Below are positions 1 through 40,747 of a DNA stretch of 40,747 nt, one piece after another. The notes under the pieces are model-generated. The model was not told the origin of the DNA, ran no database searches, and saw only the letters and a program-made list of their open reading frames with translations. The position numbers were made by a program, and so were the translations under genes. The stretch's first letter is position 1. Each line of letters begins with the position of its first letter. The DNA is taken from positions 1 to 40,747 of the IMG/VR virus record IMGVR_UViG_3300023278_001447; one strand, 5' to 3'. The stretch comes from a virus.

Positions 1-36
1 CTTGCGTAATCATGCCGTTATTGTCGTACTGGTCTT
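1..36. repeat. Terminal direct repeat, left copy
   Basis: These 36 bases match 40712-40747 at 35 of 36 positions; the only difference is T at 18 against G at 40729. Joining the copies gives a 40,711-bp circle and keeps one reading frame open across the join. This is the expected signature of an assembled circular or circularly permuted phage genome rather than of a biological long terminal repeat. Confidence 0.9.
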
Positions 37-154
37 TATTGTCAACATCAATAAAAGCTGTAGCGTCTAAGTAAGTGCCTTTCTTGCCTCTAAACAATCT
101 AGCCTTTTCGATATTAGTTACATCAATTTTTAACTTTACGCCAATTTTAGCCAT
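1..154 (-). CDS. N-terminal half of a small protein with an SSB-type acidic tip (cut by window edge)
   Basis: The ATG is at 154-152, with GGAG eight bases upstream. The frame leaves the window at base 1 and continues at 40747, ending at 40563. The joined gene is 303 nt, or 100 aa. The N-terminal half begins MAKIGVKLKVDV and looks like a compact beta-rich domain; the C-terminal half ends in EDDFNEDIPF, the classic bacterial SSB C-terminal tip that docks SSB partner proteins. The gene lies just downstream of the annealing protein and upstream of the phage SSB, so a role in single-stranded DNA handling is likely. The single base difference between window ends changes one residue (Asn here, Thr at the right end). 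The N-terminal fold is not recognised with certainty. Confidence 0.8.
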   Translation of the reverse strand, partial: MAKIGVKLKIDVTNIEKARLFRGKKGTYLDATAFIDVDNKDQYDNNGMITQ

Positions 155-157
155 TTT

Positions 158-793
158 TTATTCTCCGCTTAATGCTTTTCTGAATTCAGTGGTTTTCATT
201 ACTTCACGCTCATGAGTTGTAAATATGCCGCCTTTCGTGGGAGCTTTCCACAAGCCCATCTTTTCCTCTTCGGACAATTCCTGCCATGCTTCACTACCTG
301 CGGAATAGTCGCCAGATTCAATAGATTCTTTAATAATGTCAATACTCGCCGTCAACCTATTACAAAGTGCATCGTATTTAATACGGTCAGCTTCTACCGA
401 CACTTCTGGGTCAGGCAAGTCCTCGCCCGCATAAATGTAATGACCAAGGCCAAACATAGCAAGGCACTTAGTTAAACAACGCATACGAGTATCGCTTACT
501 TGGCGTGAGCTAGGCTTGATTATGCTATTGTTTTTGTGGTCCATTACCGGCAACCACATCATTCGCTTAATAAATTTATCGCCATCTTTAATAGTGACAC
601 TGCACCAGATTTCTACACTGCCAGATTCATCAATTACAGGCTCAAGGAAGTCATATTCTGACTCTGGGTAGTTATTCATCAACTGCGCCCATGCCCATGC
701 CCATGAGAGATAGCTTAGGTTCATTTTTTTACTAACCTTGTTGCTACAATCAATAGCGGCTAAGTTAGTCCATACTTCTTTTGCAAAGCTCAT
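158..793 (-). CDS. DUF1071 single-strand annealing protein (Rad52/Sak-like recombinase)
   Basis: This 211-aa protein has the DUF1071 signature: YLSWAWAWAQL at residues 28-38, followed later by LPVMDHKNNSI. The family belongs to the Rad52-like single-strand annealing superfamily, which pairs complementary strands during phage recombination, often with SSB. The C-terminal third is charged and probably variable. The start overlaps the upstream stop by ATGA, so translation is likely coupled. Its operon also carries an SSB, an SSB-tip protein and a winged-helix protein, which supports a recombination role. No partner exonuclease of the lambda Exo/YqaJ type is visible in the window. Confidence 0.85.
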   Translation of the reverse strand: MSFAKEVWTNLAAIDCSNKVSKKMNLSYLSWAWAWAQLMNNYPESEYDFLEPVIDESGSVEIWCSVTIKDGDKFIKRMMWLPVMDHKNNSIIKPSSRQVSDTRMRCLTKCLAMFGLGHYIYAGEDLPDPEVSVEADRIKYDALCNRLTASIDIIKESIESGDYSAGSEAWQELSEEEKMGLWKAPTKGGIFTTHEREVMKTTEFRKALSGE

Positions 794-948
794 TTAGTTT
801 TCTCCGATAAAATCTGTTCACGTTCATATTCGGTGGCATAACCTCTGTCGTATGCCTCACTGTTTCCCGCGCTATGCGGCTTACCTTCTGCACAGTCGAT
901 TTGACCGCGCAGAAACTCTCCAGCAAAATCTTCCGTATTACGGGACAT
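790..948 (-). CDS. Small hypothetical protein
   Basis: The preferred ATG is at 948-946, because GAGG lies nine bases upstream; this gives 52 aa beginning MSRNTEDF. An upstream in-frame ATG at 987 would overlap the previous gene by 50 nt and has a poorer site. The protein shows two R/K-G-Y/F-like segments (FLRGQIDCAEG and YDRGYATEYE), a pattern seen in many small phage proteins of unknown function. The stop overlaps the next ATG by ATGA, placing it in the recombination operon. No function can be assigned. Confidence 0.65.
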   Translation of the reverse strand: MSRNTEDFAGEFLRGQIDCAEGKPHSAGNSEAYDRGYATEYEREQILSEKTK

Positions 949-1270
949 ATCTTGATACCTCATCGTAATTTTCTTCGACATATTCAAAGATTGCTTCTTG
1001 AGTCAACTCATAAATCCGGTCACCCATGTGGTCAGGATGCACAATGCTTTCAAAAACAACATCTACGCAGGAATCTGAACCGCCTAGCTTTTCCATGACC
1101 ATATCGTCTATGGCAGCTTTGGCTCGAACAATGTGATAAGGAGGTTTTCTGTAATTCTGGGATATTTCTTCAATTAAGTAATCTGATGCAGCCGCTATTT
1201 CTATATAAGTGACTTCAGATGAATTATGGTCGTGTGCCAGCTCTTCGATTTCTACTCTACAAGTGCCCAT
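938..1270 (-). CDS. Hypothetical acidic protein, first gene of the recombination operon
   Basis: This 110-aa acidic protein (MGTCRVEIEEL at the N terminus) starts with GAGG eight bases upstream of its ATG. It has no recognised domain. It is the promoter-proximal gene of a leftward operon leading to the DUF1071 annealing protein and, across the join, the SSB. A TTTACA-17-AATAAT promoter lies about 35 bp upstream. Its end overlaps the following small gene by 11 nt, consistent with translational coupling. Confidence 0.75.
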   Translation of the reverse strand: MGTCRVEIEELAHDHNSSEVTYIEIAAASDYLIEEISQNYRKPPYHIVRAKAAIDDMVMEKLGGSDSCVDVVFESIVHPDHMGDRIYELTQEAIFEYVEENYDEVSRYVP

Positions 1271-1302
1271 ATCTTTTTCCTCATTAGTTAATTTACACAG
1301 TT

Positions 1303-1331
1303 ATTATTACCTTTATTTTGTATTTTGTAAA
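1303..1331 (-). promoter_or_regulatory. Sigma70-like promoter of the recombination operon
   Basis: On the minus strand TTTACA (1331-1326) is followed after 17 bases by AATAAT (1308-1303), then the ribosome site and ATG at 1270. The region 1271-1389 is the divergent control region shared with the Cro-like gene on the plus strand. A plus-strand TATATT near 1362 could serve that gene, but its -35 is poor. Confidence 0.6.
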
Positions 1332-1389
1332 GTTTTATTTTAATTATTTAATATTTAATGTATATTGGGCGCACAAAATGGAGAATCTT

Positions 1390-1590
1390 ATGTACCCAAT
1401 GCACTTAACTGACTTTGTGGAGCGGCATAATGCTAAATATGCGGCCCAAATATGGGGAAAAACTGTCCAAGCTGTCTATCAAGCAATTTGGTCTAATCGC
1501 GCCGTATATTTCGATATAGTTGATGATAACTATGTAATTACTGAACACAAGACACTGGCGACTAGGCCTGTGTCAGATTTTCAAAAATGA
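1390..1590 (+). CDS. Cro-like DNA-binding regulator
   Basis: The protein has 66 aa if started at ATG 1390, which has GGAG six bases upstream; an in-frame ATG at 1378 lacks a good site. The sequence HLTDFVERHNAK, then IWGKTVQAVYQAI, then a short beta hairpin with YVITEHK resembles the lambda-Cro-like fold: helix, helix-turn-helix around residues 16-34, and C-terminal strands. Such proteins bind operators near divergent promoters, and this gene sits in one (1271-1389). No opposing CI-type repressor is visible. The stop overlaps the next ATG by ATGA. Confidence 0.75.
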   Translation: MYPMHLTDFVERHNAKYAAQIWGKTVQAVYQAIWSNRAVYFDIVDDNYVITEHKTLATRPVSDFQK

Positions 1591-2024
1591 AATATGTAAT
1601 CGGCATTGACCCTGACTCGGAGGCGCACGGTGTTGCTATATATGATGAATCTATCTTGATTCGCTTAGAAATGCTGACTCTCGTGAAGTTAATGTCATTA
1701 GTTGATGAGCTTGGGCCTAATAACGTGCTTTTCTCTATTGAGAACGTGATGGCCAATCAATTTATATATGCCCGCAACGTCAGAGCCTCCAAGACAGTGC
1801 AATCGAAAATAGCCATGAGTATTGGCCGCTGCCAGCAATCTTATGTCGAACTTACTAGGATGCTTGATAGCTTAAGTGTCAGATATGTCACTCATAAACC
1901 ACAAAAGGGCAATTGGGCAAAAAATAAATCAGCTTTTGAACTGATTACCGGCTGGTCGAAACAGAGCAACATAGATACCCGCGCTGCTGCTTTTTTTGGC
2001 TACCTCGCACTAAATCGAAATTAG
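1587..2024 (+). CDS. RuvC-like Holliday junction resolvase
   Basis: This 145-aa protein has an RNase H-fold layout: GIDPD with Asp8 in the first strand, IEN with Glu52, and IDTRAAAFFG with Asp130 near the C terminus. These match the acidic metal ligands of RuvC-type resolvases, which cut four-way junctions. It is shorter than bacterial RuvC (about 170 aa), as is common for phage versions. It is coupled by ATGA to the Cro-like gene and converges on the Ref-like nuclease gene with a 4-bp tail overlap. A role in resolving recombination or packaging intermediates is inferred. Confidence 0.8.
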   Translation: MKYVIGIDPDSEAHGVAIYDESILIRLEMLTLVKLMSLVDELGPNNVLFSIENVMANQFIYARNVRASKTVQSKIAMSIGRCQQSYVELTRMLDSLSVRYVTHKPQKGNWAKNKSAFELITGWSKQSNIDTRAAAFFGYLALNRN

Positions 2025-2383
2025 CCGATTCTCGCTTGCTCAATTCTTTCGTAATCCTCAATCGCTGCATATACGTCAATATGGTACGGCAATCCGCTAT
2101 TTCTTATGTGCCTTTTCCATAGTGTGGCCTGTGGCCCGACATACTGAATAAACCTTGTCGTGCTGTATTTTGTCGGAAGATCGTCACAAATTGGGCATAG
2201 CGGTATAACAAACATATGGCCAATCAACGTCTTATTGTGCTTAAAAGTTGAGCCTTTGCAGTGATGCACGATAGACGGCCCAGCTTGTCCACAAACAATA
2301 CAGTCTGCTTCCTTTGTATAAGCATGGAATCTTTTTTCAGCGGCGTTGGCGTGACGTGTTTTTTTTGATCTTGGTCTTTGCAT
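2021..2383 (-). CDS. Ref-like HNH nuclease
   Basis: This 120-aa protein has the features of the P1 Ref family of RecA-dependent HNH nucleases: a basic N terminus, AAEKRFHAYTKE, DCIVCG with Cys28 and Cys31, the HH pair at 40-41, FVIPLCPIC, and a final WKRHI helix. In Ref, these residues form the zinc site and the beta-beta-alpha metal catalytic centre, which cuts DNA at RecA-made D-loops. It ends a leftward group with DUF1367, whose last base is shared with its start. A generic HNH role is possible, but the order of motifs favours Ref. Confidence 0.75.
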   Translation of the reverse strand: MQRPRSKKTRHANAAEKRFHAYTKEADCIVCGQAGPSIVHHCKGSTFKHNKTLIGHMFVIPLCPICDDLPTKYSTTRFIQYVGPQATLWKRHIRNSGLPYHIDVYAAIEDYERIEQARIG

Positions 2384-2970
2384 TAGATGAAGTCCAACAT
2401 TTGATTTATTGCGTTTTCGGCATCTGCCTCGGTTTCAAAGTGCCTGCTTAAGACTGTTTCCCAGCAAACAGACAACAAATCTTTATATAGCTTTCCAAAT
2501 TCTTCTTGGCTCATTTTATCGAAGGCAATAGATTTTGCGCGTTTTTCCAAGCCTGAAGGGGTTAGTACAAGTTCATAATACCCTGCCTGTATTGTTAATT
2601 GCTTCCTGAATGCTTCAAAGCACTTAGCAGGTTCACCAATCTTAACTGCCCTCGCATCTTCTACTTGCTTTACAATATCTCTTATCTTGACTGCTATAGC
2701 ACCTGTGTTCCCTGCTATAGCTTCGAGCTGCTGCGATATGTTCGCAGCCATCGCCTTTTCGCCAGCAGTTAAATATGACGCTTCAGGCTCCCAATAATCA
2801 AAAGCGGTTTTGAGCAATACAATACCTTTTTTGTGGTGCTGTCCGTTTCTTGGCTTTTGTGCTTTTATACGAACAATATCGCCAGTGCGATAATTGCTGG
2901 CATAATCTTTATCATCATCAGTAGCAGGCTTAAACCCATCTGGCGTTCTTACAACGTAGAATTCACTCAT
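2383..2970 (-). CDS. DUF1367 family protein
   Basis: This 195-aa protein resembles DUF1367, a lambdoid-phage family found in recombination/nin-type regions. The visible signature is RNGQHHKKGIVLLKTAFDYW near residues 41-60, followed by a long helical middle and an aromatic C-terminal section. The biochemical function of the family is not established. Upstream it overlaps the next gene by one base; downstream it is directly coupled to the Ref-like nuclease, supporting a link to recombination. Confidence 0.75.
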   Translation of the reverse strand: MSEFYVVRTPDGFKPATDDDKDYASNYRTGDIVRIKAQKPRNGQHHKKGIVLLKTAFDYWEPEASYLTAGEKAMAANISQQLEAIAGNTGAIAVKIRDIVKQVEDARAVKIGEPAKCFEAFRKQLTIQAGYYELVLTPSGLEKRAKSIAFDKMSQEEFGKLYKDLLSVCWETVLSRHFETEADAENAINQMLDFI

Positions 2971-3179
2971 TACATTCTCTGCTGTAAGAATTTTCTGAAT
3001 TTACCTTGCCTGCCTTTGCACTCATCCATCGTGCCTACACATATCAAGATATAATCACTGGCCGTATTGCTAACTAAAGCTGACAAATTTTTCTCGACTG
3101 ATAAATCATAGTCAAGCATTCTGAAACTGTTCAGTTTCTTGCTCCATTCAAGAGTGTATAAATCAGAAGTAATACTCAT
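2970..3179 (-). CDS. Small hypothetical protein
   Basis: This 69-aa protein (MSITSDLYTLEW at the N terminus, basic C terminus ending KFLQQRM) has no recognised domain. Its ATG overlaps the stop of the upstream gene by ATGA and its stop shares a base with the start of DUF1367, so it is clearly part of the same leftward operon. Tight coupling on both sides is the main evidence that it is real. Confidence 0.65.
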   Translation of the reverse strand: MSITSDLYTLEWSKKLNSFRMLDYDLSVEKNLSALVSNTASDYILICVGTMDECKGRQGKFRKFLQQRM

Positions 3180-3379
3180 GCTATAGCTCCAATCACTGTA
3201 ACCTTTCTACGGCGCAACTCCATACTTGCATAGTGAAACTCATCCCAGTATTGACCTGCCTTTGGATTCCAGCCATCACCTGCTTTAGCCGCTTTATACG
3301 CATCTTCGCGTATATAGAGCAGACTCTCGCTAGAGGTTTTCCCGAATTTTGCAATTGTTTCACTGTGCCAGTTATTCAT
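3176..3379 (-). CDS. Small conserved-looking phage hypothetical
   Basis: This 67-aa protein contains FGKTSSESLLYI, then GDGWNPKAGQYWDEFHY, then basic ELRRRK. I recognise this layout (FGKTSS, PKAG-Y-DE-HY, RR) from small phage proteins of unknown function. It is the first gene of the operon 3379-2021, preceded by an AT-rich leader (3400-3450) with a CATAATT -10-like box but no convincing -35. Confidence 0.65.
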   Translation of the reverse strand: MNNWHSETIAKFGKTSSESLLYIREDAYKAAKAGDGWNPKAGQYWDEFHYASMELRRRKVTVIGAIA

Positions 3380-3410
3380 AGTCTTGCCTCATGCTTGTTT
3401 AGGATATATC

Positions 3411-3439
3411 AATTATGAATCATTATTTAAATAATTTAA
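3411..3439 (-). promoter_or_regulatory. Possible weak promoter for the 3379-2021 operon
   Basis: The minus strand carries CATAATT (around 3417-3411), the same -10 form as the promoters at 36.7 and 37.6 kb. It sits downstream of AT-rich sequence related to the TAAAATAATT repeats. The -35 position does not read TTGCTT, so this site would be weak or need an activator. Confidence 0.3.
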
Positions 3440-3454
3440 AGTTTTATTTTAATA

Positions 3455-4792
3455 TTATGGATAATCGAACCCGCCGGTGCTTCCCTTGCCTGATTGTATC
3501 TCTGGAGGCCTTTCCATACTTTGAAACTTATTGATGTCTAGGCGGCTTGCTAGATACACTGTTCCAGTGGGAAAGCTACGCGCTTTGGCAAAATTGATTT
3601 CTGCAACGCCTCTATGCTCACTGTTTTCGTTATATACCTCATCTCTGTATATAAATGCGACAATATCGGCGTCTTGCTCGATAGCACCCGAATCACGCAA
3701 ATCGGATAGATTGGGCCGCTTATTAGGCCTGTCATCACACTTACGGTTTAACTGTGATAATGCAATAACGGGCAAGTTTAACTCTTTTGCCAATGCTTTT
3801 AACGCTCTGCTGATCTTAGATATTTCCTGCTCTCTGCTATTAGCACTCGCCGTTATTAGTTGTAAATAATCGACAATAATTAGCTTTAGGCCATGTTTCT
3901 TGTGCATCTTTCTTGCACTAGCTGTAATCTGATTTATTGTAATTCCACCCCGATCGTCAATATAAAGCGGCATATCTTTCAGCCGTGATACTGCTGACGA
4001 TAACTTAGGCCAATCATCTTCCTCTAATGTGCCTCGTCTTATCCGGTCTGCATATATACCACTGACACTAGCCACCATGCGCTCCATAAGCTCATCACGT
4101 GTCATTTCTGCACTGAACACTTGTACGCCCTCACCCCTCATTATGACATTTTCAGCAAAGTTCATTGCTAATGTCGTTTTCCCCATCGCAGGCCTAGCCG
4201 CCAATATGATTAGATTGCCATCTCTGAATCCACCAACTTTATCGTCTATTGCCTTTAGGCCTACCGTGACTCCAATCGGCTTACCTTTATTGTTGAATCG
4301 CTCATCTATATTTTCAATAACTTGCTTTATAGCTGAATTGGCTTGAGCTGCTTCTTCTCCGCTATCTGACTCCATGTTTAATAACTTTGCCTGAGACTCC
4401 ATTATTTTTTCTTCTGTGCTCTTATCTGAATCATACGCCAGAATGTTAATGTCATAGGCGGCAGATACTAGCTGTCGTTCTTTTGACTTATTCATAACCA
4501 CAACTGAATAAGACACTACGCTTAACGCGCTCGGCGTATCACGGGCTAGGCTGGCAATGTAAGCAAATTGATCTGGCAGTCTATCAGCGATAGATATGAC
4601 GTTAATATCTGATTGCTTTTCAGTCATTGTCTCTATCTGCTCAAATATCACCCTATTCTCATTAAAGTAAAAATCAGTTGATGATATGTTTTCAAGCACT
4701 TCTGGGAGTTTTCTATTATCAATCAATAAGCCGCCGATTACAGCTTGCTCTGCTTCTTTGTTGGCTGGCATTGTCTTATATTCATCGTTCAT
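3455..4792 (-). CDS. dnaB: Replicative DNA helicase, DnaB family
   Basis: This 445-aa protein has the full DnaB layout. An N-terminal helical domain starts with EAEQAVIGGLL at 14-23. A linker follows, then the RecA-like ATPase with Walker A ARPAMGKTT at 199-207, a Walker B IIVDYLQLI and the SQLNRK and RDSGAIEQDAD motifs. It unwinds DNA ahead of a fork; with no phage polymerase visible, it would serve the host replisome. Its ATG shares one base with the stop of the DUF1376 gene upstream (TAATG), so the putative loader/initiator and helicase are coupled. Confidence 0.95.
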   Translation of the reverse strand: MNDEYKTMPANKEAEQAVIGGLLIDNRKLPEVLENISSTDFYFNENRVIFEQIETMTEKQSDINVISIADRLPDQFAYIASLARDTPSALSVVSYSVVVMNKSKERQLVSAAYDINILAYDSDKSTEEKIMESQAKLLNMESDSGEEAAQANSAIKQVIENIDERFNNKGKPIGVTVGLKAIDDKVGGFRDGNLIILAARPAMGKTTLAMNFAENVIMRGEGVQVFSAEMTRDELMERMVASVSGIYADRIRRGTLEEDDWPKLSSAVSRLKDMPLYIDDRGGITINQITASARKMHKKHGLKLIIVDYLQLITASANSREQEISKISRALKALAKELNLPVIALSQLNRKCDDRPNKRPNLSDLRDSGAIEQDADIVAFIYRDEVYNENSEHRGVAEINFAKARSFPTGTVYLASRLDINKFQSMERPPEIQSGKGSTGGFDYP

Positions 4793-5538
4793 TATTTTAA
4801 ATTCCTTAATCTGTCAATCGTATTATCAAAGTTCTTGCGCTTAATAAGCCATTTTAAATTGGCTGACCAGTTGGCAAAATCACCTGAACCAACGCCCTCG
4901 AAGTACCAATCTATTTGCTTTATTGCAGTGAAAAAACGCTCCCAGAACTCAAGGCTTTGATGATTCTTGTGCTGCTTCCATCTTGCCCTTAAATCCTTTT
5001 CTGATTGTGAGCCAGCCCATAGTGATTTAGTTATGCTGGGTAAATCTGGTAAAATCTCGTGATATAAATCAATAATTTCATCATGCGGGCAAGGCGGTAT
5101 CTTTGATGCCGCAGTATCTTTAATTAGTTCTTGGTTATTAGTTATTAGTTCATAGTTAGCTTTCAATTCGCTTTCTTCTGGGTTAGCTAAAACAACCGAC
5201 TGGGTTTCTAGGCCTTTGTTCTTGCGAGGTCTTCCACCTTTCTTGCCGTTCTCTCTAGCCTTGTCTACCCTTTCTTGATACAGCTTGATCTCTATATCGC
5301 ACCGATAGTTATGGTATCCATCAGATTCTAATGTAAAAAATTCGCTTAATATCTGTTCAACTTCGTCGGCATAATTACTCAGCCTTAACCTACGGATTAC
5401 CAGCTTGGTTTCTTTAGGTATCGGTTGCTCAGTATCATAATAGAAGTCTATGAGGCGTCTATAAACGCCTTCTTCTTCAAGCGTTAGATGGCTTGTATGT
5501 AGCCAAAAGTCAGATATATTGAATTGATAGTAGTGCAT
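4792..5538 (-). CDS. DUF1376 replication protein (O-like/helicase loader candidate)
   Basis: The chosen ATG at 5538-5536 has AAGGGG just upstream and begins MHYYQFNISDFW, the normal DUF1376 start; an upstream frame extension is unlikely to be translated. This gives 248 aa. The first 80 residues hold the DUF1376 signature (LTLEEEGVYRRLID, then YYDTEQPIP), followed by a basic GKKGGRPRKNK segment and a C-terminal helical domain. Proteins of this kind often combine a winged-helix DNA-binding front with a C-terminal domain that contacts the helicase. Its coupling to dnaB supports a role in replication initiation. Confidence 0.8.
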   Translation of the reverse strand: MHYYQFNISDFWLHTSHLTLEEEGVYRRLIDFYYDTEQPIPKETKLVIRRLRLSNYADEVEQILSEFFTLESDGYHNYRCDIEIKLYQERVDKARENGKKGGRPRKNKGLETQSVVLANPEESELKANYELITNNQELIKDTAASKIPPCPHDEIIDLYHEILPDLPSITKSLWAGSQSEKDLRARWKQHKNHQSLEFWERFFTAIKQIDWYFEGVGSGDFANWSANLKWLIKRKNFDNTIDRLRNLK

Positions 5539-5653
5539 ATAATCCCCTTTAAAGATGACCCCTGCTGACAATTACCGGCTAGGGATGATCTTGTAGATCG
5601 AAACGGCTCAAGGGCCATCATTAAAGGAGACTAAAATTGCCTCCTAGCAAATG

Positions 5654-5669
5654 CGCTTGTCAGAGCGCA
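5654..5669 (-). other. Hairpin in the leader of the DUF1376-dnaB operon
   Basis: The minus strand reads GCGCT-CTGACA-AGCGC, a perfect 5-bp stem with a 6-base loop. It lies in the 192-bp gap 5539-5730 between the terminator at 5692-5722 and the DUF1376 start. The same gap holds AGGAG/CTCCT complementary segments near 5622-5645. The gap contains no convincing gene. Confidence 0.35.
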
Positions 5670-5691
5670 AATCAATTAAAAACTAGATCAA

Positions 5692-5722
5692 TCGAAAAAG
5701 CAAGCCCCAACTAGGTCGGGGC
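5692..5722 (-). terminator. Rho-independent terminator after the 5731-5928 gene
   Basis: On the minus strand GCCCC and GGGGC (5722-5704) form a GC stem around an 11-base loop with AC/GT inner pairs, followed by TTGCTTTTT. It directly follows the stop of the 65-aa gene and separates it from the replication genes. Confidence 0.6.
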
Positions 5723-5730
5723 CATGATTC

Positions 5731-5928
5731 TTAAATATACTTTTCGAGAATGCTGAACTTCTGTCCATACTTAGGCTTTGCAGTGAACTCATGGCCTTCT
5801 ACAATTAGGCCATTTTGATTCATGCTCGCCACTCGGCCAATCCAAATCATGTCCATCGCGTGTTGACTGAATTGAATAGTATCGCCTAATCGAAATTGGC
5901 CTGCTTTTAATTCAATAAGTTTGCTCAT
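5731..5928 (-). CDS. Small hypothetical protein
   Basis: This 65-aa protein reads MSKLIELKAGQFRLGDTIQF and ends KFSILEKYI. Short strands with Gly turns suggest a small beta-barrel-like fold, but no family is recognised. AAGGA lies nine bases before the ATG. The leader upstream carries a 26-bp hairpin-containing repeat shared with 8427-8460. A terminator follows the gene. Confidence 0.65.
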   Translation of the reverse strand: MSKLIELKAGQFRLGDTIQFSQHAMDMIWIGRVASMNQNGLIVEGHEFTAKPKYGQKFSILEKYI

Positions 5929-5985
5929 TGTGTTATATCCTTTAGTTTAGTTTGCTTAGTGGATAACCCTATTATTAAGGCTATC

Positions 5986-6020
5986 TAGTAAACTGCCATC
6001 CTTGGCTGTTAGTGTTTAAG
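5986..6020 (-). repeat. Dispersed hairpin repeat, copy A (CsrA/RsmA-like site candidate)
   Basis: The minus strand reads CTTAAACACTAACAGCC followed by AAGGATGGC. The plus strand at 8427-8452 has the same 26 bases with one mismatch. GCC and GGC enclose the hexaloop AAGGAT, which fits the ANGGAN loop recognised by CsrA/RsmA proteins. Each copy lies directly after a stop codon and before the next small gene, and the two copies point outward from the divergent promoter region. Confidence 0.6.
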
Positions 6021-6027
6021 TTAAATA

Positions 6028-6249
6028 CTAAACAATTTCATTCATCCCTTTAATCATCTCCAAAATATAGGCTTGATGTGTTTTGCCGTATAAATGCGAG
6101 CCTTGCTTCTTGTATCCGTCGACGCTGTATGATGTTTGTGTCTTATACAATCCAGCCCGTTTTGGGTCAGGGATAGCGGCATATCTTATCGTTAAGGCTT
6201 TATCCGATGTTGGGTGTTTCCAGTCTTTATATAACTCGTATGATTTCAT
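6028..6249 (-). CDS. Small hypothetical early protein
   Basis: The protein is 73 aa when started at ATG 6249, with GAGTG six bases upstream; a GTG nine bases further up is part of that site. It begins MKSYELYKDW and contains AAIPDPKRAGLYKTQ and SVDGYKKQGSH. No domain is recognised. It is the first gene of the leftward early transcript from the promoter at 6317-6289. Confidence 0.65.
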   Translation of the reverse strand: MKSYELYKDWKHPTSDKALTIRYAAIPDPKRAGLYKTQTSYSVDGYKKQGSHLYGKTHQAYILEMIKGMNEIV

Positions 6250-6275
6250 AATGTTCACTCTTATTGATTTATTTA

Positions 6276-6287
6276 GTTTACGGAAAC
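6276..6287. promoter_or_regulatory. GTTTCCGTAAAC operator-like palindrome, copy 1
   Basis: The 12-base imperfect palindrome GTTT-CCGT-AAAC lies immediately after the -10 box of the leftward promoter. The same sequence follows the -10 of both rightward promoters (6442-6453 and 8095-8106). Its fixed position at the transcription start suggests an operator or a shared leader element; the binding protein is unknown. Confidence 0.5.
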
Positions 6288-6288
6288 T

Positions 6289-6340
6289 ATTATTGCTCAG
6301 AATAACACTAAAAGCAACCCTTTTTTTAAAATAATTTAAG
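6289..6340 (-). promoter_or_regulatory. Early leftward promoter with AT-rich upstream element
   Basis: On the minus strand TTGCTT (6317-6312), 17 bases, AATAAT (6294-6289). Upstream is AAATTATTTTAAA, related to the TAAAATAATT repeats of the other early promoters. It is divergent from the promoter at 6412-6440. Confidence 0.75.
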
Positions 6341-6380
6341 TTTTTTTGATTATGATTAAAACCCTATAATTCCAATGACT

Positions 6381-6440
6381 TAAAATAATTTAAAATAATT
6401 TAAAATAAACCTTGCTTTATCATTAGTTATGAACAATAAT
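6381..6440 (+). promoter_or_regulatory. Early rightward promoter P1 with three phased 10-bp repeats
   Basis: Two exact TAAAATAATT units (6381-6390, 6391-6400) and a partial third (6401-6410) end one base before TTGCTT (6412-6417); after 17 bases comes AATAAT (6435-6440). The repeats resemble a strong UP element with one-helical-turn phasing. The stretch 6250-6474 between divergent genes contains only these control elements. Confidence 0.8.
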
Positions 6441-6441
6441 G

Positions 6442-6453
6442 GTTTCCGTAAAC
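6442..6453. promoter_or_regulatory. GTTTCCGTAAAC operator-like palindrome, copy 2
   Basis: Same 12-base element as at 6276-6287 and 8095-8106, one base after the P1 -10 box and followed by TAAACGAA and the ribosome site of the first early gene. Confidence 0.5.
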
Positions 6454-6474
6454 TAAACGAATGGGAGAATATCA

Positions 6475-6690
6475 ATGAGTAGATTAGACCAAAAAGTAGC
6501 CGAACAAAATCGAATTGCATTTCAGGAAAGCCAGAAACAAACAGCTCAGAAAATTGCTGTAGCTAAATGGTTAAAGGACAACCCTGAGATTGGTGAATTG
6601 AACGGCGGAAGATACTACAAGATCTCAGGCGGCAAGGTCATATATCTGAAGGCACTTACTAACGACATTCTAAGCATTGAAGATTTCTAA
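6475..6690 (+). CDS. Small hypothetical early protein
   Basis: This 71-aa protein begins MSRLDQKVAEQNRIA; GGGAG lies before the ATG. The first half is helical and charged; the second half (GELNGGRYYKISGG, then IYLKAL) is probably beta. It is the first gene of the rightward early operon from P1 and is followed by a GC hairpin that could reduce readthrough. The function is unknown. Confidence 0.65.
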   Translation: MSRLDQKVAEQNRIAFQESQKQTAQKIAVAKWLKDNPEIGELNGGRYYKISGGKVIYLKALTNDILSIEDF

Positions 6691-6698
6691 CATTAAAT

Positions 6699-6712
6699 GC
6701 CCCTTCGGGGGC
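6699..6712 (+). terminator. GC hairpin with TTCG loop (attenuator or weak terminator)
   Basis: GCCCC-TTCG-GGGGC forms a perfect 5-bp stem with a stable tetraloop nine bases after the stop at 6690. The downstream sequence TATTACTTTC is only moderately T-rich, so partial termination or RNA stabilisation is more likely than full termination. Confidence 0.5.
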
Positions 6713-6736
6713 TATTACTTTCTTTAGGTGAACGAC

Positions 6737-6937
6737 ATGAACAATAGAACTTACTTAGGCAACGGATTCACAATCGAACAATATGATGACGAGTTATGGT
6801 TATTAAAGAGTGGCCTATGCTGCAAACTCGCAACCGCAATCCGGTATAGCGAAACTGAGAGCAACGCGCCTGATTTCGTATATGTACCTGAAGTTATCTT
6901 GAAAGTGGCTTCCAAGTGGGCGCAGGAAATAAATTAA
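6737..6937 (+). CDS. Small hypothetical early protein
   Basis: The ATG at 6737 has AGGTGA at proper spacing; a GTG at 6728 falls inside that site. The product is 66 aa, begins MNNRTYLGNGFTIEQ and ends with the helix VASKWAQEIN. No domain is recognised. The next gene is preceded by a small AACCG-GAAA-CGGTT hairpin at 6950-6965. Confidence 0.6.
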   Translation: MNNRTYLGNGFTIEQYDDELWLLKSGLCCKLATAIRYSETESNAPDFVYVPEVILKVASKWAQEIN

Positions 6938-6992
6938 ATCTTTACTTAAAACCGGAAACGGTTAAACTAAAACTTAAACTGGAGCAAACTAA

Positions 6993-7127
6993 ATGCAAAT
7001 CTTGAGAATCGAAAACCACTTGGCAGCATACAAAGTAATCTGGACTATGGCGCAATCACCTAGGCACAAACTGGTATCTCATAGCCGTAAGCATGGCATA
7101 ACGACTATCAAGGTTAGACCTGCATGA
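6993..7127 (+). CDS. 44-aa basic hypothetical protein
   Basis: This short frame starts at ATG 6993 with GGAG eight bases upstream and reads MQILRIENHLAAYKVIWTMA, ending TTIKVRPA. It is basic (many Lys, Arg and His) and its stop overlaps the next ATG by ATGA, which supports its being real. No function is recognised. Confidence 0.6.
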   Translation: MQILRIENHLAAYKVIWTMAQSPRHKLVSHSRKHGITTIKVRPA

Positions 7128-7336
7128 GTTATTCAATAGAAATGGGCGCATACGAGGAATTCTGCTTGCGTATGGGCGTGATTAACGTCGATACCATACG
7201 TTTGGCTATCGAGATAGATAACGGTCTTGTGCGGCCTAATATGCAGTTTGATGAAAGCAGGATTAAAAGCATTTTTTTATTTGATGACGAGATTAATGAG
7301 CAAGAAGAAAGTGAAGTTAAACTAACTGCCGAATAA
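7124..7336 (+). CDS. Small acidic hypothetical protein
   Basis: This 70-aa acidic protein (MSYSIEMGAYEEFCLRMG at the start, DDEINEQEESE near the end) is coupled by ATGA to the basic 44-aa gene upstream. No domain is recognised. The opposite charge of the two coupled products could mean they bind each other, but this is only inference. Confidence 0.6.
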   Translation: MSYSIEMGAYEEFCLRMGVINVDTIRLAIEIDNGLVRPNMQFDESRIKSIFLFDDEINEQEESEVKLTAE

Positions 7337-7361
7337 CGGCAAAACAAAGCGAGGCAATAAA

Positions 7362-7577
7362 ATGGATAGTATATTTTTCTTAGTGGGTGCAGGTTTGGCT
7401 GGATGGCTATGTCACTATATGGCTAGTAATCGCAACCGAAATGCAGTTGGCTGGGCAATAACAGGATTCTGTTTCGGCCTAATACCAGCAATTATTTTGC
7501 TGTGTTTGGGTAAATTAGAGCCCGATCTATCACTTGAGCAAGTAGAAGATTTACTCAATAGGGAGACTATGAAATGA
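7362..7577 (+). CDS. Small two-helix membrane protein
   Basis: This 71-aa protein has two predicted membrane helices, about residues 3-20 (FFLVGAGLAGWLCHYM) and 27-49 (AVGWAITGFCFGLIPAIILL), separated by a basic NRNRN turn. The tail is acidic (LSLEQVEDLLNRE). GAGG lies seven bases before the ATG. The stop overlaps the next membrane gene by ATGA, so the two are made together and may form one complex. The function is unknown; its early position argues against a lysis role. Confidence 0.7.
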   Translation: MDSIFFLVGAGLAGWLCHYMASNRNRNAVGWAITGFCFGLIPAIILLCLGKLEPDLSLEQVEDLLNRETMK

Positions 7578-7840
7578 GAACGCTAAGTATAGTTGCACTT
7601 TGCTGGCACGCACTTGCGCTGGTATGCACCATAGGTTTTGCTGACTCTGATATAGACGCTGCAATAGGCTGGGGAATACTTTCGGCATTTTTTGGCGTGG
7701 TTGCGTCAATAGTATATATCCACAATATTAAAAGTAAGCCGGATTTGCTGGCAGAGTTATATAAGCTAAAAATTGCCCTAGATTCCGGAGCAATAAGCAA
7801 AGAGGCCTATGAACTAAAAAAGCTAGAGTTATCTCAATGA
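7574..7840 (+). CDS. Membrane protein with C-terminal SHOCT-like domain
   Basis: This 88-aa protein has two membrane helices (about residues 4-22 and 28-49) and a cytoplasmic C terminus LLAELYKLKIALDSGAISKE that matches the SHOCT pattern: helix, D-x-G-x-I-[ST]-x-E-x-[FY] turn, and a second helix rich in Lys and Leu. SHOCT domains are short helical hairpins often attached to membrane or nucleic-acid proteins; their role is not settled. It overlaps its neighbours on both sides by ATGA. A superinfection or membrane-modulating role is possible but unsupported. Confidence 0.7.
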   Translation: MRTLSIVALCWHALALVCTIGFADSDIDAAIGWGILSAFFGVVASIVYIHNIKSKPDLLAELYKLKIALDSGAISKEAYELKKLELSQ

Positions 7841-7971
7841 AGTCAACAAATCGAGTGATACAACACCGCAAAAAGGCAGCAAAGCTCGGACGTAGGCGCA
7901 AAGAGTATCTTGTGACTAATGATGAGCATGAGAAATTAAGGCTATATTTAGACAAATTGCGAGACAAATAA
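7837..7971 (+). CDS. 44-aa basic protein, possible ribbon-helix-helix relative
   Basis: This short frame begins at ATGA overlapping the previous stop and reads MKSTNRVIQHRKKAAKLGRR, then EYLVTNDEHEKLRLYLDKLRDK. A basic helix, then a short strand-like segment (EYLVT) and a DEHEKLRLYL helix, resembles the strand-helix unit of small phage and antitoxin ribbon-helix-helix proteins. It ends the P1 operon just before a terminator. DNA or RNA binding is plausible. Confidence 0.6.
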   Translation: MKSTNRVIQHRKKAAKLGRRRKEYLVTNDEHEKLRLYLDKLRDK

Positions 7972-7999
7972 CGATACATTTCGTCCGACATATAACAAT

Positions 8000-8024
8000 A
8001 AGGGGTGCTACAGCCCCTTTTTTT
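8000..8024 (+). terminator. Rho-independent terminator of the first early rightward operon
   Basis: AAGGGG and CCCCTT pair around an 8-base loop (TGCTACAG), followed by a seven-T run at 8018-8024. It follows the stop at 7971 and precedes the second rightward promoter. Confidence 0.75.
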
Positions 8025-8043
8025 ATGTTTTTTGCATATTTAT

Positions 8044-8093
8044 TAAAATAATTTAAAATAATGGTTGCTTTATCCCTTTTTATGGACAATAAT
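8044..8093 (+). promoter_or_regulatory. Early rightward promoter P2 with phased 10-bp repeats
   Basis: TAAAATAATT (8044-8053) and TAAAATAATG (8054-8063) end one base before TTGCTT (8065-8070); 17 bases later comes AATAAT (8088-8093). The arrangement is the same as in P1. Confidence 0.8.
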
Positions 8094-8094
8094 G

Positions 8095-8106
8095 GTTTCC
8101 GTAAAC
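8095..8106. promoter_or_regulatory. GTTTCCGTAAAC operator-like palindrome, copy 3
   Basis: Third copy of the 12-base element, one base after the P2 -10 box and again followed by TAAACGAA. P1 and P2 share the stretch CAATAATGG through AAACGAA without a change. Confidence 0.5.
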
Positions 8107-8131
8107 TAAACGAATCAACGGAGATAACGAC

Positions 8132-8431
8132 ATGACTGCATTTAATAAAGAAGATTTTCACTGGGATGGAATGTATTTGATGTACAGAGGCCCGTATAGC
8201 GGCTCAAAAAATATGGATGAAGTTCACCCGAACTGCCACCCTTCTTGGGTAGGCGTTATGAAGCCAGCATTTATTGCCAGATTCAAATATGGCTCTAAAC
8301 CTTGGAAGTCATGGGCCAACTTTCTTGTCAAAAATATTAGTGTTGAAGAATATCTGAAACTTGTAAATGAAACTTCTCCACTGGAAGCAATGCAAAAGTT
8401 GGGTTTCACACCTAGAAAGAAAAGAGCTTAA
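8132..8431 (+). CDS. Phage hypothetical protein
   Basis: This 99-aa protein starts after GGAG at good spacing and reads MTAFNKEDFHWDGMYLMYRG, with FIARFKYGSKPWKSW in the middle and a basic PRKKRA end. DFHWDG-YLMY followed by FIARFKY is a layout I associate with small phage proteins of unknown function. It is the first gene of the P2 transcript. The hairpin repeat at 8427-8460 starts at its stop codon. Confidence 0.65.
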   Translation: MTAFNKEDFHWDGMYLMYRGPYSGSKNMDEVHPNCHPSWVGVMKPAFIARFKYGSKPWKSWANFLVKNISVEEYLKLVNETSPLEAMQKLGFTPRKKRA

Positions 8432-8460
8432 ACACTAACTGCCAAGGATGGCTTTAACTA
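8427..8460 (+). repeat. Dispersed hairpin repeat, copy B (CsrA/RsmA-like site candidate)
   Basis: CTTAAACACTAACTGCC followed by AAGGATGGC matches the minus strand at 6020-5995 with one mismatch, and the flanks (TTTA-ACTA) remain similar. The GCC-AAGGAT-GGC hairpin sits about 20 bases upstream of the 8473 start, so a protein bound here could influence translation of that gene. Confidence 0.6.
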
Positions 8461-8472
8461 CTGGGGAAGTTT

Positions 8473-8655
8473 ATGGAAATTAAAAATAAAGATTTTGGGA
8501 AAACGCAAGCGAGCGGCACTAATAACCAAGATTATGAGCTTTATTTGCAGCTGGCAAATGATGGTCAAGGTAATGATATTACTACCGGAAAACCGCTTAA
8601 AGACTATGAAGAATGGGTCGGTATTCGTGGCGATATTATGATGCGGTATGACTAG
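8473..8655 (+). CDS. Small hypothetical protein
   Basis: This 60-aa protein has GGGGAAG five bases before its ATG. It reads MEIKNKDFGKTQASGTNN and contains DITTGKPLKDYEEWVG. It is acidic and has no recognised domain. The leader carries the hairpin repeat copy B. Confidence 0.6.
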   Translation: MEIKNKDFGKTQASGTNNQDYELYLQLANDGQGNDITTGKPLKDYEEWVGIRGDIMMRYD

Positions 8656-8657
8656 AT

Positions 8658-8813
8658 ATGCGCCCTAAAAACCCCAACCGCACCTTAGCCACAAAAGCTG
8701 GCGATAAGATTTATATAGGCAGCCCATGTAAAAAGTGTGCCGAAACTATCCGCTATACTAAAACGGGCAACTGTATTAGCTGCTCATCTAGGCGAGTAAA
8801 GATAAAGAGTTGA
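8658..8813 (+). CDS. 51-aa four-Cys zinc-ribbon protein
   Basis: The frame starts at ATG 8658, two bases after the previous stop, and reads MRPKNPNRTLATKAGDKIYI, then CKKC at residues 24-27 and CISC at 39-42, ending in a basic RRVKIKS tail. Two CxxC knuckles separated by 11 residues are a standard zinc ribbon, common in tiny phage proteins that bind nucleic acid or host factors. It converges on the late block with only five bases between stop codons. Confidence 0.7.
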   Translation: MRPKNPNRTLATKAGDKIYIGSPCKKCAETIRYTKTGNCISCSSRRVKIKS

Positions 8814-8818
8814 GCGTA

Positions 8819-9280
8819 TTATTTCTTAGCGATCTTTTGCATAGCAGTATTAGCAATCTCACTGATTTTAGGCGCAGCAAAATAAAAGCCTAATATAAGC
8901 ATAATGGCTCCTGTCATTTGATCGTTGCGCTTATCTATTATCTGGGATGCTTGAGAGAACTTATTATAAACTACTTGCCCAGCATCAACAGCCGTTGGCA
9001 TATCAACGAATACGCTTGCCAAATCCAGTAAGGTAGCTATTAGGAACAAACTCAGCCAAACAAAGCCAATAGACAGGGCTAAAACGCGCCTTGCAAGGTT
9101 TTGGCCTTGTGAATTCTTAATCCACTCATTGATAAGGCCTCGCGTCTCTCTTGCTGCCTGTGCGCGGTCTGCAGCTTCTTCCTGATCGGTATAAAAGGCA
9201 TCATCAAGCAATTCTTTACCATGCCCAATGACTTTATCAATGGCCGCATCACTGCCAAGTATTTTGCCTAAAAAGCTCAT
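8819..9280 (-). CDS. Putative holin (three-TM holin family-like)
   Basis: This 153-aa protein has an amphipathic N terminus, then GLINEWIKNSQGQNLARRVL leading into a long hydrophobic segment (about 66-92) and a second one (about 122-137), with a basic C terminus. The charged-Arg entry into the first helix and the overall size resemble the GTA-type three-TM holin family. It is the last gene of the late transcript, close to the endolysin gene, which supports a lysis role. A structural membrane protein is the alternative. Confidence 0.55.
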   Translation of the reverse strand: MSFLGKILGSDAAIDKVIGHGKELLDDAFYTDQEEAADRAQAARETRGLINEWIKNSQGQNLARRVLALSIGFVWLSLFLIATLLDLASVFVDMPTAVDAGQVVYNKFSQASQIIDKRNDQMTGAIMLILGFYFAAPKISEIANTAMQKIAKK

Positions 9281-9283
9281 TTT

Positions 9284-9658
9284 TTAACCTAGCGGGCTTT
9301 TCCCCACGTTACTTAATTCTTTATTTAGCCTATCTACTCTTTTCTGGAGTAAAGCAACGTCACTTTGCAGCAATTGGACATCGAGCTTTATCTGACCAAT
9401 GCTAGGCACACGAATGCCACTTACACGATCACTTAACCGTTGATTTGCCCCGCGCAATTGTTCTATCTCTTTACCGATAGTCTTTACGTCATTATCTTCA
9501 ATTCGTGTTTCTAGCTTGGTTAGCCTAGACTCTAAATGTGTGGCATTTGTGTTAGACTCAAGTGATGCCACTTTCTCGGTTAAAGTGCCATACCCTACGG
9601 CTGCACCTGATACAGTGCCAATTAGTGCAAGCCATGTCACCATCTGTTCAACTTTCAT
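9284..9658 (-). CDS. N-terminally anchored coiled-coil protein (spanin-like candidate)
   Basis: This 124-aa protein has one membrane helix near the N terminus (TWLALIGTVSGAAVGYG, about 8-24), followed by a long heptad-rich coiled coil and a short Gly-Pro tail. This is the topology of inner-membrane spanins and of XhlA-type lysis accessory proteins. It has no lipobox. It lies between the putative holin and two exported proteins and its start overlaps the upstream gene by 11 nt. Assignment as a spanin rests on topology and position only. Confidence 0.45.
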   Translation of the reverse strand: MKVEQMVTWLALIGTVSGAAVGYGTLTEKVASLESNTNATHLESRLTKLETRIEDNDVKTIGKEIEQLRGANQRLSDRVSGIRVPSIGQIKLDVQLLQSDVALLQKRVDRLNKELSNVGKSPLG

Positions 9659-10430
9659 TACTTATCTCCATCCGTGCTTCTTTGGTTTTGTAAAATTCCG
9701 GCTCACTCGATAGCTCCCAGAACTCTGATTCTACTGACAAGCTATAGCTATCCCACTCGACATTAAGATGTGCGCCAAGATCATCAGCAGTCATAACTGC
9801 TTGGTCATAAAATGCTTGCGTTGATTGTGTTGCTTGAGTGATAAATGTGGTTGATTCAACTATTTCGGCTCGATACTGCTCAAGCATATTGGCAGTTCTG
9901 CTAGAAGCAACCATATCGTCGATAGTCGCATTAAATGTCTGCACAGCATTATCACTAATCTCAGTTAATGAATTTTCATTAGCGTAGGCATTTAGTTGTA
10001 TTTTTCTTTCTTCACCAGCAGTTTCAATCTCAGCTGCTATAGCTGTAACTTCTGCGATGTTTTTTGCTTGGTCTATTAAGGATTCTTTCTGCTCTACAAA
10101 TTGATTTTGCAGTGTATTGATTTTTGTATCAATTAAGCTGTTTGTTAAATACTCTTGAGTGGATTCCTGCAATACAATGCCGTATTTCTCATTAAATGCC
10201 GCAACCTGCTCTGCATCGAGATAATATTCTTTGCCTGTATCTGGGCTTAGGATAACAGCATTTGTGCCGTCCATTGTTATGGATAGCGTTGATATAAAGC
10301 CATCAATACTAACGCCTACGGCTTGATTTATGGAAGTTGTTAGCTCTGCGAGACTTTGGCTTGCTGCCTTTGATGGCAGGGCGATCAGGAACAATATCAG
10401 GATTGTCCTCGTAATACTTATACGCTTCAT
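9648..10430 (-). CDS. Exported coiled-coil protein of unknown function
   Basis: The start is probably ATG 10430 (MKRISITRTILILFL), giving 260 aa; a TTG at 10436 has better GAGG spacing and would add two residues. A clear signal peptide (basic MKR, hydrophobic core, cleavage near PSKA-A) precedes a mostly helical region rich in Ala, Thr, Glu and Gln with coiled-coil character. There is no Cys for a lipoprotein. The first 120 or so bases lie inside the upstream gene in another frame, so the signal peptide is encoded by overlapping DNA. A periplasmic late function is likely. Confidence 0.6.
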   Translation of the reverse strand: MKRISITRTILILFLIALPSKAASQSLAELTTSINQAVGVSIDGFISTLSITMDGTNAVILSPDTGKEYYLDAEQVAAFNEKYGIVLQESTQEYLTNSLIDTKINTLQNQFVEQKESLIDQAKNIAEVTAIAAEIETAGEERKIQLNAYANENSLTEISDNAVQTFNATIDDMVASSRTANMLEQYRAEIVESTTFITQATQSTQAFYDQAVMTADDLGAHLNVEWDSYSLSVESEFWELSSEPEFYKTKEARMEISNES

Positions 10431-10869
10431 TGCCAATCAATCCTCTTGTCGTCGGGCATGGCGTTCCACTGTCATATAGTGCCCAGAATACACGATGATC
10501 TTGGCATAGTACACTGACTGCGCCAACTTTCAAATCCAATGATTGCAATTGTTTGGAATATTTCAATCTTTGGCAAGTTTCATCGGTGAAACTTTGACCA
10601 AATGCAATTCCAAATACCTGAGTTTGAACTCCAGTTCCAGTGCTGAACACGCAAACGTCTTGAGCATAACTCGGGCTACTAGGCGCAACTGCTGTGTTTA
10701 CAGGTATGCCGTCCTGTGTAACTTTCGTATTAGAACTGTTGTCTATAGTTTCTGCTTGCTGATTTGAAGCAAAATCACCGACATTAGCCTCATTAGCAAA
10801 CGCAACTGAACTACCAATTAGCAATAATAAATATAATAGTCTATTTCTTATCATCAGAGTTTTTTGCAT
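10309..10869 (-). CDS. Exported conserved-looking phage protein
   Basis: The product is 186 aa from ATG 10869; ATG 10854 (MIRNRLLYLLLLIG) is an equally good start, and neither has a clear ribosome site. The signal peptide ends near SVAFA-N. The mature part contains DVCVFSTGTGVQTQVFGIAF, a TCQRL segment, VLCQDHRVFWAL and SGTPCP, so it has several Cys that could form periplasmic disulfides. I recognise this Cys/SGTPCP layout from late phage genes of unknown function. The C terminus is very basic (KSRRANNFHKSSRRR) and overlaps the next gene's signal peptide by about 120 nt. Confidence 0.6.
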   Translation of the reverse strand: MQKTLMIRNRLLYLLLLIGSSVAFANEANVGDFASNQQAETIDNSSNTKVTQDGIPVNTAVAPSSPSYAQDVCVFSTGTGVQTQVFGIAFGQSFTDETCQRLKYSKQLQSLDLKVGAVSVLCQDHRVFWALYDSGTPCPTTRGLIGNEAYKYYEDNPDIVPDRPAIKGSKPKSRRANNFHKSSRRR

Positions 10870-11020
10870 TTAATACATTGGCTGCCAGAACTTCGATAAC
10901 TGAACCGATGACAGGAATGGCCTTTTTTAATTTTGGTGGCAATACAGCAGAAATAACTGCGCTACCGCCGATTACTGTTAGTATCTCTAATACCAATGTC
11001 ACAATAGTTGCAATATCCAT
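10841..11020 (-). CDS. Small membrane protein (holin-like candidate)
   Basis: Starting at ATG 11020, with GGAG seven bases upstream, this is a 59-aa protein: MDIATIVTLVLEILTVIGGS, a PPKLKK turn and a second hydrophobic segment VIGSVIEVLAANVL, then a KNSDDKK tail. Two membrane-spanning or one spanning plus one amphipathic helix are expected. It follows the endolysin gene directly, so it is the second candidate holin in the window. Confidence 0.5.
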   Translation of the reverse strand: MDIATIVTLVLEILTVIGGSAVISAVLPPKLKKAIPVIGSVIEVLAANVLNAKNSDDKK

Positions 11021-11021
11021 C

Positions 11022-11414
11022 TTATTTCTCCAATAATTGAACGTGTGGGTAATCTTGAAAAGAACGCCATAAGCCGCCCCACTCAAGCTGATAACCTAAA
11101 ATGCTGGCTGCTTGCAAAAATGCCGCCGCAACCATAGCTAAATGTTCTTTTTCCCACGATGCCTTGCCATCAACAAACGCATAAAAATCAAGTGCAAGCC
11201 CTGTTTGATGCCTACTTAGCTTTTTATAACCATCAGCTTTTGACCTGCCAAGTTTAAATAATTCAAATTGCTCTTCAGCAGAACGCATACCGCTATGTTG
11301 TGGATGACCAAAATCAACTTTAGTTATAGTAATAGCCAAATCACTAATTTCAATCAAGCGCGGGTCAACGCCTGATCTACGTTCTTTAGATTTGGCGGAT
11401 AGTTTATATGCCAT
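11022..11414 (-). CDS. M15-family peptidase endolysin (D-Ala-D-Ala/L-Ala-D-Glu peptidase type)
   Basis: This 130-aa protein matches the Peptidase_M15_4 layout of T5-type endolysins. SRHQTGLALD gives zinc ligands His69 and Asp76, with the third, His124, in QDYPHVQL; FGHPQHSGMRSAEEQFELF precedes the metal site and LEWGGLWRSF follows the helix. Such enzymes cut peptide bonds in peptidoglycan at lysis. There is no signal peptide, so release needs a holin; two candidates lie downstream (11020-10841 and 9280-8819). Confidence 0.9.
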   Translation of the reverse strand: MAYKLSAKSKERRSGVDPRLIEISDLAITITKVDFGHPQHSGMRSAEEQFELFKLGRSKADGYKKLSRHQTGLALDFYAFVDGKASWEKEHLAMVAAAFLQAASILGYQLEWGGLWRSFQDYPHVQLLEK

Positions 11415-11417
11415 AAT

Positions 11418-11804
11418 TTATTCTTCTACTGTTGTATTTTCTCTAATAAATACCCGACAGGCTTCAGCTTCCACCTGTATAGCTTCAAGACCTGAGCGGT
11501 CATCATCTAACAAATATCTTTCTAATGCTTGACCTGAACGCAATTTATCAAGCTCAATTAGCCTGTTATACTTCTGCTCAACTTGAAGTTCTATATCCCT
11601 TAAATTTTTACATTCATCCGAATAAACTAAGCAAGGATTATGGCTTGGGTTATACTCATACTTAAAACAATCTTCCTGAAATGGCTCGAACACTTCGTCA
11701 TTGTCATCAATTTCTATATTAATTCCATCTAATACTGAGTCATCACCCATACCCCAAGATAATACTTGATTAGTTTTTTGGTCGAATATAATACATAATT
11801 TCAT
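11418..11804 (-). CDS. Hypothetical protein after the tail fibre (assembly-protein candidate)
   Basis: ATG 11804 has AAGGG at good spacing and begins MKLCIIFDQKTNQVLSWG, giving 128 aa; a longer upstream frame reads back into the tail fibre. The N-terminal half is a short beta domain with an acidic DDNDEVFEPF segment, and the second half is a coiled helix (CKNLRDIELQVEQKYNRLIE). Its size, acidic nature and place directly behind the fibre gene fit a tail-fibre chaperone, but no family is recognised. Confidence 0.5.
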   Translation of the reverse strand: MKLCIIFDQKTNQVLSWGMGDDSVLDGINIEIDDNDEVFEPFQEDCFKYEYNPSHNPCLVYSDECKNLRDIELQVEQKYNRLIELDKLRSGQALERYLLDDDRSGLEAIQVEAEACRVFIRENTTVEE

Positions 11805-11814
11805 GTCATTGCCC

Positions 11815-13446
11815 TTAATCTGAGGTGTTCCAGCCAAATACTCGTCTTACACTTCCAGATACACTAGATTGCGTAAATTTCATCGTGCTGTTAGTTACGA
11901 AATTTACCGCGCAGTGACCATTTGAGTCACCACCTTGTTTTGCCATGCGGTAATATTCTTGACCTAGCCTTACATTCAAAGCCGGTAAAATTATCCAAAA
12001 CCAGTCAGCATAAAATGTAATTTCCACCGCTACCATATCAAAAGTCTGGAAATTAGCACTTAAGGCAGCCGTTGAGCCACCACCTAAAGTACCGTTGTAA
12101 AGCTCCGTGCGCTTAAGCCCTTTGCCATCAACATAATCTTTGCGCGTTAAATGGTCGGCTGCTGACGGAGATGTGTCACACTCTACAGCCCCATAGAGCT
12201 GCATACCTGTATCTTTTGTAGATAGTCTTGAATATGCAGCGGCTGGTGTTGCTGATGAATTATAATGATAGAGTTTGGTTTCGCCTGTGCTTCTATAACT
12301 TCTTAAATAAGCTCTTGACTCCCCAAGTGACTCATCTGTCGTATAATGTGTTATATGATCGTCGTCTGCGTTGGCCCACATCATGCCGCCAATGTCACTA
12401 ACTGCAAGGCCAATATACATCTGGTCTACGCTATTATTAAAAGACTGAATTGATGAATTTGATTCAAATTTACCATAATGCGCAGTTCCCCAATCCTGAG
12501 TCTTTAGTCGCATATATGCGTCGGGAGTAGTTGCATTGTAGTTGTAATGGTTCATGGTCGTGGAGCCGTCAGCACGGGTATGCTTGAAAAATCTGTGTAA
12601 ATCAGTACCGTCATTTGCTGTACTGTAAAAGCTGCTTATTCCACCGTCATTATTTATAAATGTGCCACCCTCATCATTTAGCAAAAACATTGAAGTAGCA
12701 TTACCGTTGCCTGATTGTGCAGATATGCTCGATGTAGCCAAACACCTTCCATTGACTTTGAAGCCATCACTATGCGCATATGCCCGCCAGCCATTAGCAG
12801 CATTCAAATAAAGCTGGTCGTTTTGCGCGTAAATTTTGCCTTGATAAGTACCTGATGTTTCTGTCAGGCTCAAGCCTACCTGAGTATTGGTAGCCGCAAT
12901 ATCCAAGCCATACAATCCAGTTCCAACATTTAGCTGTGCAAAATTTGCAGTTACAGTTCCGTTGAATCTAGTATTAGCTGCACTATACATAGCCCCTACT
13001 AGCCGAAATGTTCCAGTTGCAGAATGATAACGCCACATATTAGGCAAATCAGTGGCTATATAACCAATAATAATGTCAGTGCCGTCAGTATCTTTTAAAA
13101 CTTTTGTTGGCAAAGAGCCGATTTTGACAGTAGGATTAATGGCTGTATTTGTTGCGCCTGCAACGAAGCTAACAAGCATTCCCTCTGAATAGGCGGTAGG
13201 CAGCTGCTTTGAAGCTGTAGCAGCAAGAACATGATTATTAGCAGTTCCAGTATCTGAGTAAAATATGCCTGTTGCTACATAACTAGCGATACCTTTGCCA
13301 ACTTGGTTTAAATCTGAGCTGGTAGGGGTCAAGCCAAAGACCTCAAAAAGATTTTGAAGCTCACTTGCTATTTCATTGCAGTCGCTGGCCAAAAAATCCT
13401 TTTGTGGTGACGTACCGCCTACGGTTTTATCATTTAGCGTTTTCAT
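11815..13446 (-). CDS. Tail fibre or tail spike protein
   Basis: This 543-aa protein has an N-terminal segment typical of phage fibres (LNDKTVGGTSPQKDFLAS, then DLNQVGKGIASYVATG). A long series follows, rich in Gly, Asn, Thr, Ser and Tyr, with short strands and SRLSTKDTG- and YMRLKTQDWG-like repeats. A C-terminal domain starts near YVDGKGLKRTELYNG. The repeated YSRL/YMRL-K-T-D/QDxG segments suggest a trimeric beta-structured shaft. The C-terminal tip (ending GWNTSD) probably carries receptor binding. No chaperone-type autoprotease motif is visible. Confidence 0.75.
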   Translation of the reverse strand: MKTLNDKTVGGTSPQKDFLASDCNEIASELQNLFEVFGLTPTSSDLNQVGKGIASYVATGIFYSDTGTANNHVLAATASKQLPTAYSEGMLVSFVAGATNTAINPTVKIGSLPTKVLKDTDGTDIIIGYIATDLPNMWRYHSATGTFRLVGAMYSAANTRFNGTVTANFAQLNVGTGLYGLDIAATNTQVGLSLTETSGTYQGKIYAQNDQLYLNAANGWRAYAHSDGFKVNGRCLATSSISAQSGNGNATSMFLLNDEGGTFINNDGGISSFYSTANDGTDLHRFFKHTRADGSTTMNHYNYNATTPDAYMRLKTQDWGTAHYGKFESNSSIQSFNNSVDQMYIGLAVSDIGGMMWANADDDHITHYTTDESLGESRAYLRSYRSTGETKLYHYNSSATPAAAYSRLSTKDTGMQLYGAVECDTSPSAADHLTRKDYVDGKGLKRTELYNGTLGGGSTAALSANFQTFDMVAVEITFYADWFWIILPALNVRLGQEYYRMAKQGGDSNGHCAVNFVTNSTMKFTQSSVSGSVRRVFGWNTSD

Positions 13447-13483
13447 TTTATTGCCCCTACACCTGTATTCAGCGCACTATATT

Positions 13484-15226
13484 CTAAAATAGTTTGGTAT
13501 TTATTTGCTCTGTCGTATAATCTAACTGGTTATCTGTTAGTGTTATTGATTCAGTAATATCTGCACTAGATAACGTAGTTGGGTTAAACGACAGATTTGT
13601 ATCAAAGTAAGCTATATTTCCTGAATAGCCTTGCAGCCCAAGAGAATCACCAAAATATGCAGCATCACCAAACTTAGAGCCAATACTAGGCTCAACCTCT
13701 GTATCATACAGTTTATCTGTGCCTACAGCTATCACTCTAAAATATCTCCGCAATTGTCTTGGCGTTGTTGTTGGATATTTGCCTAAAACACAAGCTGCCA
13801 TGCCGCCTACGTTTGGTGAAGAATATGAAGTGCCACTTGCGGTATATTTACCATTGCTATATAAATCCATAAATATATTTTGACCAGCAGCACAAGTATC
13901 CACTCTATTGCCTCTATTGCTAAATGTCGCAAGTGTTTCTTTCCCGCCAAGCATACTGTGGTAGCCTACTTCTGAAGACAGCGCAGCCACAGCAATAGTA
14001 TCACCTGACAAGCAGTGGTTCGGCCTGTTCACAAAGTAGGCACTAGCACTCACCCCTTGCGCCCACTCTTGAACATATACCCCATTCTGGTATGTGCCGA
14101 GATTGGTAAAATGGGCATTGTTATAGTCAGGGTGATCTGGCAAAACTGTGCTTTCAGCATTATTAGCTGCTGCCGATACATGATGGACGCCAGCTGCAAT
14201 CATATCCTCAATCGGCTCTATGTATTGTGAATATTCAGCATTGCCTGAAAGATTCTCAAATAAACTTTTAAATTGATTATTAGAATAATTACTTTTAGGA
14301 AGCCCTATAGTCGTATACCCTTGTCGCCCCATAGCTTGACTATAGTCTTTCATCATGCCAAATGCCCAGCCTGTTCTGCCTGACTGCATAAAGGATGGCG
14401 GCATTTCTGCCGTACCTGAAGGGCTTACTGCTGTATATTTAGCGTTTCTAAAAAATATAGCGTTTGTATTGTTATGAGATTGTGTTTTGTAATAGTGAAT
14501 TGAATCTATTACTAATGTTGGCCTGCTGTTTCCTTTGTTTTCGTGAAACAATCTAAAACAATCCCAACCATAGTCAGTTAGATTATGCTGATCTCTTGGC
14601 CATACATACAAATCTGCGGCAGTAGCCCAGCCATAGGTATTCGATGCAGCAGTATATGCCACTGCTTCTGCATGATAATTTATGTCTGTGCCTGTTTTTG
14701 AATAGTCTGTTGTGCCTAATGTGCTCATCCCTGTCAGACTGCTCCAATCAAATTGTTGCAATCTGGTTGTGCCGCTTGTTTTGAATTCAGGGTCGTCTAA
14801 ATCAAGGACAGACGCTAAATTTAATATAATATCAACGCCGCTGCCTTCATAAGAACTGCTATAGGTATATGTATTCTCAACGCTGTGCGCCGTGAGGTTA
14901 TTTGTGGTGGAAGTATGTCTAATTAAGCCCCAATTACCGCGAGGCCTTTCATCATCATCAATATCAGTATATACGAGATGCCTTCTCGTGTTGACTGATT
15001 TAGAAACTTGTTCTGCGAGAAATTCTGACTCAGGGACTCTTAATTCGATATTGTCTATATACTCGCTATTTATACCATCAAATAGTAAGTCATATTGTTC
15101 ATCTGTGCATTTAGCAACGAAAAGTTTTGGCCTATGTACAAATTCTAATGTGACTTCCTCAACCATAGGAAATACAGTCTCTTTGCTAACACCTTCTTTC
15201 AAAGCAATATTATATTCTTTAAGCAC
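13484..15226 (-). CDS. Subtilase-fold (S8-like) tail-associated protein with degenerate catalytic site
   Basis: This 580-aa protein lies between baseplate and fibre genes. About residues 125-490 follow a subtilisin (S8) layout. Catalytic Ser is present in GTSYSSPNVGG (Ser467), the oxyanion Asn in AAANNA (355/356), and a His in NYHAEAVA (His185) where the family has HGTHVAG. The Asp motif, normally D-T/S-G, reads VDIILNLAS, with Asn136 near the expected position. Residues 1-120 resemble a phage attachment domain. A cut-down protease acting as an adhesin, or a protease with a moved acid, are both possible. Enzymatic activity cannot be assumed. Confidence 0.7.
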   Translation of the reverse strand: MLKEYNIALKEGVSKETVFPMVEEVTLEFVHRPKLFVAKCTDEQYDLLFDGINSEYIDNIELRVPESEFLAEQVSKSVNTRRHLVYTDIDDDERPRGNWGLIRHTSTTNNLTAHSVENTYTYSSSYEGSGVDIILNLASVLDLDDPEFKTSGTTRLQQFDWSSLTGMSTLGTTDYSKTGTDINYHAEAVAYTAASNTYGWATAADLYVWPRDQHNLTDYGWDCFRLFHENKGNSRPTLVIDSIHYYKTQSHNNTNAIFFRNAKYTAVSPSGTAEMPPSFMQSGRTGWAFGMMKDYSQAMGRQGYTTIGLPKSNYSNNQFKSLFENLSGNAEYSQYIEPIEDMIAAGVHHVSAAANNAESTVLPDHPDYNNAHFTNLGTYQNGVYVQEWAQGVSASAYFVNRPNHCLSGDTIAVAALSSEVGYHSMLGGKETLATFSNRGNRVDTCAAGQNIFMDLYSNGKYTASGTSYSSPNVGGMAACVLGKYPTTTPRQLRRYFRVIAVGTDKLYDTEVEPSIGSKFGDAAYFGDSLGLQGYSGNIAYFDTNLSFNPTTLSSADITESITLTDNQLDYTTEQINTKLF

Positions 15227-16021
15227 TTATAACTCTCCTAGCTTCGTATTGGCATCTGCAATACTGCCATCTAAATCAGTAACAGAAAGCATATCACCAT
15301 TTGAATTTACAATATATTTACCTTCCGAATCCATAACACGCACAATAGACGTAGTCGCAGTGCCGCCACCACCGCCGCCACCGCCGCCGCCACCGCCACC
15401 GCCGCCATTGCCACCGTTAAAGTCATCTACAGTAGCAACACCGGCCAACACAAGCCTTACATTGGCAGGTTTCACGCGATTATATATACATTGCAAAAAC
15501 GATACGTTATCTACGCCAAACGGGAAGTCAAATTCATAGTTAAAGCCTTGCTGTTGTGTATACTCGACAATAAGCGTAAATCTTTTTTCTTTGTCAGTAT
15601 CACCACCAACATAGGACGCAGCATTCGGGTCATTGCCTGACATTAAATTGACCACCAAGCCGAATATGGTGGCAAGTGCCTGAAAGTCCGTCATCGTCTG
15701 AGTGCCTATTGAGGACAACTTCATTAGCAAATCACGGCGGCGTTCAGTTAAAGTGCCAGTAGCAGGAAAACAACTATCAGGAATGCCTAAAGCACTTTCC
15801 CATTCACTGATAAATTCAACTGTCGTATCTGGCAATATCTCTTTTGTATAGTCACGTAACGTGCCATTTGCCCGAAAAAGTTCAGTTGCAAGCCCTAGCA
15901 GCAATTTGCGAAAATTCGTATCGTTAACGTCTTTTGCAACGAATAACCTGCCGCTTGGCATATAAGCTGCCAAGCTATCTGCATAGGCTTCTTTATCGCG
16001 CTTTTGAAATAGCAAACTCAT
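15227..16021 (-). CDS. Baseplate protein, Mu gp48/YmfQ (DUF2313) family, with poly-Gly linker
   Basis: This 264-aa protein has residues 1-200 in the DUF2313 pattern: YADSLAAYMPSGRLF, LLLGLATELFRANGTLRDYT, then a TERRRDLLMKLSSIGTQT segment. Mu gp48-like proteins complete the baseplate periphery and link to fibres. After VDDFNGGN comes a run of 15 Gly (encoded at 15406-15362), then about 48 residues beginning TATTSIVRVMDSEGKY that are not part of the normal family and probably form a small beta tip. It overlaps the J-like gene by ATGA and the next gene begins one base after its stop. Confidence 0.85.
   Translation of the reverse strand: MSLLFQKRDKEAYADSLAAYMPSGRLFVAKDVNDTNFRKLLLGLATELFRANGTLRDYTKEILPDTTVEFISEWESALGIPDSCFPATGTLTERRRDLLMKLSSIGTQTMTDFQALATIFGLVVNLMSGNDPNAASYVGGDTDKEKRFTLIVEYTQQQGFNYEFDFPFGVDNVSFLQCIYNRVKPANVRLVLAGVATVDDFNGGNGGGGGGGGGGGGGGGTATTSIVRVMDSEGKYIVNSNGDMLSVTDLDGSIADANTKLGEL
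15362..15415. repeat. GGC/GGT trinucleotide tract coding poly-Gly
   Basis: On the minus strand fifteen consecutive Gly codons (GGC/GGT mixed) follow an Asn codon preceded by two Gly codons. The tract lies between the DUF2313 domain and a short extra C-terminal domain. It is much richer in GC than its surroundings. The plus strand shows a spurious proline-rich frame here. Confidence 0.9.
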
Positions 16022-17328
16022 GGATAGCTTACCGCGCCAAGTACACCAATTTGCCCTGTTGAAACACTAATATCACCACTTGGGGCAGATAAGGTAAAGG
16101 TCTGCACCGTTTGCCCCGTAAAAACATCGACAGTATTAAATATTGCAGAACGGTACGCATCTTCATCAATGCTGACGCCGACACTTGTGCGCTCGGTGAA
16201 GAATTGTTGTAAATTGGCTGTTACTGCTTCTTGCATCGTTGATGTATTAGGCGTTAAAGCTGTAAATGTAAATGGGACAGTGACGGCTGTTGGGGCCGAA
16301 ACGATAACATCATTTTCATAAGTATTAGCCGGTCTTATTGACTGTATAATTTCATTCACTTCTGCAACTTCAGACGCATCTGGTATGGCAGTTGTGTCAT
16401 TGTCGCGCATAAAGTATATCGTCACTTGCCCTATAGCTGGGGTCAAAGGCTGTACGAACACCCTTGTTACACCGGCAACCTCTTTAGCCTTTTCTGTTAT
16501 AGCGGCCACATTGAACATGGCCACAGGGTTTTGTATATATTCAAGAGTCCTAGAGCGAAACGCATCATCAGCCTCAGTATCACTACCTCCGCCTATCGTT
16601 CCAAAATCTACGCCCGCCTCGCTATCAACGCCAGTTATCGGGCTTTGCAGCCTTAAAACTGTGCCTGATGCTTGGTTAGTGTTTGAGCCGAACTGTATTG
16701 AGCGCACAGGTACGACAGCAGTTGTAAACGAAGCTATAGCTGCTGTGCCAAACTCATTGCTTGGCGTTGTATCTACCTCATATTGAAAGGTATTAGAATT
16801 TATAACAGTTATATCAGCAGTTATATTGTACTCTGGATTAGATGCACCTGTAATTTCGACATCTACATTGTCGGCCAATCCATGATCGACTTCACAAAGC
16901 ACTGTAACGGTTGTTCCCGTGCGCGTTAGGTCTTGGATTGCTACTGTGCCTGCGGCAACTGTTGCAACTGCTGTGCTTTCGTAGTTGCCAGAACCACTAA
17001 GCGCAAAAATAGTTCCTTGCGGCACAACAGAAGCGGCAGTACCAGTTGCAATCACATTGCCTGATGATTTTGAGGCTGGTATTGGCGTTTTTCCCCATAT
17101 CGCAGCCCAACGCAACAGATAATTGCCTGTTGCTGTATCTGGAAAGTTTTGGGTAATAGCGGCTTTCAGCTGTATATAAAAGTCAAACACCCTATTGGCA
17201 TTGGCTGTAACCGTTGCTCCAAGCCAGCTATTTTTGCCGAAGGGGTTAGATGTTTGCAGTTCGCGCTGCACATCAGCTTTTGATCGCGCCTCTACTTCTG
17301 CCGCTGTTGTTGGTATATCTAAAGGCAT
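16018..17328 (-). CDS. Baseplate J-like protein (Mu gp47 family) with inserted beta module
   Basis: This 436-aa protein shows the baseplate J layout: an N-terminal helical part (FDFYIQLKAAITQNFPDTA), LLRWAAIWG, then SGNVIATGTAASVVPQGT. The late part has the SEAGVDFGTIGGGSDTEADD loop and EYIQNPVAMFN. J forms the wedge ring of contractile-tail baseplates. Residues about 131-186 are an extra module of the HGL...ITGA...TFQYEV type, also found in the 24823-25902 product. It sits between the gp46-like and gp48-like genes, exactly as in Mu. Confidence 0.9.
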   Translation of the reverse strand: MPLDIPTTAAEVEARSKADVQRELQTSNPFGKNSWLGATVTANANRVFDFYIQLKAAITQNFPDTATGNYLLRWAAIWGKTPIPASKSSGNVIATGTAASVVPQGTIFALSGSGNYESTAVATVAAGTVAIQDLTRTGTTVTVLCEVDHGLADNVDVEITGASNPEYNITADITVINSNTFQYEVDTTPSNEFGTAAIASFTTAVVPVRSIQFGSNTNQASGTVLRLQSPITGVDSEAGVDFGTIGGGSDTEADDAFRSRTLEYIQNPVAMFNVAAITEKAKEVAGVTRVFVQPLTPAIGQVTIYFMRDNDTTAIPDASEVAEVNEIIQSIRPANTYENDVIVSAPTAVTVPFTFTALTPNTSTMQEAVTANLQQFFTERTSVGVSIDEDAYRSAIFNTVDVFTGQTVQTFTLSAPSGDISVSTGQIGVLGAVSYP

Positions 17329-17344
17329 TGTTTATCTCTCTTAA

Positions 17345-17791
17345 CTATGAACGACCAGTATTTTCCCACAGCTCGTATGATCTTCTTGCAACTTTATCAC
17401 GGCTACGCCTAATTGTAACTGTCAAGAATGTGCGCCCGTTTATGTACTCAGCCACAGGGTCATCTATAGATACAGCCAAACCATCCTCGACAAGCCACTG
17501 CAAGGCTTTTTTTGCCTCATCTTCTATTCTATTTAAATTGCTGCGCGTAGCCCGAGATTGCTCCAATAACCACAATTTCGAACCATTCTCGAATGTAGCG
17601 TCATTGCCAATCCAGCCGCGCCTATATCTTGCATCTACAACCTCGTCAGGTGACGCCCTGCGCTCCCCAAATAGCGAGTATAAAATAGCAGTATCGAACC
17701 ACTCATCGGTTTGAATATCACCGTATTCATTAATTTGTATATCATAGACCTTTTTATCTGGGTCTATCTCTAAAACTGCATCAGTTGTCAT
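17345..17791 (-). CDS. Baseplate protein, Mu gp46 family (T4 gp25-like)
   Basis: This 148-aa protein contains the diagnostic RRGWIGNDATFENGSKLWLL near residues 58-77, characteristic of GP46-type baseplate proteins. These form the sheath-initiating ring of the baseplate. It overlaps the spike gene upstream by ATGA and precedes J, the conserved Mu order. Confidence 0.9.
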   Translation of the reverse strand: MTTDAVLEIDPDKKVYDIQINEYGDIQTDEWFDTAILYSLFGERRASPDEVVDARYRRGWIGNDATFENGSKLWLLEQSRATRSNLNRIEDEAKKALQWLVEDGLAVSIDDPVAEYINGRTFLTVTIRRSRDKVARRSYELWENTGRS

Positions 17792-18273
17792 AGTACCCCC
17801 ACTATATTCGCTTGTGAGTTTCCTGCCGAGTCTGCGCCTTGTGAATGCTGGTGTGTATCACCAACGTCCTTGCCGTTATTCGTCATTGTGCCTTTGACTA
17901 CAAGATTGCCGGTTAATGTAAGTGTATCACCAACCATATTCAATGTAGCTTTATTATTACTTATGTATAAGTTTCCTGCTTCATCCCATTTAATATAGCT
18001 GCCTGTCTTTGGATGATAAAACGCCAACTCACTTTCTTTCAGCTTTGGGCGAATCTTCGGCAATACACCGAGTACCACCCTATTGTCTGGGTTATTTTGC
18101 ACAGATGCACCTAGAACTAAAAAGTCTGGAGGCACATTGCCATGATAGCCGTATGGGAATAACATCGTAGCATCAGCTGCTTTTCCTAGATACTCCAATT
18201 GCTGAGCAGGAAATTGCTGATCGTCAGGACTACTATTGGTTATCCTCATCCATCGCAATATGTTATTCAACAT
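17788..18273 (-). CDS. Baseplate spike protein, Mu gp45/P2 gpV-like
   Basis: ATG 18273 is preferred because GGAG lies ten bases upstream; the TTG at 18282 is too close to it. This gives 161 aa. The N-terminal domain (FLVLGASVQNNPDNRVVLGV) is an OB-like fold, followed by a repetitive beta-helix (NLYISNNKATLNMVG, TLTLTGNLVVKGTM). The C-terminal DTHQHSQG holds His141 and His143 in the position where membrane-piercing spikes bind an iron ion. It overlaps the hub gene by 11 nt. Confidence 0.9.
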   Translation of the reverse strand: MLNNILRWMRITNSSPDDQQFPAQQLEYLGKAADATMLFPYGYHGNVPPDFLVLGASVQNNPDNRVVLGVLPKIRPKLKESELAFYHPKTGSYIKWDEAGNLYISNNKATLNMVGDTLTLTGNLVVKGTMTNNGKDVGDTHQHSQGADSAGNSQANIVGVL

Positions 18274-19351
18274 TGGTAGCAATCTCCGCTAAGGGGTCGG
18301 GCGGCAAAAATAAAGTATAAGCTTCACGACCAACAAACCCTAGATCAGTGTTACTGCCAGAGTCGGCATCAAAGGTAAATGTTACTGAATTACACAACAT
18401 TTGCTCTATCTTGCCAATGTAATCGTCAACTATTTGATAAACCCTGTTTATTTGCCATAGCCGCCCTGTGTGGCCGCCAACACGAAACATAGGCACAGTC
18501 GCCGAATAAGCAAGTCCTCTTGCGCGTCTAATGTCGGCCTCCCACTTAGCACGATCATAACAGGGCGCATCTGAGTATGGGGTATCTGATATGAGTACAA
18601 GCGTTCTCTTTCGCTTTATATCATTATCAAGTACCCCCCCGCTCTGATTGACCACCGATGCGAGGTCGGTATCGCCAGCCTGATTCAGAGCAAGGGGATT
18701 AAGTCCAGACGCTACTTTGTAAAAGTTATATCGTCCGGTTGTGTCATAACTAAATTGGCTTTTTATTACATTGTTGTCATCGCCACCAATAATGTGCTGC
18801 ACTGCACCATTAGCAGTAACGCCTGAATTTGATGTAATCACCAAATCACCGTTACCATCCGATGAAAGCAATACCTGCCTCATTTTTGAATATTTTTCTA
18901 TAAAATCAAATGCTCTTTCGCCAGCTTCAGGCGCAGCAATTACTTCAGTCCAAGTGAACGGTTCAGGGTTTACTTGGTCTATTACTTTAATATCCAAGCC
19001 CACTGAGTCAATTATTGCCTCGATAATACGCTTCAATGTAAGCCCGTCACCCGACAGGTCAGGGATTGTATCTATCGTGCTATCTAATAAATCTCCAGTC
19101 TTATCTCTGCCGCTTACCGTTATTGTGTAACTATTCGCATCATAACTGACATCAACCACCTCTATGTGGCCGGTTAGTATCTTTTCATCGTCGATATATA
19201 CACTGCAAGGCTCTCCGCCTTTGAATGGAAGTGGCTGGCCCTTTGGTGCTACAGCCTCAAACCTAAATTGGCTAGACAGGGAGTCTAAGCGTAACTCACA
19301 GACCGCAGAAACAAAGTTTGTATACTGTTTGCCACCAACTTCCAATTTCAT
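18263..19351 (-). CDS. Baseplate hub protein, Mu gp44 (P)/P2 gpD-like
   Basis: This 362-aa protein follows the gpD/gp44 layout: an N-terminal beta barrel (MKLEVGGKQYTNF, then VYIDDEKILTGHIEVVDVSY), then SGRDKTGDLLDST, and a middle part with GERAFDFIEKYSKMRQVLL. These trimeric hubs cap the tail tube and hold the spike encoded next. Its ATG overlaps the previous stop by ATGA. Confidence 0.9.
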   Translation of the reverse strand: MKLEVGGKQYTNFVSAVCELRLDSLSSQFRFEAVAPKGQPLPFKGGEPCSVYIDDEKILTGHIEVVDVSYDANSYTITVSGRDKTGDLLDSTIDTIPDLSGDGLTLKRIIEAIIDSVGLDIKVIDQVNPEPFTWTEVIAAPEAGERAFDFIEKYSKMRQVLLSSDGNGDLVITSNSGVTANGAVQHIIGGDDNNVIKSQFSYDTTGRYNFYKVASGLNPLALNQAGDTDLASVVNQSGGVLDNDIKRKRTLVLISDTPYSDAPCYDRAKWEADIRRARGLAYSATVPMFRVGGHTGRLWQINRVYQIVDDYIGKIEQMLCNSVTFTFDADSGSNTDLGFVGREAYTLFLPPDPLAEIATNVE

Positions 19352-19773
19352 GCAGTTAATACCTTGACATCACCTTCAACAAAAGATACGTCACTTATAT
19401 CATTTAAAGCTGCAATTGATTCACCGACTTCATCATTTCCATAAAATTGATACCCCAATAATCTTGCAGTAGTTGGCGCAGTATTGACGTCAATAATCTG
19501 ACTCGCCGTTAGCCGCTGTTCGGCAAAAAAGTCTAGCACTATAAGCCGCATATCCGTGACATTGTTTTTTGTTTCGACCGATGCAGAAGATAACATAACT
19601 ACTTTATATTGCTCATCAAGCTGGTTAGCAACTGTGTCTATAGAAGCAACTGTGTCATACTCGATACTTGCTGCGGCCTCATAAGCATATACCAAGGCAA
19701 TAGCGTTCATGCTGGCATTTATAATTGCTTCATTTTTCTGTCTTTCTATTAAGCCTGCTGTTAATACTGTCAT
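19348..19773 (-). CDS. Hypothetical tail/baseplate protein between N and P homologues
   Basis: ATG 19773 has GGGAGG five bases upstream and begins MTVLTAGLIERQKNEAI, giving 141 aa; the longer frame reads into the N gene. It is mostly helical with Ala- and Val-rich segments and ends SFVEGDVKVLTA. The gene sits between the DNA-circularisation protein and hub genes and is coupled to the hub by ATGA, so a tail role is likely. No family is recognised. Confidence 0.65.
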   Translation of the reverse strand: MTVLTAGLIERQKNEAIINASMNAIALVYAYEAAASIEYDTVASIDTVANQLDEQYKVVMLSSASVETKNNVTDMRLIVLDFFAEQRLTASQIIDVNTAPTTARLLGYQFYGNDEVGESIAALNDISDVSFVEGDVKVLTA

Positions 19774-19786
19774 AATTGCCTCCCAG

Positions 19787-20662
19787 TTAGGGGTAGTTAA
19801 ACATATTCCGAGCAGCTTGTAGTTTTTCTGAGCCAGACTCAAACTTTTCCATCATAGACTTGTTCACATCTAAAGTCTGCTTTGCAAACTCCGCTGGGTT
19901 TGTTGCAAGTGAATTAGCGTTATTAGCAAAATCATCTATTTTTGATGCAAACTCTGCAACTGGGTCAATTTCTGCTATATACTGATTTAATTGACTTCCC
20001 AAAAAATTCGTATTTATAATTTCACTTGGCAAAAAACCATTCACTATAGATGCCCCGCCTGTTGCAAAATCGGCTACCTTTCCTAAAGGATTAAGGTCAG
20101 TAATAAAAGATGATGCGCCTGTCAGTTTTGACGATATTTGCTTTATTGAATCAGTCGCAGCAGCAAAGTTTCCTGCAAACCCACTCGTTACAACAAAGTC
20201 ACTTGCCAAATCGCCTAATATGGAATTTAAAGTGAGGTCTTTCGCACCTGATACCTGAGTAATCGCTGTTGTAACTACTTGCGGTATACCTAGATTGCCA
20301 TCAAGCTCAAAGTTGACTGATATAGTAGAATCACCAAATGATGAGAACATTTCGTTGATGCTATAGCTTACTGCTACGACATCTTCAACACGCCCGTATA
20401 GTGGATGAATCAGTACACCAGAACCTTTTGACTCTAATACAGCAATAAGGCTATTCCGATATGCAAAGTAATCTTCGCCACCTTTTTTGCCAACAATAAT
20501 CTGTAGGGAATATTTACGAGGTTGTGCGCCTAGATCTTCTACGCTCTGTGTATCACGGTTAGGAAACTGCTTAATAGTATGTTTGCGGCCACCTGACAAG
20601 CTGGCTTCAGATATTGCAATCTGCACACCTTTAAACGAGCCATTTATAATCTTATCTTGCAT
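19787..20662 (-). CDS. DNA circularisation/tail protein, Mu N (gp43)-like
   Basis: This 291-aa protein has an N-terminal domain typical of the DNA_circ_N family: KGVQIAISEASLSGGRKHTI, then FPNRDTQSVEDLGAQPRKY and SGVLIHPLYGRVEDV. The rest is a long helical region. In Mu, N is a tail/baseplate protein that also travels with the injected DNA and helps circularise it. It follows the tape measure gene with a TAATG overlap, as in Mu-like tails. Confidence 0.85.
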   Translation of the reverse strand: MQDKIINGSFKGVQIAISEASLSGGRKHTIKQFPNRDTQSVEDLGAQPRKYSLQIIVGKKGGEDYFAYRNSLIAVLESKGSGVLIHPLYGRVEDVVAVSYSINEMFSSFGDSTISVNFELDGNLGIPQVVTTAITQVSGAKDLTLNSILGDLASDFVVTSGFAGNFAAATDSIKQISSKLTGASSFITDLNPLGKVADFATGGASIVNGFLPSEIINTNFLGSQLNQYIAEIDPVAEFASKIDDFANNANSLATNPAEFAKQTLDVNKSMMEKFESGSEKLQAARNMFNYP

Positions 20663-22092
20663 TATGCCATCGCCGTATTATTCATGCCAATGTTCAGCCA
20701 AGGCGCATCATTTGCCATGCTTGTTGACTTAACCTCAGAGCCTTTCGCCGCTGACACTTGTATTGTGCCTGCAATTGTACCGTTTTGTGCCACAGGCGTT
20801 GTCGGCGCACTTGCTGCAGCTGCATTTTGTGCACCTACTGGAGTCGGGTTTTGAACAGCCGCTTCTGCTTTGCTGGCTGTCTCTGCCGTCTTATCGTTGT
20901 TGCTGAAAACAGAACTAAAGGCATCTTTAAGCCCCGCAAAACTCATCTCGCTAAAGCTCTTGCCCTCAAGATAGCTAAACGATGCGATGACGCCTTCTAT
21001 CAGGTCGAGCATAAAATTGATAGAATCAATCACTTTGTTAAGCATAGGCTCAAGCGCACCAAACGCCCTTATTGCCATTTCCTTTATTCTCGTTCCTAGT
21101 ATAGATACTTTTGTACTAAAGGTATCCATCCGCAATGCAGCTTGCACAATCGCTTCATCTGTGCCAGAAATTTCGTTAGTCCATTCTTTTACTAGCGGTA
21201 TGTTTTTCCTCAGAACTAGCACCGATCTGAGGTTTTCAAGGCCAAATTCTTTTATTACTTGGGCGTTACTTAGACCTAGTTTTTCAAGCATCTCTAGGCT
21301 TTTAATCATGCCTACTTTTGATGGGGCGAATCTGCCGCCCATAAACTTTTCTAACTTCGACAAAGTTCCACGCAACGCTGTTCCTGCTTCTGCGCCTTTG
21401 ATCTCATTCTTTGCCAAAACTTGTATCATCGCGTTAGCTTCTTCAAAGCTGACGCCGAACTGTGCAGCTACGCTACCGGCATTCTTGAGTGCCTGCGCTG
21501 TATCGCCTACAGTAGACGCACCCACCTTTGCGCCCGCAGCAAGCACATTTACAAACCTACCGGCTTGATCTGCGCCCATTCCCCACTGGTTTAAAGCACC
21601 AACTGACGCACGAATAGCATCTGGCAATTCAATACCTGCGGCTTTGGATAATAATAAGGCTTGCTCGGTTACTGTTGCTACGCCGCCTTCTGTATCGAGC
21701 AGTTCTGACTTTGCTGATGCGACCTGTGTAAATGCTTGTGCTACTAAATCTTGTGCAACGCCATACTTTCTTGACGCAATCAAAATATCTTCCGTCATTG
21801 CCTTTAAAGCTGCACCCTCAGTGCCAGTTATGGCTTGCAGTTCGGCTATGGCGGTTTGGAATCCCGCGCCTGCTGTTATGGTTTTCCAGACAGTAGCGAA
21901 AATGGCAAGACCTTTTGCCGCCTTCACAGTTTCTTTATTTAAATTCTTAAAGCCGCCTGTAAGCCTGCCAGATATAGACTTATTTAACTTATCTGTTTTA
22001 CGTTTTGCAGAATCAAGAGAGCGGTTAAGCTTTTTAGCCGTCGCGCTAAACTTGTCCTTAAATTGAATTGTAAAACTTACTTTATTTGACAT
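20662..22092 (-). CDS. Tail tape measure protein
   Basis: This 476-aa protein has the TP901-type tape-measure core: TAIAELQAITG, then DILIASRKYGVAQDLVAQAF, GALNQWGMGADQAG and ALKNAGSVAAQFG. A basic helical N terminus (FKDKFSATAKKLNRSL) and a hydrophobic C-terminal part (LEPMLNKVIDSINFMLDLIE) complete the plan. It is rather short; using about 0.15 nm per residue, a tail of roughly 70 nm would be expected (inference). It starts inside the -1 frame extension of the chaperone gene. Confidence 0.9.
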   Translation of the reverse strand: MSNKVSFTIQFKDKFSATAKKLNRSLDSAKRKTDKLNKSISGRLTGGFKNLNKETVKAAKGLAIFATVWKTITAGAGFQTAIAELQAITGTEGAALKAMTEDILIASRKYGVAQDLVAQAFTQVASAKSELLDTEGGVATVTEQALLLSKAAGIELPDAIRASVGALNQWGMGADQAGRFVNVLAAGAKVGASTVGDTAQALKNAGSVAAQFGVSFEEANAMIQVLAKNEIKGAEAGTALRGTLSKLEKFMGGRFAPSKVGMIKSLEMLEKLGLSNAQVIKEFGLENLRSVLVLRKNIPLVKEWTNEISGTDEAIVQAALRMDTFSTKVSILGTRIKEMAIRAFGALEPMLNKVIDSINFMLDLIEGVIASFSYLEGKSFSEMSFAGLKDAFSSVFSNNDKTAETASKAEAAVQNPTPVGAQNAAAASAPTTPVAQNGTIAGTIQVSAAKGSEVKSTSMANDAPWLNIGMNNTAMA

Positions 22093-22656
22093 TTTTCAGT
22101 TTCTCAATTTTATTTGTGCAGACAATTACTTCGTATAGCTCATCAACTGGCATATTATAAAATTCAGTCAACCCGCCGCCGTAGTACGCCGCCAACTTAC
22201 AGATTTCAAGACGCAATTTATCTTTTGTCAATCCATCAGGGACGGTGCGATAAAATTTGCTATGTAATCACCTAACATATATTCCATGTCCGACATCGAC
22301 AGCTTGCGGATAAGCGGTATTGTAAGGTTTGTTTCGCCGTCTATTTTCCCTGCGCCGCATTTAAGCAACTGCTCAAAGTTTAACAATACTTTCGTTAATT
22401 CGCCTGACCAGCTGTATAAGAGTTGGATTACATTTGCACCTGTAATCTCATTGTCATCGCCAGCCTCTTTTGCAGGCTCATTAGATGAGTTGCTACTTAC
22501 ATCTTGAATAGCCGCCATAAATGCTTGCTTAATAGGCGTGTAATAAGGCATTTGCTCATAGTTAGCGGCTGTTAAAGTAATAAATTTAGCTACTACTTCT
22601 TCACCCTTATGAGCGTATGTAAACCCATCTCGCAGGGTATAAGTATGTTCTGACAT
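22082..22656 (-). CDS. Tail assembly chaperone, -1 frameshift product (gpGT type)
   Basis: A -1 slip at 22252-22258 would join the 142-aa frame to a second frame ending at TAA 22084-22082. The 56-codon extension reads YRTVPDGLTKDKLRLEICKL, then AAYYGGGLTEFYNMPVDELY and a basic end. That frame has no strong start of its own and overlaps the tape measure ATG by 11 bases. This is the standard arrangement in lambda G/GT and Mu gp41-type chaperones, where the rare fusion binds the tape measure and the abundant short form coats it. Confidence 0.8.
22228..22656 (-). CDS. Tail assembly chaperone, short form (gpG type)
   Basis: This 142-aa acidic helical protein begins MSEHTYTLRDGFTYAHKG and ends IAPSLMD; GAGG lies eight bases before the ATG. 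Size, position between tail tube and tape measure, and the slippery heptamer near its end all mark it as the zero-frame tail chaperone. LIRKLSMSDMEYMLGDYI near the end is typical of gp41-like proteins. Confidence 0.85.
   Translation of the reverse strand: MSEHTYTLRDGFTYAHKGEEVVAKFITLTAANYEQMPYYTPIKQAFMAAIQDVSSNSSNEPAKEAGDDNEITGANVIQLLYSWSGELTKVLLNFEQLLKCGAGKIDGETNLTIPLIRKLSMSDMEYMLGDYIANFIAPSLMD
22252..22258 (-). promoter_or_regulatory. -1 ribosomal frameshift heptamer A AAT TTT
   Basis: Read on the minus strand in the chaperone frame the codons are GCA AAT TTT ATC; the heptamer A-AAT-TTT fits X-XXY-YYZ and lets both tRNAs re-pair at -1 as AAA-TTT. It lies seven codons before the zero-frame stop. 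After the slip the frame is open for 56 codons. Confidence 0.75.
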
Positions 22657-22685
22657 TGCGTTGACCTCGCTTGTCGGTTAATAAA

Positions 22686-23075
22686 TTATGTTGCAGGGTT
22701 AGATTCAAACTCCACTTCAATGTCGCCATCAGCAGCAGCACTTGTTTCAGGGTCTTCCAAGATTGCTGCGCCAGTGAATACTTTTGACCAACCGCTACCG
22801 GTAGGGCCAACAAGTTCAACTACATTTTGGTCATCGTTTGATTTCCAAGCACGCTTATGCGCTTCGTTAGCAATAATGGAAGGCATAGAAAACTTAACCA
22901 TGCCCTTTTTGCTTTCCAAGTTCTTGCTAAATATGCGCTCAGTTTGACCGCCGCCTAATACAGCATTGCGGGTAACATAAGTTCCAAAGCCGTCTTTCCA
23001 CGATAGGGAGTCAGCCGTATAAGGAACCTGCGTATTATTTACCAATACGATAATATCATTCAGTTGCGTTGCCAT
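22686..23075 (-). CDS. Tail tube protein (Mu gp40-like)
   Basis: This 129-aa beta-rich protein begins MATQLNDIIVLVNNTQVPY and has LSWKDGFGTYVTRNAVLGGG, consistent with contractile-tail tube subunits. It directly follows the sheath gene, as in Mu, where gpL (sheath) and gpM (tube) are adjacent. The C terminus (GDIEVEFESNPAT) is acidic. Confidence 0.85.
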   Translation of the reverse strand: MATQLNDIIVLVNNTQVPYTADSLSWKDGFGTYVTRNAVLGGGQTERIFSKNLESKKGMVKFSMPSIIANEAHKRAWKSNDDQNVVELVGPTGSGWSKVFTGAAILEDPETSAAADGDIEVEFESNPAT

Positions 23076-23087
23076 CTATCTGACTCC

Positions 23088-24638
23088 TTATGAGCTTGTG
23101 CTAAATGCAATTTTAGTAGTAACTTGAATTTCACGCAATTGTGTGACGATCAAGTCTGTTTGTTGGATAGTCGCTTTCCCTGTCGCCTTGTCGATTGCAA
23201 TAATCAAATTGGCATCGAAAAAGTTCAGCGCATCTTCACCTGCCTCAAGCAATACAAAATCATTGCCAGCCAAGTCTTGATACAGACGCTTTGAATAAGA
23301 CCTGATAGACTCAGCATTAGCCATGTCGCGGCCTTTAAGCAAATCACCTTCAGTTAGACGGGATTGAGCATAACGCTTGCGATAGTTGTTATAACGGTAT
23401 TCACGGCACTGGGTTGCGGTATCAACGTAGTTCAGATACTTGAATGTAATATCATCATTGCCAGCAGCATCAGTTTTATATGTAGTAACTACTTCACCAG
23501 TGATTACTGCATTTCTGGCAACATTATTCCCAAGTACTGTTACACCTTTGTCGTGCAAATCTTCAACACTAGCATCGTCAAATCCACGGCCTGCCTTGAC
23601 AGGGTAGAGGTTTGCAAACGGAGTATTGAAGTAAGGCTTAGATGCTAATGCTGGGCCGCCGAATGCGTCAAGTGGGCCATTTGCCGCAATGACTAAATCA
23701 GATATATTGAAGCCGTCAGAGTCAAGGCGCAAAGCTCGATAACCTGCAAATGCAGCAGCTTTTATCATCGGGATTTCAACGACATCACCACCAACATAGC
23801 CAGACTCGTTTTCCTGCTTACCGCCAATAATTACTAAAGATTGGCTATTAAGGCCATTAGCCAATGAAGCTAAATTGCCTAAAGTGTCATTTTTAGCCGT
23901 GAATGCCACACCATCTAATACAATGCCATCTGCATTAAATCTTGGGTCAAGCAAATTGCGGACCGGCCCAGTGTTTTCAGGGTATGGCCATACAATAGCC
24001 TGATAGCGATTTTCACCGATAACATCAAATAGTCCGGTCAGTGACGGGTCAGTCGCACCGCCACTCATTCCAGTAACAGATGTATTAATGCCAGCGATAG
24101 AATTGCTAATACCTACTGGGATAGTGTTTCCGTAAGTTCCTTTTGTCGCAGCAGTTAAAGCCACCGAGCCAGTGGTATTTACTGCACTCACTGGCTTATA
24201 AGTATCTGCCTGAATTGCAGCTGCAATAGCATCACCAATGACAGTGGCTGTATCTCCAGAAGCAACGGCCACCTTGTAGTTGTGATTTCGTTCTGAGCCA
24301 GCGATAACAGTTAATACACCTGCTTCTGTAGCAGTACCGCTGACTGTGATAGCACCTGTGGCAGCTACACCTGATGCGTTATCACTAACGCAAATGGCAT
24401 CGACTTGAACTTGTTGATTGCGAACTTTATTAGCTCGTATAAGTGCGGCAATCATCGAATTTGCACCAAATAACGCATCTTCTGCACCGCCATTAGCGAT
24501 ATTTTCAACTAGCTCGTTATTTACAGCTGTGCCACCGAATCTCTGCCCTATGATTAAAACTTTCTGTCCTGTGTTTTGTACGGCTTCAGATGAAGGTACA
24601 ATCGCAACATTAGTGCGTGGTTGACGTATAGTTGTCAT
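23088..24638 (-). CDS. Tail sheath protein (Mu gp39/L-like)
   Basis: This 516-aa protein has the sheath layout: an N-terminal part with KVLIIGQRFGG; a middle with YQAIVWPYPEN; and a C-terminal sheath domain with FANLYPVKAGRGFDDASVED, VARNAVITGEVVTTY, TQCREYRYNNYRKRYAQSRL and a terminal strand-forming VTTKIAFSTSS. It is the contractile outer tube, and its presence defines the myovirus morphology. Confidence 0.95.
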   Translation of the reverse strand: MTTIRQPRTNVAIVPSSEAVQNTGQKVLIIGQRFGGTAVNNELVENIANGGAEDALFGANSMIAALIRANKVRNQQVQVDAICVSDNASGVAATGAITVSGTATEAGVLTVIAGSERNHNYKVAVASGDTATVIGDAIAAAIQADTYKPVSAVNTTGSVALTAATKGTYGNTIPVGISNSIAGINTSVTGMSGGATDPSLTGLFDVIGENRYQAIVWPYPENTGPVRNLLDPRFNADGIVLDGVAFTAKNDTLGNLASLANGLNSQSLVIIGGKQENESGYVGGDVVEIPMIKAAAFAGYRALRLDSDGFNISDLVIAANGPLDAFGGPALASKPYFNTPFANLYPVKAGRGFDDASVEDLHDKGVTVLGNNVARNAVITGEVVTTYKTDAAGNDDITFKYLNYVDTATQCREYRYNNYRKRYAQSRLTEGDLLKGRDMANAESIRSYSKRLYQDLAGNDFVLLEAGEDALNFFDANLIIAIDKATGKATIQQTDLIVTQLREIQVTTKIAFSTSS

Positions 24639-24826
24639 TTTTCAGTCTCCTTCTTGGCCTTTTTCTTTGCCGGTTTAATTGTTTCGACACAGTTATCAAT
24701 AACAGCATCTCTCAGGCGATCTCGCCAGAATTTATCCAATGGTACACCAGATTTGTCAGTTGTGATAGTTACATCACCACTATAGCCGATGACATTGTTT
24801 ATTTTTAAATCAATGGTTTTGCTCAT
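24635..24826 (-). CDS. DUF2635-like small tail protein (Mu gp38 position)
   Basis: This 63-aa protein has PLDKFWRDRLRDAVIDNC, close to the W-RRL-DG/A-V pattern of DUF2635, and a Lys-rich C terminus (KPAKKKAKKE). DUF2635 genes stand directly before the sheath gene in Mu-like phages, as here, with ATGA overlap to the sheath and the upstream gene. The function is unknown. Confidence 0.65.
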   Translation of the reverse strand: MSKTIDLKINNVIGYSGDVTITTDKSGVPLDKFWRDRLRDAVIDNCVETIKPAKKKAKKETEK

Positions 24827-25902
24827 AACATTTCATCATCCAAGTCGATTTCAGTTGTTAATACTCCAGTGCCATGCGAGAAAGCCATGCTCAGGTCAAC
24901 ATCTCTGAACGCCACATCGACATCAGGCACAAATATATCACTTTCGCCCATTTGTAAAGTAGCTTCAAAGCTATACTGGTGAATATATATTGCAGTATTG
25001 TAAAATTGAAAGCCATGCCCCGTCACCATAAGCGGGTTATTGTCGTTTTCTACCAAAGATGGAAAGCGGCAAGTCAGTATGCTATTACATATAGGCTTAA
25101 ATAATTCTTCACAACGGTCACGAGCAGAACGCCCTGCAATCTGGTTGGCAGTTGGCAATACACAATATAGGGATACAGACTGTATCATTCGCTGATTGAA
25201 ATAATTGCCTTGCTGTATATTATCAGTTGCCCCTATGTCGATACGGCGGTTTTTATCCGCCACAGAGTCATTCAGTACGACAAATAACCATGCTTCATTG
25301 GGGCTTTGTTTGGTATAAGCCTGCTCAATGCGCTCATATTCGACTGATGATGATATTCTGATGCCTGTTTTGGCAATGATTGTGCCGCCTGCTGGCGAGT
25401 AGAGGCCAGATACCACTTCAAACTCAAACGTATTTGAAGTAACAGCCGTTATTTCTCGTATACCGTTATATGTCTGGAATGGATTTGAACCATTCATCAA
25501 CAATGGTGTGCCAGTGGCAGCAGTCGCACCACTATCAGCAACCTGAAAAGTAATAGTCCTACGGTTAGGGACAGACAATAGCTTAAATGTGCCATTGAAC
25601 TCAGCCTCACTTGCACCAGTTATAATTACATCAAATCCAGCATTTTCGGTTAAATCGTGATCGGCAGCAGTTACCATTGTGGCAACCATGCCCGTTCGAT
25701 CAATGCTTGTAATAGCTACTGGCACTTCTGCGCCTGTTATATTGACCTGCTGGCCTACTAGCAAGCCATGTACGGCAGCTGTAGTAGCTGTTGCAGTCGT
25801 GCCTGTGCTAGTAAGGCCGGTAATGCTAATTTGCGTAGTGAAGTCATCTACTAATGCAGGTAAATAGCGGGCTAACTGGTTGACTATATCTGATGATCTC
25901 AC
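24823..25902 (-). CDS. Tail completion/terminator-like protein with HGL beta modules
   Basis: This 359-aa protein is modular. A short N-terminal helix (SSDIVNQLARYLPALVDDF) leads into two beta modules: residues about 24-64 (HGLLVGQQVNITGA) and 65-125 (HDLTENAGFDVIITGA, then GTFKLLS). TSNTFEFEV follows, and then a C-terminal domain (YERIEQAYTKQSPNEAWLFV, QSVSLYCVLP, HQYSFEATLQMGES). The C-terminal half and the position between the gp10-like and sheath genes suit a Mu gp37-type or tail-terminator role. The inserted modules also appear in the J-like baseplate protein. Confidence 0.65.
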   Translation of the reverse strand: MRSSDIVNQLARYLPALVDDFTTQISITGLTSTGTTATATTAAVHGLLVGQQVNITGAEVPVAITSIDRTGMVATMVTAADHDLTENAGFDVIITGASEAEFNGTFKLLSVPNRRTITFQVADSGATAATGTPLLMNGSNPFQTYNGIREITAVTSNTFEFEVVSGLYSPAGGTIIAKTGIRISSSVEYERIEQAYTKQSPNEAWLFVVLNDSVADKNRRIDIGATDNIQQGNYFNQRMIQSVSLYCVLPTANQIAGRSARDRCEELFKPICNSILTCRFPSLVENDNNPLMVTGHGFQFYNTAIYIHQYSFEATLQMGESDIFVPDVDVAFRDVDLSMAFSHGTGVLTTEIDLDDEML

Positions 25903-26369
25903 AGCTTATTCCCCAATCTTTTGCCAATCTGCTGCTTGAAGTTTGTTTCTATATTCCTTGTTTCTGCGCTTATACCATTTTGCAAAGATGGTCTAGGCTT
26001 CATGCGGCTATTGCCAAATTCAACGGAGTTGGCATAATCGGGTGCATCGTTCTTAGTTACACCGTACCCAAATTCTAGCTCTGTAGGTGCGACCTTAAAG
26101 CTCAGGGTTTTGCGTAGCTTCCCTGTCATATTAGCATGAGTTTCACCCGCCGCAGATGCAACGTGCCGCCTTTTACGGCCTGATGCAGTTCTGACTGTAT
26201 AAACCCTGCCGCCTTTAGGCTTCTTCAATATTTCTGCACTCGTAGCCTTTACAAGCCCCTTGCCAGACACATAAGCCGCATATTCAACACCTTCGCGCGT
26301 CAGCTTATCCAAGTTTTCTATCTTGGCCAATGCTTTTCTGCTGCTACTGTCCAGTGTTATTTTGGTCAT
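25899..26369 (-). CDS. HK97 gp10-like tail completion protein
   Basis: ATG 26369 overlaps the upstream stop by ATGA and begins MTKITLDSSSRKALAKIE, giving 156 aa. The C-terminal VEFGNSRMKPRPSLQNGI matches the Y/V-E-F-G...RP pattern of HK97 gp10-type proteins, which complete the head-tail interface. The middle is basic (GRKRRHVASAAGETHANMTG). It belongs to the connector gene group 27117-24823. Confidence 0.8.
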   Translation of the reverse strand: MTKITLDSSSRKALAKIENLDKLTREGVEYAAYVSGKGLVKATSAEILKKPKGGRVYTVRTASGRKRRHVASAAGETHANMTGKLRKTLSFKVAPTELEFGYGVTKNDAPDYANSVEFGNSRMKPRPSLQNGISAETRNIETNFKQQIGKRLGNKL

Positions 26370-26734
26370 GCTTTTGCCGCCTCGCCTGTGCCGCGTTCTG
26401 TGCATCTGAGAATAAGCATCTCGTCCACCTCACAACAATTTTCGACATCAACTATGTCTATGCGCTGCCCTTTAAACAGTATCCAAGTCTCAGCTGTAAC
26501 GCCAGAAACGTATTCAATACTAATTTTGTGTGTAATTGGCGTATCAGTGGCAACACCATCGAATATAGTTTTGCCGCGCTCTGTACATATAAGAGCTTTC
26601 ACTACGTTATCGCCACTAAAACTCTCGTCAAAATCAACCGAACCATAAACCGGAGCCATGATAGCCCTGTTTTGCAGGGTAATATCTTGCCCGTTTTTGG
26701 CTAGTTGGCGACGAAATATTGACAGTGAGTTCAT
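26366..26734 (-). CDS. Head closure protein (phage head-tail joining family)
   Basis: This 122-aa beta protein begins MNSLSIFRRQLAKNGQDITL; the C-terminal ILFKGQRIDIVDVENC, then EMLILRCTERG is characteristic of SPP1 gp16-type head-tail joining proteins. It overlaps both neighbouring connector genes by ATGA. It would close the connector after DNA packaging. Confidence 0.8.
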   Translation of the reverse strand: MNSLSIFRRQLAKNGQDITLQNRAIMAPVYGSVDFDESFSGDNVVKALICTERGKTIFDGVATDTPITHKISIEYVSGVTAETWILFKGQRIDIVDVENCCEVDEMLILRCTERGTGEAAKA

Positions 26735-27117
26735 ATGCTGCCCAGCGATACTAGGTTTGTTGGCGGCTTGTCAAATTCTGCCAGACATCCCCGCGACAAA
26801 GTATTGGCAGTTTGGCCAAATGGTGTGCCTTTAATGCCATCACCAAATACGAACCCATAAGTGACAGAACTGCCGCTACAACCATCATTCTCACTAGATA
26901 GGCTTAGGGTATTTTCAGTTACCGCCGCATAATGTGCAGCCAAATATGTTTCAATAAGAGTTAAACAGTCATCAGTATAGTGAGCACAGCATTGTATTAA
27001 ATCTTCAACAGTGCAATGTGCGGCAGCAATACCCGCCGTTATCTGTGCATCTGTCAGTTGCGTACCAGTAGGAAGGATACCCCTTACACCTGCAACTGTA
27101 GCTTCTGTGTGCGCCAT
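26731..27117 (-). CDS. Head-tail connector adaptor protein
   Basis: This 128-aa protein has a helical first half (LTDAQITAGIAAAHCTVEDL, TLIETYLAAHYAAV) and a second half with GFVFGDGIKGTPFGQTANTL. This is the layout of HK97 gp6/SPP1 gp15-like adaptors that sit below the portal. It is coupled to the head-closure gene and lies after the capsid genes, in normal order. Confidence 0.75.
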   Translation of the reverse strand: MAHTEATVAGVRGILPTGTQLTDAQITAGIAAAHCTVEDLIQCCAHYTDDCLTLIETYLAAHYAAVTENTLSLSSENDGCSGSSVTYGFVFGDGIKGTPFGQTANTLSRGCLAEFDKPPTNLVSLGSI

Positions 27118-27128
27118 ATATAATTCCT

Positions 27129-27155
27129 AAAAAAAAAGGGCCGCCGTAGCAGCCC
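27129..27155 (-). terminator. Rho-independent terminator between capsid and connector genes
   Basis: On the minus strand GGGCTGC-TACG-GCGGCCC (27155-27138) forms a 7-bp stem with one G-T pair, followed by nine T. It lies 27 bp after the stop of the 80-aa gene. It may reduce transcription from the highly expressed capsid genes into the connector and tail genes. Confidence 0.85.
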
Positions 27156-27181
27156 CTTTACGGCATCAAAAAAGCGTTAGC

Positions 27182-27424
27182 TTATTTTTTGCCTGTCAAC
27201 GACTTCAATGCACCTTCTGCATCTTTAACTGCGGCTTTCGCACTTTCAATCTCAACAGCAGCTTGCTCTTTGATTGTAGTTACTCTGCCTTTTTTAGCTA
27301 AAGGGGTAGCTTGTGCGGCAGTGAGATATACTTGAGTGCCGCGAGACACTTCTTGTAATACCCCACCGACCGCCAGATACAGGCTGTCGTGAGTTACAAC
27401 GTGAGTTGGTTTTTTGTCAGCCAT
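27182..27424 (-). CDS. Small hypothetical protein after the capsid gene
   Basis: This 80-aa protein reads MADKKPTHVVTHDSLYLAVG, with QVYLTAAQATPLAKKGRV in the middle and an Ala/Lys-rich helical tail (KAAVKDAEGALKSLTG). Such small beta-plus-coil proteins are frequent between capsid and connector genes; the function is not assigned. It is followed by a strong terminator. Confidence 0.65.
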   Translation of the reverse strand: MADKKPTHVVTHDSLYLAVGGVLQEVSRGTQVYLTAAQATPLAKKGRVTTIKEQAAVEIESAKAAVKDAEGALKSLTGKK

Positions 27425-27434
27425 GAGTCACCTC

Positions 27435-28496
27435 TTATTGTGCAAACAACGCACATTTTTGGCCAGCATAATCAGTGCGAACTTCAAAACCAATCGCACC
27501 CCAAACCGCAAACTCATAGTTAGAGTTATAAACAGGACGCGGCATAGCCACAGTGTTTACACCCATACCTACTACTGGACGAACAGAATCGCTATCCAAA
27601 GGGAAAGCCATAATTTCGTTACCAACTAGCTTAGAGCTTGTTTTAATAGATGCAACACCCATCAAGCCTGCAAGACGCTGTAGAATCTTGTTGTCGCTTG
27701 ATGCAAACTCTGAGCTGTTGCGCTCAAGGTTAGAAGCAACCTGACGAGACACATAATATGTCGCATCACGCTCACAGTTGTTAGTGATATATAAAACGTC
27801 ACGAACCTGTTTGAATGCAGCTTCAATTTCAGCATAGGTTTTGGTTTGGTCGGTAAAATCAAAGTTTACACCGCCTGCACCAAGATCAACCTGTGCAACA
27901 CGAGCATCATTACGCATACCAGACCAAGACAATCCGTCAGCAACAATAATGTTGCCATTTGCGTCTTTGTGGCCATCTAGGAAGCTATCAGCTACTTTAC
28001 GGCGAATGGCGGCAACACTTTCCCGCTGATCGTCAATAAGAGCGTCAAAACCTTCTGAACGCTGTGCATTCCATTCACGGAAGTTACGGCCATAGCCAGT
28101 ATCGTGAATAGGCACAATAGTACCGTCATAGTTGTACTCAACTTGGTCCATTTTGATACCAATTTGGCCAGACATGGAAGTCTGAACCTGACCAGCACTA
28201 GATGCACGGCGGAACTTGGTTACAAGTTTGCCAATGCTTACAGAGCGAGACATAGGCAGCAAGTCATTCAAGAAAGTGTCACCATCATCGCTACGGAAGC
28301 GTTGAACAGTTACATTATCAAATTCTTGATATACGTCTTGCGGGATTAAGCCTTCGTTGGCTTTAAGGCCAGAAGCACGCAGGGCATTAGCAAACATTTC
28401 TTCGTGAGCTTTGTAGGCAGCACGAGCAAATTTCACTTCTTCCCATTGCTCTTGACCGGCACGGCTATTGCCGATTAGTGATTTCTGTAAAAGCAT
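27435..28496 (-). CDS. Major capsid protein
   Basis: This 353-aa protein begins MLLQKSLIGNSRAGQEQWEE. The length, the helical N terminus, GLIPQDVYQEFDNVTVQRFR, LPMSRSVSIGKLVTKFRR, and the end with FAVWGAIGFEVRTDYAG all fit HK97-fold capsid proteins of this phage type. The context is decisive: decoration and protease/scaffold genes lie upstream, connectors downstream. Confidence 0.85.
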   Translation of the reverse strand: MLLQKSLIGNSRAGQEQWEEVKFARAAYKAHEEMFANALRASGLKANEGLIPQDVYQEFDNVTVQRFRSDDGDTFLNDLLPMSRSVSIGKLVTKFRRASSAGQVQTSMSGQIGIKMDQVEYNYDGTIVPIHDTGYGRNFREWNAQRSEGFDALIDDQRESVAAIRRKVADSFLDGHKDANGNIIVADGLSWSGMRNDARVAQVDLGAGGVNFDFTDQTKTYAEIEAAFKQVRDVLYITNNCERDATYYVSRQVASNLERNSSEFASSDNKILQRLAGLMGVASIKTSSKLVGNEIMAFPLDSDSVRPVVGMGVNTVAMPRPVYNSNYEFAVWGAIGFEVRTDYAGQKCALFAQ

Positions 28497-28507
28497 GAGT
28501 TACTCCC

Positions 28508-28960
28508 TTATGCTACGCGAACACGCACAAGCGTGGTTGCAGTTGTAGTTACAATTTCGTCACTGTAAGCAACAATATCATCGTTACCGTTAGTGGCGGC
28601 CAATTTTAGCAAACCTGCACCATTGCGCGTTAATGGCATTCCAGCAGTTGTTACAGTCTGGGCAGTTGCCATCAATACATTCAAGAACTCGCCAGAACGT
28701 GGCGCGATAGCAACACAGTTCTCGTTAATAGTCCAAGAATCGTCAACTGACTTTGAGCGCATCTGATCTTTATCAGCAACTAAAAATTGCTGTCCAAAGA
28801 CAGTGTGTGCAGTCGCGTTAATTTGAATACCACCTGCGGCTTGCTCAACAACAGTACCGGCAGCAATTGCAGTAATTGCTTTGCCTTCTACTGTCAAAGG
28901 GGAGCTGCTTGCGCCGTCAGCAGGGCCAACATAAATTACTCTTTTTCCTTCATTAGACAT
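28508..28960 (-). CDS. Head decoration or structural accessory protein
   Basis: This 150-aa beta-rich protein (MSNEGKRVIYVGPADGASSS; middle GQQFLVADKDQMRSK; end TTTATTLVRVRVA) lies between the protease/scaffold and major capsid genes, where decoration proteins usually sit. The domain is not recognised, but its small beta composition suits a capsid cement protein. Confidence 0.65.
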   Translation of the reverse strand: MSNEGKRVIYVGPADGASSSPLTVEGKAITAIAAGTVVEQAAGGIQINATAHTVFGQQFLVADKDQMRSKSVDDSWTINENCVAIAPRSGEFLNVLMATAQTVTTAGMPLTRNGAGLLKLAATNGNDDIVAYSDEIVTTTATTLVRVRVA

Positions 28961-28974
28961 TTCTCAGTCCTCCG

Positions 28975-30342
28975 TTATTCAGGCATATCAGCAGGAGATG
29001 AATAATCACCTTCGCTGTTTGCCGCATAGTTAGTGGGAATGCCGTGAGCAGAACCGCAATTTGCTGACATTGCTTTGAGCTTTTCAAGGCTAATCATGCT
29101 TGCAGTTTCTTTGTCTAAATCAGGATAAAGCGCACTATTGACAATAGTATCAACGTACCCTTCTCTGTCACCTGTTTCACTTACAATAATCTGCTCTTTT
29201 AATGCCTCTAACTCTTCGGCAACCGGCTCAATAGCCGCTTTTATGGCAGATTCTACAACTACAGCAATATCGCCACTGTTGTCTACATCACCATAGTTGC
29301 TTTCAGAATTGTTGGCTTCAAGCGTAGTGTTATAAGCATCTAGCAGCGCACTGTCATCCATGCCGTCGGCATCAATGTCATTTGCTTTTAGAGCTTCAAG
29401 GATTAATTCCTTCATAGCTTCACCTTTATCTGAGTTGGTTTTTGGGGAGTATGTCACATTCCGTTCAACACGAACAGGGATGCCGACAATCGTTGCGGAC
29501 TCTGCATCTACCCGATAGGGCACTTCATAGAATCCAATGTTAGTTTCAAATACTACTACATCATCATACAAATCAACAATGCAATAATAGTCAGCCGTCA
29601 TAATCTGCGGCAATTGAGCATTTAGCTTTTCGATAATTCCGTAAAACGATGCGCCTTCCGCATTAATACGCATATCATTAGCTTTAATAAGCTCTTTTTC
29701 TTCGTTTCCGACAAATATAGATTCGACTTCTATTTCTTCGCCTTTAAGGTTTACGGCCATGCCAACGCCTTGTGATGGCTGTGCAGCACCCACACTGTCT
29801 AACAATATAGCGTCATGGTCGAATACCATATTGCGGGCAATCCAAGTGTACTCGTCACCTTGCGCGTTTGTTACTGGCTTATCAAGCTCATCAATCTCAA
29901 GGAATACGCCTGTACTGGTGTGAATAGGTCTAGGGCTTTCATTTGTCTCAAGCTCAGAGATTCTATCCATCAATCGCTTGCCGCGATCTGTTTTCATTGC
30001 TTCTTGGACGTTTATATACTTCTCAACATGAACACGCCCATTGTCGCGGCTGACATTCATATTAAATGCACCGGCATGGAAGTTATGAATAGCTTCTGGG
30101 TCACTAGCAGAGATATAGTTGCCTTGAGAGTCGGTAGGGTGCTCAACTGGAGCAAGCGTTCTCTCTAACAGTTCATAAGATGCAGCAATCTCGTCAGCAG
30201 GATACAGCCCACCGTTCATCACTACATCGTCAGGCAATGTATAAGAACTAACCACAACGTGCTCAACGCCGTTAATAGATTCGCGGCGAACTGCATCTCT
30301 ATCTACGTTTGTTGCGCATTGCACCATTTTACGTTTTGGCAT
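28975..30342 (-). CDS. Head maturation protease fused to a scaffold-like domain (DUF2213-like)
   Basis: This 455-aa protein has an N-terminal part with VMNGGLYPADEIAASYELLE, APVEHPTDSQGNYISASDP, NFHAGAFN and FDHDAILLDSVGAAQPSQGV. His and Ser at these sites fit the prohead-protease fold seen in DUF2213-type proteins. The C-terminal third has a helical, acidic scaffold-like part (IEPVAEELEALKEQII) and an Asn/Ser/Asp-rich linker. A protease-scaffold fusion would be cut out during capsid maturation. Confidence 0.7.
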   Translation of the reverse strand: MPKRKMVQCATNVDRDAVRRESINGVEHVVVSSYTLPDDVVMNGGLYPADEIAASYELLERTLAPVEHPTDSQGNYISASDPEAIHNFHAGAFNMNVSRDNGRVHVEKYINVQEAMKTDRGKRLMDRISELETNESPRPIHTSTGVFLEIDELDKPVTNAQGDEYTWIARNMVFDHDAILLDSVGAAQPSQGVGMAVNLKGEEIEVESIFVGNEEKELIKANDMRINAEGASFYGIIEKLNAQLPQIMTADYYCIVDLYDDVVVFETNIGFYEVPYRVDAESATIVGIPVRVERNVTYSPKTNSDKGEAMKELILEALKANDIDADGMDDSALLDAYNTTLEANNSESNYGDVDNSGDIAVVVESAIKAAIEPVAEELEALKEQIIVSETGDREGYVDTIVNSALYPDLDKETASMISLEKLKAMSANCGSAHGIPTNYAANSEGDYSSPADMPE

Positions 30343-30405
30343 TTACTGTAAATTCCTTACAAGTTATTTCAAGCATAAGACAAGATTGAGCGAGTAACAA
30401 CCCCA

Positions 30406-31341
30406 TTAAGCAAAAAATTCTCTTCCTTCTTGCTTAATCTTGTCTCTTTCTTCCTTTTGAACAACATTTCCATTGCTATCAACTAGCACTGACTGAACTG
30501 AGCATTTGCAATTGATTCTATTTGCACCGCTATCCCACCATGCGTTTTGATCGCGCACAGTGTAGGCATTTCCATGTCTTGCGGCATGATTATCGCGGGT
30601 AGTGGGCAGCAATGCTGATATATGTATCACCCCCGCCGTTAGGCCAGTTTCTTCTGCGGCCATAGCTACCATATTCATTTTGCCGTCGTTATATGCTTTA
30701 TTTGTTTCCGTAGCAGCTATGCGTTTGGCACTCGCTGACGAAACATCGAATCTTTTCTTAATATCGTCTGCTATGACTTTAGGTTTTACACCTGCCGACA
30801 TACCTGCATTGATACGCTCATAAACTTGTGCTGCTGTTTTTTCGCCCAGTGACTTGACCAGCCCGTAGTTCCTTACTAATGCATCTTTAACCCCTGCCCT
30901 ATATCTGGGAGAAGTCAATACGATCTCTGGGGCCACCCTTTGCGGCGTCAGTCCGGTTGATGTGACTGCACCAGCTATAGCGGCGGCAGCTATGAGCTGA
31001 TTGAATGTTACCAGCTCTTCCTGTGTTCCTTGCCTATATGGAAGCTCCACTGACGGGCTATAGAACCAATCTGCCGGTACTCGCTCCGCTTCAGTCTCAA
31101 GGTATAGGGCTAGTGCGGCAGCTATCTCTGCGGATAAATCTTCTTGTTGCTCTGGGGTTAAATCATAGGCATAAACAACCTGATTGACCACGGGCTTTTC
31201 AATTGACCGTGATCTAGGCACTTTGGCAAATATGCTTAATATTTCCCTTCTGGCCTTGCGTATCCGAGCATCAAGCCGCTTTGTGGCTTTTTTCCGGTTA
31301 CTTGCTTGGCCTGTTGGGTCAGTCCTCGATTTCCTGCCCAA
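30406..31341 (-). CDS. Mu F-like minor head morphogenesis protein
   Basis: This 311-aa protein has a basic N terminus, a helical body and the C-terminal Mu F signature: LLPTTRDNHAARHGNAYTVR, then WWDSGANRINCKCSVQSVLV. This domain is found in minor head proteins that join the portal and often enter with the DNA. It overlaps the end of the portal gene by 23 nt in another frame. Confidence 0.9.
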   Translation of the reverse strand: MGRKSRTDPTGQASNRKKATKRLDARIRKARREILSIFAKVPRSRSIEKPVVNQVVYAYDLTPEQQEDLSAEIAAALALYLETEAERVPADWFYSPSVELPYRQGTQEELVTFNQLIAAAAIAGAVTSTGLTPQRVAPEIVLTSPRYRAGVKDALVRNYGLVKSLGEKTAAQVYERINAGMSAGVKPKVIADDIKKRFDVSSASAKRIAATETNKAYNDGKMNMVAMAAEETGLTAGVIHISALLPTTRDNHAARHGNAYTVRDQNAWWDSGANRINCKCSVQSVLVDSNGNVVQKEERDKIKQEGREFFA

Positions 31342-32701
31342 TCTCTTCGCCCTCTGGTTCTTCTAAATCGCGGTCAAGCTCAAAGCCTGCGGCTTCGCGT
31401 ATCTCTTCACCATCAAAAGGCACTTCGCCAGCACTTTGGAACTGAGTTTGGTTAATAGCAGACATTTTAGTGGCATTATCTAGCTTTTCGTTGTCACTTA
31501 GTGCTAACAAATCATCCCAGACGACATCATAGTCAGCTGCTGGCAATATACCCCTAAAGACAAACCAATCTATGACAGATTCAATCATTTCTGTCACAAA
31601 GTTTTCTCGTCGCGAGTTGACCATTGACAGGAATGACCGGCTATCTTCATTTGATGCCATTCTGCCTGTTTGCTGCCCTATAAGTATGGTCGCAGGTATC
31701 TTGGCTGCTGCGGCAACATCATTCAGTGAATTCATAAAAAACTCTTTGGGGTTAGCCAAATTTGAACTTAGCACTTGGGCATCCATATTAGGCGACCACA
31801 TCGAGCGTCTAGCTCGATTCTTCAAAAAGTCATCAGTATGGTCTGCAAAATCTTCTAGCTTTTTCTCAAGCCCGACAGCACTTGCGCCATCTTTTAGGCT
31901 AAATACCAATGATTGCGCAGCATTCTTATAATATCCTTCGCCACCGCCGCCTGCGATCTTTCTCAAGTCCATAAGCGAGTTATAACACGCCTCAAGCGAT
32001 GGTATGCCATAAATGCCGCCATTGTCAGCACCTTCTGCGGCAATTATGATTCTGTCGGGGTGAATGCTGAAGGTTGATTTTGACTTTTCATTGCGATTAC
32101 CCGACGCACCACTTGTATATTGATACATGGTAGGTAATTCATATCTATCACTAGACGGGTCACTATCTGTCTCCAGAACCTCAAGCTCTCCCTCATAAAT
32201 TGGGGTTACTTGCACTAAGGATGCTATTCCAGCCAGTGTGCCATCAATAGGCTGATCTGGGGATTTATTATCACGCACACGCATAAACAATCCTGCATAG
32301 CGGCCCACCCTTTGGCGCGTATCCAAACCCTTTAACCTTTGCCAAAGTTTTATGCGCGGGATTAGGTCATCCAGATCGCTAATAAACTGCCCATTCTCTG
32401 ACTCAATCGTTGGGGTAGTCATCCATGAAGTGTCTACCGGCAGCTCAACGACATTCTTCGCAACACCAAAACGGCGATACATATTCCAGAAGTTAGCAAA
32501 GCTGAGTGTGCTCGGGTATCCATAATCCAAATAAATATTGTGCAATGTGTCAGCATTATCGTAGCCACCAGATATAGCAGATGCGATGCGGCCCCGAACA
32601 CTATTATTAGTTAGTCCGCTGCTAGACAATTGCCCGACTGCTTGGTTGACTTCTAGCTTAATTGCTTCAGCTAAGTCATTTTTTGGTTTGAACGGCCACA
32701 T
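31319..32701 (-). CDS. Portal protein (DUF1073 family)
   Basis: This 460-aa protein follows the DUF1073 portal layout: SFANFWNMYRRFGVAKNVVE with the WM dipeptide following, GRYAGLFMRVRD, IHPDRIIIAAEGAD, AAAKIPATILIGQQTGRMAS, and an acidic C-terminal tail. Portal rings occupy one capsid vertex and pass DNA. Its place between the terminase-linked genes and the Mu F-like protein supports the call. The length fits a plain portal, with no extra C-terminal domain. Confidence 0.9.
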   Translation of the reverse strand: MWPFKPKNDLAEAIKLEVNQAVGQLSSSGLTNNSVRGRIASAISGGYDNADTLHNIYLDYGYPSTLSFANFWNMYRRFGVAKNVVELPVDTSWMTTPTIESENGQFISDLDDLIPRIKLWQRLKGLDTRQRVGRYAGLFMRVRDNKSPDQPIDGTLAGIASLVQVTPIYEGELEVLETDSDPSSDRYELPTMYQYTSGASGNRNEKSKSTFSIHPDRIIIAAEGADNGGIYGIPSLEACYNSLMDLRKIAGGGGEGYYKNAAQSLVFSLKDGASAVGLEKKLEDFADHTDDFLKNRARRSMWSPNMDAQVLSSNLANPKEFFMNSLNDVAAAAKIPATILIGQQTGRMASNEDSRSFLSMVNSRRENFVTEMIESVIDWFVFRGILPAADYDVVWDDLLALSDNEKLDNATKMSAINQTQFQSAGEVPFDGEEIREAAGFELDRDLEEPEGEEIGQEIED

Positions 32702-32709
32702 AGTTACGC

Positions 32710-32997
32710 CTATATAAATTGATCGCCAATAATGGTATTAGCTGTACCTGTTGTAAGGCTAGCTTCAAAATAGTATTCAAAATCAGAGGCAGGCTCAAAC
32801 CCCTGTTCTTCAGCTGGAGCTTCATAGGTCTTAACCAGCCCTGCTGTGCCGCCTGTTACTTTACGCATCAGATTCACTTGGCCAGTAAAAGTACCTTGTA
32901 TAGACACAGTAAAATGGCCTCTAGGCCTAATGCTGTCGCCTACGTCATTCACTGCTGTTAAAGCATTTTCAGCTTTTGGTGTGGTTACAAGTGCCAT
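32710..32997 (-). CDS. Small beta-rich virion-like protein
   Basis: This 95-aa protein contains HFTVSIQGTFTGQVNLMRKV and FEPASDFEYYFEASLTTG. The pattern of a beta sandwich with a GTFTGQVNLMR edge strand is seen in small phage structural proteins. It stands directly before the portal gene. Its role is not established. Confidence 0.6.
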   Translation of the reverse strand: MALVTTPKAENALTAVNDVGDSIRPRGHFTVSIQGTFTGQVNLMRKVTGGTAGLVKTYEAPAEEQGFEPASDFEYYFEASLTTGTANTIIGDQFI

Positions 32998-33010
32998 AAT
33001 TGTATTCCTG

Positions 33011-33436
33011 TTAAATGATTGGCCGCATTATAGGCGATATTATAGATAGTTCGCCATTTTTAGGCTCAATTAGTAAAGAATCGTCAAATTCAATTTCTAC
33101 TGTACCTCGTTCACCGCCTCGGAAAAGGCCAGCAGGGTTAGCGTAAGTAAAAAGATAAAATGTACCAGCTCCAAAATCAAATTTATTTAATACATTAGCG
33201 TCAGTAAAGGTTGCGGAACCATTTACTTGATCTGTCATAGTTATACTAACTGGGAGAGGCAGGCTGTGGCTAACAATCGCACTTTTTTGTAGAACAGCAA
33301 AGGCATAATTATCTGATGTAGTAGCATTAGTTAACTTTATAGGTAGGTTTTCTTCCACTGCAAACGGAACACCCTCACTTTCAATAGTCGTGTTTGGCCC
33401 TGTTGTAGATGCTGTTGCTGTTACCGTGAATTTCAT
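33011..33436 (-). CDS. Beta-rich hypothetical virion protein A
   Basis: This 141-aa protein begins MKFTVTATASTTGPNTTIES; the C terminus has VEIEFDDSLL and ISPIMRPII. It is almost entirely beta-strand-like. Its C-terminal part resembles that of the neighbouring 163-aa protein (EFD-S-L, then IS-IM), suggesting a diverged tandem duplication. It lies between terminase and portal genes, an unusual site for decoration proteins. Confidence 0.55.
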   Translation of the reverse strand: MKFTVTATASTTGPNTTIESEGVPFAVEENLPIKLTNATTSDNYAFAVLQKSAIVSHSLPLPVSITMTDQVNGSATFTDANVLNKFDFGAGTFYLFTYANPAGLFRGGERGTVEIEFDDSLLIEPKNGELSIISPIMRPII

Positions 33437-33439
33437 ACA

Positions 33440-33931
33440 TCAACCTACTAAAGATTTCATAATTGAACCTGATATAGATGGCACAGTCGTGCCTAAAACG
33501 CTATTGTCGAACTCTAATACAAAATCAATATCATCTCCGCCAGCCGCTGTCCAATTAGCCAAAAAGGGATGCTGATTTGCCGTGCTTGGATATAGTGTTT
33601 TACCTGAGTCGATTCCTCCAACGCCAAAATCCGTTCCATAAACCGCACCTGAGCCAGATGGCACAGTATTGTTGGTAAAGGTTATTGCTTTGATTGGTAT
33701 TGGTTGCCCACTGATTGCAAGGCTGCCAGTAGCATAAATACCAAGCTGAACATTGCCGCCAATAGTTGTTACTAAAACTATCTCAAGGCTAAATTTACCA
33801 TTCGTACCTTCAATTTCGAGTGGCAATCCGCTCTGCAAGGGCGCATTCAACGAACCTACAAAAAATGTGCCTCCACCCAGCAAAGGCCAGCCATTTGAAC
33901 CTTGGCTCACTGATGTGCCTATCAGTTTCAT
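33440..33931 (-). CDS. Beta-rich hypothetical virion protein B
   Basis: This 163-aa protein (MKLIGTSVSQGSNGWPLLGG; end VLEFDNSVLGTTVPSISGSI) is a Gly-, Thr- and Ser-rich beta protein, possibly a paralogue of the next gene. Its start overlaps the upstream gene by ATGA. No family is recognised. Confidence 0.55.
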   Translation of the reverse strand: MKLIGTSVSQGSNGWPLLGGGTFFVGSLNAPLQSGLPLEIEGTNGKFSLEIVLVTTIGGNVQLGIYATGSLAISGQPIPIKAITFTNNTVPSGSGAVYGTDFGVGGIDSGKTLYPSTANQHPFLANWTAAGGDDIDFVLEFDNSVLGTTVPSISGSIMKSLVG

Positions 33932-34380
33932 GCCACAGTGCCCTCAGCAGGTAACGCGCCGTATAAGACAGATTTTATGGCGTCGTATACGTCAAACTCA
34001 GCAGCATTAGAAGCAATTTCTAACGCCTCTTGAAAGCCATCAAGGTCTAGAAATTGTGGATTTTCGTCTGCAAAGATAATGGCAATCTTCTCTTTAGTGC
34101 TAATGATATAGTGGCGAATGTCATCCACTTCTATTTCAAGCTGTGCAGCGGCAGAAGACAACCAATGCTCTTTAGCTACAGCCACCGCATTACAGTAATC
34201 GGCATATTCAGAAGCTGCCAACACATATAGCTTTGCTTGGTCAACCATTTCACCAGACGAATCCCTTTCAATATACGCGATTTTTAGCTCCCCATTGACC
34301 AAGTCTTCCATAACACTCTCAACTTTCATACTCGTCACAATAGTTTCATACTTTATCGGGTTTTCTAATTCTAATGGCAT
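33928..34380 (-). CDS. Hypothetical acidic protein next to the terminase
   Basis: This 150-aa acidic protein begins MPLELENPIKYETIVTSMKV; the second half is helical (EVDDIRHYIISTKEKIAIIF, EALEIASNAAEFDVYDAI). Its place directly after the large terminase gene and ahead of the beta-rich proteins suggests a virion or assembly role. No domain is recognised. Confidence 0.55.
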   Translation of the reverse strand: MPLELENPIKYETIVTSMKVESVMEDLVNGELKIAYIERDSSGEMVDQAKLYVLAASEYADYCNAVAVAKEHWLSSAAAQLEIEVDDIRHYIISTKEKIAIIFADENPQFLDLDGFQEALEIASNAAEFDVYDAIKSVLYGALPAEGTVA

Positions 34381-34415
34381 AGTTTTGTCCTGTATTGTTG
34401 TGAATAAATGCGGAT

Positions 34416-35651
34416 TTACCGCCCCATCGCCATATCAAGCAAATCACCTAGATTATTGCCTTGCTTGATGATTGGTGCTAGTGCATACCTGATTGCATCC
34501 CAACAATGATTGTGTTTGTCAATTAAAACAGTCAGAACGTCATCAGTCAATCTATCTCGTTTATACTTCCACAATCTAGCTTCCTCTGCTGTCTTTGGGC
34601 AATCTGTATGTATAATTATCTGTTCGAAGCCGCGCAAGGTCGATATACCATCCTCAACACTGCCAGCCCACTTCTCTACACCTACTGTCTTGGGGTAGCC
34701 ATGATGCTTCATATAGCTTATTACTTCCGGTCTGGCACAGTCTGCCCGCACCGTATGATTCTTGGCGTTTGGGATATTATCCCAGAACTCTGGCGTATCA
34801 TTTATCTCCACGCCTACCCTATATAACTCATGCCTGATATATAACTTATCAGTTGCAGGGTCTATATAGCATTCGATTAAAGTATCAGGGTCAGATGAAA
34901 AACCCCAATCCGCCCCGAGATATGGCCCATCCCAATGCGGTTCAGGTTCAAAGTCCTGTGTTATAAATTTGCCTGCCAAAACCTGATCGTCTGATTTTGT
35001 ATTGTGCTGACCAAGCCAAACATGGGAATAGCTATCAGGGTCACGCCTTAAATGGCGGTCAGCTTCATCTTTAAGTAATTGCGGGCAAAACGGGTTTTGC
35101 TGGTAATTGACGTGAATGCACCGATAATCAGGGTCATTGCCTGCATCATGGAACATTTTGTCTACTGGGTCGGTATCTTGATCTGGATTCCATGAGAACC
35201 ATATCTCAGATTCTTCCATACGAATAGTTGGCAATAACAGCTTCATGCTGCGATCTGATATGCTCTGCGCCTCCTCAACCCATGCTATCTTAAAGCCCTC
35301 TAGTGACTTAATAGAATCTGCCGTATGGTTTTGCATACCTTGAAAGATAATTACCCCATCACCGTTTATGCGCCTTATCTCAATAGATGTGATCTCAAAT
35401 AAGTGTGATACACCTAATGTCCTTATTTTGTCTTCGATAAGCTTTTTGGCAGAAAATTTAAGTGAACGCTGCACTTCACGGATACAGACAGCAGATAGAT
35501 TTGGATTGGCCGCTATTGCAGCTACAAGCTGCTCAGCAAAGAAATGTGATTTGCCTGAACCCCTGCCACCCTTTGCGCCTTTATAGCGGACAGGCTCAAG
35601 TAATGGCTTGCCCCATCGGGGCGTTTTTAATAATAGCTTGCCACCTTCCAC
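34416..35651 (-). CDS. terL: Terminase large subunit (PBSX/Terminase_3 type)
   Basis: The start is GTG at 35651, sharing one base with the small-subunit stop (TAGTG). This 411-aa protein has an N-terminal ATPase with Walker A GGRGSGKS (28-35) and Walker B IAWVEEAQ (about 118-125), the coupling SWNPDQDTDPVDKMF segment, and an RNase H-like nuclease with LGADWGFSSDPD, RADCARPE and DAIRYAL. It drives DNA packaging and cuts concatemers; PBSX-type enzymes commonly go with headful (pac) packaging, in line with the circular assembly. Confidence 0.95.
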   Translation of the reverse strand: MEGGKLLLKTPRWGKPLLEPVRYKGAKGGRGSGKSHFFAEQLVAAIAANPNLSAVCIREVQRSLKFSAKKLIEDKIRTLGVSHLFEITSIEIRRINGDGVIIFQGMQNHTADSIKSLEGFKIAWVEEAQSISDRSMKLLLPTIRMEESEIWFSWNPDQDTDPVDKMFHDAGNDPDYRCIHVNYQQNPFCPQLLKDEADRHLRRDPDSYSHVWLGQHNTKSDDQVLAGKFITQDFEPEPHWDGPYLGADWGFSSDPDTLIECYIDPATDKLYIRHELYRVGVEINDTPEFWDNIPNAKNHTVRADCARPEVISYMKHHGYPKTVGVEKWAGSVEDGISTLRGFEQIIIHTDCPKTAEEARLWKYKRDRLTDDVLTVLIDKHNHCWDAIRYALAPIIKQGNNLGDLLDMAMGR

Positions 35652-36055
35652 TAATCATCATCACCTAAAGGGTCAATAATAGTATGTTGCACTTCTGTGA
35701 TTTGCAGCGCACCACCCTCGGGGCCAGCAATATGACGTTTTTGCACATCCTCCCAGTTCTCAGGGTCGCGGTTTTTGAGGAAAAATATCATAGCTGTATT
35801 GTCGCCAGCTTTTGCTTTCTGGAATAGGGCGTTAGTGACTGTTGCAATACCTTTGGCTTTGCCATCTAAGTAAGCATCTGCAAGCCGCCGATCGCGCTTC
35901 TGATACTCGTTATAAGTGTCGTAGTGCATCCCTAGAGCGCGCGCCACTTGCTCCTTCGTCAGCCCTTGCGCCGCCAATGACTCAACCTTATAGAAGAAAC
36001 TGTCATCAGATATATTCCCATCTTGGTCGATGTCTAACAAATATGGCCTTGCCAT
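35651..36055 (-). CDS. terS: Terminase small subunit
   Basis: This 134-aa protein has an N-terminal helix-turn-helix (VESLAAQGLTKEQVARALGM then HYDTYNEYQKRD), a helical oligomerisation part (DAYLDGKAKGIATVTNALFQ) and the FFLKNRDPENWEDVQKR segment typical of small terminases. It recognises the packaging start and recruits the large subunit, encoded next. AAGGA lies before its ATG. Confidence 0.9.
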   Translation of the reverse strand: MARPYLLDIDQDGNISDDSFFYKVESLAAQGLTKEQVARALGMHYDTYNEYQKRDRRLADAYLDGKAKGIATVTNALFQKAKAGDNTAMIFFLKNRDPENWEDVQKRHIAGPEGGALQITEVQHTIIDPLGDDD

Positions 36056-36123
36056 GATATTTCCTTTTTATAGTCTCGGATAACTGGATTAAATCATACC
36101 TTTAATGCGGACACAAAACTAGC

Positions 36124-36342
36124 TTATTTGTCCGATTGAGCGGTATAACCGTTCTGTACTGCTACGCAACCAGCTATTACCGTCTGAAATAACTCTGGCT
36201 TATATCTGTGCCAGTTGATTAGAGTATTGAGGCTAACGCCCGTCATATTACTGACTTGCGTTAGATTCTTGAGGCCTTGGCTTTTGGCCTCTTGAGCAGG
36301 GCTTCTGCCATTTGTATTAAGTTTACCCGTTACTGCCATCAT
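36124..36342 (-). CDS. Small helix-turn-helix protein
   Basis: This 72-aa protein contains LKNLTQVSNMTGVSLNTLIN followed by WHRYKPELFQTVIAGC, a compact helix-turn-helix layout (about residues 27-55) known from small phage regulators. GAGG lies nine bases before the ATG. It sits just ahead of the late packaging genes and could influence late transcription; the target is unknown. Confidence 0.65.
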   Translation of the reverse strand: MMAVTGKLNTNGRSPAQEAKSQGLKNLTQVSNMTGVSLNTLINWHRYKPELFQTVIAGCVAVQNGYTAQSDK

Positions 36343-36348
36343 TGTGAC

Positions 36349-36633
36349 TTACCTCATTCCTAGTGCAGCATTTGTTTCGCTGATTTTCTTATCATCAAAC
36401 TGGCTGTAAATTTCGACAAGCTTGGTCGTTTTTGGGTTTTTGTTGAAAATACTGACTACAGGCTTAATTGTACGGATTTCTTCGACCGTTACTCCGTCAA
36501 TGTCGCGCTGATGAAATAAGTCAGCGGCAATTTCGATGGCTTCATCTTTTTTGCCTATGAACATCACGCTTGCATTACCAAGCCAAGTATCTTCGCTTTC
36601 AAGCTGATAAGTATTAATTTCGTAAGTTTTCAT
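36349..36633 (-). CDS. Hypothetical early protein
   Basis: ATG 36633 is preferred because GGAG lies six bases upstream and begins MKTYEINTYQLESEDTWLGN; the ATG at 36645 overlaps that site. This gives 94 aa with alternating strands and helices (VMFIGKKDEAIEIAADLFHQ). No family is recognised. It is transcribed from the promoter at 36691-36664. Confidence 0.6.
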   Translation of the reverse strand: MKTYEINTYQLESEDTWLGNASVMFIGKKDEAIEIAADLFHQRDIDGVTVEEIRTIKPVVSIFNKNPKTTKLVEIYSQFDDKKISETNAALGMR

Positions 36634-36663
36634 TTTGATCTCCATTATTTAGTTTACAGTGTA

Positions 36664-36712
36664 ATTATGAACGATTATTTAAGTAAAGCAAGCATTATTT
36701 TAAATTATTTTG
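36664..36712 (-). promoter_or_regulatory. Leftward promoter P4 with phased 10-bp repeats
   Basis: On the minus strand, AAAATAATT and TAAAATAATG (36712-36693) end one base before TTGCTT (36691-36686); CATAATT follows after 16 bases (36669-36663). The order and spacing are as in P1 and P2. Downstream TGTAAACTAAATAATGGAG keeps the GTAAACTAAA part of the shared leader. Confidence 0.7.
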
Positions 36713-36724
36713 GTTTTTTGAGTT

Positions 36725-36744
36725 AAGCCGCAATTAAGCGGCTT
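36725..36744. repeat. Inverted repeat overlapping the ArdC-like stop codon
   Basis: AAGCCGC and GCGGCTT (36725-36731, 36738-36744) pair around six bases and include the stop codon at 36734-36736. No T run follows on the minus strand, so it is at most a weak terminator or a message-end stabiliser. Confidence 0.5.
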
Positions 36745-37564
36745 TTGTAAGTTCTTCCTCTGTTGTGATGCTAAGTAAGAACTTGGTAGCTTTTTCGGCT
36801 TGAGCTGCTGCTTGTAATATATATTTTGGCTCACTCTTCAGTTCTTTAATCCATGTTCCAATGTAGTTAGTGTGGTTTTCTGCTTCATTAGGGCAATCAA
36901 GCTCGATACTGGCGAAATATGCGCCGATTTCAGCAATCAGCTCTTCAAAGGCATAGCCCTTGCTTGATTTGTCTTGCAAGCGGTCTAGGCGCGTTTTATG
37001 GCCTGTCCAGTGAACTAACTCATGCAGCGCTGTACCGTAGTAGCCGTTTTCTGTGTGGAACTGGTTGACTTCAGGTAGCTGGATGTGATCGCTTGATGGA
37101 TTGTAATAAGCCCTGTCACCACCGTGGCGAATATCTGCACCAGTGTTTGCTAGGAAAACATCAAGCTGATTGGCGTTTAGTTCTTTTTCTTCTGCTTTGG
37201 TTGGAATTGTCAGGCCGTCGCATTGTGCGGCGTTGAAAATCTTGATTGTTTTGAAAGATGAGATATATGTATATTCTTCACCTGTTTTTTTGTTTTCGCC
37301 CTTGCGAACCATTGGCGCGAGGATTTCTGTGCCTTTTTCGCCTTTACGCACTTGGCCGCCTAGCTTTTTAAGCTGCTGATAGCCACCCCAATAATTACAA
37401 CCAAACTCAACTGAAGCAATATCCAACCATAGTGAATTCAGGCCCTCGTACTGCTTGTTGGTAGCTAGGTTAGTGGCACGATCACCGCGCTCTGCCCAAG
37501 GCTTTTGCCAAGGGGCTGTTCCGGATTCGATTGACGCTATGATTTGATCTACGATATTTTGCAT
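36734..37564 (-). CDS. ardC: ArdC-type antirestriction protein (DUF1738 plus zincin domain)
   Basis: This 276-aa protein has the ArdC_N part (IIASIESGTAPWQKPWAERG, YEGLNSLWLDIA, then GGQVRKGEKGTEIL), a single-strand DNA-binding domain. A zincin-like metallopeptidase domain follows with HELVHWTGH (181-189) and a later YAFEELIAEIGAYF whose Glu is the third metal ligand. ArdC proteins protect incoming DNA from restriction, and phage and plasmid copies often enter with or soon after the DNA. It has its own promoter (37623-37595). Its closeness to a putative DNA-modification cassette suggests a counter-defence island. Confidence 0.85.
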   Translation of the reverse strand: MQNIVDQIIASIESGTAPWQKPWAERGDRATNLATNKQYEGLNSLWLDIASVEFGCNYWGGYQQLKKLGGQVRKGEKGTEILAPMVRKGENKKTGEEYTYISSFKTIKIFNAAQCDGLTIPTKAEEKELNANQLDVFLANTGADIRHGGDRAYYNPSSDHIQLPEVNQFHTENGYYGTALHELVHWTGHKTRLDRLQDKSSKGYAFEELIAEIGAYFASIELDCPNEAENHTNYIGTWIKELKSEPKYILQAAAQAEKATKFLLSITTEEELTKAA

Positions 37565-37594
37565 TGTCTTACCCTCTCGTTTAGTTGATAGGGC

Positions 37595-37644
37595 AATTAT
37601 GGAGCAAAATCCACATAAAGCAACATTTATTTTAAATTATTTTA
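37595..37644 (-). promoter_or_regulatory. Leftward promoter P5 with phased 10-bp repeats
   Basis: On the minus strand TAAAATAATT and TAAAATAAAT (37644-37625) end one base before TTGCTT (37623-37618), then after 16-17 bases CATAATT (37601-37595). CAACTAAACGAGAGGG gives the ribosome site of the ArdC-like gene. Confidence 0.7.
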
Positions 37645-37648
37645 GTTT

Positions 37649-38425
37649 TTATGCTTTTTCTTTCTCTAGGTCGATTTTTGTAGCCCCTGCCAGCGGATAG
37701 AATATTAGACTATTTCTATAGCCTCCTTTAGTTTTGGGGACTATTGGGGTGACGCCATGCACATTTTTCCACGCAGGATAGACGATCATTGACCTATCGT
37801 GACAGGCAAAGGTTATCCCATAGTCTGGTACGCTTAGGCAACCGCCATCGGATAGTTTGCGCTTAGTTAGTATTACATTGATCGAGTCTTTTATATTACC
37901 CGTATCTCGATGGAAATTCGCCGCTATATTGTAATTAGCTATGCTGCTTGTGAAATGTTCGCCCACCTTGTATTTTTTTGGTATTTCCGCAAGCAAAGCC
38001 TTCTGCTTATCGTAGATGTGTGGAGCAATGCGCTTGACTATTTCCATTGATTCATTTGATGCAAGCAACATTGCTTTGACATAATTTCTAGCTGATTCTA
38101 TTTGGTGAACGGAGCTAACAGAATGATATGCTCGTTTAAAATTTGGCTTAGCCGGTATGAAGCCTAAAATGGTACTGCGCTGTTCAACACCATTAGAACG
38201 CCGCATATCAGATTTAGGCACATTGTCTCCAAGGAACTCATTGTTTGCCAAATCCAGTAGCTTTTTTAGCTTGACACTGTGCTTTGATATGTCGCGCAAA
38301 TAAAAGCCTATTACCTCGCCGTCTAAGATGAGCATAGTATCTTCTGTTACATTTGGCTCTATATGGCCACATGAAGCACCAATACTAATATCGTGCTCTA
38401 ATTCTTTAAGCTCTAGGTCAATCAT
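37649..38425 (-). CDS. TET/JBP-like 2-oxoglutarate/Fe(II) dioxygenase (putative DNA base oxygenase)
   Basis: This 258-aa protein's C-terminal half has the double-stranded beta-helix signature of the TET/JBP superfamily: IANYNIAANFHRDTGN with iron ligands His172 and Asp174 and the downstream Asn177; GGCLSVPDYG; then NVHGV with third ligand His223; and GGYRNSLIFYP with Arg237 for 2-oxoglutarate. The N-terminal half (about 1-150) is a helical extension without a known family. TET/JBP enzymes hydroxylate 5-methylcytosine or thymine in DNA. It is coupled to an FkbM-like methyltransferase gene (8-nt overlap). A DNA substrate is likely from the family but not proven; a free-nucleotide or protein hydroxylase is the alternative. 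Confidence 0.7.
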   Translation of the reverse strand: MIDLELKELEHDISIGASCGHIEPNVTEDTMLILDGEVIGFYLRDISKHSVKLKKLLDLANNEFLGDNVPKSDMRRSNGVEQRSTILGFIPAKPNFKRAYHSVSSVHQIESARNYVKAMLLASNESMEIVKRIAPHIYDKQKALLAEIPKKYKVGEHFTSSIANYNIAANFHRDTGNIKDSINVILTKRKLSDGGCLSVPDYGITFACHDRSMIVYPAWKNVHGVTPIVPKTKGGYRNSLIFYPLAGATKIDLEKEKA

Positions 38426-39143
38426 TCATACACCATATCATTTCACAAGCTGGGAACCACTCTTTAGGCCAAACATCATTCGGAGTGTGATAAGTATTTG
38501 AGTAATATATTTTGTCGTAAACAGCCTCAAGCCTGTCAATTACTGCTCGATACCTGCTCATGCTGTCATCAACATCAAAAGACCATTCAAAAACCAGCTT
38601 TCTGGGGTATACGTCCATATTCTCTAATATCGGTATCTCTGCGCCCTCTATATCCATCTTGACGCACAGTTCTGGGGAGTCAATTACCTTCCTAAAGTTT
38701 ATGCAATCAACCTTAAACTTTTGATTTCCCCAGTCTTTATAAAGCGAATTTCTCCATACCTGATTGTTGTTTCCAACATACATGGTCATTTGCTCTGTAT
38801 CGTCTGCCACAACCGCCAGTTGATTTACTCCTTCACTGCTTAAGTTATTAAGCTCTAGGTTTTTTTTAATCATCTTGACGTTGAACGGGTCTGGCTCGTA
38901 TGTATCTACTTTCGCGCCTTTCTGTAGCGCAAGACAGGTAAAAGCTCCGACATTGCCGCCTAGATCAACCCAATGGTCGCCCGCCTCAATCTCAAATTTG
39001 GGCTTATCCTTTTGACGCTTCTTCCAATGTCTTACTCGCTCATAAGAGTTATCTACGACAACCTCATCAAATGCCTTGAAGTCTGATGTACCCTCCCTGC
39101 AGGCGAATTTAAGCTCTTTATGGCTATGCAGCTTAATCTTCAT
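38418..39143 (-). CDS. FkbM-like SAM-dependent methyltransferase
   Basis: This 241-aa protein has a Rossmann methyltransferase core: HWVDLGGNVGAFT (motif I, 58-69), VDTYEPDP with acidic Glu83, and VKMDIEGAEIPIL (161-173), the characteristic FkbM block; FEWSFDVDD follows. FkbM enzymes are usually O-methyltransferases of sugars or hydroxyls. It is overlapped by the ParB-like gene (11 nt) upstream and the TET/JBP-like gene downstream, so the three are translated together. O-methylation of a hydroxymethyl base is a reasonable but unproved idea. Confidence 0.8.
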   Translation of the reverse strand: MKIKLHSHKELKFACREGTSDFKAFDEVVVDNSYERVRHWKKRQKDKPKFEIEAGDHWVDLGGNVGAFTCLALQKGAKVDTYEPDPFNVKMIKKNLELNNLSSEGVNQLAVVADDTEQMTMYVGNNNQVWRNSLYKDWGNQKFKVDCINFRKVIDSPELCVKMDIEGAEIPILENMDVYPRKLVFEWSFDVDDSMSRYRAVIDRLEAVYDKIYYSNTYHTPNDVWPKEWFPACEMIWCMND

Positions 39144-39753
39144 GCGAATCCTTTGCCTTTTGCAACAGGGCCATTACCAGCTGTCCAATAGATGTTCTTT
39201 GTCTCCACCATTTGACAAGCTCTGCGGCCTCGTCATAATCTTGTATATCGAACTCAATCTGTATTGCTTTCTTTCCGGCTTCGCTGATCTCGTTAGCAGC
39301 ATCTTCTGCATCATCATCATCAAGCAAATCATAATCAAGCTCATCGGCATCAAATCTAAGCTCAAGCAAAAAAGTATCTTCAAAGCCTAGTAGGTTCAAG
39401 TCATATTCAAGCTCACTTAATGCCTCTACTTCTAATTTCAGCTTTTCTAAATCCCAATCAGCATTCAGCGGGAGCTGGTTGTCGGCTATAACATATGCCT
39501 TCTTCTGGGCTTCTGTTAGTCCGCTTAGAACTATGGTAGGTATTTCTTCTGCGCCCAGCTTTTCAGCGGCCATAACCCGACCATGACCGGCTATAATCAT
39601 GCCTTCTTCATCAATTAGGACTGGATTAGTAAAGCCAAACTCCATTATAGAGCTTACTATTTGCTGGATTTGGTCTTCGCTATGCGTTCTTGAGTTATTG
39701 GAATATGGGATTAAGTCGGCAACTTTAGCTGTTGACTGTTTGTGATGTTTCAT
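39133..39753 (-). CDS. ParB/Srx-fold protein without a methylase domain
   Basis: Residues 8-100 of this 206-aa protein form a ParB-N/sulfiredoxin-fold domain: VADLIPYSNNSRTHSEDQIQ, MIIAGHGRVMAAEKLG (GHGR 56-59) and YVIADNQLPLNADWD (88-101). In many proteins this domain precedes a DNA methylase; here the sequence continues DLNLLGFEDTFLLEL and then an acidic linker (DDDDAED) and a short C-terminal domain (IQIEFDIQDYDEAAELVKWW). No methylase motifs are present. It is first in the operon with the FkbM and TET/JBP-like genes. ParB-like domains can bind or hydrolyse nucleotides or cut DNA; which applies is unknown. Confidence 0.8.
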   Translation of the reverse strand: MKHHKQSTAKVADLIPYSNNSRTHSEDQIQQIVSSIMEFGFTNPVLIDEEGMIIAGHGRVMAAEKLGAEEIPTIVLSGLTEAQKKAYVIADNQLPLNADWDLEKLKLEVEALSELEYDLNLLGFEDTFLLELRFDADELDYDLLDDDDAEDAANEISEAGKKAIQIEFDIQDYDEAAELVKWWRQRTSIGQLVMALLQKAKDSHED

Positions 39754-39779
39754 AATGTGACCTCGCTTTTTTGTATCGT

Positions 39780-39785
39780 ATTATA
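39780..39785 (-). promoter_or_regulatory. -10 box of the modification cassette
   Basis: TATAAT on the minus strand lies 27 bases before the ParB-like ATG, with GAGGTCACATT as ribosome site. No good -35 is present, and the TAAAATAATT repeats of the early promoters are absent, so this cassette is probably controlled differently. Confidence 0.4.
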
Positions 39786-39816
39786 ATTTAGCTTTAAAGG
39801 CAAAGTTTACAGGCAT

Positions 39817-39840
39817 AAAAAAGCCCACTTAATAGTGGGC
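39817..39840 (-). terminator. Rho-independent terminator of the recombination operon
   Basis: On the minus strand GCCCACT-ATTA-AGTGGGC (39840-39823) is a perfect 7-bp stem followed by six T. It lies 50 bp after the SSB stop, ending the operon that starts at 1303-1331 across the join. Confidence 0.85.
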
Positions 39841-39889
39841 AGAAAGTCGGGCGCGCTGGGGACGCGTCATAACTAGCATAGCACTGTTT

Positions 39890-40261
39890 TTATACATTAC
39901 CAACATTGTCTTGCTGCTTATATTGTTTTCCATCAAGCATCTGCATATAAGATGCGATAATCTCTGTCGTATAACGCTCAACGCCATGATTATCAATCCA
40001 CTTATTTGTTCGCAGCGCACCCTCGACATACGCTCGGCTACCCTTGTCTAGGTACTCAGCGGCAATCTCAGCCAAACGACCATGGAATACAACGCGATGC
40101 CATTCAGTGCGTTCTTTTTGTTCTCCGGTTTGCTTATCTTTCCACGAATCGCTAGTTGCCAGATTGATATTAGTCACGGATGCACCATTTGGCATGGTTC
40201 GTAAATCTGGGTCTTTACCCAAAGTGCCAATCAATGTTACTCGGTTTACGCCTTTAGACAT
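39890..40261 (-). CDS. ssb: Single-stranded DNA-binding protein without acidic tip
   Basis: This 123-aa protein has the SSB OB-fold layout: [60 protein letters not shown] and [11 protein letters not shown]. Bacterial SSBs end in an acidic DDIPF-type tip; this one stops at [10 protein letters not shown]. The tip is found on the small protein encoded two genes upstream in the same operon. It binds single-stranded DNA in replication and recombination. It overlaps the winged-helix gene by 16 nt. Confidence 0.9.
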
Positions 40262-40536
40262 TTGCGCTTACCCCCCAACAATTCGGCAGCAATGCTGATT
40301 CTAATGGTTTTTTTCCATCGCTTATGCTTAGAACTATTATGCTCATTGACATAAGATTTGCTTGTCACAAGCCCTTTCTCAGCTAGTTCACGCAATCGCC
40401 TCTCAGTATTTGACGCTTTCCAGTAATTACCAAAATCTATATATACTTGCTCTGTAATTTGCTCAGAGGTCATATGCGACCACTTGCTCATAACGGACAG
40501 TATCTTCTCATGCGTTGTTGTCTTTAGTTTAGTCAT
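40246..40536 (-). CDS. Winged-helix DNA-binding protein
   Basis: This 96-aa protein follows a winged-helix layout: [20 protein letters not shown], then [20 protein letters not shown], a basic wing ([13 protein letters not shown]) and a basic tail. It resembles MarR/GntR-like DNA-reading units found in small phage regulators or replication accessories. It lies between the SSB-tip protein and SSB in the recombination operon. Confidence 0.7.
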
Positions 40537-40562
40537 ACTTTCACCCTATTCACTGATTGTAT

Positions 40563-40747
40563 TTAAAAAGGTATATCCTCATTGAAATCGTCTTCTAATT
40601 GCTGCTTTGCTGGTACAGGCTGGCTTCGCTGTTGTTCCTCACGCCAAAACACCTGCACATTTCCTAAAATCGGCCCTTTAACACCACTGTCCTTTTCTTC
40701 CTTAGTGACGTCTTGCGTAATCATGCCGGTATTGTCGTACTGGTCTT
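40563..40747 (-). CDS. C-terminal half of the SSB-tip protein (cut by window edge)
   Basis: This frame enters at 40747 and ends at TAA 40565-40563. It contains DVTKEEKDSGVKGPILGNVQ, a Gln/Pro-rich linker (QQRSQPVPAKQQ) and EDDFNEDIPF. With 1-154 it forms one 100-aa protein. A flexible linker plus acidic tip is exactly the C-terminal architecture of bacterial SSB. Confidence 0.8.
   Translation of the reverse strand, partial: DQYDNTGMITQDVTKEEKDSGVKGPILGNVQVFWREEQQRSQPVPAKQQLEDDFNEDIPF
40712..40747. repeat. Terminal direct repeat, right copy
   Basis: Matches bases 1-36 with one difference (G at 40729 for T at 18). See the left copy. Confidence 0.9.

Follow-up and report, generated by a model that had tools for sequence, protein, structure and literature searches.

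A ParB–FkbM–TET/JBP gene cassette as a candidate DNA hypermodification system in aquatic phages

Why would a phage genome hold a ParB-like protein, a methyltransferase and an oxygenase in one run of overlapping genes, and on what molecule would the two enzymes act? The question is raised by IMG/VR virus record IMGVR_UViG_3300023278_001447, all 40,747 nt of which constitute the window analyzed here. An earlier note on this DNA had proposed a DNA hypermodification cassette, a reading that is supported by the fold of the oxygenase and by the gene neighborhoods of its relatives.

The cassette and its flanking genes

All three genes lie on the minus strand. The gene for the ParB-like protein, which contains a ParB N-terminal domain, comes first (39133–39753; 206 amino acids), followed by genes for an FkbM-type SAM-dependent methyltransferase in what we designate the tailoring slot (38418–39143; 241 amino acids) and a TET/JBP 2OG-Fe(II) dioxygenase (37649–38425; 258 amino acids). 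The ORF coordinates bear out the overlaps described in the earlier note, which measure 11 nt between ParB and FkbM and 8 nt between FkbM and TET. Its family calls for all three genes agree with matches to Pfam, PHROG, and PDB sequences. The upper end of its span (37649–39785) lies beyond the first ATG of ParB, 32 nt to the upstream side, and an in-frame stop directly precedes this start. A purine-rich, ribosome-binding-like sequence is found upstream of the ParB start.

The adjoining downstream gene on the same strand, considered here only as context, encodes an ArdC-type antirestriction protein (36734–37564; PF08401, 2.4e-27; PF18818, 1.9e-43). Genes for the small (35651–36055; phrog_309, 4.6e-27) and large (34416–35651; PF04466, 9.5e-35) terminase subunits, also on the minus strand, are conserved neighbors of the cassette. 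The two copies of an imperfect 71-nt direct repeat (36648–36718 and 37580–37650; 76%) lie directly upstream of two successive genes, one starting at 36645 and the other, ArdC, at 37564; the repeat is perhaps a duplicated regulatory region. The ends of the record (1–37 and 40711–40747) are near-identical over ~36 nt with one mismatch. A single reading frame continues across the joined, near-overlapping ends, and the record therefore probably represents a complete myovirus-like genome, circular or circularly permuted; the absence of further modification genes among the part of the ORFs covered by profiles is therefore meaningful.

The oxygenase matches Tet_JBP (PF12851) in Pfam at 3.5e-11 (43.0 bits; cut-off 34.9). 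The HxD...H triad for Fe(II) and the distal arginine for 2-oxoglutarate are present as H172, D174, H223, and R237, numbered correctly in the earlier note; these residues, as well as N177 and R76, are each invariant in 138 of 138 relatives. A single-sequence search of PDB returned little or nothing informative, and a profile of 39 TET relatives gave matches that are weak by sequence alone, with TET2 the best (E 0.03) and CMD1 next (E 0.14). The alignment with TET2 pairs the HrD..N, H, and R motifs and places N177 on the asparagine of the HxD..N motif of TET2. When the AlphaFold2 model of the protein (pLDDT 83) was searched with Foldseek, ranks 1–22 were occupied by NgTET1, TET2, CcTet, and CMD1 (best E 1.3e-8; TMq 0.53–0.70), followed mostly by FTO. 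All of the highest-ranked structures are TETs that act on DNA, as the earlier note's family call had implied, and a 2OG family that does not act on nucleic acids was rejected on the fold search. On the basis of profiles and its modeled fold, the oxygenase groups with TET2, NgTET1, CcTet, and CMD1 and is predicted to oxidize a 5-methylpyrimidine in DNA.

The ParB-like protein falls just under the Pfam cut-off for ParB_N (PF02195; 1.5e-5; 25.4 bits against 26.3), and its assignment is settled by a PHROG ParB match (1.6e-55) and by matches to ParB/Spo0J sequences in PDB. A further match is to phrog_498 (9.5e-49), a phage ParB-DNA methyltransferase family, over the ParB portion of that family. A cytosine-modifying enzyme of phage likewise has ParBc proteins in its vicinity according to the CmoX paper, which assigns them no role (PMC12783734).

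Contents of the slot between ParB and TET

The search for the three families together in other gene neighborhoods, proposed in the earlier note, was strongly positive. The gene order repeats in about 200 retrieved loci (numbered with the prefix L), which argues that the cassette is not a chance arrangement. Among 80 viral loci with TETs 48–58% identical, most of those long enough to tell contain ParB, a slot, and TET, followed by the terminase genes. An FkbM-based search also yielded 80 loci, all of which contain both FkbM and TET, with ParB present wherever the contig reaches the ParB position. A scan of genome contigs gave one match, a contig from a Flavobacteriaceae MAG that carries TET and matches a terminase; neither ParB nor FkbM was matched in its retrieved stretch.

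A tally by locus, in which some contigs appear twice (no deduplication by contig) and many contigs are fragments, comprises 99 cases of ParB-FkbM-TET, 77 of ParB-TAGT-TET, three with two TAGTs, and a few others; nothing was recognized between ParB and TET in 15, including L106, with the order ParB-TET-FkbM, and actinophage L005. TAGT is the TET-associated glycosyltransferase (PF20691). The three best Pfam matches of its representatives are 4.4e-13, 1.8e-7, and 1.3e-5, the last below the cut-off, and two more representative groups that lack a Pfam match were assigned by similarity. ParB was not called in 19 contigs in which TET starts less than 1.5 kb from the edge of the retrieved stretch; these include two actinophage loci with a divergent ParB missed by the profile.

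FkbM and TAGT were found together in 0 of 218 loci (FkbM only, 103; TAGT only, 88; neither, 27). More rarely, the slot is empty or holds different enzymes, such as an amino acid:DNA transferase (ADDT) with a P-loop protein. On a tree of 97 TETs, strongly supported branches force at least 11 changes of the slot for FkbM and at least 8 for TAGT. The slot is modular, since its label changes many times on this tree; ParB remains constant in nearly every variant of the cassette.

Several individual loci show further arrangements. In L063 (1578–2878) and L069 (1878–3178), a TAGT-like gene and then a sulfotransferase gene lie between ParB and TET, a combination that could possibly produce a sulfated glycosyl base. 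The TAGT-like gene of L049 is followed by one for a 598-amino acid protein whose sequence looks, on visual inspection, like a nucleotidyltransferase-HAD-phosphotransferase fusion (3376–5923). L012 contains a remnant of FkbM between ParB and TET (2847–2951), which is a decayed slot gene.

FkbM enzymes are common in surface-glycan and natural-product loci, which raises the alternative that the oxygenase and methyltransferase modify glycans, protein, or a small molecule and that ParB is present by coincidence. We consider this extremely improbable: the fold matches of TET are DNA enzymes, ParB adjoins TET in nearly every locus, distant actinophages included, and the partners that swap with FkbM in the slot, TAGT and ADDT, belong to DNA-modifying families.

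The methyltransferase step and the identity of the base

The methyltransferase matches PF05050 (Methyltransf_21/FkbM) at 1.9e-6 (28.5 bits; cut-off 22.7). Its invariant features are the SAM motif D60-x-G62-G-N-x-G66, E83, and KMDIEGAE at 162–169. A single-sequence search of PDB again returned little or nothing informative, and a fold search with the structure model (pLDDT 90) gave only generic matches, to class I methyltransferases. The FkbM family is broad, and any acceptor assigned to the cassette enzyme is putative.

The gene order, methyltransferase and then TET, would suit an enzyme that methylates C5 of a pyrimidine in DNA and thereby supplies TET with its 5-methylpyrimidine. Indeed, the fold matches include the uracil-C5 RNA methyltransferases RumA and TrmA, albeit at low TM (0.43–0.48). 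However, C5-pyrimidine methyltransferases require a nucleophilic cysteine. None of the invariant columns in an alignment of 40 FkbM sequences is a cysteine, and the two most conserved cysteine columns, 89 and 147, both vary among 68 sequences. Moreover, close relatives have glycosyltransferases in the slot or nothing at all. We rejected this role for FkbM because the enzyme has no invariant cysteine, and regard it as highly improbable. A second candidate, methylation of the sugar added by TAGT, was rejected because no locus contains both FkbM and TAGT.

In the window and in nearly all FkbM loci, FkbM is the sole tailoring gene between ParB and TET, and it alternates with glycosyltransferases in the slot. 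For these reasons, O-methylation of the hydroxymethyl group made by TET is the most economical step for FkbM. The earlier note had arrived at the methyl-ether product by inference; this product is still inferred, now with the exchange of FkbM and glycosyltransferases in the slot behind it.

Locus L114 is the main difficulty for the O-methylation model. A single run of genes in this locus (5822–9980) encodes ParB, ADDT, an FAD oxidoreductase, FkbM, a P-loop protein, and TET. There, FkbM and the ADDT route would both need the same hydroxyl, and the FkbM of this locus may therefore act on a different atom. One could generalize from L114, where the hydroxyl would already be consumed, to a model in which FkbM modifies another atom of the TET-derived group (such as an amine) or a different molecule altogether. 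Nearly all FkbM loci nevertheless offer the hydroxymethyl group as the obvious acceptor, with no second tailoring enzyme in place, and we find such a generalization rather improbable.

The ADDT cassettes also bear on the choice of base. In L058 (1117–4192) and L199 (1809–4903), the slot contains GATase-like, GNAT-like, ADDT, and P-loop genes, which are predicted to form a TET-based system for amino-acid modification of thymine in environmental phages. A search with the ADDT of L058 found only itself; L199 surfaced through the TET search. We take ADDT to be a family of thymidine hypermodification, and for its thymine specificity we rely on the literature of the family. The TET of L058 is 81% identical to those of the FkbM cassettes L083 and L084, and that of L199 is 92% identical to the TET of FkbM locus L195. 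The P-loop protein of the ADDT cassettes has no strong match to any kinase family. In the general pathway of thymidine hypermodification, a DNA kinase phosphorylates 5hmdU in DNA, after which the base is converted further (PMC6449724).

Neither the window nor any of five complete phage isolates encodes a C5-cytosine methyltransferase. Two sets of related records yielded the enzyme in 3 of 47 and 5 of 43 cases, with no demonstrated connection to the cassette in any of them. A thymidylate-synthase-type hydroxymethylase was found in none of 38 records, the window among them, and hydroxymethylation before replication by a thymidylate-synthase homolog was rejected on this ground. Thymine is favored because the ADDT cassettes share 81–92% identical TETs with FkbM cassettes, C5-cytosine methyltransferases are rare, and no such hydroxymethylase was found; oxidation of thymine in DNA would be the simplest account.

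The alternative base is cytosine. TET would oxidize 5-methylcytosine (5mC), supplied by the host or by a separate phage C5-methyltransferase, to 5-hydroxymethylcytosine (5hmC), and FkbM would convert it to 5-(methoxymethyl)cytosine. The best structural matches of the oxygenase act mostly on 5mC, and N177 is shared with TET2. On the other hand, Leu245, which occupies position R+8 and is invariant in 138 of 138 relatives, stands where TET2 and NgTET1 presumably have the histidine that contacts 5mC. TAGT of T-even phages acts on cytosine derivatives, being used on glucosylated hydroxymethylcytosine (PMC13216743, PMC13390438). The few related records with a C5-methyltransferase, including the L199 contig itself, keep cytosine in consideration. 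Against it stand the scarcity of this enzyme and the close identity between the TETs of ADDT and FkbM cassettes, and we judge cytosine to be the unlikely, if credible, choice.

Taken with thymine as the base, our preferred model, in which we have moderate confidence, is hypermodification after replication. TET/JBP would act on a pyrimidine of phage DNA, most likely thymine, and hydroxylate its 5-methyl group to yield 5-hydroxymethyluracil. FkbM would use SAM to O-methylate the hydroxyl and yield 5-(methoxymethyl)uracil, taking the place held by TAGT or the amino acid:DNA transferase pathway in related phages. The ParB-like protein, a putative targeting, loading or accessory factor, would presumably bind DNA and direct or load the enzymes. 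The likely benefit would be escape from host restriction, which fits with the ArdC antirestriction gene that adjoins the cassette.

Relation to known systems and significance

The cassette has the ParB-slot-TET-terminase layout and the TET subfamily of phage TET/JBP systems with TAGT (PF20691), from which it differs in that FkbM replaces the glycosyltransferase, the two being mutually exclusive. In the base J pathway of kinetoplastids, which combines JBP with a glucosyltransferase, thymine is oxidized in DNA and the hydroxyl is then capped with glucose. The sequence of steps proposed here is similar, except that the cap would be methyl and the enzymes are encoded in a phage operon with ParB. 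Thymidine hypermodification of the M6/ViI type also tailors a 5hmU intermediate after replication, through a 5hmdU DNA kinase and then a transferase (PMC6449724). In that route 5hmdU enters as a dNTP, whereas TET would act on DNA here and no thymidylate-synthase-type hydroxymethylase was found. Rhodococcus phage Tonitrus encodes ParB, a TET-like protein, and downstream tailoring enzymes at its genome end, and its thymidine hypermodification gene set is itself a prediction (PMC11955845). Unlike the window, Tonitrus has aGPT-PPlase2 and a 5hmU DNA kinase and no FkbM; the two TETs are 28% identical.

Closer relatives are found in phages of Prochlorococcus. MED4-184 and MED4-117 carry ParB-FkbM-TET in one run beside terminase, and in P-HS2 TET and FkbM lie at the same coordinates as in MED4-184. 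Compared with the window, their TETs are 44% and their FkbMs 40% identical. Among annotated isolates, close FkbM relatives occur only in these three phages, each of which also encodes a TET relative. Beyond them, FkbM matches drop to 35% identity or less, cover part of the protein, and come from Pelagibacter, Rhodococcus, Streptomyces, and other phages; no Pelagibacter or Streptomyces phage appears among the TET matches in annotated isolates. RefSeq labels TET relatives (L002, L003, and L006) as queuine tRNA-ribosyltransferase and the ParB of MED4-184 and MED4-117 as DNA methylase. Both labels look like misannotations.

Iyer et al. reportedly linked phage TET/JBP with ParB in 2013. Earlier work has recognized ParB-TET systems whose partners are glycosyltransferases or of the thymidine type (PMC11955845; Pfam TAGT). 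Our literature search found no report that links FkbM, TET, and phage DNA and none of a methoxymethyl base in phage DNA, and we therefore take the FkbM branch as new, although an earlier description of the FkbM-TET linkage is possible. To our knowledge, no methyl-ether DNA base has been reported.

We think it fairly probable that 5-(methoxymethyl)uracil, or its cytosine analog, occurs in the DNA of many aquatic phages as the product of TET and FkbM, and that it stems from a modular ParB-[slot]-TET cassette that exchanges a methyltransferase, glycosyltransferases, sulfotransferase combinations, and amino acid transferase pathways. The cassette predicts a specific new DNA base as well as a general design, with an exchangeable tailoring enzyme and an unchanging core of ParB and TET. 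It is carried by isolated Prochlorococcus phages, and the misleading labels of queuine tRNA-ribosyltransferase and DNA methylase are corrected by its recognition. Phage ParB-like proteins, the analysis suggests, have a role in base modification. A methyl cap would be nearly as small a change as a hydroxymethyl base can undergo, and it could shield phage DNA from restriction as well as from enzymes directed at hydroxymethyl bases in their glucosylated or free form.
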